From: Paramecium sonneborni | Taxonomy: Eukaryota; Ciliophora; Oligohymenophorea; Peniculida; Parameciidae | NCBI GenBank assembly: GCA_905182985.1 | Contig: CAJJDN010000165.1 | Span: 35,709-99,708 of the forward strand | Length of the DNA: 64,000 bases | Direction of reading: 5' to 3' | Part shown: piece by piece, positions 1-64,000 of the stretch | How positions within the stretch are numbered: the first letter of the stretch is position 1 | How the letters are laid out: every line of letters begins with the position of its first letter | Made by a program: the position numbers and the translations under genes | The notes under the pieces: generated by a model | Seen by the model: only the letters and a program-made list of their open reading frames with translations | What the model was told of the DNA's origin: nothing | The model's database searches: none

Positions 1-440
1 TATAAAATACAGAGTAAATGAAATAATTGATATAATTATATTTTTCAAAATAAAACAGCAGAAACTAAAAAACTTTAAATTCAATGCTAAAATTAATTAA
101 TCATATTATTGTTATAATTAATACAAACTGATAATTAAAATATAGATAAGAAGTTGTATATGTCATGTTAACGCAGATCAGAAAAATTATATAGAACATA
201 GTATATGTCTATTTGAAAGAGCAAAACAATTATTTAAGGCAATTAAGGAGAGAATATTATGTTTTTAAAATAATCATAAATATAATTTTTAACCTAGACA
301 AATTTTTTATTTAATAAATTGTAAATTAAACTAATTCTTTGGACTAAGATTTCACAAAAATAAAAATTAAATCTAATATTAAATGTTTAAGATACTTACT
401 TCTTTTTTATTTCTAAAAATGTTTTAATAATTTCTCTAAG
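1..440. other. No confident gene
   Basis: This AT-rich stretch at the left edge holds no convincing gene. With TGA as the only stop, a plus-strand frame is open from an ATG at 259 into the fragment at 448. Its residues before 448 are low-complexity Ile/Leu/Lys/Gln and look like translated non-coding DNA. Confidence 0.4.
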
Positions 441-447
441 TCATGAG

Positions 448-606
448 ATGGTTTTAGAATTAGTAAATCAAGAAGAAAATTGCTCCGTAATAAGGATTTT
501 ATTCAAAAAAGAAGGAGATGGATGTTTTTTAAAAGGAGAGACTGAAAAAGGTATAGATATTTCAAATATAAGTTTTATTAATGAACCATTACATCTTCAA
601 AAGAAG
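448..606 (+). CDS. Possible coding fragment, hypothetical
   Basis: In the ciliate code a plus-strand frame starting at ATG 448 gives about 50 residues of normal-looking, charged protein: MVLELVNQEEN at the start, then a lysine/glutamate-rich middle. After about 606 the frame stays open to a TGA at 1321, but the residues become Phe/Leu/Tyr-rich and overlap a better minus-strand frame. I read it as a remnant or a single exon of a gene whose other exons I cannot place. No family is recognised. Chance openness is a real alternative, because only one codon in 64 stops. Confidence 0.25.
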
Positions 607-877
607 TAATAATTATATTTTTTTTTGAGCTTTTCTTCCAAGAAAAGACCTACATCTGTTTTATCTTAGTTTTATGTTCCTAATGACTCTTAAAGTATCA
701 AACTCTAGTACCTCTTGATGTCTTATTTTTCTCCAATATATGGAAATTTTTTAGGTCTTATTAATTGAAAGTTGATTTTTAAAGAATTAAAATAATTTAT
801 TTACTATCTTTTGTCATTTGAGTTTTTTAAATGTTAATTTCTTCATCTTATTGACTGTCTTCTAATACCAAGTTCTG

Positions 878-1357
878 TCATTGCTCTTTAATTTTATTAA
901 ATGCCGAATATTCAAAACATCTGAAAATTGATTTTAAAGAAGACTCATTTAATCTTTAATATTGGCAGGCAAGTATTTTTACTTTTTATAGTTTGTCACC
1001 AGTTCCGTCTTGATTATGCACATGATCTATTGTATCTTGTTTCTAATTACTTTACACTTCTGATTTTAGTGGATCTATTTTATTCTGAATTCTCTATAAA
1101 ATACAAATATTTATTCTATTTTATTATTTTTTTATTCTCCTAAATAATTATATTTTATTTTATAGGCACTCTCTTACCGAAGAATTTATCTTTTATCTAG
1201 AAATTGCTTATTTAAATTCAACTTGTTAAGTTGTATGTTTTTACAATTATTTCTCCATACCCCTCTAATTATCAATTATCTTTTTCTTCCAATTTGTATA
1301 TTGTTAAAGACTTTAATTCCTGATGAAAGAAAAAGTTTAGAAATTCAATCCGTTCAT
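878..1357 (-). CDS. Hypothetical protein, about 159 aa
   Basis: On the minus strand an ATG at 1357, directly preceded by an in-frame TGA, opens a frame of 159 codons to TGA at 880-878. The product starts MNGLNFQTFSF and is rich in Lys, Gln, Arg and Asn, as expected of a soluble coiled-coil Paramecium protein. The competing plus-strand frame over the same DNA is Phe/Ile/Leu-rich and is taken as its shadow. Further natural-looking minus-strand protein lies downstream, to a TGA at 599-597, in another frame (about 600-830; it includes KFPYIGEKQD). The gene may therefore continue through an intron I could not place. No domain is recognised. Confidence 0.45.
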
Positions 1358-1680
1358 TCAAATTTTATTTCTTTAAGGTGAAATAATCACAATAAATTAA
1401 TAAGTAATCTTAAAGTTTTCATTTATTTGCTTTACTATCTTTTTGAATGATTATCAGCAATTTCTAAGAAATCTTTTTGATAATATTTGTATAATACATA
1501 CTTGATTTAAAAATTGAAAATAAAATGAATTATAAAAACTTTAATTTTTTACAGTTTATTCATATCAAAAAAAAAAAAGAGAGAAAACTTTTTCTAAAAA
1601 TCTTATTTTGTTTGGATCATAAAGAAAACATTGATAAAGATATGAAATATTATTTAAGACAATAATAATTTAAAAATAAC
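1358..1680. other. Intergenic, nothing seen
   Basis: These 323 bp lie between the start of the minus-strand gene at 1357 and the stop of the lectin-like gene at 1683-1681. They contain A and T homopolymers and no open frame with protein-like composition. The promoter of the 1357 gene must lie here. Confidence 0.5.
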
Positions 1681-3005
1681 TCAGGCATTGATTAATAAGA
1701 TATTTAATATCTAAGCCTCAGTCTTAATTTAATTATAAACTACATGAGCAATATTGATCTCAGAATCAGAAATCGTTATTTTGATTTCATTATGGGCTTG
1801 TTTAGTAGGAGTAAATTTAGCAAAATATGAAATTTAATTGATATTTGAATGACAAAAGTGGCTAAATAGATAGTTCTTATTTTCAGGGCAATTATTACAT
1901 TTGCTAAACAAACTTTTAATTTTTTTTCCGTTAAAACATTTCATTTAAACATTCATTTAAACTGGTGTTTAAGATTGATCAAAAGTTGCAGTATAAACAC
2001 CATTTGAACTATAGCTTTCATTAATTTAGGGCATTTATAATTAAATTGAAGGACTAGTGATGGAACTCTTATCAAATTTTTATGATATTCGGACTGTTAG
2101 TAGCAACATCTTAGTAAATTATTCATTTATTGCATAAGACATCCAAATTTTATTATGAGTATTGGGTGAATATGGATAACCCCCTAAAATAACAAAATAA
2201 TATTTACAAGTTTCAATATTATATGAGATTGTAGTGGATGTGGTGGTGTATTTTATCCAAAGTCGAATACTATCGTTTGGTGGATTTGTAACAGCAACAA
2301 TAGGAGTCAAAAGCCATTTATTTGCCTATAAATTATTATTACCACTATTATATAAAGCTGTTGTTTGAATGCTCAGGATATCAAATACCTCTTATATTCC
2401 TAAAATTATCTAGTATCCAATCTATTTGAGATTTTCAATTTTTCCAGCTTATCCAGATAAACCAACTGTGACAGTTGTTTTTGTTATTGATGTTATCTTA
2501 ATAAGATTAAGAAATACTTAAAGGTTGCAGTCGATTAAACCATTTCCTCCAAAACTTATTGGTGATATAAAACCATATAAGGCATTAGGATTATGATGAG
2601 AAAAGGTTTAGGTGACTGGATTTGCAAAATTGAATTAGTTTATTACTTAGACTCGTTGATCATCAATGGCATACCAATTAAAATAAACATAAAAGACTTA
2701 TGTATGTGGACAACTTATTTAGACTTAAAAATCTCAGTATAGAAATATTTTTTACTTGATGTGGTTGTGCTTGTAATTTAAAGCTTAAACTCAGTTGAAC
2801 CGTAATATAGTGTCCATCTTGTCAAAATGATGATAACTTATGGGATATTCTCAAATTATTGGGAAAATGGAATAGTTAATGTAGTTGAATATGAGTTTTA
2901 ACAGCTATTACCAGGTTCAATCCCTGATTTGGACCCAGAATCATTAGTTATAAACCCATTAGCAATTGAAAGTAGGATACATAAAATGTAAATTAGTTTA
3001 TTCAT
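1681..3005 (-). CDS. Secreted H-type lectin-like protein, 430 aa
   Basis: Two exons, 3005-2756 and 2723-1681, are joined across a 32-nt intron at 2724-2755; the phases close exactly. The product opens with a signal peptide (MNKLIYILCILLSIANG) and has no other membrane segment. Residues from about 45 carry a beta-sandwich repeat ending in the pattern YVYFNWYAID. This resembles the H-type lectin domain, a family common in Paramecium secreted and surface proteins that binds N-acetylgalactosamine in the snail founding member. A second and a partial third beta-rich unit follow, with CKYYFVILGG near residue 230 and a Cys cluster (CFNGKKIKSLFSKCNNC) near 340. Extracellular carbohydrate binding is inferred. 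Without a search, the lectin call rests on pattern recognition only. Confidence 0.75.
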
Positions 3006-3241
3006 ATTAATATTCAAATTGTAATTTCTTTCAACAAGAATTTATATATAATGTTTTTAAGATAGAAGCTTATTTCCTAGATCTCTTCTTAATTACAAAT
3101 TTTTTTCAATATCAAATATAAAGGAAATAAAAATTAACTTATGATTTTCGAGAACAAATAGCAAAACAAATTTAGAATAATAATAATTTCACAATTATGC
3201 CTGTGAATAATATTATCTCAGTTCTTAAATGAACAGAATTA

Positions 3242-3805
3242 ATGGAGAAATCTCATCACTTAAAAGGTGTTTACTCTCTCAGCATTCATCTAAGTCTGTA
3301 TCAAGAATAATCATAAATTTTTCTAGAAAGTGGAATTGATTATGGTAAATTAAAATTCATTCAACTTCGTAGTGTAAGCCAATAAAGAAAAATTTACTTA
3401 AATTTTCTACTAAACAGAATCATGAATAAAATTTATTTTAATTATTTTCTTCCATACTTTAAAAGATTGTAATTAGACCCTATTTAGCAATTGAAAAATA
3501 TAACTCTTGTGCATGGTACAAATACCAAAATTTATAAATTAACTCTTTAATTTTACCTTATTTATTATTTAAAGGATAGCAATCAATTTCAAAATTCCCT
3601 TTTTTTAACAATGACAATGATTAAATTTTTGATTTCTTTTTTTTTTTTACTAGTATACAGTATACAGCTAATTCAGTATGTTTGTCTCATCTATGTTTCC
3701 AATTAAATCATATAATAAATAGATTAGAGTATATCAATCATAATAAATATGAATTTACTATTACTTCAAAATATTATGAGAATTATATTTACAAAAATAC
3801 CCTGA
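3242..3805 (+). CDS. Possible hypothetical protein, 187 aa
   Basis: In the 957-bp gap between two minus-strand genes, a plus-strand frame from ATG 3242 to TGA 3803-3805 gives 187 residues in the ciliate code. It begins MEKSHHLKGVYSLSIHL, has a mixed middle (LKNITLVHGTNTKIYKL) and ends in a hydrophobic Ile/Leu/Phe stretch that may be a membrane segment or just AT-rich noise. No family is recognised. With a single stop codon such a frame can occur by chance, so the call stays weak. Confidence 0.3.
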
Positions 3806-3962
3806 CCCTTTTTTTACTTTATAAGACTATCTTAAAATTCACAACGGTAAGTAAGATTATTGAAGGTAGACCACAACTTTCATAAATAACAGTTAATATA
3901 TATCAAATTATAATATATGATAATAAAATGATGTAAAATTTTCTGATGATTAATATATATAT

Positions 3963-6900
3963 TCAGCTATCAGCAATTTCAAAAATATATCTAACAAGTT
4001 GCTTCCTAGGGGGATTGGGTTTTCTAATTTTTTTCACGCATTTATACAATTATTTATAAAAATATATCCCAGATTTGAGAATAGGAGCTAATAAACCTAA
4101 TATTAAAAAACCTATTTAAACAAATGAAATTATTGTTTATTAGTTATCATTAAAATAATATGTTAAATTTGGGCAAAAGGCTAAACTTAACAATGTAAAT
4201 ATTGTTACTGATGCTTCAATCCAAATTATCATCAAAGTTTCGAAAGATTAAATTCTTAAAAATATCAAAAATCCTAAATAAAAAATTAAGATAAAAGGAA
4301 GCAAAATGCATTAAAATTAAGAATGGTTCTACATACCAACAAGTACAATTAAGAATAACAGCTTTTTGCATAGAACCAATCCATCATGTTATTCCATTCT
4401 TAGTTTGGAGAGTACAATTTTCTAATTTTGCCTTTTAAAATGCGAACAAAGAAAAATAAATACTATTCCAAGGTAAATTATGCATATGCAATTTGACACT
4501 ACAGCCCTAGAACCTGAATCTTCATTGGAAACTAAATACATTATTACTTTAAAGATTAAATCCCAACAGTTTGTATAAAATAGTTGAGATAATCCTTATT
4601 TTGTATAAAGGTTAGTTAATTCTAAAATTTTCTTCATTAATTTGTATATTTAAATAACGAAACACTAAATAATTTTATATTTGACTTAAAAATGTAAATT
4701 CTTTTTTAAGATTGCAAAGCAAATTTTAAAGAATAATGGTCTGAACAAAAGTAAAAAAAAGTAGAGGAGAAAAAATATTAATAATTAGGTTATTTATCCA
4801 TAAATGTTTGTAATTAAATCTGCATTTATTTTGTATTCATAAAATTTTCCATAACTTTTCAAATAATCTTCTCCAAAAATATTTTAAAACTTTTCAAATA
4901 TTGTCAGTTTTATTAAAATTGGTGTTATTGATACCAAATCAGCAAATTCAAAGTATATTTTAATGTTTTATGGAAATTAAACATTTAAAAACCTAAGGCA
5001 AGATTAATATTAGAGAATATCGAAAATTTCTAAGCTTAATAACAGATCACCAAAGATCAACATTATAATTCCACTGCATCCTAATCCAATCGTCATTAAA
5101 TTACCTATGGTTTTTAATTTATAGGCTACATTTTTTTGTGTAGACTTTAAAATTTTAGGAGTTTTAATCTTCAATTTTTATGAAACATTTAATAATGAAT
5201 TGTTATGTTCATCTAGAAGACCATTTAAAATAGAAACATGGAAAATTGGAATTTTAAAATAAGAACTTGAAAAAACAATCTCAAATTCATAAATCGGATT
5301 ACCATAAATGTCTAATTCTAAAGGAATTATTGGAATAATAAATATTTATTTTTGATTTTTTTTTATTCCATATATTTAAGTGAGGATTGCTTAACTGAAG
5401 TTTGAAGGAGTTCCAACCCATTTAACCTTTTAACTAAAAGTCAATCTTACATATTGTTTATCATATGTTTGATTAAGAAATAAAAGTTAAATTTAAGTTT
5501 AAGGATAGCAAAAATTAGGAAATTTAGAATTGCATTGCCAATTATCTTCAATAATACATTAATCTGAACATCCATCAAAATTTAGTTTATTACCATCATC
5601 ACACTCTTCATATTATTATAATATTTAATCGCCACAATTATTTGATATATGAGACACTTTTGAATAATGAATATTTTCTATATCTTCTTTATCCTCCAAA
5701 TTAATTTCATTATTTTTAGTATCTTGTTATTACTCTTCATATTTTTCTTCTAAAAATAAACATTTTTAATTTTTATCCATAAAATATCCAAAATGACATT
5801 AAATGCACCTACCTTTTTCGCATATATCACAATTGATTTCACATTAAAATTAACATTAATAACATCCATCATATGGTGTTTAATTAAAATCATCGCATTC
5901 TTCCAATTCAGGTATTACAACACCATCTCCACAAATAGGTCTACATTTGCCATCTATTTACTCAAAATAATCATCACATCTAAAACATAAATCTGCATTA
6001 TAACAATAGAAACAATTCTAATCACATTCAAACTTACAATTATAACATCCATCATTAGAAAAGGAATTGCCATCATCACATTCTTCATTTGAATATTTAG
6101 CAATTCTATTATCTCCACAAATTTGATGACATTTCCATTCTAAAAGTTCCCATCCTTCTTGGCACTCTAAACATTAACTTTCTATACACATTAAGCATTC
6201 TAATTAGCAGCTTTTCTAACATTTATAACAACCATCAAATTAGATGTTATTTTAATCATCACAAACTTCATCAAATAATCTTATTCCATCATGACAACTA
6301 GGGACACATTTTTATTTATTATAATTTAATTAATAGCCAATCTCGCAAATTAAACATTTCTCAAAAATTTATTCATTACAATTTTTAATTCTTATGATGT
6401 ATTATAATTCAACAATTTTATACTCATTATTAAGATAATTATAACTGCATTAAAAAAAATTTATTAAATTTTCATCAAAAAGTCTTTCCTTATAAATTTT
6501 ATTCTGGTTAATGTGTTTAAAATCATAAATACATTGAGTTTAAAATAATATTTAAGATTCCTACTAATTATAATTTTCAAATGAACAGCCATTTTAGAAA
6601 TCATCTTAATAATTTATTTTAAAGCGTGCAAACAAAGGAACACATATATTGATTGCAGTTATGTATTCCCATCCATTCTAACAATTGTAGCAAATTCCCC
6701 TTATACAATTACTGCTTCCTTCAAAAATACGGTATTATTAATCAAAGCATGAATCAAAAGGTTAAATATCTAATTTAGAGTATTCATCTATTAGTGTGAT
6801 CTGACATTTTGGTATAAATTATTGACTTGTTTTTTTAAATAATTAAAAATCTCTTATTCCAAATCTATTAAAAGAATCAGAAAAAGTTGATAAATCTACT

Positions 6901-7874
6901 CTAATTTTAACTGTTAAATTATCTTAAGTATGTCCTAATTATTAAATATTTATTTAAAATAAGATACAATTCCAATTATTATAATAACTAAATACTTATA
7001 GAGTATATGAAGTTGTTGTTATCAGAATATTGTCTATATACACATACATTTAAGGAGATATAACATTTATAACAAATACTTTTAAATATAAACTAATTGC
7101 AATATGAGACCCTAAAGTGAATGATTTTATAAGATGATCACCTGGTGAATATTGGTTAGAAAAATCTATTAATTAATTTATTATAATATACAACAACCAT
7201 CCCAAATAGTTTTAATTAATATTCCATTGTGATACCATCCCTCCGAATCTAAAATAGCAACAAAAGATTTTTTATTAAATGATTATTAAACTAAAATTTG
7301 ATCAAAACAACCCAATGAATTACATGAATCACATCCACAAGTACATGTCATTACATAAAGTTGAAATTCAGAAATACCCCACCATTAACCATTTTTGGAT
7401 GTCATTATAATAAATGTTGATGTACTAAAATGATCTAATGTTATTTCAATTTAATATTTCTTATCATATTGAGTTAATCCACAATTATCTGTCGTACTAT
7501 CTTAACTTAAATATGTATATTGATATGCCACTTAATTATCAATATAAATTGTAAATATATCATCTACATCCCAATCATCAATCCTATTTAATTAAATAAA
7601 TATAACCTCCAAAAATTCAATTTTATGATTATTTGATAATGAGGTGGTAAATCAAAAGGCTTAGAAATGATAGTCTGATAATTAAAGCCTTGATAACCAC
7701 CAAAATATAAGTTGAATCACATTATGTAATTTTATTTATAGACTAATATGTAGCCCAATCTCTTAATAATATATTGAATTTACCTTCTTATGAAGATATT
7801 ACTCCAATAAAGTCTTGATCAATCAGTTATTATTCTGCTTAAATTTATAAAGACAACCAAATAAAAATAATCAT
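3963..7874 (-). CDS. Cys-rich DUF4215 multipass membrane protein, frameshifted
   Basis: The exons are 7874-7607, 7583-7192 and 7165-3963 (introns 7584-7606 and 7166-7191). With one extra base in exon 1 the frame closes at 1287 residues. In order the product has: a signal peptide (MIIFIWLSLQIQA); a beta-rich extracellular domain with DIFTIYIDNQVAYQYTYLS; a CTCGCDSC cluster; several CGDG..EECDDGN..DGC repeats typical of DUF4215/Myxococcus Cys-rich repeats (for example EECDDGNSFSNDGCYNCKF); and a C-terminal third with about seven hydrophobic helices. This matches a large ciliate family of presumed surface receptors or sensors. The frame breaks near 7702: a run of four A (plus strand) needs a fifth to give DSTYIFGGYQGF. 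All else is intact, so a sequencing error is as likely as a recent pseudogene. A start at 7946 is also in frame. Confidence 0.85.
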
Positions 7875-9190
7875 CTTATAAATGTTAAATATTTCAGGTT
7901 TTCTTCCTCTTAACTTGAATAAATTAAATGCTAATGTTACCTTCATCCTATTTAAAAAAAAGGAAAATATAAAAATATATTTTATAAATCAATGTTGATT
8001 ATGATCAATCAAAGATAAAATCAGAGTCAATAAATTATTAATTCCTCTATTAAGTTAGTTATAAAAAATATTTATTTTTTTGTTTAATATCATTTATACT
8101 TAGAAAAGCAATAAAATAAAATTTTATATATACTTTGGCGTAATTTAAAATATTGTATAAAAATAAGTTCATAATTATTCAAGTTCCTTTATATCAAAAC
8201 TAAATAGCTCAGCCTTACTACTTAATCTTATTATTTTTAAATTAGACTTTAATCCAGAAAAAATGTAATTTGCTTTTTATTATCTAAATTGTTCTTCTTT
8301 ACAAATCAATATTTATTTTGTATTTTACAAATTCCAAGTATGATAAATTAAATTTATTCTATCATTTCTCTCTTTTCGAACAATTTTTGCTATTCTCAAT
8401 GCATTTAAAAATTTTCCCGATAATCATTAGCCTATTTTCTGAAAATTTACTCCATCAATTTATTGAAATTAAAATAATACTATAATTTAGAATGTTTTTG
8501 ATGCATTCAAATCAATTTGTTTTTCAAAGTGATTAAGATATTTGTACATTTTTCTTGATATATGTAATTAATGGAATTAACAATTAAATACCAAAAATTA
8601 AAATTAAAATCTTTTAATATTATAATTAAATATAAATTTAAAATATATTGATTAATAATTTATATTTCATTCAAAGTCATTATACAGTACTTGTTTAAAG
8701 ATGAAAAAAATAAATATAATCTAAAGATGCTTAAGCATTTTGTTTTTTAATATATCTATGCACGAAGCTTATCTTTTATTTATAAAAAACATACCAGCAA
8801 ATATCTTGTTTCGACTTAATATTTAGTCTTTTGAATATCTCTAAAAATATTTAAAATTCTAAATTCTTAATTGTTAAGTATTCAAGTATGAATCATTGGG
8901 TTGAAAATATAATGCTGGATTAGGGATTTTAATTTTTGTCAATTAAGCATAATATCACAATTACTTTAAATTTTGTGTACATTATTGGTAATCAAATTTC
9001 TTATTTTTAATTATTGAAAAATAAATAATAATAAAAGCAGCAATTTGTAAGGAATGGATTAATTAAATTGTCTAAAATTTGTCTCCATCAACGGTTGGTT
9101 TATAGAGTGATTTTTATTGAATAGACTTTTATTATTACAATTTAACATTTATATGAAAAATAAATAAATTTGAAAAGTTTATTTGAGATT
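7875..9190. other. Gene-poor stretch with a possible minus-strand fragment
   Basis: About 1.3 kb upstream of the DUF4215 gene has no complete gene. On the minus strand a frame ending at TGA 8669-8667 reads as plausible protein from about 8960 (IKIPNPALYFQPNDSYLN, then a hydrophobic tail). It has no ATG near its start and an in-frame TGA just before it. It could be a terminal exon or a remnant. The rest is low-complexity A/T. Confidence 0.35.
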
Positions 9191-9840
9191 ATGAATGGCT
9201 AGCTATATTTTGTACAAAAAGCAGCCAGATTAAATAAAAAACTATTTGATAAAAAATTGAAAACATTTATATATTACAATATATGTTACATCACATCATA
9301 AATCTCTCAATATCAATCCACATCCTCTCTTTGATCCAAAACTCAATCAATCAATAGAGAACAATTACTTGAAGCCAAAATAGATATTTTTTGAAGGTGA
9401 TAGGTAAAGAAATTACAAATAAAACTTGATCCATCAGTAAGAAATTATTCAATACAAAAGTAAGGAAATGACATAAGTCACCATTTAATAGATGAAAACA
9501 TCATGAAAATTGATTAAGGTTGATTTTTAAAGGGCACTTAGATAAAAAAAAAGAAATTTTAAGTTTTATAGAATGAAATATATGAGATAATAAATAAATA
9601 TTGAATCCTCATTATATAGTTATATCATCATAACAATTGTCTTATTATACATGATTAAACAAAGTTAATTATTTAAGGAAGGTTTTCTTAGTTTTAAGTA
9701 ATAATTTTTTCAAGTTTTCTTATTTAATATATAAAAAATACTTTTGATATTTTTTTATTACAGATTGCTATAGAAGCAAAGAAAAAATAGATTTCTTTGT
9801 AAAAAACAAACGAAAATAGTAAATTGAGGCTATAAAATTT
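9191..9840 (+). pseudogene. Degraded or unresolved plus-strand gene
   Basis: ATG 9191 opens MNGQLYFVQKAARLNKKLFD. The frame then becomes unlike protein while another frame turns protein-like over 9300-9500 (NINPHPLFDPKLNQSIENN, then FFEGDRQRNYKQN). That second frame meets a TGA at 9504-9506 and reopens for a further 330 nt with Lys/Arg-rich residues. No GT..AG pair of Paramecium size joins the first two parts. A 42-nt intron could remove the TGA. I read this as a decaying gene, or one with a sequencing indel. No family is recognised. Confidence 0.35.
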
Positions 9841-9968
9841 AATTGGCACAATGCATTCAATAAAGTAATTAATTCATAATTTATTTAATTTGAAAATGAA
9901 ATTTATTCTATATATCTAAAAATAAATGTAATTTGTTAAAATAATTTAGATTTATTATTAAATATAGA

Positions 9969-10781
9969 ATGAAAATGAAAATTACATAATCATTGTTCTT
10001 TGCAATCCTCTTTGCAAATGTCTATGCAGATGTTTTAATAAAATTACCTTATTAATGTAGTTGTTCATAATTGATAACGAAATATGATTGCTACAATGGA
10101 TAAGGATGTATTTGGAATGAGTATAATGGAACTTGTTAACCATAGCCTTGTGTTTCACTTAATTCATATGATTGTGCACATGACAAAAATTGCATGTGGT
10201 CATATACAAAAAATTAATGTGATACTTTTTAATTTTGCAATTAATTGTAAGCAAATGGTTCTAGTTCTTGTTTTGATTTATCGATTAACTGTCCCTATTA
10301 ATCTACTTCTGGAGTTTGTGGAGGTATAGATAAATTAGAACCATGTTCAGCTTAAACAAACAGTAGTGATTGCTACAGCAAGATATCATAAACTAGATGT
10401 TTTTTTGATAATAAAGCTTCAAAGTGTATTCCAGTAGAATGCTCATAAATGCCTAATATGTATAACTGTACATATTTCGATTATTGCCATTGGAATTAAA
10501 ATAATGGTACATGTGCTTAATTAAACTGTAATAATACATAACATGCCTCATCTTGTTAATATGTCTATATTTATTCTACAAACTAATTCTAAACTTGTGT
10601 ATGGAATGTGACATCAGAAACATGCAATCCTGCAGATAATGCAAATCAACTCATTTAAAATAATTGTACTATTAATACAGTTGGATCCTATAGATGGAAT
10701 CCAAATACAAATACATGTCAAAGCTGTTATGCCAAAATAATCACTATTATTTTGCTATAATTGATTTTGATATTTGTATGA
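9969..10781 (+). CDS. Cys-rich secreted surface protein, 270 aa
   Basis: This is a single exon from ATG 9969 to TGA 10779-10781. It starts with a signal peptide (MKMKITQSLFFAILFANVYA) and ends with a hydrophobic tail after NTCQSCYAK, as in GPI-anchored or tail-anchored surface proteins. Between them lie repeats of the type DCYNGQGCIWNEYNGTC: an acidic Cys, then C-x-W, then a closing Cys every 40-60 residues. This C-x-W layout is shared by ciliate surface antigens and small antigen-like proteins. The function is inferred to be cell-surface or extracellular; no enzyme motif is visible. The gene at 29201-30025 has the same length, layout and C-terminal C-x2-CY plus hydrophobic tail, so the two are paralogues. 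Confidence 0.9.
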
Positions 10782-11445
10782 ACAATTATGATATTATCAT
10801 TATTCAAATATTAAAATTCATTATTTAGTTCTATTTATCCTTTTGTAATCTTTCATCTATAAAACAATTAAATTAAATTATAAAAATCTAAAATTTTAGA
10901 TTCCTTAAATTATCCTGAAACTAAATATTATTTATTTTTCTATGATATAATAATTTAGCTGTTACCAAAATTTTATGAAATGTTCTTAGTTTTTCTTTTT
11001 TTAAAACTGATAATCAAAAATATTCCTCATTAAACAACATCATTTTATAATTAATCAATTAATTTCCATTAATATTCCAGTAAACATTTTAGAATGAAAA
11101 ATTTAAAGTTATTTAGATTATACATATCTCTGTTAATGAAATACAATGAGTATATTATTATACGAATTCAATTCTATATAAGATATTTTAAGTTTTAAAA
11201 TCATATCAACTTAAATTTAGTCAAGAAATGATATTTTTTTTTAAATAACTGATAAAGATTTATAAAAAATAATTGATTATTCATTATAATATTTAAGAAG
11301 GAATTGTTCAATATCAAATAAATTCTAAAACTTTAATTATTTATGAATAAGGATTTGAGATTGCAAAATTAGTAAAAAATATTTTATCAAAATAGTTAGA
11401 AAAGAGACCTTAAGAAAAGCTTAAAAATTGAATATATTTGATGAA
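10782..11445. other. Gap with a possible upstream exon
   Basis: No firm gene lies here. A plus-strand frame from ATG 11228 to TGA 11431 gives protein-like residues at its end (FEIAKLVKNILSKQLEKRPQ). It may be a 5' exon of the next gene, but no intron of suitable length and phase joins them. The remainder is A/T-rich. Confidence 0.35.
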
Positions 11446-12367
11446 ATGTTGGATGTTATTAATAAAAAAAATAATATTAATAATAAATTAAGTGGAAACC
11501 TAAAAATAAAATTAGATTTTTCATAGTTATTAATTAACAAAGAATTGATATTTAATTTGTTTATAAAAATGCAAAAATTATTGTACACCGAAGAAGGATT
11601 ATAGATAATGAGGAGTAGGAACAGTGATCCGATAAAATAGAACAATGAAAATAAGGGAATATCAATAAGACCAAAATGTTTACGAATTCAATCATTATCA
11701 AGATAATGTAACCGTGTTAGAGTAGGAACATTGAAGAATACTTATAATTTATCGAGCCCTGAGAATCTATTATAAGTTTTACCTTTTACAAGATAGAAAC
11801 ATAAGGCAACTAGTATACCTTAAGTGCTTTCCGTTGATTAATTATAAGTAAGACATGAAGAAGATCTGTTGTAAATGGCAGCCAGTTAATTACATTTACC
11901 AAATTGTAATGGGAAGGATGGAATGGGAAGGCATCATTTATAATCAATAAGATTGAGAACTGGTGATTGGTTTTAATGGAAAAATATTCCAATGTTATCT
12001 AATGTAGTAGATGATTTTTAGAAGAAATTAAAGTATGGAAATTTAAACATAGAGATTATAGTAAACATCTGAAGAGGAAGAACATATGAAAGCAGAGAAA
12101 CGATTAATATAGCATGAATTTGAAATGAAGAAGGTTGAATAGATATAAAGAAAAACAGCATAAAATTTAAATCATGTTTTAGAATAAAAATCATTAACTT
12201 ATAATATTGATTTGGATGAGTTTTGGAAATAGATGAAAGAAAATGTATTTCAATTATATATAATTAAATAAGAGTAAATACTTTTAACATCATACAGAAG
12301 AGATGGCTAAGAGTAAAGCGAGTAAAAGAGAGAGATTAGAGAAATTCTAGAAGAAATTTGGTGGTGA
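11446..12367 (+). CDS. Hypothetical protein, about 299 aa
   Basis: Two exons, 11446-12032 and 12055-12367, joined over a 22-nt intron (12033-12054), close in phase at 299 residues. The start is MLDVINKKNNINNKLSG. The middle is basic and mixed (LSSPENLLQVLPFTRQKHK), and the C-terminal 100 residues form a strongly charged Glu/Lys/Gln helix from TSEEEEHMKAEKRL to EIREILEEIWW. No domain is recognised. The last exon is secure by composition. The middle is less so, because an alternative frame over 11760-11960 also reads naturally (CKWQPVNYIYQIV) but contains two TGAs. The dynamin gene follows 85 bp downstream on the same strand. Confidence 0.5.
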
Positions 12368-12452
12368 TAAGAAAGTCTGTATCCCACAAATATAAAAGCA
12401 AAATGTTAATAATAAGGAAACAGCATATTATGATATATGAAAATAATTAATT

Positions 12453-14623
12453 ATGGAAAAATTAATACCTTTCATAAATGACCTTCACGTATAGAATTAA
12501 TAATACCATTCTTATAGGATATTCTGAGTTAAGCAGGATTGAGTAGTGAATTGAATTTGCCTTCAATTGTAGTTATAGGATCTTAATCAGTTGGAAAATC
12601 ATCTCTTCTTGAAAGTATAGTGGGAAGAGAGTTTTTACCTAGAGGAAAAGGGATAGTAACAAGAAGACCAATAGAGATTTAATTGCATTAGGTTTTGGAT
12701 GCAGAATAGGGATGGTTTGAGTTTATGGATAAAAGAGGGGAAAAAATATTTGAATCTGAGGATATAAGGAAATTAATAGAGACTGAGACTGATAAAATAG
12801 CAGGAAAAAATAAAGGAATTTCTCCTGTTCCTATAAAAGTAAAATATTTTTCAAAAGACATTCTTGATCTTCAATTAATAGATTTACCAGGAATAACAAA
12901 GAATCCAGTTGGAGATCAACCTTAAGATATTGAATAGAAGGTATTAGATATTGTGATGCCATTTATTAAAAACCAAAATAGTTTAATATTGGCAGTATCA
13001 AAAGCATCAGATGATTTAGCTACATCAGATGGATTAAAATTAGCTAGAAGTGTTGATCCTAATGGATTAAGAACTATTGGAGTAATTACTTAATTAGATT
13101 TGATGGATGAAGGAGCAGATATTTTAAATGATTTACTTAATTAAACATATCCATTATAATTAGGATATGTTGGTGTTATTATGAGAGGTTAGAAAGATAT
13201 TCAGAAGAATAAAACTATTATTGAATAAATCAAAGATGAAAAAACATTTTTTGAAAAACATAAAATTTATAAAAAATATTCTGAAAAAATGGGTGTTAAT
13301 TTTTTAGTAAAAACTTTAAATATGAATTTTATTCAACATATCAAAAAAGCATTACCTATTATTAGAGAAACTATTATAAGCTTAGTTTAAGTTAAAGAAT
13401 ATGACTTAAAATAATATGGAGATTATGATAATTTGGAAACCAAAGAGAATAAAAATTTGTTAGTCTTAACTTTAATATCTAAATTTTCTAATTCTTATAA
13501 GGATATGTTAGAAGGAAGATGTTTAGATATTACAAGTAAAGAATTGATTGGAGGATCTAGAATTATTTATGTTTTTAATGATAATTTTAGAAAAACCATT
13601 TAAAAAATGAATCCATTTGATATCTTAAGTGATGATGAAATAAGAACAGCTATTAAAAATGCTAATGGAATCAGGCCATCTTTATTTGTTCCTGAAGGAG
13701 CTTTTGAATTGTTAGTTAGACAATAAATCTCTAGATTGAGAATGCCTTCAATTGAATGTTCTCATATAGTATTCGAAGAATTAAGGAGAGTAATAAATTA
13801 AATTTCAATTCCAGAGATAGAAAGATTTGATACTCTTGCTAATAGAATTTCAGAAGTGATTGAGAATCTATTAAACAAGTGTTTAAGATAAACTGAAGAG
13901 ATAATATCAAATTTGATTGATATTGAGTTAGGATACATAAATACAAGTCATCCAGATTTTGTATCAGGAATGGATATGGTTAATAAGGATGAATAAAGAT
14001 CATCATAATAATAAGTTCAATTATAAAAGGAGAAATCTCCTTTATAGAGTGAAAATGAATCTAATAAGTTTTTTAATTTTTGGCCTTTCAAAAATAATAA
14101 ATAGACTGAATTATATGATAGTAAATTAGATAATTTGAATAAAAAGAGAAAATCAAATATCAATAATGAAAAATAACAAAAATTATAATAAATAGAGGAA
14201 AGCCAAATTCTATAATAATAAATAGTAATAAATAAGATAGTATCAGTGAATTAATAGTATTTTGTGAATGATCCTAAAAGATAATTACCTTAAGTTCCAA
14301 ATACAATTAAGATCACTGATAGACCATCAAAGAGAGAGTAGACAGAAATGGATATGATTAAGGATTTATTAATTTCTTATTTCAATTTAGTTAAAAAGAA
14401 TATTTGTGATTCAGTTCCAAAGACTATTATAACATTTTTAGTAAATTAATCAAGAAATTTTTGTGAAAGAGAATTGATAGGATTATTGTATAAATAAGAA
14501 TTAGTGGATGAGTTATTATAGGAGAATCAATTTATATAAAAATCAAGAGCAGAGGCTAAGTAAACTTTGATTAGTTTGAGAACATGTTTAAATTTGTTAA
14601 ATGATTTGGATTCTAAATTCTGA
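12453..14623 (+). CDS. Dynamin-family GTPase, 713 aa
   Basis: Exons 12453-12488 and 12518-14623 flank a 29-nt intron. Dynamins are large GTPases that assemble on membranes and cut or remodel tubules. Visible motifs are: G1 GSQSVGKSS near residue 35; the G2 Thr in GIVTRRP; G3 DLPG near 133; G4 as TQLD near 203 instead of the usual TKxD; then stalk helices. A low-complexity Lys/Gln-rich insert lies at about 490-610, and a C-terminal GTPase effector domain covers about the last 95 residues (from [12 protein letters not shown] to LLNDLDSKF). There is no PH or Pro-rich domain, so the layout is that of Drp1/Vps1-like proteins. These act in organelle division and endocytic or secretory traffic and have expanded in ciliates. 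The gene is intact. Confidence 0.95.
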
Positions 14624-14708
14624 GATTATTTAATAATAAAAATTAATTGAAATTCGTTAAAAAACACATATTATAATTAATCTTTTATTTAATTTTTTTA
14701 TTTGCTCA

Positions 14709-15860
14709 ATGTTCAATTTAGACCTAATCTAAGAATTTGAAGTGAATGGATATAATTTACCGAAAATGGATAAAAAATAATGCATTAATCAAATTAAATA
14801 ATTGTTGTAAACTCATCCATTAGATATTGACTTTATTGTTTCTAATACGAAACCAACAATAAATTAAATGAATATATTATAATAAAAGTCAGAGATTTCA
14901 AGAATCCTTAATTCTAAAAATGATTATAAGATTACAAGTCCAGTTTTTGATTTTAAACAATTGAATGAATTACTTCCAAATAAGAATAGAAATAAGATGA
15001 ATGAGATTAAATGTAAAGTGGAGACTCTTTTGAATAGTAGTCATATAGATCCCCCATAAACAATAAAGAAAAGGTAAGTGATTAATATATATGATTAGAT
15101 GGTGGACAGAAGATGAAGATTAATAACTTAAAGATTTGGTTTAATAATATGGTGCTAAAAATTGGAAGAAAATCGCTTCATTTTTTGAAGATAGAACAGA
15201 TGTATAATGTTTACATCGTTGGCAAAAAGTTTTAAATCCTGATTTGGTGAAAGGTCCTTGGACTTAAGAAGAAGATGAACTTTTAGTAAGATTAGTAATT
15301 GGATATGGACCTAAGAATTGGAGTTAGATAGCAAAACATTTACCGGGTAGGATTGGAAAGTAATGTAGAGAGAGGTAATTATATAAAAATTAATATAAAG
15401 ATTTCATAATCATTTAGATCCAAAGATAAATAAAGAGAGATGGACAGATGACGAGGATTAAACTATAATAGAGGCTCATAAAAAATTAGGAAATCGATGG
15501 TCTTTGATTGCTGGATTATTAAATGGTAGAACAGATAATTCAATTAAAAATCATTGGAATAGTACATTAAAAAGAAGATTGAAGATGTAAAATAGATGGG
15601 AAGATTTATAAGTATTATAAAATTAAGATGACACTTAAATTAAGGGCATTCCAAGAAGACATATGTAAAGAAAAATCATTTATTAAAAAACACCAGTGAA
15701 AATGATTAAACATGATCCTGTTTCAAGATAATTGAATTTTTAAACTCCATAGTAATAATCTCCATCAAGTAAACAGATTAATTATGATTTAATCTAGAAC
15801 CTGAGTAAGTTTCAAAAAGTTTATTTATTGTATTTCCAAATTACAACTTAAAGTTAATGA
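14709..15860 (+). CDS. Three-repeat MYB (R1R2R3) DNA-binding protein, 366 aa
   Basis: Exons 14709-15073, 15099-15374 and 15401-15860 are separated by 25- and 26-nt introns, and the phases close exactly. Residues 1-120 are an unmatched acidic leader. Three MYB repeats follow at about 122-171 ([11 protein letters not shown]), 173-223 ([16 protein letters not shown], ending [11 protein letters not shown]) and 225-275 ([10 protein letters not shown], ending [16 protein letters not shown]). All have the spaced Trp core; R1 has the usual extra Trp. Animal c-MYB and plant/protist 3R-MYBs with this arrangement bind AACNG sites and often control G2/M genes. The basic Gln-rich C-terminus has no recognisable activation domain. 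It is inferred to be nuclear. Confidence 0.95.
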
Positions 15861-16052
15861 AGTACTCTAGTGAAAATCTTATTAAATAGTTGGGTGAATT
15901 AGTAAATTTTGATCTTGATTTCAATAAACAATGTAGTTATGAATGAGTTTATTATTCAATTTAATAAATAATATCACAGAACACAATAGATTTTGTAATT
16001 TTAATTAATTAAACTTGTTTATCTTATCTAAATAATTAAAATAAATTAAGAA

Positions 16053-17186
16053 ATGGAATATCGAAGATTGGGAGCAACAGGTCTAAAAGTATCTGCCATT
16101 AGTTATGGAAATTGGGTTAATTCAGATGATTAAGCAACATAAGATAGAAATACTAAAATTATTTAAAAAGCTTGGGAATTAGGAATCAATTTTTTTGATA
16201 CAGCAGAAATCTATGGAGAAGGCAAAGCTGAAGTGCATTTAGGAAATGCTCTCAAAACTCTGAATGTTTAGAGATAAGATATAGTTATAAGTACTAAAAT
16301 TTTTGGAGGAGATGGAAATGATTTTCCGAATTCCAAATATTTATCAAGAAAACATATCATAGAAGGTATTAGTAATTTATATAAATTTGTAGGTCTAAGA
16401 AATTCTTTAAAGAGATTGGATACTCCTTATGTTGATATTGTTTTTGCTCATAGATATGATTATTAAACACCTTTAGAAGAAACTTGTAGAGCATTTGATT
16501 GGGTTATTAGACATGGTTTATCTCATTATTGGGGAACAAGTGAATGGACAGCTTAATAAATTCATTAAGCTATTGGTATTTAATTAATTACTAATATATA
16601 TAGGTATCTGTGAAAGATTATCATTACATAAACCAGTAGTTGAATAACCTTAATACAATATGATGGTTAGAGATAGATTTGAATGGGAATATGAAAGCGT
16701 TTTTGCTGCAGGTTATGGATCTACTATATGGTCACCTCTTTATTAAGGTTTATTAACTGGAAAATATAATGATGATATTTTAGCAGATGGAAGATTTAAA
16801 AACTCAGATAATGTTTATGTTAAAATGTTTTATTAATAAATTTTAGGTGATCCTGAAAGTAATTATTTATTATAAAATATTTTATAGAAAGAATTAAAAT
16901 CTAAAATTAATTAAAGTAATTAGGTGAAATAGCCAAAGAATTAGGAGTAACATAAGCATAACTTTCACTTGCATGGGCACTTAAAAATAAAGATGTTAGT
17001 ACTGCCATTACATCAGCTACAAAACCTGAGTAATTAGAAGAAACTGTAAAATCAGTTTAAGTTATTAAATTAATCACCAAAGAAGTTGAATTAAAAATAG
17101 AATCCATTCTTGCTAATAAACCTTAGACTTCACTAAACTTTAAACAAATGGCACCTTATCCAACAAGAAGAGATTTGTATGTTTGA
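16053..17186 (+). CDS. Aldo-keto reductase, voltage-gated K+ channel beta-subunit type, 349 aa
   Basis: Four exons (16053-16365, 16393-16575, 16604-16858, 16888-17186) with introns of 27, 28 and 29 nt close in phase. The product is a full-length AKR barrel. It starts [19 protein letters not shown] and has the catalytic Asp/Tyr context [14 protein letters not shown] and Lys in [31 protein letters not shown] and HWGTSEW-type motifs are most like Kv-beta/Shaker beta subunits. The C-terminal NADPH-binding segment SATKPEQLEETVKS is present. Kv-beta proteins are NADPH-dependent reductases that can also bind K+ channels; which role applies here is not visible. The first intron (27 nt) has no in-frame TGA, so retention would not truncate the protein. 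Confidence 0.93.
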
Positions 17187-17761
17187 AATATTCAGATATT
17201 ATAAATAATCATAAAATATAAAATATATTATTCTTCTGATTTTTAGGTACTAATTTAAATAATTCATTTATTAATCAATATATAACAATTGATTTATATA
17301 TTCTGAATTATTAAACTTAATTTTTATCAGATTTCTCTTTAACTTAAATTTTAAGATTATTTCTTACTATTTACAATTCAAACTTTATTATTATATTAAT
17401 CATTTTCATTGTATACCTATATCAAAATGCATGCAGAATTTTTAATAATTTCAATTATTACATTTCATTATTAAAATAATCTTTGAAAAAAGCTATTTGT
17501 AATCAATTTTTCACTCAGAATATAGTCTTATAATTTACTTTGCCTTCAAAATAAAATCTCTAGACCTTATCTAACCAAAACTATTAGACTATAAACAAAA
17601 TCAATAAAATTATTTTGGTTGTTAATAGAACTTCAAGATTCTTACAGTTATTTCTAAAAAATGTTGTAATATTTTAGATAATTCTAGTGTTCTTTATTTC
17701 ATTGAAAATTTTACAACATATAGATTTATTATACATTAATATTGAAATTTATTTGCTTTTT
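17187..17761. other. Upstream region of the giant type I protein gene
   Basis: There is no ATG in frame with the next gene before 17762, although that frame has no TGA from 17240 onward. The residues it would encode are Ile/Leu/Phe-rich and look non-coding. An upstream signal-peptide exon like the one in the homologue at 43273 cannot be excluded. Confidence 0.4.
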
Positions 17762-20700
17762 ATGTTTTTACGATTATTATTTCTGATAAATAGATTTTTA
17801 AATGCCAAGGATGATAAAATCGATTTATATTTAACTAAAAATGAAAATTATCCTTTAATGGGATAATCAATAATTATTCCAATAGATTATTTTCCATCTC
17901 AGAGTGAAGAAATACTTTAGTCAAACACTTTTCAACAATCGATACAATCTATATCTTAATCCTTAATTGAACTTAAATAGGTATATAATATTTAGGAGAA
18001 TTTTTAAAATTTTTTCTAATTAGTGAGTGCCGATTAATAAGAAGTTAAAATTTGTTACACTTATTCATAAAATATTTTATGTGATTAAACATTTCAGAAT
18101 TATCTTATAGATAATAGTATAATAAAGCTTAAGAGAAAGAATTTAAATTTTTATACAAATAGTTCATCTTGTTTATCAGTATTTGCTGTTAGTTTTAATA
18201 CTTATTTACTAGAATGTGATGATTTGTAAGGAAAATTGTTAAAATTGATCGATGAAAATAGTAAAATTATACATCAAATACTCATTCCAACTTAATTAAA
18301 TTAATCTATGCATATTTTATAATCAAATCAAACATATATAATTTATGAAATATTCAAAGATCTATGTTATTTTACATATGTTGAAATTAACTAAAATTTC
18401 TAATTAGAAGTAGTGAATTAAAAATTTTTAGATGGAAATCTAATGACTTAAGGTATAGGTGGTGATATTGTGGAAATTTCTTTATAAAAAGATAATATAT
18501 TGAATATTTTTTTTAATTAATGTTTAGCATAATTGGACGTCAATAATCATATTTTAGTTTAATCTTTTAAGATTTTTGATAATTCAAGAAGATATTTTAA
18601 ATATATATCAAAATAAAATACTTTGTAATTTATAATTGATAAATCTTCATAATAGCAAATTTAATAAGATTACAGAAAAATAATTATAAATCCAAAAAAT
18701 GATAAATTAAGAAATGCCTTTATTATTAATTAGAATTATATAATTTACTTTGAAAGCAAGATTTTCATATCAAATAATAAAGTAATCAATTATACACTGT
18801 CTTAAGAGTTTTAAGAATTGCTTGAATTAGGGAATTTACCAATTATTATTGGAATAACAAAGGCTGGATAAGTCTAAATTTATTAAATTTTTGATTTACC
18901 ATAACATATCAATCTTAATTCCTCAAAAATGGTTATTGTAATTAATTTTCACTTTTTTCACTTTTAAACTTAGAAAATTTATATTCTTGAAGAATATTCA
19001 TTAGAAAAACCTTATTTGATAGCCTAGACTGAAGAAAACATAAAATTTATATTGATAGATGAAAATATATTGTGGAATACTGACTAATAATAAGCTTATT
19101 TACATGATATTAAATAAATTTAAATATCAAAATATCTTTATGGATAATTTTGGTAGATTGTAGGATTTAAATACTATGGTAAAATTATATAAACTTTAGA
19201 TAGATACTAAAAAGTATAATTCAAAAAACGATTATAATAACCTTTATTATTAGTTTATTTAGCAAAGAGTTCTTTATTACTTGAGTTTTACCAGAATAAA
19301 ACTCTGATTATATAAGATAATTTATAGGAAAAATTTTAATTTCAAAATTATAATTTTAATATTGAAACTTCTTAGGTTTTTACAAGCACTATTCATTCGA
19401 ATGTTATTATAATAGATAAAAAAAATAAAAAAATCATTCTCTATTAATATTTGAATNCTAATGACTTAAGGTATAGGTGGTGATATTGTGGAAATTTCTT
19501 TATAAAAAGATAATATATTGAATATTTTTTTTAATTAATGTTTAGCATAATTGGACGTCAATAATCATATTTTAGTTTAATCTTTTAAGATTTTTGATAA
19601 TTCAAGAAGATATTTTAAATATATATCAAAATAAAATACTTTGTAATTTATAATTGATAAATCTTCATAATAGCAAATTTAATAAGATTACAGAAAAATA
19701 ATTATAAATCCAAAAAATGATAAATTAAGAAATGCCTTTATTATTAATTAGAATTATATAATTTACTTTGAAAGCAAGATTTTCATATCAAATAATAAAG
19801 TAATCAATTATACACTGTCTTAAGAGTTTTAAGAATTGCTTGAATTAGGGAATTTACCAATTATTATTGGAATAACAAAGGCTGGATAAGTCTAAATTTA
19901 TTAAATTTTTGATTTACCATAACATATCAATCTTAATTCCTCAAAAATGGTTATTGTAATTAATTTTCACTTTTTTCACTTTTAAACTTAGAAAATTTAT
20001 ATTCTTGAAGAATATTCATTAGAAAAACCTTATTTGATAGCCTAGACTGAAGAAAACATAAAATTTATATTGATAGATGAAAATATATTGTGGAATACTG
20101 ACTAATAATAAGCTTATTTACATGATATTAAATAAATTTAAATATCAAAATATCTTTATGGATAATTTTGGTAGATTGTAGGATTTAAATACTATGGTAA
20201 AATTATATAAACTTTAGATAGATACTAAAAAGTATAATTCAAAAAACGATTATAATAACCTTTATTATTAGTTTATTTAGCAAAGAGTTCTTTATTACTT
20301 GAGTTTTACCAGAATAAAACTCTGATTATATAAGATAATTTATAGGAAAAATTTTAATTTCAAAATTATAATTTTAATATTGAAACTTCTTAGGTTTTTA
20401 CAAGCACTATTCATTCGAATGTTATTATAATAGATAAAAAAAATAAAAAAATCATTCTCTATTAATATTTGAATGAAGAAATAAAAGCTAGACAATTTAA
20501 ATTAAAATAAACAATACATTCTATTTTGTAATAAGATAATCTTTTAAGTATATCTTTAGAGAATTGTACTTAAATTCATATTGAAATGGAATCTTTAGAA
20601 ATTACTTCGGGTATGAAAATATTATAGTAAAATTGTACCCTATAATATTTAATATTTTAAAAGTCAATATTTTACTCAAAAAATCTATTAGAAATATTCT

Positions 20701-22631
20701 GGATTACCAAATATGTTTACTTTTTTTAAGATATTATTGAATTTTAGAAACTAACTTCATCATATTTTATATTGTTTCAATTAATTGAAAACAAAGTGCA
20801 ATCTCATATCTACAGTTTATAAGAAAATAAATTATTCTATCTAAAAAAACTTATAACTCATGAATATTAAATACACTATCCTATTAAGTATAAAATCTAT
20901 TTGAATTAGTATTTAACTATATTAGCATATAAATAAAATTAAGATCATTAAGATTATGTTGTGTTAATATATGATTTTTTAGAACCATAAAGTTTTATGC
21001 TTATAAAAATTATCTCTATAGATGATCCTCATTCTTAATTCAGTTTATTTGGACTTCATAGCTTTATAGCCATATATAAAAATGAAGTAGTTATAGAAAA
21101 TTTGTTAGGCTTTTATGTTTCAATTCAATAAATTAGCCTTGGTTTAGATACTTACATCAAAATATTTCCTATAGAGTTGGAAATTGAATTTTCAATTTCT
21201 GATCAAAAGCTTAATTTACCAATTAAGTATGTGTATGTAAACAATAATTAAACTTTGAGGAAGAGATTAGAAAATTCAAAAAATTAATTTATTTATTCTG
21301 ATGATAGAAAAACTAAGATAATTAATATATCAAATATTTTTGGAAGTATTGATTAGATATTTTATCATGATTCAGTCAAATTAATTCCTTTATAATCTAC
21401 AGAAATAATGGATATGAAAGAATGTTTGTAATACATTGTGGATATATGTTTGGTGAATTCATAATCTTTTAGAATCAATCCTTTTTCTGATGAGGATCAT
21501 GTTATAATTGGAAATTTCTCCATTTTTAAATTGATTTAATATTAAAAATTTGTTAATTGGTCATTTATATAATATAGAGATCAAAATAATTATATATAAG
21601 AATTAATACTAAATGAATAAAGGATAATTATCTCATAATAAATTATAAATTACAAGTAATTAGTATATATATTTTTTTATAGTTTTTCAATAGAATTTTA
21701 TTAAAAAGTCTAAATTATTGAATAGATTTTCTTAACATAATATAACAATAAGTAATACTCAATATTTTAATATAAAAATTCAAACATAGAGATATTCATA
21801 ATAAATAATGAGAGTTCTTTTGATCTTGTAAAAATATTGTTTAAGAATCAAAAATATTATATGATGACTTTTAATTACCATTTGAATAAGTCAACAATAA
21901 TATTAACCATAGCTAATGAAAATCTAATTACAACTTTTTAACATATTTTTTGTTTTAATGATATTTTAGATAAAGAATGGAGAATTTTTAATATGGAATG
22001 GATTAAAGCAATAGAAATAATAGATTTTATAGATGAAGAGAAGGAATTGAAAAATGATTTTCTCCTTTGTTATGAGTCGTTATAATGCTATAGAATTTTA
22101 CTTACTTTTAATAAAGAAGATTAATCATATTTTACAAACATTAAAAATGTTATTAGATATGGAAATAATAAATAATTGTTGTATATATAATTGTTAAATA
22201 ATTAATATTTAATTTTGCTGCTACATAACATTAATCAGAATTATTGGAATATTTTTAATTTGAATTAGAATACTTTTATCATTGATAGTTATTCCTCTAA
22301 TTATATAGATGATTCATATTCTGAATTTTATGGTTATAACTAAACACATTTTATTGAAAGCTCATTAAATACTAATTTACTTAATCTAAGAAAATTTGTT
22401 GATTATTAAATAAAATGCAAAGATATATGTGATACTGATGAGATTACTATAACTCTACAAAATGATGTATCATCAATAAATTTGACTTTTATCCTATCTG
22501 AATCAAACTCTCAATTCCAAATAAAATTTTAAATCATCATAATATTAATAAATGCCTTACTAATTATATTATTTAACACAAAAAAACACTGTATTAAATA
22601 ATAATAAAATATATAGAGAAACAATTTATGA
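17762..22631 (+). CDS. Giant type I membrane protein, 1283 aa after removing an assembly duplication
   Basis: The frame runs from ATG 17762 to the N at 19457 and resumes in a different frame to TGA 22629-22631. Removing one 1017-bp repeat copy plus the N (1018 nt) gives a single 1284-codon frame with no intron. The N-terminus is a signal peptide (MFLRLLFLINRFLNA). The body is about 1200 residues of beta-rich sequence with regularly spaced Ile/Tyr/Phe, suggesting stacked beta-propeller or beta-sandwich repeats (for example GGDIVEISLQKDNILNIFF). One hydrophobic helix near the C-terminus (FQIIIILINALLIILF) precedes a short basic tail. No enzymatic motif is seen. The minus-strand gene at 39446-43273 has the same length and architecture. 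The role is probably a surface or endomembrane receptor; that is inference. Confidence 0.85.
18440..20474 (+). repeat. Identical 1017-bp direct copies around one N (contig overlap artefact)
   Basis: Copy one is 18440-19456 and copy two is 19458-20474, with a single N at 19457 between them. All positions I compared are identical, and the offset is 1018 throughout. Copy one ends and copy two begins exactly at the N, as expected when two contigs that overlap by 1017 bp are placed end to end with a one-base gap instead of being merged. Deleting one copy and the N restores the reading frame of the surrounding gene, so this is not a biological tandem repeat. Confidence 0.93.
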
Positions 22632-22857
22632 ATTGAAAATATATGATCTATATATAAATAAAGTTTATTTTATAAAAAAGATTGCATTAGAGCAAAAATA
22701 TTTTAATGATTGTTTATATTTAATTTTATAATAAATAGATTGTTTTAAAAAACTGAGATTTTTAATAACAATATTAAACTCTAAATTATCTATAATAATT
22801 TTTAGAAAAATATATAAATATGTAAATTAGGAAAATAATCATCATTGGTTTCTTTAT

Positions 22858-24596
22858 TCAAACATTATTGAAAAACAATTTATGTATATCGTATGTCTAT
22901 TGTTTTAATTGATCGAGAGATGCATTTAATAAGAAATGATGAACCTATGATGGACTTGTTAGTTAAGAAATATTCAAAGTTTTTTTGAGTTCAATAAAAT
23001 TAATATCTCTATGTTATTTGTTTTTATCAAATTTCATATCAAATACTCTGTTGATTGTCATGCATATAATAAGTTACAATCTTAATCTTGCATAAAATTT
23101 TTGATCATCTTATTCTCTTTAATCTTCAACTTATTTTTATAATTCATAATAGCAATAGGATAAACATCTTCTATATGGAACTTTAAATTATTCGAATCTA
23201 TTGAATTAGGAAGTCTTTAATAATATTATTATAAAAATAATTACATTTGTAAATCCACCTTCCATTTTTAATTGTAAAAGTAATTATTTTTCTTCTGTTT
23301 TCATATCAAATTATTAGCAATCAATTTCCAATGTTTAATTTTCCAATTTGACATTTTATTAGGAAATTTAAGCTTGTAATTCAAATATGTGTTTTTTAAG
23401 TTATTTTGAATTCTTAAGAAATGAGTTCCATTCATTTAAAGGTATTTTAAGAAAGTTTATTTGATCTTAGATTAACATAAGGAATTCACGTTTGAGGATA
23501 ATCACCATATTTAAGATGCAAAATCTTGTCCATACAATATAAGGGAATTGAGCAATACATTATAAGAAATGCATTTCATTTTCCAAAATAAAGAATTTAT
23601 AGTACAAGAAATGTAACTCTCTCCAAATTAAAGGAAATAGATGTTTTTCCTATAATATAAATATATAAAATACTTCATCAGATTTATTATATAAAGACAT
23701 AAAATCAGGATCTGGATCTTCGTGTAAGAAATGTTCATTTTATTTTAAATGTCTAGTTGGAAAGATTTTAATTTTAGGTTTTTCATTGAATTCTTTAGGC
23801 TATGGTTTAAATTAATATTAATTACAACTGCCCATTCAGGATTGAAACTTTCTCTTTATTGAATTGATATAGCAATATGAACAAGACTTAATTGAGTACG
23901 ATAAAATTCACGAATGTGATCATTTTGAGGAACACATTTGAAGAGAGAATGTAAATCTCCAAAAGTTATTCGTTTTTGTTCAGATGGATTTAACATTTTC
24001 ACTAGAATTGAAGCTAATTCTTTTTATAACACTTTCTTATTCAATTAAGAATAAAAATTATTGTATTCTTCGAAGGTTTTAAAGTTTTGTAAAATATTTG
24101 ATGTTAATAATTGATAAAGTAGACATCCCAATAACCACATATCAATTCCTAATGAATAAGTTTAATTCTATAGAAATTCAGGTGGTGTCAGTTGTAAATT
24201 AGGATAAAATCCAAAAGCTGAAAGTTCTATTTAGTTTTTATAAATATAAATATTTTAGAGAGTGAAACATCGACCTAAAAACCCTTATTGATGTAATACA
24301 TATAATCCTATAAGTACTTACTTAAATATTTCTTTTATTTCATCTATTGATAGGTTTGTTTTTTAAATTATTAATTCTTCAAGAGTTATCCCTTTAGAAC
24401 ATGGAAAATGATAGAATTAGTTTTGTTCAAAATCGCATGGTTTTCTGAGATGTTGTCCTGTAATTTTTTTTTCTGCATCAAAGAATATAAATAGTTCTTC
24501 ATAAATGACTTTAGCTACTAATTTTTAGACTGAATTAATCATTTTAGGAGTTAGAATTGCCTTAGTTCTAAAACTAAGTTCAATTTATTAAGACAT
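22858..24596 (-). CDS. Pseudokinase with coiled-coil tail, 551 aa
   Basis: Exons 24596-23829, 23799-23674, 23649-23245 and 23214-22858 are separated by introns of 29, 24 and 30 nt, all in phase. The first 290 residues have a protein-kinase C-lobe skeleton: an alpha-E-like YVLHQQGF, a PPEF motif in the APE position, and YSLGIDMWLLGCLLYQLL matching D-x-W-x2-G. The catalytic residues are gone. HRD is replaced by LGR in FLGRCFTLQNIYI (Asn kept), DFG is AFG, and no glycine loop or VAIK lysine is evident. It is therefore predicted catalytically dead, a scaffold or allosteric partner. The C-terminal half (about 400-500) is a Gln/Lys/Glu coiled coil. The start lies 104 bp from the divergent TMBIM gene. 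Confidence 0.8.
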
Positions 24597-24700
24597 TATA
24601 ATAAATATAGAAAAAATAAATAAATTTAATGAGTTAATTTAAATAGGGGTATTTAAAATGAATTATTTAATAAATACATAATATTTATTATAGAATAATA

Positions 24701-25812
24701 ATGTCAAATCCATACGTATAATCGAATAATCAATATCCTCAATAAAATTAGTAATAATACCCTTAATAATATCCACAACAATACCCTTAATAGTATCCAT
24801 AATAATAATAATCATATTAATAACCACAATAATAATACCCACCTTAATAATAATAGTATTATTAATCATAATAACCTAATAACTAATATTAATAAGTTCC
24901 ATTTTCAAAGGCATCTTTACATACTGCACATGATCCTGCAACTACAAAAGAAAAACTAATTGTAAATATAGTTAAAGCAATATAATTATTTGGAACCTTT
25001 GATAATATTATATATTGTGTATACTTTTCTTGCTACATTTTTAAAACAAAATATTGCTATTTCGGTCACAAATGAAACTGCAAACATACTCCAATAAAAT
25101 GCAGTTGCATGATAACTTTAAGGATTAATCAAAAGATCTCTAAATCCCTATGAAAAACATGCTACAGTCACCATACCAAATGTGACTAATAATTAAATTG
25201 TTAATAAACTATAAACTTTAACTATAAAATTCTTTCTCTAATCAAATCCAACATTTGATAATAAACAATCTCCACCATCATAATCAACAAGAGGCATTTT
25301 TTCTAAAATCTTAAATTTTAAATTACATTCATCGTTCGAATATGTTCCATTATTTTAGGGAACTGTTTAATTGTAATAAGGCTATTATTGAATTGGCTGT
25401 TTAATATTAATAGCTGCACTTATGACATTTGCTGTTACTGCTGCATTGACTGTTTATGCATGCAAAACTAAAACTGATTTTACTCTAGCAGGTATTATTA
25501 ATTATTCTATTTAGGTGGTGCATTATTTATTTTTGCTACTATTTTATTTATCCTCATCATATTTTCAATATTCTTCTTTAATATTATCCTTTGGCTACTC
25601 TTATGTGCATTATCAGTAATACTTTATGGTTTCTATTTAATTTATGATACTCAATTGATTGTGGGAGGAAAAGTATTAATTTATTATTTATTTAGTCTCA
25701 TCAATTAAGTATAGATGATTATGTTATTGGAACAATGTTCATATATATTGATATAATTATTTTGTTCTTGAGAATATTGTAGATCTTGATGATATTGTTT
25801 GGAAAAAAATGA
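24701..25812 (+). CDS. TMBIM/Lifeguard (Bax-inhibitor-1 family) gene with an internal inversion
   Basis: As written the gene is split: the N-terminal leader and C-terminal half are on the plus strand, but the middle (24895-25400) is on the minus strand. Turning that segment round joins both edges in frame. With introns of 28, 23 and 23 nt (24997-25024 inside the segment, 25492-25514, 25673-25695) the CDS is 1038 nt, 345 residues. Order: an N-terminal (P)QQY-rich leader (MSNPYVQSNNQYPQQ); the first helices with KVYSLLTIQLLVTFGMV and RKVPNNYIALTIFT; then LMTFAVTAALTVYACKTKTDF, a GFYLIYDTQLIVGGK signature and helices ending LFGKK. Family members are seven-helix Golgi/ER proteins affecting Ca2+ leak and cell-death sensitivity. 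In the given orientation the gene cannot make the protein. Confidence 0.9.
24713..24883 (+). repeat. Gln/Pro/Tyr codon repeat in the TMBIM leader
   Basis: TAA, TAG and CAA glutamine codons alternate with CCT/CCA and TAT/TAC, giving repeated PQQY units and longer Q runs. Pro/Gln/Tyr-rich N-terminal leaders are also usual in animal GRINA-type TMBIM proteins. The low complexity could help misassembly at the adjacent inversion edge. Confidence 0.8.
24895..25400. other. 506-bp inverted segment inside the TMBIM gene
   Basis: The segment codes for TMBIM residues only when read on the minus strand. Both flanks code on the plus strand. Both edges abut the same 11-mer TAATATTAATA in the same orientation (24884-24894 and 25402-25412). 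Reversing the segment gives in-frame joins on both sides: ...NNQYQQ-QPIQQQ... and ...FENGT-LILIAALM.... The exact edges can slide by one base. Confidence 0.88.
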
Positions 25813-25819
25813 AATATAA

Positions 25820-26446
25820 TCATTATTATTATCGTTAACATTACTTCTTCTTCTCTTTCCTTGTAAGTCTTCTATACTTTCTTATTATTTTCATATCAGC
25901 TATCAAACTTATTTTATCAGTTTTCTCTGCTAATCTATTAATTCCAATTAAATTATCGCCAACTTTATTGAATGTATATTTTGAATGACATACTTCAGGT
26001 CTATCCTCATAAATTAAATAATCTGCACCGAACTTATTAATTAATATCTCTATTTATTATTACCTTTCCACCTCCAATAATATAATAATTATTAATCACA
26101 CATTTATTATCTTTATCCTAATATACTATTTAATCTATTTTGCAATTCTTTGCCAAAGGAATTTCAAAATTATATTCAATTCCTTTCTCTTTATATTAAT
26201 ACATATAATGTTATTAATTTCTCAATTATATAATATATATCTCTTTTTTTTAATGTTTATATTCGAGAATTCTATTGATATTATTTCATATTAAAGATTT
26301 TTTAAATGCTTGAATACTTTTCAATTTCATTTAATTCATAAATTCATATAATAGTACATTATTATAATTAACATAAATTCCTCTGAAGGAACCAAAAATA
26401 CTCTAAAATACAATACTACATTAAATGCATTCAAAATTAATGGCAT
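25820..26446 (-). CDS. Hypothetical protein, at least 117 aa
   Basis: The firm part is 26204-26064 joined to 26032-25820 over a 31-nt intron, 117 residues. It starts MYQYKEKGIEYNFEIPLAKN and ends in a basic tail (KIIRKYRRLTRKEKKK). Upstream frames to about 26446 also read as protein (ILEYKHQKKEIYIIQL; MPLILNAFNVVLYF), so the true start is probably further 5' through one or two introns that I could not fix. No domain is recognised. Its stop is only 7 bp from the stop of the convergent TMBIM gene, so the 3' ends must overlap or nearly overlap. Confidence 0.55.
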
Positions 26447-26864
26447 ATTCTCGAATCAAGTATCACTAGAATCAAATTTCGAATTCCATATCATAAAAAA
26501 ACATTTTTATTAACATTTCTAAATATTAATATATTTTTTATATTATTTTAAAAAATATGACATATGATATTTTTCTAAAGATTTTAAATAAATAAATAAA
26601 ACTAGACATATATAAGTATTTGATTATTTATATTGTGAATAATTTTATAAATAAACGTAGACTCTTAGACTAAGTTTTCTAATTAATTTCATAGTAAACT
26701 GAGTCTTCACAACAATTTTCAATAGATGAAGATGAAATAAATCAAGAGATTAATAACATTTGAATGAAAATTGTTTGACATTAATAATCTTAGATATTCA
26801 TGTTAATTGATTTAAAGAAATAATAACAAAGCAAAATGATATATTTAAATATTATTTAAAACAC
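26447..26864. other. Intergenic, nothing seen
   Basis: These 418 bp of A/T-rich DNA lie between the 5' end of one minus-strand gene and the stop of the DnaJ gene. No protein-like frame or RNA gene was recognised. Confidence 0.5.
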
Positions 26865-27453
26865 TCATTTCTTTCTTGTAATAAGTTTTAATATTTCAAT
26901 AATAAAAGTTAATCCTTTGTCCAAATAACTTATATTATCCTTAAAGAACTTTTCAAAACCTCCCTCAGTTAGCATAAATTTCTTCATGCGACTAGATGAT
27001 ACATTTTCTAATTCTTCCTTTGATAAGATTTTATTTGAAGGAATATCTAAGTTAAATGGGAATTCTTAATCTCCTTTTTTAAATAAGAACTCCATTTATA
27101 TCGTTTATTATTGATTATTGATAGTATCTTGATTAGTCTATGTTATATTTAAATCCTCTTATGCTTTGGATTAATAATTATCAAATTCCATTTTAAGAGA
27201 AGTGTCTGATAAGACCTATGATATTATCAACAAATTGAATTACTTAAAAAGCTTCTCGAACTTCTTAATATTTAATTTCATCCTTCATTTATGAATCTGG
27301 ATGATACCTAGATGCCATCTTTAAATAAGCTATTCTAATATCAGCTTAATTTGCTGTTTTTGGAATGTTTAGTATTTTATAATAATCTTTAGTATATTTT
27401 GTAAGGCGTGAATATCGATTCAATGCACAAAAAAATCTCGAGGATTAAAACAT
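26865..27453 (-). CDS. DnaJ (J-domain) protein, probably mitochondrial, 186 aa
   Basis: Exons 27453-27244 and 27215-26865 are joined over a 28-nt intron that splits the J domain; the phases close. J-domain proteins stimulate the ATPase of Hsp70. Residues about 25-75 are the J domain: YYKILNIPKTANQADIRIAY, then HPD in ASRYHPDSQ, then EVREAFQVLSD. The first 24 residues (MFQSSRFFCALNRYSRLTK) lack acids and are rich in Arg, Ser and aromatic residues, as in a mitochondrial targeting peptide. No zinc-finger or C-terminal substrate domain follows; the rest is acidic and helical. The start codon is 8 bp from that of the divergent gene at 27462. Confidence 0.9.
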
Positions 27454-27461
27454 TTTAATAA

Positions 27462-27944
27462 ATGAATAATATATTAGAATATTTAGAAACTAGAGATTAA
27501 GAAATTGGAGTAATCTAAGTTATCTGTTTATAGCCATTAATCATTGAATACTTCAATGTAAATTATGATTTAACATGTGCAATTAGCAATATAATAAATT
27601 AGAATACTGACATCTGTATTTTTAAAATATAGAAGCAACAACAAAATAATAACCAGAATTAAGAAAAAACCTAATGGGATTACTATAGGGATAATAAAAT
27701 AATAGCAACTATTTCAAACAAAGAAGAAATACTATAAAAGCATCTTTAGGGTTTTAAAGAATAACTATTTATTAAATTCTCCATTTTTGATGAAAATGAT
27801 AAACCAAATTACTTAGATCGATGCCAAAAAACAATAAATTATATCTAAATGAAATAAAAAGACATTATGTTTAGCAAATAAGATACTTTATATTTAGCAG
27901 AAGAAGTTAAAGAACATTGTTAATAATGGCTAACATCAATTTGA
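27462..27944 (+). CDS. Hypothetical protein, 160 aa
   Basis: This is a single open frame from ATG 27462 to TGA 27942-27944. The N-terminal 60 residues are mixed and hydrophobic (MNNILEYLETRDQEIGVIQV). A Gln/Asn linker leads to a well-formed charged helical C-terminus (IATISNKEEILQKHLQGF, then FDENDKPNYLDRCQKT, ending CQQWLTSI). No family is recognised. The C-terminal half is convincing as protein. The N-terminal half is weaker, and the start leaves only 8 bp to the divergent DnaJ start, so the real start could be later or in another exon. Confidence 0.55.
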
Positions 27945-29200
27945 ATAAATTATTATATCTAAAATTTATAAAATATACCACCATCCATCTTCAAATCATC
28001 ATTGTAATTAAATTCTTTAAGAATAAAGTTATATATATTATATTATTACTTATATATTGAGAAACAAAAATATATCAAAATATTTTTCCGAATAAAAAGA
28101 AAGTAATTTTTTATACTCACCGAGAAATTTAGAATTCTAAAAAATACTAAATCAATTCTTATTATAAAATAATATCTAAAATAATTATAGCTATTCAATT
28201 AATATGATCTTATTAAGTATCTTTTAAAGCAAATTTCATAGTTACAAAAAACAAAAAATTTATAAATATCTATCAAAATAGTTTAGAATATAAGTATAGG
28301 TAATAAAAAGAAATATACTAAGTTGAAAAAATAAATGGAAATATGATATTAAGAAATAGAAGAAAAAATTTTAAGTCACTATTCTAAGAAATACTCACAT
28401 AATAAACAAAAGTTAAAATTTTATTAAGAAAAAAGAAAAGTCAAAAAAAATCAATAAACGATTTCATAATTAGCAATAATAATTGAATCAGAAATTACTA
28501 TTATACTTCAGTTAGAAATCTCGAATAAAATTCTAAACTATTTCATCAATACTATTGGATGAATAAAAATAAATATTAATGGTGAGCAATTCATACTTGG
28601 ATATGGTGATTATAGTAAAGTATTAAATAGTAAGGATGAAAATTATATACATTTCAAATATAAGGTAGAATTTTTATGCAAAAAAACAGTTAAAATTTTA
28701 TGAGAAATTTATAATAATTAAATTCCAATTCGAAACATTAAAAATAAAAATAATTGTAAAACAGGATAATAAATTGATGAAATTTGAAAAAAAACTTGAA
28801 GAGGATGATTTTAGAGATTAAAGAATTTGGAAGGTAAAAGTTTTATTGATTAGAAAATGTAGAAGATGTAGGAATTAAAGAGACTTTAAATTTTAAAAAC
28901 AAAAATAATAAATTAAAAAGTTAGTTGAAATAAATAGTGAATTTGATGCAAGTATTAGACTTAATTATAACATCTATAAAGAAAAAATTGTACTTATCTT
29001 GAATTGATTTGATTTGTTATGATTTAGTAATTAATTTTAATTTGAGATTTTGATTTTATTAGTGTTTTAACAAAATAAGAAACTTTTCAAAAATATGTTT
29101 TTTTCAATGGAATTTCCTCAATATGGAAATAAATTTCTTATATAGAAAAAAGATTAAATTAATATACAATAATTTAGGAAATCAATTGAGATAATAAAAT
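27945..29200 (+). other. Gene-poor stretch with possible degraded coding sequence
   Basis: From about 28320 to TGA 29005-29007 one plus-strand frame is open for over 220 codons, with a Lys/Gln/Ile-rich composition. A second frame gives a more natural segment over 28575-28660 (INGEQFILGYGDYSKVLNSK). No start, intron set or family could be assigned. I take it as a decayed gene, or one too diverged to model. Confidence 0.35.
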
Positions 29201-30025
29201 ATGAGATTAATCATATTTATCTTGACAATAAGTACAGTCACATTGATAAGTTCAACAAATTTGAATATAAGCAACAGTTGTAATTGTTCTGAATTGTTTA
29301 ACTAAGATTGTTTATCTGTCTAGTCAAATTGTGATTGGAATAGTTAGACGAAATAATGTTAAGAAATAGAATGTTCAAAAATAGAATTGTCAAATCATTG
29401 TGTTTAATCTTCTAAGAGATGCTATTGGTTAAATAAGTAATGTAATGATTTTATATCTTGTGAAACAATTCCAGGTAAAAGTTAATAAGAATGTATTGAT
29501 GCAAATATCTATTGTCCAGCATCAAATGGAATAAATTGTTTAGCAATAGAATATTAATAAAAATGTGAAAAAATAAAGGATCCTGAAACTTGTAATGATT
29601 ATTATTCTCCAGATGGTAAGTGTATGTGGAATGGAATAAATTGTATCATTCTATAATCTTGTACACAATTATGGAGTAATAAAACAAAGTCATGTTTGTA
29701 AAGAGGTTGTTATTTTGATTAGCTTTCTTATTCATGCTTAGATATGAAATGTTCTAAGCATTAATTAGAATTTGAGTGTTAATTTGGAGTTCCAACAATT
29801 GGTCCATATTTAAATAATATTATTCCATGTAAATGGGATAGTATAAATAGAGTATGTTAAAATGGAAAACCTGATGAATATACTATAGATCAATGTTATA
29901 GTCATACTGCAAGAACTTATCATTGGAGTAGTAGTATATTTAACAAAGGATAATGTATAGCATGTTATGGTTATATATTATCAATAATAATAATAATTGG
30001 ATTGTCAATAACAATTATTATATGA
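29201..30025 (+). CDS. Cys-rich secreted surface protein, 274 aa
   Basis: This is a single exon from ATG 29201 to TGA 30023-30025. A signal peptide (MRLIIFILTISTVTLISS) leads into Cys-rich units such as CDWNSQTKQCQEIEC and CYWLNKQCNDFISC, where C-x-W and paired Cys recur every 40-60 residues. The end is CIACYGYILSIIIIIGLS, a Cys pair followed by a hydrophobic tail. That is the pattern of a GPI-anchored or tail-anchored surface antigen. Length and layout match the gene at 9969-10781, with low residue identity outside the Cys/Trp frame. Surface location is inferred from signal and tail. Confidence 0.9.
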
Positions 30026-30155
30026 TAAGTTGGACTAATAGAAATTAATATTTGAGATTTATTAATTAATATTTGTAGTTTCTAAATAGTAATATAATAA
30101 TTCCAATTGAATATATTATTGATTTCAATTTGATTAATTGATTGATTGATATCTT

Positions 30156-33100
30156 ATGGATAATAATTACATGAATAATGTGAATAGAAAGAAGATCTAT
30201 GAAAAGAATTCGAAAGATGAAGAGATGAATTCTATGGAAACTGTATAATTGCGAGCATATTTATATAATTTTTAAATATAATATGTTAAACGAATTAATC
30301 CAGCTATTTTGTAGCAATAGTACTCATTCTAGTGAGTTATTTTACAATGCTACATTATAATTAAATGAGTTTTTAGACAAGAAAGAGATAGTGCGATGTT
30401 TTCCAAGAGTGTCAGAAAACCTTGGAGATCAATTAGTATAGGATATTGATTGATAATCTATAGCCAAATCTGAGGAAGGCCTCTCATTAGCTTTTCCAAG
30501 CATATATTCGTGTGAATGAAAGTTTTGATGCAGTACTTTCAGCTATGCTTAGTAGAGGCCTTGTACATCCAAACGTAAGCATTTTTATGTTATATAATAT
30601 AAGTGGTTGGTGAGATAGAAGAATATTAATTCATTGCAATCACTGTTTTTATCAGAAGGCTAACATTTAGATACTGATAGTACTATTGTTAAGAATATGG
30701 TTGAGATGTTGTTAGGGAAGTTGTCTGATTCTAATATAGCTGTTTGTAAGGCTACTGAATAGGTATGACTATTAGAATATTTATTAGACATTGATATCTC
30801 TTATCACTTTGAATTCATATAAGTAATGTCATGCTTAATTGCCTTTTGGAATATAATCTCAAGTTGAACAATTTGTAGATTAAATGAAACTGGCTAATTA
30901 GATAAGACATGACTTGAAATTCAAAGACCCAACTTCTAATGGATTGCCATTTGAGAAATTGGAAGATTTGAAAGATACTTAGTGGTAAATGAGAGCAGAA
31001 GCTATTTAAAGAATTTATGAAGAACTTTAAGATGTGGTCTTGACCCCATTATAAGTAGAGGTCTTGTTTGAGCATATTGTTAATTTAGTTAATGATCATA
31101 ACTTCAATATAGTGTTAACTACTTTATAGATAATGTAAAGATGCTTGTAGTTCAATATAGTGAAGAGTAGCAACATAGTTAATATATACACTAAGCTAGG
31201 GGATTCAAAATCAGCAATAAGAACAGCAGTGAGATAAGTGTTAGTGATGTATTTGTAGAAGATTGGTGATGCTGAATTGTTGATTCAAATATTGTAATAG
31301 CCAAATAAGAATTCATTTTACAAAGAAGAATTGTTAGATCTGTTAGTGGATTTGGTGCAAAGAAATAAGATGCTGGTAACCTGATTGTTCAATATGCAGC
31401 TTTCATAATACCTCGAATTGGCCATAAAGGAAGTGGCTCCTTTCCTTGAGGACCAGAAATAGAAACTGCGTTTTAAAGCCATTGAAACCCTTACATAGTT
31501 GACCACATTAAATCAAGCCTTGACCAAGCGAGTGTTCTCGTAATTAGGTATTACAGAAGATCTTTTTAACTAAATTGATGTAAGTACTGCTTCATCAAAT
31601 AAATCTGATCTTCCCTAATTACGATTCAAGAAAGAGTAAAGAGCAGAATAGAGAGAATAAGTAGAATAAAAAGATTACTCCTAATCTTTACCAGAACCCA
31701 AAAATAAGTAATAATTTGATATACCAATATTTCAATCTCAATAATAAGGATATATACCAACAATTATATCGTAACCTTAAAAATAATAAAGGAGTGCCTA
31801 AAAACCAGAATCTCATCCTCAATCTTCGAGTGTAGAATTTAGAAATCTTCAATAATAATAAGAATATAATCAACCTCCTGCAACTTAATAAAGTAAACCA
31901 TTCAGAATAGTTAAAAATCCATAATAAGATATTCCAGATTAAGAAACTGGTCTTACTTATACCAAACCTTTCTAAAGAAAACCTAAGGCTGAAGCTGATA
32001 AAACATTTTAACCAATTTATTTAGATTCAGTGACTCCATTAGATTAACCAGAATAAGTGCTAAAGAATTTATTGAATGATTTAAGATATGATGATTGGAA
32101 TAGATAATTCGAAGCACTTAACAATCTTAGAAGATTAGCAAAACATAACACTGAATTACTTAGAAAATCAATTAATTTTACATAAATCTTATAAGAAATG
32201 GTTAAATAAATTGAAAATCTGAGAAGTGGAGTATCTAAAAATGCTTTAATATCTTTATAAGAACTTAGTGATATCTATAAAAAAGATTTAGATTGTGTAA
32301 TGGATTAAGCATTATAAAAATTAATAAAAAAAGCTATTGATCTCAATACTTTTATTAGTGAAGAAGTTAGAAAAGCCTTAATCTCTTTATTATAAAATTG
32401 TACTGAATCTAAGTCAATTTCTCTAATATCTTAAGTGTATTAGAGTAAATCAATTGCTGTGAAAGTGAACATTTGTTATGCATTGAATAATTTATTAGAT
32501 CCTAATAAATAATACTTTGAAAAAATGCTATAAATTTTGTGTCTCTATGCTTGTGATTAAGGTTAAGAAGTCAGATAAATTGCGAAAGAGGGATTATTAA
32601 GTTTAATAAATTAAATAGATAAAAGAGAATTAGAATAATTGGTTATAAAATTAGCTCCCGATGGAGAATGTAAACGTATTATGACAATTATTAATGGTGA
32701 ATCTACCACAACTTCAGAATTTAGAAAGTTTGGTACTACATAAACTAAAGAAGCTAAGACACCAGAACTTAGAAATAGAACACCTAATGCTAAAAAATTA
32801 TCAGCAGATTTTGAATAGATGCCAAATTATATGAATTAAGCAGAATTAGCTAAAGATTGGAAATAAAAGAAAGATGCTATTGATTGGTTGTGTAATTTTG
32901 CAAAAAAAGAAGCATAATCTTTAAATGGTCATAAATATTCAAATAAATTTTTGGATTTGTTATGCAAATTAATTGATGATGGTAATAAAAATATAGCTCT
33001 ATACACATGTGAACAATTCATTTAATTAGTTGAGGCACTTAAAGTATATTATGTCTTTATATGAAAATTAGTTACCAATTTAAAATAATTATGTTAATAT

Positions 33101-33482
33101 ATGGAATGGTGTATTTAAAGTAGTATCGTCTACAAATAATTAAGTACGATAATCAGCTGAATCATTATTTCATGAACTTATGATACATATTGACATTCAA
33201 TATTCATTACCTTAAATCTAACATCTTATTTTGTATGGTCCAGCCAAATCTAAAGGCATAGCCATAACAATGTTAGCAAGTATTATTTTAAAATTATAAA
33301 TAGATTTTGTATAATAATTTTATGATGAGCGACCATAATTAGTAGTGAAGTATCTTGTACCTTTAGCTAAGAAATTACAAGAAGAACAGAAACCAGATAT
33401 TAAAATAGCATCTTAGAAATTATTTTAATAATTGGTTTCTATATGTCCAAATGATGTTGCTCATTTGAAGTTATTAAAATGA
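30156..33482 (+). CDS. TOG-domain (TOGARAM/crescerin-like) ciliary microtubule protein, 1056 aa
   Basis: Seven exons (30156-30310, 30333-30435, 30464-30574, 30604-30762, 30788-31375, 31400-33043, 33072-33482) with introns of 22-29 nt close in phase. The product is an array of HEAT-repeat TOG-like blocks at about 45-245, 250-430, 587-790 and 850-1056. A Gln/Pro-rich linker lies at 440-585. TOG-type lines include GDQLPNLRKASHQLFQAYIR, WLVRQKNINSLQS and DWNRQFEALNNLRRLAKHN. Two N-terminal and two C-terminal TOGs around a linker is the plan of TOGARAM1/crescerin, which binds tubulin and controls axoneme growth; a Tetrahymena homologue acts at ciliary tips. That function is inferred from architecture. 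An in-frame TGA lies just upstream of the start. Confidence 0.88.
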
Positions 33483-33522
33483 ATATTATTATTTATTATA
33501 ATTTTTTAATTAATTTTACTCA

Positions 33523-34632
33523 TCATTTTAATTCATTATCAAATAATTAAATTTCTATAATGTTTAAATAAGTGTGTTAATTAAATTTTTATTTAATTCC
33601 AAATCTTTTTTCATCCAAATTAATAAAGAATTCTGGCCATCCATTCATAAATTTAATAATTTCTCCTTCTAAATAAGCAATTCTTTAAGCTGAATCTAAT
33701 TTATATTATTCTTAATTTTCTTTACTCATAAAAATATTTAATAATTCTCCTTAAAAATAATAATCTAATCTTTCTACAATTATTTTAGCAACTTAATAAA
33801 TTTCATGTTCTTCTTTATCTTTTTATCCACTCTCTATTAAAGTCTATAAAACTTGAATCATTCCAGGTTCATTATTTAAAAAGTATTCTTCAGTTAAATA
33901 TCTTATATGTGTATGACAATTTAATTAAATGAATCCTTTAGACACTAAACTATAAGAATCCATATAAATAACTCTAAATGATTATACAATGCAATCATAT
34001 TTAATAATATCTCTATATTTCTTTTCTATTGTAAATTCTCTTGGTTATACTTCAATAACATTGCCCAATGCTATTCCTAAACATTATTCTTCTGCTTCTT
34101 TATTATCATTTTTAGTAATTTCTACAAACATTGAATCAATATTCTTATATTCTGTACTACCATTATTATTATTATTATAATAATATTTATTTTATTTCTG
34201 AAATGTTTCATAAATCTTTACAATTATTTCTCCAGGTCCTCCAGGATAATTACGAACATCATTTTAAACTAAATCCCATGGTGGTCTATATAAATTCCTT
34301 TTAAAAATATTTGTAGAATTTGGATCAGCTTTTGGTTTAGCAAATTTAAAACAATTAATATTTCCATCAGAATTAGGGAATCCCTATATTCTACATCTAC
34401 CTTTAAATGTTTTTCTTCCTGGTAATGTATAACCATCTACAATTACTTAAATTCCCATTATTATATTTCTATCGTTATGTTCTATTAATAAATTAAAATG
34501 TTAATCTGCTTATCCAACAATGCAAACCCCTTCAGGAGTCATTATATGTTAATATTCAAATGGTTTGCCTCTTATTTTTCTATAAGGATCAACAAATCGT
34601 AATTAAAATGTTTAATCATTCGAATGAACCAT
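33523..34632 (-). CDS. Hypothetical protein, 369 aa
   Basis: This is a single exon from ATG 34632 to TGA 33525-33523, convergent with the TOG gene 40 bp away. The product starts MVHSNDQTFQLRFVDPYRK. It is soluble, with a Gly/Pro-rich beta-looking first half (GYTLPGRKTFKGRCRIQGF, NYPGGPGEIIVKIYETF). An Asn-run linker (NKYYYNNNNNGSTEY) leads to a helical C-terminus (ESGQKDKEEHEIYQVAK, FMNGWPEFFINLDEKRFGI). The first half could be a beta-sandwich binding domain of the kind repeated in ciliate-specific proteins, but I cannot name a family. It is intact and its composition is clearly coding. Confidence 0.8.
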
Positions 34633-34844
34633 TTTAAAAATATATATTGATTATGTTTACAAATGTTTGCATATATTTGTAAATAAATCAATCTTATATT
34701 TTGCTCATCTCAATTAAGTATTTATTTTCTATTTAAATCCAAATCTTATAACAAATCCATCCAAACGATAATCCAATAAATATAGAACTTTATTGCATAT
34801 GAATTATATTAGATTAATTTATCATCTATATTGAGAAACGGATA

Positions 34845-36017
34845 ATGAAAACATTTATCTTATTAGGATTGCTATCATTCACATTTGCTGTGAGTATTAC
34901 TAATTAAGGCACTTTAACCAATCCAACATCAAGAGTAGAAAGAATAGTCACTAAATTTATGTAATTAAGTGAAATGAGTACTCAATTTAACTTTAACAAA
35001 CTTTTTGATGCTATTGACTAATTAAGTGCACAATTAAAAGTAACATACATTACTTAACATTAAAGCAATCAGAAGTAGACGAGAATAATCTATTTGATGC
35101 TGACTTTGCTTAATATGTTGAAGATTAGGCTTTTTATACAGATCTAGTCACTTTCTATACTGCTGAAGTTGCTTAACATACTGAAGATTTAAGATCTTTA
35201 AATAATCATCTTGAATCATACTAATAATAATTAGCATAAAGATAAGAGGAATTAGATAGAACTTAAAAATAAAAAACTTAATTAGAAGAAACTATTAGAT
35301 AAAATGAAATCACATATAACAAATAAATTACTGATTTCAATACAGCTATTGATGTCTTAGATTAAGCTATTTAATTACTCTCTGGCCTAAGAAGTAATAT
35401 TCCATTAAATTATTATTACTAGATCCTGTCTTAATTTAAACTGAATCAGATTAATTGAAAACCTTAGCAAATAAATTAAGTGCCATCAATCTTAAAAATC
35501 ATAGAGTTTTATACTAACCTATTATTGATATCTTTATGTAAATTGCATAAAATAAGTACTCATATTCAATCAAGTTAGTTTGGCTAATCAAGATCTCCTT
35601 AAAAAAGTACTTAATATGTTGAATGGTCTCAGAAACTCTTTAGATGGAGGTAGAAATGCATTAACAAGCAATTATAATAGTGAAAGAGCTTCCAATTTAG
35701 AATTATTAGAATCATATAATAAAAAAATTGATGCTCTTGTTAATGAAGTTATTCCAATGTTACAAGATTTAATTGCTAATACTATTGGTAACTAATATTT
35801 ATTAATCAATCTAGAACAAATCAAAGTTAAGACTGAATTGTTGAATAACGCTTAAGCTAATCTTGATGAAGCCAAAGAAACTTTGTAATTCATTGAAGAT
35901 AGATGGGTTAAAAGAAAGGCTTAACATGCAGCATTGTTAGCTGAATATGAGAAAGAATAAGCCCTTATAGCTTAGACTATAACTGTTTTGTAAAGAGGCG
36001 GTGTAAGAAGATAATGA
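34845..36017 (+). CDS. Trichocyst matrix protein (TMP), 355 aa
   Basis: Five exons (34845-35039, 35066-35393, 35423-35555, 35579-35787, 35815-36017) with introns of 26, 29, 23 and 27 nt close in phase. TMPs are secretory-granule proteins that are cleaved and crystallise in the trichocyst core, then expand on Ca2+ contact during exocytosis. The product has a signal peptide (MKTFILLGLLSFTFA) followed by almost wholly alpha-helical, coiled-coil sequence rich in Gln, Leu, Asn and Asp (SYQQQLAQRQEELDRTQ). The repeated NLANQDLLKKVLNMLNGLR-type segments typical of the family are present, ending LQRGGVRRQ. The length is normal. The last intron (27 nt) has no in-frame TGA. The 3' end is 18 bp from the convergent SmB gene. 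Confidence 0.93.
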
Positions 36018-36035
36018 TTTAAATTTTATTTTATT

Positions 36036-36474
36036 TCACATCGGAGGCATATTCATTCCTGCAGGCATCATAGTTTATTACCCAGGTAAACCCATTCCCT
36101 TAGGTTATGATATTAAACCAATATTTGGTGCTCCTGTCACTCCTTGTCTTGTTATTGGTTGTGCTTTTCCTGGTCCTGGTTATAATTCTTATTTCTTTGG
36201 AGGTTGATGAGGAGGGGCTTCTGCTGATAAGGATATTATATTATCGCCTCTTACAATAATCATTCCCAAAGTTCTTTTAGTTTCGATTTCATGAATTCCT
36301 TTCATAAAAATAACTTCTACCTTGCTTTCTTATTCTGTATTCTTCACATTCACTCAGAATCACATTCAAATGTTTGTCAAAAGCTAAAAAGGTTCCAACC
36401 AACATACGTCCATCACCTAAAGTAATTCTGACTCTGTAATCAATCCACTAAAAAAACTTGCTTTTCTAAGACAT
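36036..36474 (-). CDS. Small nuclear ribonucleoprotein SmB/SmN, 138 aa
   Basis: Exons 36474-36321 and 36298-36036 flank a 22-nt intron inside the Sm fold. SmB is one of seven Sm proteins that form the ring on U1, U2, U4 and U5 snRNAs of the spliceosome. Sm1 is seen as [20 protein letters not shown] with [14 protein letters not shown]. Sm2 follows as [20 protein letters not shown]. The C-terminus is the short Pro/Gly/Met-rich tail typical of SmB ([21 protein letters not shown]). The length is close to fungal and protist SmB. It is nuclear by family. A genome full of 20-30-nt introns depends on this machinery. Confidence 0.95.
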
Positions 36475-36543
36475 ATTTTAATATTTTAATATATATTTAA
36501 TTGTATACTATAATAAATATGCACACCTTTAATTAGACTTAAA

Positions 36544-37218
36544 TCAACGCTTAAAACAAAAGTTTCTAATCTCTTGAAATGCATATCTATCTGGTTCTTA
36601 AAACATTTATTATACAGTTTATTAGGCTGTTTTTTTAACATTTGGAGTAGATTAATTTTAAGAATTCTCCTTTTATGTAATTGTCTAAACTCCAATTGAA
36701 TTTGTTTATTTAGGTTTTGGAATCTAACTAATTAAAAACATCAATCCTGCATTAATCTATTCTAACATCTCTTAATCTTTTTCTCTTTAATTTAGTAAAT
36801 AATCCATCTTTTATTTTAATTCAGACTAAAATTAATTTTATTCAATTACCAATTCATTTGTATCTTGGACTTAATTTTATTAAGACTTTAATTAAGATTC
36901 TTTAACAGGTTTATCTGTTCTAACAATAAAATCACTTAAATTTTCTGATATACTAGAATGTTTTGATTATTCTCTTTGTAAACTGAATTCATTTGAATTA
37001 ACAAAATGATTTAACTATGGTTTTTCTTTTTAAGTTTCTTTGAATTCATTCCAATTATCAGAATCAGTAGTTCTATTAGTTTTGATTAAACCATTATTAG
37101 TACGATTAGTCTTAACTATAATGATATAAGAATATGAATTACTTTTCTATTGTAATGCAGAAATCAAATTGATTATCTAATCTTCATTATAATTATCTTA
37201 TTCTTCATCAGAACTCAT
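36544..37218 (-). CDS. Hypothetical coiled-coil protein, 224 aa
   Basis: This is a single exon from ATG 37218 to TGA 36546-36544, lying 51 bp below the WD40 gene stop and 69 bp above the SmB start, all on one strand. It starts with an acidic leader (MSSDEEQDNYNEDQ). It is rich in Gln, Asn, Ser and Thr, with a short helical stretch near 140-165 (KQKMDYLLNQREKDQEMLEQ). No domain is recognised. The product is predicted to be soluble and largely disordered. Composition and exact fit between neighbours make it a real gene. Confidence 0.75.
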
Positions 37219-37269
37219 TTGATTGTCGTTAAAAATATAAATTAAATTATAAATAATATATTAAAAAAT

Positions 37270-39090
37270 TCATTCCCAATAATCTTGAGATTTGTAGAAT
37301 ATAGTTTCTCCTCCAAAACAACCAACAATTAATTAAATATTATTATTACTAATTGAAATTGAACTTATCATAGAATTATATTAAAATTCTCTATGAATAA
37401 CCCATCTATTTGAAATATTTTACCTCCAAAATTTAATAGTACAATCTTTGCTTCCACTAATTAAAATAGATGAATCTGAATTAAAAATAACTTAAGTAAT
37501 AGTCGCTTTATGACCATCAAGAGTTTATACTTTTTTATATAGTTGATTTTATTCCATTTCCCATATTTTAATAAAATTATCTTAACTACCAGAAATTAAA
37601 AGATCTTTTAATTTACTAAAACACAAAGTAGTAATACTTCCTTTATGTCCTTTAAGAATTTAATATTAATTCCATTCTTAATTTTTAAGATTCCACAAAA
37701 TAATAGTTTTATCAAAACTACCACTTCCAATAAGAGTAGAATTTCTATTAAAAAAAACAGTTTGAATTCCAGATTAATGTCCTTATAATGTATATTTAAC
37801 TTCCCAATTAATTTAATCTACTTTTATTTACCACACTTTAAGTTTGCAATCATCACTACCTGAAATCATTAAACCATTCTTCGAACATCCTTAAATACTA
37901 TTTACTCCTCTTTAATGAGTTTATCTTAATTCATTTAAACTCCATTTTTAATTATCTCTAAACCAATACACAATCTAACCATCTTCTAATCCTGTAAAAA
38001 ATGATCCTTTTTCATCATAAAAATATAAACATTTTATTTAATTTATTTACATTAATTAACTTTAATATTACCATTCATTTTTATCTTCATCTATCTTCCA
38101 TAATATTAATTATTCTTAATTTACATTTGTTAATGCTAACTTACCTTCATGAGACATTATCACACTTTAACCTTAATCCTTTCTAAAATGTTTATAATGT
38201 ATACCTGTTTATTTATATTCATATAATTTTAATAATCTAGGAGTAAACTTTCGATATAAATCTTAGCAGAATAAATTCAAATTATAATTTAATACATTCA
38301 CTTATTCCTATTACTTTCTCTATTTATCTAACATATTTTATTCACTCTATCTCCATTTCTCATTATTACTTTTTTCATTCATTATCTATATTTATAATAA
38401 ATTCTTTTATTCTTCATATGTTCCCTCTTCTTTCTTTATTTTTAATAACTCTTAATCAAGTTTTAATAATTTCAAATCCTTCTTATCTATTGCTACTTCA
38501 TGTTTCTCTATCATACATTCATATTTCACTATCGTCTCTATTATATTTTTATCAATCCCTTTTGTCTAAATTACCTTATTTATTGCACTACGTATTATCT
38601 TTCTTATCTTTGATTTCTTATCTAATTTCCCTTAATAGAATACTGAACTTTTTATTATTCCACTTTTAAATTCATTCATTTCTTTCTAATAATCATCATG
38701 TACCCTTCTTAATTCCATTAATTCCTCTCTATTTCTTAATTATCTACCATATTATTATAACTCTTCTAAATATTAATCATATTTCTTTATTATTACATCC
38801 TTACAATGTTTTTAACAATTCAATAATTCATTTTATTACTCCTAATTTTTATCCATCATTTAATTTATAAAAGATTATTTCTGTTACATTACTCTACCTA
38901 TTAATTCACTTTACTCTTTTATTTTATCACTACTAAATTTTATATATTCCTATGTTACCATATCAAGTGTATTTGCCTGATTCTTACCATCATTCTATGT
39001 TAACCATAAAAATTAAATTTATTATTAAAATTTATCAATCCATTTTGAATAGTTTCCTTAATTATACTCCCCTGTTGTTGAGCTTTCCAT
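37270..39090 (-). CDS. Coiled-coil/WD40-repeat protein, 589 aa
   Basis: Exons 39090-38205, 38171-37424 and 37405-37270 with introns of 33 and 18 nt close in phase. The first 295 residues are a long charged coiled coil (for example KDLKLLKLDQELLKIKKEEG). The remainder is a WD40 propeller of about seven blades: LTNVNQEQLILWKI, GSDDCKLKVWQI, GSGSFDKTIILWNL, GSQDNFIKIWEM, GSKDCTIKFWRW and a last blade ending SQDYWE. GH and WD positions are clear (LKGHKGSITTL). This coiled-coil plus propeller form is greatly expanded in Paramecium and usually serves as a protein-interaction scaffold; the partner is unknown. The 18-nt second intron is at the lower size limit for the genus. Confidence 0.9.
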
Positions 39091-39445
39091 TTATTTATTA
39101 TATCAAAAAAAACTAATTATTATTATTAATATATTAATATCTTTATTATTTATTAAAAATCACATCATTCTTTATTTTACTTTCACTTTTTCAAAATCAA
39201 ATATTATTTTTAAATAATAAAGACAAATTTTCAATTTTTATCAACCATATCACAACTGAACAAAGAATTATTTAAGTATATATATCATTTTAATATTAAA
39301 AATTTAATTTATAACAAAAATATGTCTTATATATATAATTTAAAATAATTACAATTTATTAAAATTGTAAATTTAAATGTCAAGAATATAAAAAAAAGAA
39401 TCTAATTAAAATTAATCTCCATATATACACATTTATTAATTTATA
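39091..39445. other. Intergenic, nothing seen
   Basis: These 355 bp of A/T-rich DNA lie between the start of the WD40 gene (39090) and the stop of the giant protein gene (39448-39446). No protein-like frame or RNA gene is seen. It must hold the WD40 promoter. Confidence 0.5.
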
Positions 39446-42400
39446 TCAATTATAATTATTTTCAATATTAAAAAATTCTTTTCTCCTTTTTTTTTACTCT
39501 TTTTTAGATAATAATAATTTAATGAATATACAAATAAAAGTAAAAACAACCATTATGAATTAAACAAAGTTTTTATGAATCTCTTTTTCATTTTCAAAAT
39601 TTAATTCAATCAAAATTTATGATACTTGATTACTTAATTTTAGATATGAAGGTTAAGTGCATTATCCTTAACATTCAATTCTAAATTTATCAAGCGTAAT
39701 TAGATGAACTTTCAAATCTAAACTACTGAATTTTTCAACTAATATAAAATGAGATTCATTGTATCTTTCAATAAAAGTATAATTATTATCCTCCACTTTT
39801 TAAATACTATCAATATTTCTATTTTTTCTTAAATTGCTAATATCAAATACATTAATAAAACTAACTTAATTTTATTAAAAACACAAGATCGCAAAATTGA
39901 TATCAATAAAAAGTAACTTTTTGAAATTTGCTTTATATTCATATCGAATTATTCCTAATTACTCAAATATGATCTTATTTAAATCATTCAAGTCTAATAC
40001 AATTTACATTAGCACTGCTATTTAGTCTTTTGATACCATAATAAATTTAATTTGATATTGATTACCTATGTTTTCAATATGATAGATCTAAATTTTAATA
40101 AAGCTATCATAAAAAAATTCAACTTTAAAATTTTCAAGCATTCTATCAGATTTATATTTATTATCAACTAAAATATCATAAATAACTCTGTCATCAATGT
40201 CAGTAAGCTTAAAAACTTTTAATTCAAAATATTGCAAACCAATATTCAATAATGTGTATGTTGAGTTCTTAATTTTAATTACATCAAATGTATTAAAATT
40301 GAATCTTTCAAAAATATTGGAAATATCTTAATCTAAAAAGGGCTTATATTAGTAATGAAATAAAAGTGAACCATTTGATAAACCTACAATCTGTAAATCA
40401 TTTGTTATCTTTAAATTTGAAAATTCTAAAATATATTTAAGACTTTACCACTAGAATAATTAAGAATTCTTTTATCATGTCTTAAAATGTTGTTGCAAAA
40501 ATTAAATTCATAAATTACTAAAGATGTGCTATCGATTATAAAAAATTCATGGTTACAGTTCTCATTGTTAAAGTTAATATACTAAATTATAAAACCAAGA
40601 TTGTAGGAACATTATAAAGATGTGTTCGAATCAAAAATATTTCTAAAGATAGATTATCCATTTACACAAATACCAAATCTATAATAACTACATATTGCTG
40701 ATTAATTTTTAAATATTAGAGGTTAATATATAGAAATATTTTCTGATCCAATAATTTCAACATTTTCAATATTACCAAAAATGTTTTCAAAATTAAAAAT
40801 AGTTCCTGTCAGAATACGTTAATTTATATTTAATAATTATAAAGTATAATTGGTATTAAATCTTACAAAATGAAAATTTAAATCTATATTCTCATTACTA
40901 ATAAAAGAGTTAGTATTGATTATTAGTTTTTTTTCCTCAATAAAATCTTAACTTTCTTTAGATATTTAAAAAGAAAAGCATGGTTAATTTAAATTTTAAA
41001 TATGAATTTGTTTTTCATATATGAAAAAATATTCTTCATCATTTATAAAATCAAAAGAAAATTTTTCCACTTCATCAATTTGATTAATTTAAATTAATGA
41101 TTAAATTGCAGTATTTATTAAATCGTAAATCAATAAAAAGGAACCTAAATCATCCTTTTTAGCTTTGATTATTAAATTTGATTCTTAAATTTTGTATTAA
41201 AGTGGAAATTAAACCGTATAATTGTAAGTAGGAAGTGTGTAAAGAAAAAATAGTTCTTCTTAATAGAATTAAAACAATTTTATATTTATTTCATTATTGT
41301 AACTAGTAAATATTAGAAGCTAATCAGTAAGTACATTATGTATCTAGATAATTTGCTCTTTAAATGTTATTTTTTAAGGAATCTAATAAGGATGATAGTA
41401 ATAAATATATTTAGTATCAATATAAATTCCTTCTTTAGAAAATTAAAAGGAACTTTTACAATCAAATTAATATTCAGCTTCTACAAAAATAAATTTTTCA
41501 AATGATAATTAAATTTACACTTTAGTACAATCTTCAAGTAAATATAATACAAAAAAGTTAAATTTAATTGCCTTCAGTATCTTTTTTTCGGTTTAGTGAA
41601 TACTCTTTCTTATTTCATCTTATTTTATTCGATAAATTTCTATTGAATTTTAATAGATTATTATTAAAAGCATATTCTTTCTAAGAAAAAATATTTCAAT
41701 TATATTTTCGTGCAATTAAATTATATATGATTTTATTTGTTCGCCATTTACATAAAATATCAATTTGAAAATGTTATTACCTTATATTAAGCCTATAAGC
41801 ACTTTTTCATAGCTAATCTTATATAGAATAAGAACTTTGCTAAAAAGGAGGATTCCATTTAAGTAAGAGAGAGTCTAATTATTGTAATCATTAAAAAATT
41901 TTAAATTTATTCCATTTTCCATAATCTTATTTATCTTAATTGGAAGATTTCTAGTATATTAACTATATGGTAAACATATTTAATCATTAAAAGTTGTTAT
42001 TTCATAAAAAAATTTCTTTTTATAAAAGTTTTAAATTGGTTTATTTGGATCAAATAGTTTTAAATTAATCCAAAAAGTTGAAAATTAATATGGATCAACT
42101 ACCACAGCTAAAAAAGAATCAGAATTTTTATATGAGATAATTGATTTCGGTTATATTAATTTAATTAATATAATCTACTAATTTGATATGGCTACAAATA
42201 AAGGTAATTTACCAACTTAAATTAAGTTATTTGTATTGATTTATTAAACTTTTTAATATTAGGAAATCGTAACAACTAACTTATCTGTGAAATGAAATAA
42301 GTATATAAATTTTCTAATATTAAAAACATTTTTAAAATTTACACTACTAAAATTTAATTACTTTTGTTCCAAATATAATTAACTTTTTTCCAAATTTTCT

Positions 42401-43273
42401 AAAACTATAAATTTTAAAGTGGAACTTTTATGAGGATAAACCTTTAAAATATTTGCTTAATCATTTTAGTAGACAGATAATATTTAATTATTTTTCTCAA
42501 ATAAAACGCTAACTTAATTGGTTTGAATTATAAATATATCACCTGGAGAACTAAATTCTAATTAAATAATTTATTAATTATTTTCAGAAAATCCTTCTAT
42601 CTATGATAAATTATATCTTTTTATATCTGAAAATGATAGATTAAATATTTAAATTGAATAAAAAATACTTGTTACACAATTTTTATTAAATATTATTATA
42701 GTATTTTTCTAGAATATTGAATCTGACTAGCACTACTATTCAATTGGAATGACAATTTGATCAAATATTTGTGATTAATTTAAAATTTAAATTATTGTAT
42801 TATTTTAATTAAAATAACATTAAACAATATAGATTTCTTAATCTAATTTGTATAATTAAAAACAATCTGAATTGTTTAACTTGATTTAACAATATTTTTT
42901 CTTCATTATTATATCATCGTCTTAGATATAGTTCTTAAATTGATATAAACATTCAATAATGCTTCTATTTCTTAATAAAATAATATCTATATCATCACTT
43001 TTATCCAAATGAAAACTAAATAGTCTTTCATTCCCATTTAATTCATCAATCTATTCGTTTTCTAATTTAATTTCTTTAAGTAATTCAATATTTAAATCAT
43101 TTATATTTTGTTCATCAAATTTCTCATTATTAACATTAATTTCATAAATCATTTGCTGTAAAAATATATTTTCATTTGGAAAAATATTGAAGGTGGTCTA
43201 AATTATTTGAAAATAATACAAGGGAACTTATTGTTACTTTTACAAATAACCATATGCTTAAGTAAATGTTCAT
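39446..43273 (-). CDS. Giant type I membrane protein, 1260 aa, homologue of 17762-22631
   Basis: Exons 43273-43220, 43197-40449 and 40425-39446 with introns of 22 and 23 nt close in phase. The short first exon is exactly a signal peptide (MNIYLSIWLFVKVTISSL). About 1180 beta-rich residues follow, with spaced aromatic and Ile positions (SSPGDIFIIQTNQVSVLFEK). One C-terminal helix (FIMVVFTFICIFIKLLL) precedes a basic tail. Size, signal, tail helix and several aligned stretches (GGDIVEISLQKDNILNIFF there, PGDIFIIQTNQVSVLFE here) make it a diverged homologue of the plus-strand giant. Unlike that gene it has introns. It has no catalytic motif; a surface or endomembrane location is inferred. Confidence 0.88.
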
Positions 43274-44324
43274 GTAAAAATTAAAAAAATTAATTTCTTT
43301 ATAATAATTTATTAGCATATTAAATTAAATTCAACTCAATATTAATTGGGATCTTTAAAATTATTATAAATGATAACAGCATAATAATTTAAAATTTTCC
43401 ATAAAATTTACATTCATATTCTCCTTATCAATTGGGCTATTTTTTTGATTAATGAATTCTTATATGTTGCGAATCTAATTATAAATATTTGATTTTAACA
43501 ATATCTTGCATTTAAATCCGAATTTCAGTTATTTTCGAAATAATTAAAAATAATAATTACTGTCGATATAAAACAATCTAAAAATTCTGATTCTAAATTT
43601 GATTGAAATAAATCAATAATGCAAGAAATAATAAATGGATTAACATTGTCAATTAAAATTTAAAATTATATAAAACTCCTTACTAATTAATAAATTTAAG
43701 TGCTAATTCCTTTAAAACTATTTATTATGGAAAAAATCTAAGAATTTAAAAAGAAGAACTAAAATATTTTAAATAAAATTTAATAATTAATTTATAAAAA
43801 TTCTTAAATATTAGATGAATTTGAAAGAATATTATAATAAAGCTCGATAGATTGCTAAAAATGCTTATTTAATATAAAATTCGATTCATAAAAATAATTT
43901 ATGATGATAAAAGAATTAGAAGGAATTTGAAAATAAATTAATACATTAAAATGTAAGTAAGTTTAATTTAATTTATTTGAATTTAATTAATAAAAAGATA
44001 ATCTTAAATATATTTAAATTAATTCTATTAATTATGGCTTATCTTTTTAACATAAACTAATACTAAGTTATTTGTGAAATAAATATTTCTGTTATTTGAA
44101 AAAACCTTTTAGAACTATTAAGATGATTTTAATGTATTGCTTTAAGTTTTAATGAGGGTTACAAATTATAAAATAGAATTTATAAAATTGTGATAACATT
44201 AAAAAATTTTGATGAATCAAGGAAAACTTTCATTTGGGAATGGAACTATTAGTAGAAGATCTGATCTACATAAAATAATACATAATTTAGAATTTTTGAG
44301 AAAGAAGCAGTATAAAGATTTTAA
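43274..44324. other. Gene-poor stretch with one small possible ORF
   Basis: Most of this 1 kb is low-complexity A/T. A plus-strand frame from ATG 43727 to TGA 43928-43930 gives 67 residues with a natural helical character (SQILDEFERILQQSSIDCQK). It may be a small protein or an exon of a larger gene; a neighbouring frame continues plausibly for 20 residues. Nothing else is supported. Confidence 0.35.
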
Positions 44325-44552
44325 ATGTTAACTTTAAAGTTTAAGACTGATTATGAAATTACAAAAAATAACTATGAGTAAAATATTATTATTCATTCAT
44401 TTGTAAAAGTCTTAGAAAAAGAATTTCATAATCATAAATTTTAGCTAAACTAACTTTTATAAATAAAGTGTTTAGAATTCGATGTATTAGAATAGTTTTT
44501 ACTAAATCTTAACGAAATAGTCATCTAATATATTATGAAATTAGATGTCTGA
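44325..44552 (+). CDS. Small hypothetical protein or 3' exon, about 75 aa
   Basis: A plus-strand frame ending at TGA 44550-44552 reads as convincing protein: MLTLKFKTDYEITKNNYEQN, then VLEKEFHNHKFQLNQLLQI and FDVLEQFLLNLNEIVIQYI. The first ATG in that frame is 44325, but the frame is open from about 44265. A different frame just upstream (ATG 44213, MNQGKLSFGNGTISRRSDL) also looks coding. The two may be exons of one gene, but I found no intron that joins them in phase. No family is recognised. It is convergent with the WD40 gene that stops at 44613. Confidence 0.4.
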
Positions 44553-44612
44553 ATTTTCAAATTTCATTATTACTATAGATTTGAATTGAATATTACTTTT
44601 AATTAAAATATT

Positions 44613-45605
44613 TCAAAAGGCAAATAAAGAAATTATTTTTAATTATTGTGAAGCATTTTCCCACACAATTAACCATAACCCATCATCACTAATAGTTCCC
44701 CAAATCTAAGTTGTATCAAATAGAAGCTTTTTGTAGATTTACAACTCTTAGTTTTTATTTACAAGATATAAAATCAACTAGAATTTATCTTATTTTATAA
44801 ATAATTGTCTTTATTTTATATATGATGAATTAAAAGTTTAACTTTATACACCTTCACTTTCCATTAGAAATTAATTTGATTTTATAAATTAACCGTCAAC
44901 TTAATTTAATTCATAAATTAACATTATTTTAAGCAAATATAAATGAATTACAAAAGAATTTTCCCCAAAAAAAGTTGCTTAAACTGCAAAATTATCTAAA
45001 TATATGATTTAGATAATTTTCCACAATTTCTCTTAATTACTTTCTAATTCAATCACAGTAATTTTACCACCTCCTGTACATGAAATTAATTTAGTTTCAG
45101 ATTCATTAAAGCTTAAATTATAAATCCAATCTTATTCATCATTTACTTATAAATCTTATTTAAAATACCATTCACAATTTACCTCCCAAAAATAAATATG
45201 TTCTTAAAGTCCTGCAACAAGTAAATTATTTTTATCACTTATCGCAAAACAGCTAAATTAATTGGAATTAGGAATTATTTTCATTAATATTTTATGATTA
45301 TTTACTCCAAATAAAGGTTTGATCTTTATCATTAAATCACAACCTGATATCAATTAATTTTGGTAATTTGTACAATTTAAGTATTTAACTTCTAAATTGC
45401 TATGTTTTACTTCACAAATAAATTGCATATAACCATTGCGAAATTAAAATAATTTTATGTTTCTTTCACAACCAGCAAAAAAAAAAGAATTTTTCTTATT
45501 AAATTTCATCGTTCTACATGTCTAATTAAATAGGATCGTTTATTTGAATCCTTTAAATTATTTAGAATTGTCTTTTTATTGCTACATATTATTTGAGTTT
45601 CCCAT
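44613..45605 (-). CDS. WD40-repeat protein, 330 aa
   Basis: This is a single exon from ATG 45605, preceded in frame by TGA, to TGA 44615-44613. The product is four to five degenerate WD40 blades: FFAGCERNIKLFQF, LISGCDLMIKIK, LLVAGLQEHIYFWEV, LISCTGGGKITVIEL, and a last blade IWGTISDDGLWLIVWEN. The N-terminal 30 residues are Gln/Asn/Lys-rich. Paramecium has many longer WD40 proteins with an N-terminal zinc-binding or coiled-coil half. This one starts directly in the propeller and looks like a short or N-terminally truncated family member. Its role is a scaffold by family; nothing more can be said. Confidence 0.8.
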
Positions 45606-46418
45606 TTTATATCAATAAATATTCTTTATATAAATATTATGAAATTCTCATTAATTTTATACATTAATCTAAAATAGATATTAATATGAAAATCATCAGA
45701 ACTATTTTAAGTTATATAAATTATTGTAATGCTTCATATTTTTAATAAATTAAGATCAAAAGGTACCTCTGAACTAATGATTCTTAAATTTTACTCTTAA
45801 AATAGTTTGAAGTTAAAACTAATGATATTGAATTAAACTTTTTCTTCAAAATTGTATCCTTATTTTTTACAAAGAAATAAAACATATTGAATTCAAATGA
45901 TTATAAATTTTAATTCTTTAGGTAGAAAGTTTTATAATGTTTTAAATATTTTAGATTTTAAAATATTTAAATAAAAGTTAAACTCATCAAACTTTTCTAA
46001 AAGATTTTAAGCTTATTAAAAAGAAGCTTTAAGTGTAACTTATTATTTAAATGAGAATTTATTTGAGTATATACTATAAATATTTTTGAAAAAATATAAA
46101 CAAAAATTATATATTTTTTTTTAATATAAAGAAGAATTTAAATTTTAGGATTATTTTGAATAAATAATGTGATTAAAATAATTTTCCTGTTCTAGTTTAT
46201 TAGTTATTTATAATAATTTGTAGCTATAAAGTTAACTATAGTTATTGAAGTAAAGTAATTGCTTAAAATGATAGATGTTTTTTGATTTGAATTTTGAAAG
46301 TTACAGTTTTGAGATGAAATAAATTTTGTAGAGATAAGTATAATAGAATAGGAAAAGTTTAGTAATAAAATAAAATAAAAAGAAAAGGATGAAAAAAGAA
46401 TAAATAACTTACAATGTA
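45606..46418. other. Long intergenic region, no confident gene
   Basis: Over 800 bp separate two minus-strand genes. Frames on both strands are short or made of Phe/Ser/Ile runs (minus) and TGA-rich (plus). The stretch near 46320-46420 reads as Lys/Glu-rich on the plus strand, but it has no start and runs into the AP-2 sigma 3' end. No RNA gene was recognised. Confidence 0.45.
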
Positions 46419-46926
46419 TCAATCTAATAATTCAATATTCTTAACAGCATTAATTATGACTTACTTGGAGGTTTCAATGATTTCTCCACCTACAATCATT
46501 TCATCAAAAATTGAATATGCCTATAAAATATGAAGGTTATTATTACTTTATTGAAATTGAAAACGATATCTAATTCACAGACATTTCCAAAGTATTTATC
46601 TAAGACTTCAACATAAAGATGAATAAATTCAAGCATAGTGAGTTCATTGTCTGATACATCAACACACAATGCAAAAAATAATCCTGCATATCGTTTATAA
46701 ATGATTTTATAATTCCTAAACTATATTTATAAAAAAGTAGAAGTATACTTCTAAGAAATTAGTATGTTTAGTGTCCCTGCAGACAATTAATCGATGGACT
46801 TCATTTTATAATTTAATTTTTTCAGCATCATCATAATAGACATACCATTTTGAAAGTCTAGTTTTGCCTTATCTATTTTAAAGTAGAATAAATCTGATCT
46901 AATAATACACAGAACAATAGTACCAT
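46419..46926 (-). CDS. AP2S1: AP-2 clathrin adaptor complex, sigma subunit, 142 aa
   Basis: Exons 46926-46924, 46898-46749, 46720-46547 and 46520-46419 with introns of 25, 28 and 26 nt give 142 residues, the exact length of animal and plant AP-2 sigma. AP-2 sigma is the small core subunit that, with alpha, binds dileucine cargo signals at the plasma membrane for clathrin endocytosis. Motifs include [70 protein letters not shown] and [20 protein letters not shown]. The [13 protein letters not shown] block and the 142-residue length favour AP-2 over AP-1/AP-3 sigma. The first exon is the ATG codon alone, an unusual arrangement that is required to obtain the conserved MIRFIL start. Confidence 0.95.
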
Positions 46927-46980
46927 TAGATTAATAAATATAAATAATAAAAAATATATTAATTAAAATATAATAAAGTT

Positions 46981-48001
46981 TCATTTTGTAATCCAAGGAT
47001 GATTCAATATTTAAGTGATTGAAGGTCTCTTATTGCAATCATGCTAGAGAATTCCTTTAACAAAATTCTGAAAGTCTTTACTAGCCCAATTAGGAAACTA
47101 GAAGATTAAATTCATAATTTTTTTTTTAGTATCTATTTCATTAGTTGATTCAAATGGTGGTCTGCCTAATGAAATATATTGAATAAATATACCTACTACT
47201 AATTCATAAGCTAAGACACCAATTGTCCATACGTCTACTCTATTATCATGAGATTAATAATTAATCATTTCAGGACATAAATAATCTAAAGTACCACATA
47301 AAGTCTTTCTTCTATTAGATGGAGTATGAACACTCCAACCAAAATCAGATATCTTAAATATATCATTATTAAAACAAAGAATATTTTCTGGTTTTAAATC
47401 TCTATGAATAACATTCATTGAATGCATATATCCAATGGCCATAGTTATTTACTTTATGATTTTTGATGCCATTTCTTCAGTGAATCTTCTATTTGGTTAT
47501 TTTTTCATTAAACCATATAGATCCCCTAAAGGAGCCCATTCTAACATTAAATAAACTCTTTTTTCTGTCTAAAAGAAACCATAAAATCCAATAATATTTG
47601 GATGTTTTAAATGGCTAAGAATTTCTACTTCTCTTGTTAAAGAACCCATTAATTAACATAAATTTAGTTATCTCTTACTGATTACCTTCAATGCTAATAT
47701 AAATTTGTTTTCACGCTCCCTAATTGGATATAAAATATATTCTTTACCTCGCCAAATATACATGTCCAAATTTACCATTACCTAAATAACGACCCATCTC
47801 AAATCTTCCTAAACTCCATTAACTTGGATCAAATTCTTTTGTCTACTCTTCATTCATATCTTCTTCCTCACTATAATTATTTTGTGTCTCTTCATCTATT
47901 TGTTCTTCTACTCTCTTTTTCTCTACTAAACAATCTAAACCTCTTGTGTTTTCGTAACTATTTGTTATATTTGACAGCACAGAATTAGCATTTTACCACA
48001 T
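46981..48001 (-). CDS. Aurora-type serine/threonine kinase, 321 aa
   Basis: Exons 48001-47748, 47719-47193 and 47165-46981 with introns of 28 and 27 nt close in phase. The 60-residue N-terminus is acidic. The kinase has the Gly loop [13 protein letters not shown], catalytic Lys in ILALKVI, alpha-[21 protein letters not shown], and [13 protein letters not shown], which is the Aurora signature. The activation segment [14 protein letters not shown] has Thr in place and Cys where most Auroras have Pro (YLPPEM). [20 protein letters not shown] and NHPWITK complete the domain. Auroras drive spindle assembly, kinetochore correction and cytokinesis, and some control cilium disassembly. Active-site residues are complete. 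A start at the later Met in MNEEQTKEFDPS is possible. Confidence 0.93.
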
Positions 48002-48054
48002 TAAATTAATTTAACAGCAAAATTATAAATATATATTAATTAAGTATCAAAATC

Positions 48055-49267
48055 TCAAGCTACCTGATATTAACCTAACCATTTCATTCGTTTTCCATTC
48101 AACCATTCTCCTTCCCTATATAATCCACTTTTTGAATAAAATGTTCCATTTCCATGTTCTCTCCCTTCAAACCAATTCCCTTTATACATAGATCCATCTT
48201 AATAAGTAAAATCGCCAAATCCCTGTTTCTTATCCTTTACATACTAAAATATAAATACATATTTTTTACATATCCATCATATTATCTACCATCAGGCCAT
48301 GTGAATGTACCATAACCATCCATTTAATTATTTTTCCATTATCCTTCATATTTTCGACCATCAGTAAATTTAAATACTCCTTTACCATTAAACTTATTTT
48401 CTAAAATTTGTCCTACATAACTAGGAATATATATTAAAATTAAACCTTGATCCATCTTAAAAATGTAATTCTCCAAAACCGCTTTTTTTACCCTCAACAA
48501 ACTTTCCTTTAAAATTAGTCCCATCTGGATATCTCTCAATTCCTTCTCCTTATTATTTATCATTAACCCATTCCCCTTCATATACATATCCCATAATTGT
48601 AACTTATTTTCCTTTTCCATTTGCCATATTCCTTAAAAATTCACCTTCATAATAGTCTCCAGTTGCTAAAATAAGTCTGCCAAATCCCCACATTTAATCA
48701 TCCTTCCAAAATCCTTCATATATGCTCTTATCAGAAAAGATTGCCCTGCCTTTACAATGACGTAATCCCATTCTCCATTATCCTACATATATAGTACCAT
48801 CTTATAATTGAAAAGGTTCAAGATGAGGTAAAGCAAGTTCCTCTTCTGTATAAGTCAATTATTTAGTATATTCCTTGTAATTAAAATTACCAATTTTGTA
48901 AATGAGTGTATTTACTATTGTTGAATATTCAGTCAATTTACGATCTACCTTGATTGCCTTTTATGGAGTGTGATCAATCTAATATGATTAATGAAAATAC
49001 TATTTATTCTACTGCTTCAATAGGTTCATCAATTGCAATAGCCATTTAAGCAGGAGGTTCATTACTACGTTGACTATCATTTGTATTGATTAAACGATTC
49101 TATTGTTCTTCTTTTTTATTTTTCCAGTCTAAAAGATTTAATACTTTCAAAGTGATACTTCGATATGCTCTCTAAATTATAATCGCCTTACGAGAGTAAT
49201 ATGTTAAAGTAGAGAATTCAAAAAGGCTCACCATTTGTGGACCCTAAGCACCACAACAAGTTCCCAT
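48055..49267 (-). CDS. MORN-repeat protein with IQ-like motif, 379 aa
   Basis: Exons 49267-49001, 48978-48446, 48420-48270 and 48243-48055 with introns of 22, 25 and 26 nt close in phase. After MGTCCGAQGPQM, where Gly2 and nearby Cys could be lipid-modified, an IQ-like calmodulin motif IIIQRAYRSITLKVL lies near residue 35. From about 165 to the end there are at least nine MORN units of the form YxGxWxxGxxxGxG, e.g. YVGQWRMGLRHCKGRAIF, YEGFWKDDQMWGFGRL, YEGEWVNDKQQGEGI, YEGQWKNNQMDGYGTF and YKGNWFEGREHGNGTF. MORN arrays act as membrane-linked or cytoskeletal scaffolds and are very numerous in ciliates. Cortical or basal-body scaffolding under Ca2+/calmodulin is inferred only. Confidence 0.92.
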
Positions 49268-49422
49268 ATTTTATTAATATAAATAATTGCATATGAAATT
49301 ATAATTACAATAAGAATAATATTGTTATTAATAATATTTGAGAATTTGGAATTGAGGAAACAGAGCTTTGAATCAAGTATAATAAGTTAATAAATTAAAA
49401 TATATAAAAATAAAAATTGTTT

Positions 49423-51301
49423 ATGTAGAATAATTAAGGTAGTTAGAGTATGCGTATTCGTATTGGCAATGATGGTAAGAGATTTGATTAATTAGAAAGT
49501 AAGTAATTTATTGTTGAATAGGTAGTCAAACCAATTTCAAATATAGCTAAATTTAATTAAATGTTATAGGTATGGAAAGAATATGATATACCTGATTGTC
49601 ATTAAAAGTATTACTATAATCTTTTATTGGAACATAAGGAATAAGGTGATGATGAATTAATTAGAATTGAAATTGAGAGCATTACGAATAATAAAAGTGT
49701 AGTTAGGACTTTACATCAATTGACCATAGGTAGAGAGAGATGTCTTAAGGAAATATCAAGATTTAACAAAGGAAACTTTTCAGATTTTTTGAAAAAAATT
49801 TCAAAATTTATCTACGATTTACGTAAACTGACCTTAAATTTAATTGAATTCCATAGGAAATGGAGAAATAGTTTAAAATAGAGGTTTGAATAAAACTATG
49901 TTTGGGAAATAAAAGATCGTGATTATTTATATTAGATAAAAGAGGATCATAAAATTATACAAAATCATCATCCTAAGACAAAGGATTATTTTTAATTAAA
50001 AGATGATGATATATTCTATTTAGGTGTAGTATTATAAGCAGAAAAGGATTCGGAATAACATGAGTATTTGATTTAACATAAGATGGATAAGAAATATATA
50101 GAAAAGATGAAAGATCTTTAAGAATATTTTAATAAATAGATAAGGGATTATAAACCTGTAAATGTTGATAGACAATATGATTAGAATTCAGATGCATATC
50201 ATACAGGTTCACCAGGTTTTTCAAATAGAAATAATATAAATAGTATTAATATGACAGATTTTGTAAGTGAAGTGATATATAAGACAGAAGAAGTGTAGTT
50301 TAATTTAGTTTAATATCCATTTAAAGATTTATAAGGAATATTGTAAAATTGGTCATCATAGAATGTATAAGAATTGAATGAAAGTTTTAAATATCCTATA
50401 AGTCATATAAAAGATTTATTAAAATATTGGTAAGAAGCAGTTATATTAAGAATTGATAACAATGGATTGCTAATATGTTCAATAGATTAGGAATTTAATG
50501 AAAGAAGATGGATTCTACATTAAATATATTTGAATAAAGTACCAATGTGGTAATAAAGATTGAATTGTGTAATACAAAATTTTATAAAGTTATTAATATA
50601 GAAAGGAGATCCATTTACATCATTGGCAGTATGTTGTAGTAATGATTAATCTATTAAGAAATTATTGAGTGATTTAAAATTTACACTCTCTAAAAAAATA
50701 ACTTATAATGAATTTAATGTTGTATTATATGAATAGAAAGTTTAAAATTTACAAGTAAATTTGAACAGATAATATTTTACTCCTTTGACTTTAAGGATGC
50801 TTAGAATATATGCAAAATAATTAGAGAGTACTCTTATAACGAATGAAGAATTGTTAATTGCTTAATATTGTGCAAATTTAGGAAAAAACACAATAATAAA
50901 ATTTGAAAAGAATATATTAGATTTGTCTTCATAATTGAATGTAATAAAATAATTAAAAATTAGAAATAAAAATTATATGGATAAGATTATATGTTGATTC
51001 AGAAGCCAAATGATGTTAAAGTAAAATATCAAATAGAATTTAACACACCAATAAAATCGGCAGTTTATTTTTAATAATTTAATGTGAGATTGAATTTTAG
51101 ATTTTTTAGTAGTGAAATATATCAAAATAATAATTGGTCTTATCTTAGACTTATTTCGGTAATAAAACATATTTATTAATAATTTAGCATCCAACTTTGA
51201 ATGAATAAGAAGCATCCATTCTATAATTGAGTTCGTCAGAAATTATGAATAGTACAATTTATTTAATTTCAACAATTGACCCTTTTATAAAGATGTATTG
51301 A
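49423..51301 (+). CDS. Hypothetical protein, about 608 aa
   Basis: Exon 1 (49423-50940) is a clean 506-codon frame. A 23-nt intron (50941-50963) and a 29-nt intron (51159-51187) extend it to TGA 51299-51301, 608 residues. Without the first intron it would stop at 50997 with 524 residues. The spliced form is preferred because the added part is strongly protein-like (KVKYQIEFNTPIKSAVYF). The start is MQNNQGSQSMRIRIGNDGK. The middle is helical and charged, with a Ser/Asn/Gly linker near 285-300. A block near 395-480 contains FNERRWILHQIYLNKVPMW and SIKKLLSDLKFTLSKK. The next gene has a similar block. No named domain is recognised; the last exon end is uncertain. Confidence 0.7.
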
Positions 51302-51461
51302 TTGTTAGATCGATCTTAGATTTATTTAGGAGGTATAACCAAATTAGATTTCCAAATAGAACATCCAATCTGTTATTAATCAATCCTTTGATAAATTTGA
51401 TAAGAAATAAGAATGCTAAAATCATCTTTGGTTGCCTTAATTTCAATGTTGTGGAAAACAA

Positions 51462-53143
51462 ATGAAATTAAGTGATACCAATATTGAAGCATACTTTCAA
51501 AATGATACTTATTTATCTGTCCAATATCCTAGAAATGCATCCTTACATACAAACCAATATTTGAACAATACCGATAAAATTATATAAACTCCTTTTCTTT
51601 TTGGAATTGTTTAAACTGACCTTGAAAAAATCAATAAACCTCTATTCTCTATTCTTATAAATAAAGAACATCTAATTAAAACATCTGAGAAAATTACAAA
51701 TAATAAAAACTCTTTACCAAATTCAATATAATTGAAGCCTCAAGAAATTGAATCTACTTTAAAAGAATTATTTTAAAATACACCTTAAGAAATTTTAAAA
51801 TCATTTTGTTCAAATCCTACTGTTCTTTCCTATAAATTAAAATATTCCCTAGAATGCTCTATAATTAAATTTAATGTTGGTTATGCTCTTGTTTATGTAG
51901 ATGAAAATCATATCTTGGAAAAGAGATGGATTATTGAATCTATTATGATCAATGATTTAAATAATTTATCTCAATTGCTTTCTGATTTAATATCATATCT
52001 ATTTACTATTGATAATTATGCTAATGAAATATAAATTAGTTAGGTAAGACATCTTTCTATTGTTTCTAGACTCATTATCAAGAATAAGGAGATCTTGTAG
52101 CTAACACATTTATTATGAATTCAATTAAAAAAACTAAGTTTAGATGGAGACTCGTTGATAATGATGCTAAAACTTAAATCAGAAAAACTATTTATTTTCT
52201 TAAACGATCCATTTCTGAATAGTATCTTATTTATAATAACTTAGTCCTAACAAAATACCAAATTAAGTCTCTATTTAATTTAGATCTTATTATGCTACTT
52301 AATAAAGTGAAGAGAGGAATCATATCATAAATCATTTACAATATATTCATTCACCTAATCAGTATTAATTTTTTGAAGATTCTTTCTAATGTCATATTAA
52401 TGGTCAAGTTCCTGATTCCAATTAATTCCTATTTAAAAAATTATAATCTATTAAAGGGAAACTTCCAAATTCAGAATTCACTTGTGTTAATTCTCTAGAA
52501 GAACTTAAATCATAAATCAAATTATAAATTGATCTACCAAATTTTGATAATAAATATGAACAAGTATTTAAATTTATTATAATTTAGTATGATATACTTT
52601 ATATGAATACATAATTGAAAATTAAAAAATAGAGGTAGGTTATTCACTAAAATTAAAAATATTTAGAAATACCAAACAATGATACATGTAAATAGATTTT
52701 TTAATCGGAAAACTATGAATTAAATTAAAAAATATATTTTGTCGCAACTTAAGATCCTCTTTATTTTGCATATTTTATAGAATTGGGAAATCCTATATTA
52801 AAATAACAAATTCAGTAGGATTAAGTCAGAATAGCTAGTCAGGTTTCATAAGTACATATAATCTTTTCATAAGGCATTCCTTAATAAAAACTTAAGTAGT
52901 TATCAATTAATATGGATTGAATAATTTTAGAAAAATATTCCAATAAAATAGGATCAAAATTACCTATATATTGATTTTGCTTTGAATTCACAATTTTCTA
53001 TAGAACAATCTGTAATAATGGAAGATGAAACAAAAAATTAATAAGAAGTCTATAAGATTAAATTACCTATGTTTTGTGGATTGTTAAATACGAATATACG
53101 AACATAATTTGAACGTCCTTTAATAGGAATGATAATTGAATGA
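51462..53143 (+). CDS. Hypothetical protein, about 530-538 aa, possibly related to the preceding gene
   Basis: ATG 51462 to TGA 53141-53143. Firm introns are 52044-52069 (26 nt) and 52852-52873 (22 nt). A third is needed near 52267: either 17 nt (ends 52283, 538 aa) or 41 nt (ends 52307, 530 aa). Both restore the frame. The start is MKLSDTNIEAYFQNDTYLS. Residues 140-260 carry a block with ILEKRWIIESIMINDLNNL and SIKKTKFRWRLVDNDAKTQ, which resembles ERRWILHQIYL...SIKKLLSDLK in the upstream gene. The tail is beta-rich (KIYFVATQDPLYFAYFIEL; PMFCGLLNTNIRTQFERPL). No family is named. An upstream extension through a 25-nt intron at 51295 would fuse the two genes; I consider this less likely. Confidence 0.6.
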
Positions 53144-53300
53144 TGATTAATGAATTTTTACTTAGAAATAAATAAACATAAGAGTTACAATATGTAATTC
53201 TAATTTTGTTTGTTACATCTATACAAACTTCTATATATATCGAAATTAGATCCTTTTTTGTTTATATGTTAAATAAATCGTTAAATTAAAATTCAAAAAA

Positions 53301-55708
53301 ATGAATGCACCTAAAGCCATTCCTTTCATAAAATATCTCAACAATCAATTTCAAATTGATCCTTAAGCTGAATAGTTTCTAACCTCTTTAGGCTCAGAAA
53401 AATTAGGAGTTGTTTCGATTGTAGGAAAATATAGAACCGGCAAAAGTTTCTTTGTTAATCGAGTTCTTCTGAATTAATAAGCAGGAGGTTTTTCAGTAGG
53501 TCCTACAATAAATCCATGTACCAAAGGTTTATGGATATGGAGTCAAACAATCAAAGCATAAAATGCTGAATATCCAGACATGAAGGCCATTATAATAGAT
53601 ACAGAAGGTTTTGGAGGTATGGATGAGAATGTTAATCATGATACAAGAATATTCTTATTCAGTCTTCTATTGAGTAGTTACTTTATTTACAATTCTGTTG
53701 GTAATATAGATGAAAATGCTTTAAACACTTTGAATTTGATAGTAAATCTTGCAAAGGTAATTATAATATAATAAGAATTAGGATATTTAATAAAATAATG
53801 AGAATACTTTTCCTTAATTTTTATGGATAGTAAGAGATTTTGCTCTTTAAATGGTAGATTAATAGGGGAATTCAATAAATCCAAAATAATATCTTGAAAA
53901 TGCTTTAGAATTACAGAAAGGATTATCTGATTCAGTGGAGTAGAAGAATCGAATAAGAAGGATGATAAAGCATTTTTTTAGAGAACGTGATTGTATGACA
54001 ATGGTAAGGCCAGTGGAGAGAGAGGAAGATTTATAGAAATTGGATTCTTTACATGAGAATAATTTTAGAGGGGAATTTGTATAGTAATTGAAAGAAGCGA
54101 GATCTAAAATATTTAAAAGAGTTAGACCTAAATCTGTTTAAGGAAGTATGGTGAATGGAATATAATTATTATAATTGGCAAAGGCATATGTTGATTTGAT
54201 AAATGGAGGTAAGGTTCCAAATGTTGAATCTGCATGGGGTTATGTATGTAAGGCAGAAGGAGAGAGAGCACTTAGAGAATGTTTAAACTTGGCTGAATAA
54301 TAAATTGATAAACTTAAAACTTAGGTTATATAAGATTTACCTAATGTAAAATAGTAATTACTTGAATAGCTTAAAAAGTAATTCAAATTAAAAGCTATTG
54401 GATCTGATGATGATCTTAAAATATTTACAGAAAAGTTATCAGAATAATTTGAAGAAAAATTTAAAGAACTTAAATAAAGTAATAAAAGAAATCTCAAAGT
54501 AATTAATATTTTCATTTTATTATTTAGACTCATTAATCCAAAGTGTTATAACCTCATATTGAAAATATTTTAGAAAAATTAAAAAATGATCAATTCTAAA
54601 ACTATTATGAATTATAATCAGAAATGTTTAAAATTAGAGATTAATTTTAAAAAGATGTTGGTAGAAATCAATAAGTTTCATAATTATTTGACGAAATGAG
54701 TTTATAAATATATTAGTAAGCAGCTGAAAAACTAACCAGAAAGGCATCTTAATAAACTAATTAAGAGAATAAATAATTGCAATATAAATTACAGAATTTA
54801 GAAAAAGAATTAAAGGTTTTATAAGATGAAAAAAATCAATTAGAATTATAAGCTAGTAGTAAATTAGAAAAACTTAGTAAAGAAAATGAATTGTTATCAA
54901 AGAGTGAATTACAACTTAAAACTTAATTCTAATAAATTCAATAATAAACACAACAAGTTTAATAATAAAGTTAAAATCAAATACAATAGCATGACAAATA
55001 ATTAGCTTTAATTAGTTAAGAAAATGCATTTCTTTAAAAAGAAATCTAAACTTTAAATGAACGTACTTCTCAATTAGATAATGAAAATAAAAAGCTAAGA
55101 TAAGAATTGATTACCTAAAAAGCTACTAATGAATAGTTATAATAAAAGTGTCATTCTTTAGATTATGGTAGGGCACAAGAAATATAAAAGTTATAATTGG
55201 AATTCGAAAAAAAAATATAAGAATTGAATAATGATATTGATTAAAAGAAATAAACAGCTAGATAATAAAGTGAGTGGATGGTAGAAAAATCTTATTTGGA
55301 AAATTAAGTTACATTTTTAAAAAGTTAATTAGATGAAAATAAAAGATTACATGATGCTCTTTTGATTGCCTTATAATGTATATATTTTTATCTTATTTCA
55401 AGCTTAAAATAATCCATCTAATGATTATTAAGAGTCTACTCTTGAACTTTTAGAAACCAATAGAAATCTCTCAGCTGCTATGGATAAAATGGAAATGAGA
55501 TGCAAATAGTTAGAAGAGAAAGTTACTAAACTTAAAAAGTTTAAAAAGATATTCAAAAATAGTTCTAGCATTGTTTGTTTACATTGTAATAGATAATATT
55601 AAAGTAATGGATTTAGTTAACATTTATCAACATGTATTGATAATAATTCTTGTAATCCAATAGTTTAAGGTTAATCATAACAATAATAATAACAATAATA
55701 ATAATAAC

Positions 55709-55760
<52 letters not shown>

Positions 55761-56624
55761 TTAACCAAACTTACAAACACACAATTAATCTCTTAGTCAT
55801 CCACTTCCACCTCCAATTGATTTAAGTCAATTATAAATATCAATTAATTAAACTATGGTAAGAGAAACCCCTGATAATAAACCTTATACTGAATATATGA
55901 TTAGAGTTCAATATAATTTAAAGAAATGGACCATTTCTAGAAGATACAAGAATTTCTGTGAATTACATTAAGCAATTATCCAATAGTATCCTAATATGAA
56001 AATGCCAGAATCAAGTTCAGCTATAATCAATACTGCTGATATAGGCAGCGTATTTAATGCTAAGAGACCAACAGTAATTGAAGATAGAAGAAGAGCTTTA
56101 TAATCCTATATTAGAGATCTAGCAAAATTAGATCCAGTAAGAAATTGTGCTGCTTATCGTAAATTCTTAGAATTAGATACTATTGATTAAGTTGAATAAC
56201 CAAGTAGAAGTATGTCTTAAAGTAATTAATTAAATTCATTTTAGTGGGATCACCTAAGAATGAAGGACTATAATCTTCAAGAGATTATGGAAGAGATTCT
56301 TTATCAGTAATGCCTAAACCTTTCTGGAAGTAGTCAACATAATAAATTGCTATTGGTGCCTCTACTTCAAGAGAGTAGAAATATGAAGAACTTCCATCCT
56401 AGAACAATTATCTTAGATAGAAAGAAAATTAACCGACATCCTCTACTTCTAATTTAAATACTAAAATTGATAGAAAATTGTTACCCTAATCACCTCAATC
56501 ATTCCTCAAGGCATTTTAGAAACAATAAGAAAGTATATAATTCATATTATAATTACAAGCTTCTAAAGTATATAGAATGCATCATTAACATTCATTATTA
56601 GAAATATCAGGAGACATATAATGA
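53301..56624 (+). CDS. GBP-family GTPase fused to coiled coil, zinc knuckle, polyQ and PX domain, 1073 aa
   Basis: Five exons (53301-53756, 53782-54498, 54528-55377, 55403-56221, 56245-56624) with introns of 25, 29, 25 and 23 nt close in phase. Residues 1-300 are a guanylate-binding-protein GTPase: P-loop GKYRTGKSFFVNR near 42, Thr in GPTINPCTKGLW, DTEGFGGMDEN near 98, and the GBP RD motif in FLWIVRDFALQM. A helical GBP stalk (CKAEGERALRECLNLAEQQ) runs into a coiled coil at about 400-700. Then come a C-x2-C...H-x4-C knuckle (VCLHCNRQYQ, HLSTC) near 731, a 27-Gln run and a PX domain at about 815-935 (WTISRRYKNFCELHQAIIQQ). A Ser/Gln-rich tail follows. GBPs remodel or coat membranes; PX domains bind phosphoinositides, so the fusion suggests lipid-targeted membrane work. 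PX substitutes for the CaaX lipid anchor of animal GBPs. Confidence 0.92.
55678..55758 (+). repeat. 27-codon polyglutamine tract, mostly TAA
   Basis: A continuous run of 27 Gln codons in the GBP-PX gene, all TAA except a few CAA near the 5' end. It separates the zinc knuckle from the PX domain. The trinucleotide repeat is likely length-variable. Under the standard code this would be a wall of stops, so it is also strong evidence for the ciliate code. Confidence 0.95.
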
Positions 56625-56902
56625 TTTTATTTTTAATAAATTATTATTATTGTTATTTTTATAGTAGATTATCTGATTTTGTTAATCCAACAGGTTTTGA
56701 TATCTAACATCATTGAAATTTAAATGTATTTTTTATGATCTTTATTCTCCTTTAATATTTTCAATCAAATTCATCAACATAGATATTTTTAATTATTTTT
56801 ATAATTCATTAATTTAATCAAATATAATTGATTTATATCATATATTAAAGTTTATATTTAATTGATATATATTTAGTGTATATAAATATTACATACATAA
56901 AT

Positions 56903-57487
56903 TCACATAAAACTTCTCAGGATATCACCAATTTCTTTGAATTCCATTTAAAGCATTTTGAATTCTTGGATAGTTAGATTAATAATTTGCTTTTAAAGAT
57001 TTCCCTTCTCATCTTGAATATGGAATTCTAATAAAATATACAATTTCTTTAAATTTGGATATTTAACATCTCCATTGTATTAGTTTACTGTCCATTTCAA
57101 CTCTTTCAACTTTCCTAGACTCAATACTTTTTTTACTGCTTCAGGATCAAAACCTTATAATACTTTAGTTATATATTCTCTATGTTCATCTTATACAAGT
57201 GTATTTTCCTTAAGCCATTTATTTAAATGGTCTGCTGATATATTATTCTTTTAAACAAAACGTATCAAATAAACATAACTATTAATGCAAAATTCAGCTT
57301 CAAGAATTTCCATCTATACAGATTCACGTTAAAATATCTACATCATTCCTTAAAGTGAAAAGGCACTTTAATATGAAAGAGTAAATTTATAAATTTCATC
57401 AACCATATATGCAAACAGACTCAAAGGAATCTTTAAAGATAGATTTAATCCTCTAATTGAATCTATGTCATAAACATAATTCTGCAT
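56903..57487 (-). CDS. COMM-domain (COMMD) protein, 194 aa
   Basis: This is a single exon from ATG 57487 to TGA 56905-56903, 52 bp below the stop of the same-strand membrane protein gene. The length is usual for COMMD proteins. The N-terminal 115 residues are helical (MQNYVYDIDSIRGLNLSLK, then SADHLNKWLKENTLVQDEH). The C-terminal 75 form a COMM domain: KLKELKWTVNQYNGDVKYPN, YILLEFHIQDEKGNLQKQI, INLTIQEFKMLQMEFKEIG, with the conserved Trp and final helix. COMMD proteins form a ring that joins CCC/Commander and recycles endosomal cargo with retriever and WASH. That role fits the AP-2 sigma and GBP-PX genes nearby only in theme; no functional linkage is implied. Which COMMD paralogue it is cannot be told by eye. 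Confidence 0.82.
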
Positions 57488-57539
57488 TAATATTAAATTT
57501 ATATAAAATAACAATTATTAAATATGTTTATATATATAC

Positions 57540-58730
57540 TCATTCTATTGCATGTTTTAATCCTCCTAAAATATCTAGATTAATTAAAATAGGAGCTACG
57601 AATTGTTCATCTAATTTCACTTCATTCTTCTTTCCAATCTATATAAATTTAGTATCCGCTTTATGAGCTACAATCATCAACCAAATCATCATTATCAAAT
57701 ATAATAATGGAAATACAAAGAATATTACACCAAATCCTTATAAAATTGCCAATTTTAATAATCTTTAACCATTATTCTATTTTTTAATCTCTTCCATTGT
57801 AATCTATTCTCCTTCATTTGGAATTATTCCGACATCAAATTTCTATGTTCCTTAATCTAAAAAATTCATCACTTAATCTAATTTTGTCTATTCTTATTGT
57901 ATATTCAACGATAAATCATTCACTGGCTTTATAATATTATTTTATTAATTTTTACATATTATATTTAAACATTTATGAATATTAAGTATAATCCATATAA
58001 ATATCCTACAATATCTCCAATCAAGTACCCAAAATGAATATATCCTCCATCTAAAACAGATAGGAATAAATTTAAAAAGAAGATCATCGCAACAAATATT
58101 ACTGTGTATTCTATATTAATAATCAATTATCTTTTTTACATTTTGCATTTATACACACACTTCCTGATGATATATGTATAATCATTCCAATTGTAATTAT
58201 TGGAAATAAAAAAGATATTGTTAAAAATGGTAAATAAAAGAACCAACCCAAATATAATACATTCAACAAACTTGAAAATAGAGTTAATGCAAATGAATAA
58301 CTTATAACCCAACCTAACCATTATAATTTCATCACTCTCTCCTATTATTCATTCATTATATTATATATACTTCCTTCCTTAATCCCCTCCCCTTATATGT
58401 TGCTATAAACAAATGTAAACTTAAAGTTAAGAAAAGGAATAAAAAAAAATTACTACAAAATCCCCACTCATCTACAAATGCAAAACCTAAAGCCAACGAT
58501 AATTAGAATATTTGCTGAACAAATAAGGCTCTTAAACTTTAAATTAAAAATTATTTTCTCTCTTCACTTGATGCCTCTCCGATGGTTCTTGGTGGAACAT
58601 TATTATCTAAAACTATATTTTATTGAATGACTGGAATTGCCTAATTTGCTGTAGGTTCTTCAATCTAGTGATTCTATTCCTATTATTCATCAAATTAAGG
58701 ATATGGATTAACATCTTATAGATCGCTCAT
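57540..58730 (-). CDS. Multipass membrane protein, 367 aa
   Basis: Exons 58730-58371, 58341-58140, 58110-57956 and 57926-57540, with three 29-nt introns, close in phase. The N-terminal 60 residues are Gln/Pro/acid-rich and cytosolic in look (MSDLQDVNPYPQFDEQQ). About eight hydrophobic helices follow: one in LSLALGFAFVDEWGFC, then SNFFLFLFLTLSLHLF, LGWVISYSFALTLFSSLLNV, FLTISFLFPIITIGMIIHI, YTVIFVAMIFFLNLFLSVL, LIGDIVGYLYGLYLIFI, and a last pair around FFVFPLLYLIMMIWLMIVAH. A cytosolic loop (NIQQEQTKLDQVMNFLD) separates the last ones. No signature was recognised. A distant likeness of GYLYGLYLIFI to TMBIM helices is too weak to use. Confidence 0.8.
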
Positions 58731-58945
58731 TATTTTAATTTTAAATTTATTATTAATTATAGTAATTTGCTTTTACTTTAAATTTCTATGCAAGATGCTA
58801 TAAAATGAAAATAATAAATTGATAACTGTTAAATTCAGTAAGTTATTTTTGATCAAATAGAAACTACAATATTATGACCATTATAATATCACTATTTTTT
58901 AATATTTACTATATTTTAATAATTTATACCATTTGATTTTAAATT

Positions 58946-60751
58946 ATGCAAGTCTAAGAGTCAGAAGTTTATAAAAGAATCAAACTATTAGGATCAGGAG
59001 CTTATGGAAAGGCATATCTGGCTGAAAGCATTAGAGATGAATAATTATGTGTCATTAAATAGATTGACGTGTCTTTCATGAAGTAGGATGAAATTACAGT
59101 AAGTTTATACCCTTTATTCTTATAGCAAGCATATAGAGAGGCTAAAATAATGTCGACATTAAAACATCCAAATATAATAAATTTTAGAGAGGTATATAAA
59201 ACTAAGAAGGGAAAACTGTGTATAGTAATGGATTATGCTGATGGTGGAGATTTGTCTTAAAAGATTAAATAAACTCAAGGTTCTTTGTCAGAATGTTAAG
59301 TGCTTGATTGGTTCACTTAATTAAGTTTGGCTGTGAAGTATTGTCATGATCGAAAGATTCTTCATAGAGATATAAAGACTTCCAATGTGTTTTTAACAAA
59401 AGAAGGAATGGTTAAACTTGGAGATTTTGGAATTGCTAAGATTTTATCAACAACTAGTCCATGTGCAAAATCAGTTATTGGTACTCCATATTATATGGCA
59501 CCAGAGATGTTTGAGAATTAACCATATGGATTTAAATAAGATATTTGGTGTTTAGGAGTAGTACTTTATGAAATGTGTAATAAAAGACCACCATTTGAAG
59601 GCGAAAATATAGCATAATTAGCATTAAAAGTTGTTAGATGTGAAATAACACCAACCTTAGAATGTTATTCAATCAAATTAAGAAAGTATTATAATTAAAT
59701 CACATCTAGTACAGTCTACTAGGAAAACTTCTCTCATGTAAAGAACATCGAAGACCAGCTATTAATGAAATATTAAGAGAATAATTAATAAGAGATAGAA
59801 TTAAATCATTTCTTAGTGAAACTCTATAAAAAGAATAGTAATAAAAAATTGAACAAGAAACTAAAGCTAAAAAATCTATACAATAATTACCTTAATTAAA
59901 AAAAAGAGTTATTTCTCCAAAATAAAGAGCCAGTCCAAGCGTTCATAAATTACCTGAAATTAAACGAACTATTGATACTCCTGATTTTAGTAGAAGAGTT
60001 AAATTAAAATAAAATCAATCAGTTTTTCCTATTTAATCACCTAAAAAAAAGAATTTATTGTCAGAAGGTCCCGAAACTCCTAATAAAATGATGAAATCAC
60101 CATCATTAAATTTAAGAATTTAAAGTGGTAAAATATTAACAGATAAGAATCTTTAATTAAAGAAATAAATTAAATCATTTAATCGGTAATAGAGTGGCAG
60201 ATAAATTGTTAATCATTAAAGTAATATATTTTTTAGTCCCAAAAAAAAATATTAAGAAGAAGAGGAAAAAGTATTAGATCCTATAGAAGAAGCTGATAGT
60301 ACTCCTTTAACTTTAACAAAATCTAATATTGAATTTCAAGATTTTAATAATTCTATTGAAGAGAGACGCAAAAAAAATAAAATAATTTATAAAGATCCTT
60401 TTAAAAAAGATGATGAAATGAGTTAAATGATATCTCAATTATAAGAAATTGTAGAAGATGATATTGATAATCCACCAATTAATGATTAAATCAAAGTATA
60501 TATTTAATATTTATTAATTTTAGAATCTCAAAGCAAGGTTAATTTAAAAATTAGGCAAACATTTTGATGAAGTCTTTAAGTAATGTTTGTTAGCATTTAA
60601 AAAGAATGGTGATCTAGGTTAAAGTGAAATGATTACCATTTTATAACAAAGATTCTCAGGTGTCTCTACAAAAAAGGTTTCTGGTATTGCCACTCTTATT
60701 ATCACACTTATTATTTAAACACAAGGAGAAACTATTAATAATGAATTTTGA
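58946..60751 (+). CDS. NEK (NIMA-related) serine/threonine kinase, 573 aa
   Basis: Exons 58946-59098, 59126-59685, 59715-60495 and 60524-60751 with introns of 27, 29 and 28 nt close in phase. The kinase domain is at the N-terminus: [14 protein letters not shown], Lys in [87 protein letters not shown], and [10 protein letters not shown] near 270. The HRDIKTSN form, DFGIAK and GTPYY are NEK hallmarks. The tail of about 290 residues is basic and Ser/Pro-rich ([15 protein letters not shown]) with a helical end. Ciliate NEKs are greatly expanded and regulate ciliary length and basal bodies; the specific role is inferred. The catalytic set is complete. It is divergent from the membrane gene, 215 bp apart. 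Confidence 0.93.
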
Positions 60752-60810
60752 CTATAATTTATTTCATATATTATTATTTATATGTATAAAATAATTAATT
60801 CTATTGAAAT

Positions 60811-61218
60811 TCATTCATGCAAGGATGCTAGAAACTTTCTTTATTCCTCTGATAACCTTCCTTATGAAGTTAACATTTCCTTTAATTAATCTGTAGGTAT
60901 AAAACTAAATGATACTGTTTTGTTCTAACCATTTGATCGTACATACTCTAAATCATTTTTATTTTTTAAAATGCCTTTGCAGGTTTTAGCTGGGCTCTAA
61001 TTTTTCTAAAAAAAACTTATTTCCTCTAAACTATTATTATTTTCATCGATTGAATTATTAGTCATTTCAATCTATTCATCAGGGTATTATGATGATGATT
61101 CATTCTATTTTTATTAGAATCTCAATTAAGCATATTTTTCTACTTACCTCCCAGTAATTTGTTCCAATACAAATAAGTTATTTTCATTTATTGGGATTTA
61201 AAGACAAGTTGACCCCAT
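60811..61218 (-). CDS. Small PP1-docking (inhibitor-2-like?) protein, 126 aa
   Basis: Exons 61218-61148 and 61120-60811 flank a 27-nt intron without in-frame TGA. The start MGSTCLQIP carries Gly2, Ser3 and Cys5, suiting N-myristoylation and palmitoylation. Near residue 78 is KGILKNKND, a SILK-type docking motif identical in core to that at the N-terminus of protein phosphatase inhibitor-2. Some 17 residues later KTVSFSF matches the RVxF PP1-docking motif. SILK followed by RVxF is the classic order in PP1 regulators. The rest is acidic, Asn/Ser-rich and disordered, ending in a helix (SEEQRKFLASLHE). It is predicted to bind PP1 catalytic subunit near a membrane; no enzyme activity is expected. 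The stop is 59 bp from the convergent NEK stop. Confidence 0.72.
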
Positions 61219-61786
61219 TTTCTTTTTTATTAAATACTTTAAAATATCTTTATTTATAAGTTATTTTTCTTTTTCTCAATTAAATGAATTATGCCATCAA
61301 TTAAGAATTAATAGTGAATATTCTATTTTTTATAAGAATAAAGGTCTTTTCTCACATTGAAAAATTTTTCTTAACTTTAGTTGTGCTATTTGATTCATTT
61401 ATTAAAATTTTTTATTATTAATTTTCAAAAATCAACGAAAGAAGAGAAATACTAAAAATGATATCATTTGTTTGCAGTATTGATTTATTATAGATGCATT
61501 ACATTTTTTAATAAATAATTGTTGGTTATTTATACAAATTACTGCTTGAATTAAAAATAATTTCATAAGAAATAGTTTACTAGTCAAACTCTTCGCTTAT
61601 AAAAATATTTCTAAGAAGTTGTCAAAGTATAAAAATAATATTAAATTTTGGTTATATATTTATAATTGATCAAATTTTAATTTCAATGCTTCTTAAAAGG
61701 TTTTTGAGTGGACTTAATATATCTATATAAACCATACTGGCTGCTATATATTTATCTTCAAATCCCTAAGACTAAAATTATGTAAG
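61219..61786. other. Intergenic, nothing seen
   Basis: These 568 bp lie between the PP1-docking gene start and the stop of the next minus-strand gene. Very A/T-rich with Phe/Leu or Lys/Asn runs in all frames; no start plus protein-like frame and no RNA gene recognised. Confidence 0.5.
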
Positions 61787-62948
61787 TCAAATGATTACTT
61801 TTGAAGCTACTTAAGTTTCAAATAAGAAACTAAATAATGATATAATGGAAATTAAAAGAAGAATCCCAAATATTGTGTCTCCAATCATGCATATTAAACA
61901 TATTAAACAAATTAATATAATTTAAACAACAAGAATACCTATTAATGATAAACTCCTTCTCTCTATGTTTATTGATTATTAGATAGTTTATAAACCTTCT
62001 TAAGGTTGAGGCATATTATTGGTAGTTGCAGGATCAAGAAGAATTTCTTTAATTTTTTTTATAAAATCTTTATGAGCTGGAAGATCTTCTGGATTAATTA
62101 ATAAGGAATGATTGAGTTGATTAAAATAGTAGAAACCATATATTACAAAAGTTTAATAAAGCAATACTTAGCCTGAAAACTCACCAAACTATAAAATCAA
62201 AAAAAAATTAAGGGGAATCTACAAATATATTAGATTAGTTGCAAATATGTTATAGTAGTTAAGCTTACGAATTTTAATAAGTAACAAGTTCACGAAACTA
62301 TTAAGTAATAGAATTGAATTAGTAATGATTATTACTTTACATAACTCTTTATGAACATAATAGTTATCTTTATTTTTTCCTGTATAACCTACAAGACTGA
62401 GTCCAATGAGCACAGCTTAAGAGTAGAAAAGCGATTTTTAATATCTAACCTAAAAGTTATAGAATATAGAATACAATGTTCTGATTAAATCTACCAATCA
62501 CAATTGCTAATGTGTTTAAGATCAATAACCCAAGAATTACATATAATGTCCATCTGACTTGAGTAATAATATATTATTGATCTTATCTCCAGGTTTCATA
62601 TTGATCATATGTAGAACCTGGAGAAAAAATTTTAAATTGTTCATACCTTTAATAATATCCCATTAATTTAACTTCAGTGAATCTAGTAGATATTTACATG
62701 AACCATTTTTCTAAACCTAAAATCTGAATTACTAGAACAATCAAAAAGGATTTCGCCTAAAGTTTATAGAAATTATATAAGAACTGAAATCTCATTTATG
62801 AAATTTCAACTTCTTTATTCTCACAAAAGATTAAAGTATTATATGATGGAGGTGGAATATAAGTGCTTAAATCAGGATATTTTACTTCTTGAATTTGATT
62901 CTGTTCCAAAAAGATAAAAGAAGAAGTTTAATTATTTTCTTAAGACAT
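61787..62948 (-). CDS. Multipass membrane protein, 378 aa
   Basis: Exons 62948-62475 and 62449-61787 flank a 25-nt intron, in phase. The first 65 residues are soluble and Gln/Pro-rich (MSQENNQTSSFIF, DLSTYIPPPSYNTL, where PPPSY resembles a PPxY WW-binding motif). About seven hydrophobic helices follow, including SFLIVLVIQILGLEKWFM, WTLYVILGLLILNTLAIVI, AVLIGLSLVGYTG, VIIITNSILLLNSFVNLLLI and a last pair (LSLIGILVVQIILICLICL and IFGILLLISIISLFSFLF). A soluble loop (KIKEILLDPATTNNMPQPQ) lies near 270. No family signature was recognised. The layout is that of a ciliate-specific integral membrane protein. Confidence 0.8.
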
Positions 62949-63500
62949 TTAATAAAATATATTTATATAGATGTAATATTTATTCATTTATATTACAAAA
63001 TTTATAAATCAATTCATTCAATTCTGGTTTATACTTTTACGGACATTCATTTTAATATTGATTGATTATAAACAAAATTTAACAAACTTTATTTTGATAA
63101 AACATAAACTGATATAGATTGATAATTAGATCAATCATTCATGAAATTCTTTTAAAATTGTATATACATTAATTACAATTTTCTCTCTAATTTTGGATGA
63201 TGCAGAAAAATAGAAATATTATTCAAACTATTTTTGGTCTCTTTATTTCTAAAAGATTTTTTTTAACGAGGTTTCTTAATTCTAATGAAATAATGCGATA
63301 AAAATTGATTAAAATTAATTAATGAATATTTTATACAAAAACAATAATAATTAATGTAGAAAAATGGAATAAACATTAGCTAATTAATTATTTGATGTAT
63401 TCTATTTGAGTATTTTCTATTCAGTTAAAAAATAAATAATTGATTATAAATTTGTTTTATGGAGAATTGGAAGATAAAATAATTAAAAATTTAATAAATT
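62949..63500. other. Intergenic, nothing seen
   Basis: These 552 bp are a divergent promoter region between the minus-strand membrane protein gene and the plus-strand fragment at 63501. It is A/T-rich with no protein-like frame. Confidence 0.5.
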
Positions 63501-64000
63501 ATGATATTTATAAACTTATTACTTTTGATAGTTTTTCATAGGTGTATAGCAACAATTCCAACAGATATATTTAATTTTAAGAACATTGTTTTTCAATAAC
63601 ATTATACTTTAGCGAATATAATTGGTGGAGTTACAAAAAATCAACTTGTGAGAAAGAAGATTGTCTAAAATAACTATACAATACTTATTGGAATGGATAA
63701 TCTTGTGCAGAATTGAAATATAGAATTATATATCAATCCATATAAATCCAAACTTATTAGAGTTGTACCATAATGTTCCAAAAGAATGGAATGAACTTAA
63801 AAATTTAGTTGTTTCTATAAAAATGCAACAGGCTACTACATATTAATAAGGTATTTAGAAAAATGGAAATTTATTATCAGCTACATCATAGCAGGTATAC
63901 AAATACTGATAAAATGATTGTTTTGTAGATACATTCGAATTTACAAATTTAACTCAAATGACGTGATGAATAATTAAGGAAATTTTACAGGTTTTAGTAT
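63501..64000 (+). pseudogene. Truncated, probably frameshifted Cys-rich surface protein
   Basis: ATG 63501 opens a signal-peptide-like start (MIFINLLLLIVFHRCIA). The reading frame then changes: from about 63545 another frame is protein-like and Cys/Trp-rich (QEHCFSITLYFSEYNWWSY, then STCEKEDCLKQLYNTYWNG). That pattern of acidic Cys, C-x-W and paired Cys is like the genes at 9969 and 29201. No intron joins the two frames. The frame stays open to a TGA at about 63960, with weaker residues. The gene is either a pseudogene or carries an indel, and may continue past the window edge. Confidence 0.45.

Follow-up and report, generated by a model that had tools for sequence, protein, structure and literature searches.

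The window analyzed here, a stretch of 64,000 nucleotides from the Paramecium sonneborni assembly (C165:35709-99708; assembly of 91.5 Mb in 289 contigs), contains a gene of the BI-1/Bax1-I family at 24701-25812 whose coding sense runs from plus to minus and back to plus. The left arm of this BI-1-like gene, which is recognized on the plus strand at 24701-24900 by its match to a duplicate on contig C154, carries the start codon and an N terminus rich in Gln, Tyr, and Pro. The middle of the gene (Bax1-I/BI-1, PF01027) lies on the minus strand at 24895-25400, with 24901-25399 securely inverted and the edges ambiguous by a few bases. The right arm then resumes on the plus strand at 25401-25812, where its translation reads from LILIAALM to the TGA stop at 25810-25812. 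At the left junction, the short shared sequence AGTTCC (24895-24900) is compatible both with the left arm and with the terminus of the flipped segment, and at the right junction, TTT (25400-25402) can be assigned to either side. In the assembled order, the plus-strand frame that begins at the start codon stops after 124 amino acids.

Reversing the segment restores a gene with four introns. Two of these lie on the minus strand within the segment, namely a 28-nt intron at 24997-25024 and a 24-nt intron (GTAATTTAAAATTTAAGATTTTAG) at 25303-25326, whose position is shared with the C154 duplicate, whereas the other two are 23-nt introns on the plus strand of the right arm at 25492-25514 and 25673-25695. 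A plus-minus-plus inversion at this place in a TMBIM/BI-1 gene had been proposed in a preliminary description of the sequence and is borne out by the coding sense and by the alignment with the duplicate. That description removed three introns (28, 23, and 23 nt) and arrived at 1038 coding nt including the stop, or 345 amino acids; we reproduced the 1038 nt, but the fourth intron of 24 nt had been missed. Since a 27-nt intron occupies the corresponding position of the duplicate, which reproduces the annotated protein P0003 exactly once its four introns are removed, we take the reversed product of the window gene to be 337 amino acids long. All four introns of the reversed gene retain GT-AG, and its 337 codons contain no internal stop or frameshift. 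The frames do join upon reversal, although the open reading frame is not the perfect one originally described, as residues are missing at both junctions.

The reversed product matches PF01027 with 102.2 bits over positions 2-207 of 207 (curated cut-off, 34.1 bits). In contrast, the protein annotated at this locus, P0107, matches only positions 2-91 of 207 with 29.7 bits, which is under the cut-off. The Bax1-I domain is thus complete only once the segment is reversed. The inversion predicts a minus-strand gene that begins inside the segment and continues into the antisense of the left arm, and we wrote out its product of 176 amino acids. A search with residues 1-125 of this predicted fusion identified one protein at E 1e-8 among 4 candidates, and this was P0107, which also has 176 residues. 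The full P0107 sequence, including its antisense tail, equals the translation of window positions 25297-24739 minus one intron, so that the fusion gene occupies 24739-25297 on the minus strand and combines inverted BI-1 exons with the antisense of the left arm. The public annotation therefore rests on the inverted order. The match is no independent check of that order, as the underlying contig is presumably the same, and the open minus-strand frame is likely only a by-product of annotation. Whatever the cause of the inversion, P0107 is a public antisense fusion with a partial Bax1-I label and may mislead studies of the family.

The intact partner of the window gene is found at the collinear place on C154 (14977-15907). 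It aligns with the window gene in the minus orientation over query positions 10-500 (window 24899-25389) and in the plus orientation over 512-940 (window 25401-25829), with 80% identity over the inverted segment and 84% over the rest. When the window was compared with 57.9 kb of C154 with the low-complexity filter on, counting plus matches longer than 150 nt and minus matches of any length, 22 alignments were obtained, 21 of which are plus; the sole minus alignment is the inverted segment. With the filter off, further minus matches appear between the window at position 55.6 kb and C154 at position 17.3 kb, and these are gone with the filter on. In the comparison with orthologues proposed in the preliminary description, the proteins of Paramecium tetraurelia, Paramecium primaurelia, and Paramecium bursaria run in the normal order across both junctions. 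Because the C154 duplicate and these three species share the normal order, the inverted arrangement is derived. A search with the protein of the reversed gene gave 88 matches at E ≤0.001 among 1866 candidates, the best being 87% identical (P. tetraurelia), and the C154 product of P. sonneborni itself is 78% identical to the reversed window protein. Next to the gene, window positions 25853-29367 are almost without a nucleotide match to the duplicate chromosome and have well-matched blocks on either side; the sole weak match within them is a 66% piece at 28908-29175.

The two junctions bear small losses. At the right junction, the reversed protein reads N-G-T where all four aligned relatives read N-G-G-T, and apart from this missing Gly, the reversed protein has no gap in the aligned conserved core of 232-233 residues. 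At the left junction, the protein is two residues shorter than those of P. tetraurelia and P. primaurelia within a low-complexity, glutamine-rich sequence where the alignment is uncertain, and this region is even shorter in the C154 duplicate and in P. bursaria. The match of the left arm to C154 extends through ATATTAATAAGTTCC, six bases past the edge drawn in the preliminary description, and GGAAC also ends the flipped part, so AGTTCC is attributable to both sides. Overall, the losses amount to one Gly codon and about two others, and TA is present at both edges of the segment. We interpret these losses as traces left when ends were joined imprecisely through short homology. In our reading, the junction strings also appear unlike the product of a few-base overlap of intact ends.

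In the C154 duplicate, both sites that correspond to the breakpoints carry GTTCC in inverted orientation, preceded by TATTAA. This inverted similarity is equalled by 188 of 4000 random pairs of sites in the gene and by 330 of 4000 pairs in 9 kb. With the left site fixed, 44 of 838 right sites do equally well, and with the right site fixed, 53 of 603 left sites do. On these figures, we rejected recombination between strong inverted repeats. The resemblance of the two sites thus appears moderately unusual and is suggestive only. The 11-mer TAATATTAATA does flank both edges on the plus strand (24884-24894 and 25402-25412), as previously stated, but it is not rare here: it occurs four times in the window against 2.69 expected, and 27 of 100 shuffles reach four. 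Its two copies at the edges are coding sequence, supplying QYQQ codons and LILI codons, and codon content likewise explains the palindrome mentioned in the preliminary description. Both junctions are in frame as claimed; however, they count as one condition rather than two, as breakpoint shifts of i and j preserve both frames provided that i+j is divisible by 3. Flipping at the palindrome centers gives i+j = -2, which shifts the frame and does not restore the gene. Switching driven by the direct repeat or the palindrome was rejected on these grounds.

Misassembly, allelic inversion, and developmental rearrangement had all been listed as possible causes, and it was right to include all three. 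In the first case, a small contig would have been set backwards in scaffolding and the gaps closed wrongly, with the gene intact in the cell. The published macronuclear contigs of P. sonneborni were assembled with Newbler (alignment of at least 99 bp at 99% identity), scaffolded with mate pairs by SSPACE, and then gap-closed with GapCloser (PMC8354472), and this published assembly is presumably the one analyzed here. Flow-sorted micronuclear reads of the species are listed there at a depth of 13. In addition, P. sonneborni was left out of one analysis because its assembly contains micronucleus-derived sequence (PMC10195154); the same source describes the Sellis version as an improvement through scaffolding and gap-closing, which implies that an earlier assembly exists. 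Within the window, two 100% identical copies of 1017 bp flank a single N at 19457 (18440-20474), and C154 shows the same pattern at 8100, with a single N and identical copies of 1072 bp; such copies are most likely unmerged overlaps of two contigs. At C24:469000-477000, another Bax1-I locus, the first half of the domain is present twice (472601 and 473825) with a run of 214 N between, which could be either a tandem copy or a contig overlap.

The scaffolding history, the micronucleus-derived sequence, and the unmerged overlap in the same window all favor an error of assembly, as does the state of the reversed gene, which is otherwise undamaged and shares more of its core residues with P. tetraurelia (208 of 232) than the C154 duplicate does (197 of 233). 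On the other hand, there is no N within 23800-26600, the N at 19457 being the only one in the window, and a search of the inversion edges for the signs of a scaffold-join artefact (an N or a duplicated overlap) detected none. Moreover, the junction strings do not resemble overlaps of intact ends as we read them, and one more error would be needed to explain why the conserved Gly is absent from the right junction. A segment set backwards during assembly is therefore possible but unlikely.

Whether the contig represents the somatic genome bears on the developmental explanations. The ends of C165, read directly, consist of CCCAAA repeats at the start and GGGGTTGGG at the end, which are short telomere-type repeats, whereas a pattern search with CCCCAAACCCCAAACCCC gave 0 matches. 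Of 14 contig starts read, 7 consist of N; among the 7 readable ones, telomere-type repeats are clear in three (C165, C1, and C60), C2 has a short stretch, and C154, C150, and C250 have no telomere repeat. Five contig ends were read, and besides C165, C91 ends in GGGG, and a telomere is absent from C154, C24, and C54. Not every contig in the assembly is thus telomere-bearing. With telomere-type repeats at both ends and a gene interrupted only by sequences of intron size, C165 looks macronuclear.

In the unscrambling known from spirotrichs, the germline gene would be inverted and development would restore its order, and the recovery of the Bax1-I domain upon reversal fits such a process. However, the apparently somatic sequence is still disordered, which argues against unscrambling. 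Furthermore, no near-identical full-length protein was found, the best of the 88 matches among 1866 candidates being 87% identical in a database clustered at 90% identity. A search for a C-terminal fragment protein near 100% identity gave 20 matches at E ≤1e-20 from 109 candidates, none of them above 65%. Scrambled loci in Oxytricha, Tetmemena, and Euplotes woodruffi and the few confirmed ones of Tetrahymena also have a coding segment reversed relative to its neighbors, as here, but those loci are scrambled in the germline and ordered in the soma (PMC9797194), whereas the apparently somatic copy of the window gene is disordered and has losses at its junctions. No pointers are demonstrated at the window gene, whose 11-mer direct repeat occurs at chance frequency. 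The remarkable spirotrich-like rearrangement considered in the preliminary description is not supported, given a broken order in the apparent soma and junction losses unlike precise pointer joining, and we regard unscrambling as very improbable.

A developmental origin could also take the opposite course, in which a germline copy in normal order would have its 506-bp piece turned around as the macronucleus develops, for example by misjoining of the breaks at two flanking internal eliminated sequences (IESs). In Paramecium IES excision, which involves PiggyMac and the nonhomologous end joining (NHEJ) pathway, double-strand breaks are made at TA and the ends are joined in the developing macronucleus (PMC3408717, PMC3464196). 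In favor of such an event, a density of ~1.05 IES per kb in P. sonneborni (PMC8354472) corresponds to about one per 1-kb gene, excision sites are joined through the NHEJ pathway (PMC3408717), both edges have TA, and a coding capacity that is still intact would agree with a normal copy in the germline. Nevertheless, TA dinucleotides are ubiquitous in the window, which has a GC content of 23%, and for the assembly to contain it, the inverted form would have to be sufficiently common. IES excision also deletes and joins precisely at TA, with no retained inverted segment described in the portions of the two sources drawn on here (PMC3408717, PMC3464196), and the high precision of that joining (PMC3408717) contrasts with the losses at these junctions. 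An inversion confined to the macronucleus is accordingly quite unlikely, and it is more doubtful still that the segment is flipped reproducibly via paired IES-excision breaks and silences one duplicate in the soma only. No report of developmental inversion in Paramecium was seen among the titles and abstract beginnings of the matches listed. If true, an inversion limited to the macronucleus would contradict the rule of deletion without inversion in Paramecium development. To our knowledge, a somatic inversion from paired IES breaks has no precedent and would be the first developmental inversion in Paramecium.

Averaged over both lineages, the dN/dS between the window copy and its duplicate is 0.226 for the whole gene, with 0.223 for the left arm, 0.310 for the inverted part (0.253 for its conserved core), and 0.141 after it; the value for the inverted part is nominally higher. 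Synonymous divergence between the duplicates is ~0.61, or roughly 0.31 per copy. As 77 of 3033 single changes lead to TGA, ~0.117 neutral changes per site correspond to three expected stops. Given the lack of any stop or frameshift and a dN/dS of 0.23, any loss of function would date to the later portion of the divergence time, as would the inversion, provided that the copy is indeed inactive. A tree of five sequences unites the two copies of P. sonneborni (91/93, under the starred level), and the branch of the window copy is 0.11 compared with 0.27 for the C154 copy, so that the broken copy was the more conserved of the two. At core positions identical in the other three aurelia sequences, the window copy has 11 private changes (the Gly gap included), P. 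tetraurelia 2, P. primaurelia 6, and the C154 copy 19. Besides the inversion, no decay was seen (no stop, no frameshift, and four intact introns), which fits a recent event or an artefact.

Taken with the junctions and the duplicate, we consider that the locus probably records a recent, inherited inversion of ~500 bp that disabled one whole-genome-duplication copy of a BI-1-family gene, and ordinary breakage and rejoining is a likelier route to it than programmed unscrambling. Two double-strand breaks in germline DNA would have arisen around the middle of the gene, and the ends would have been rejoined with the middle piece flipped, by end joining that may have used AGTTCC at the left edge and cost ~9 nt. 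The event would have been inherited and recent, leaving the window copy inactive, a loss presumably tolerated because the C154 duplicate is intact. Join errors elsewhere in the assembly, the only moderate similarity of the breakpoint sites, the uncertain left alignment, and the lack of other decay count against this inherited inversion. If it is correct, the gene offers a clean snapshot of a whole-genome duplicate dying in one step, before other decay. Duplicate loss after the Paramecium whole-genome duplications likewise leaves a collinear pair with one member intact and the frame of the other broken (PMC10195154, PMC11334263); those losses show accumulated stops and frameshifts, whereas the lesion in P. 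sonneborni is a small intragenic inversion in a copy that shows no further decay. No paper turned up in a literature search on inversions within genes in connection with microhomology and pseudogenes.

Four further 10-kb stretches were searched for a second case by scoring the best candidates, a small sample that does not give a rate, and none of the matches listed represents a flipped segment within a collinear block. The first stretch matches its best duplicate contig, C2, in six pieces that are all minus. The second has collinear plus pieces on C13 and one 110-bp minus match (75%) out of order; it also matches C7 in both orientations at a single place and apparently contains an inverted relative of itself. 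The third matches C45 in the plus orientation near the collinear place, with one 66% minus match more than 100 kb away. For the fourth, the matches listed include no recent duplicate but relatives at 71-77%, with C73 all minus and C63 on both strands ~35-40 kb apart. Within the window itself, the interval 37275-46391 spans ~9.1 kb against ~4.2 kb on C154 (27189-31347), and parts of it match C289 (75-79%), C67 (75%), and C188 (71-81%). The lowest GC content of the window is found in the bin 42001-44000 (0.173).
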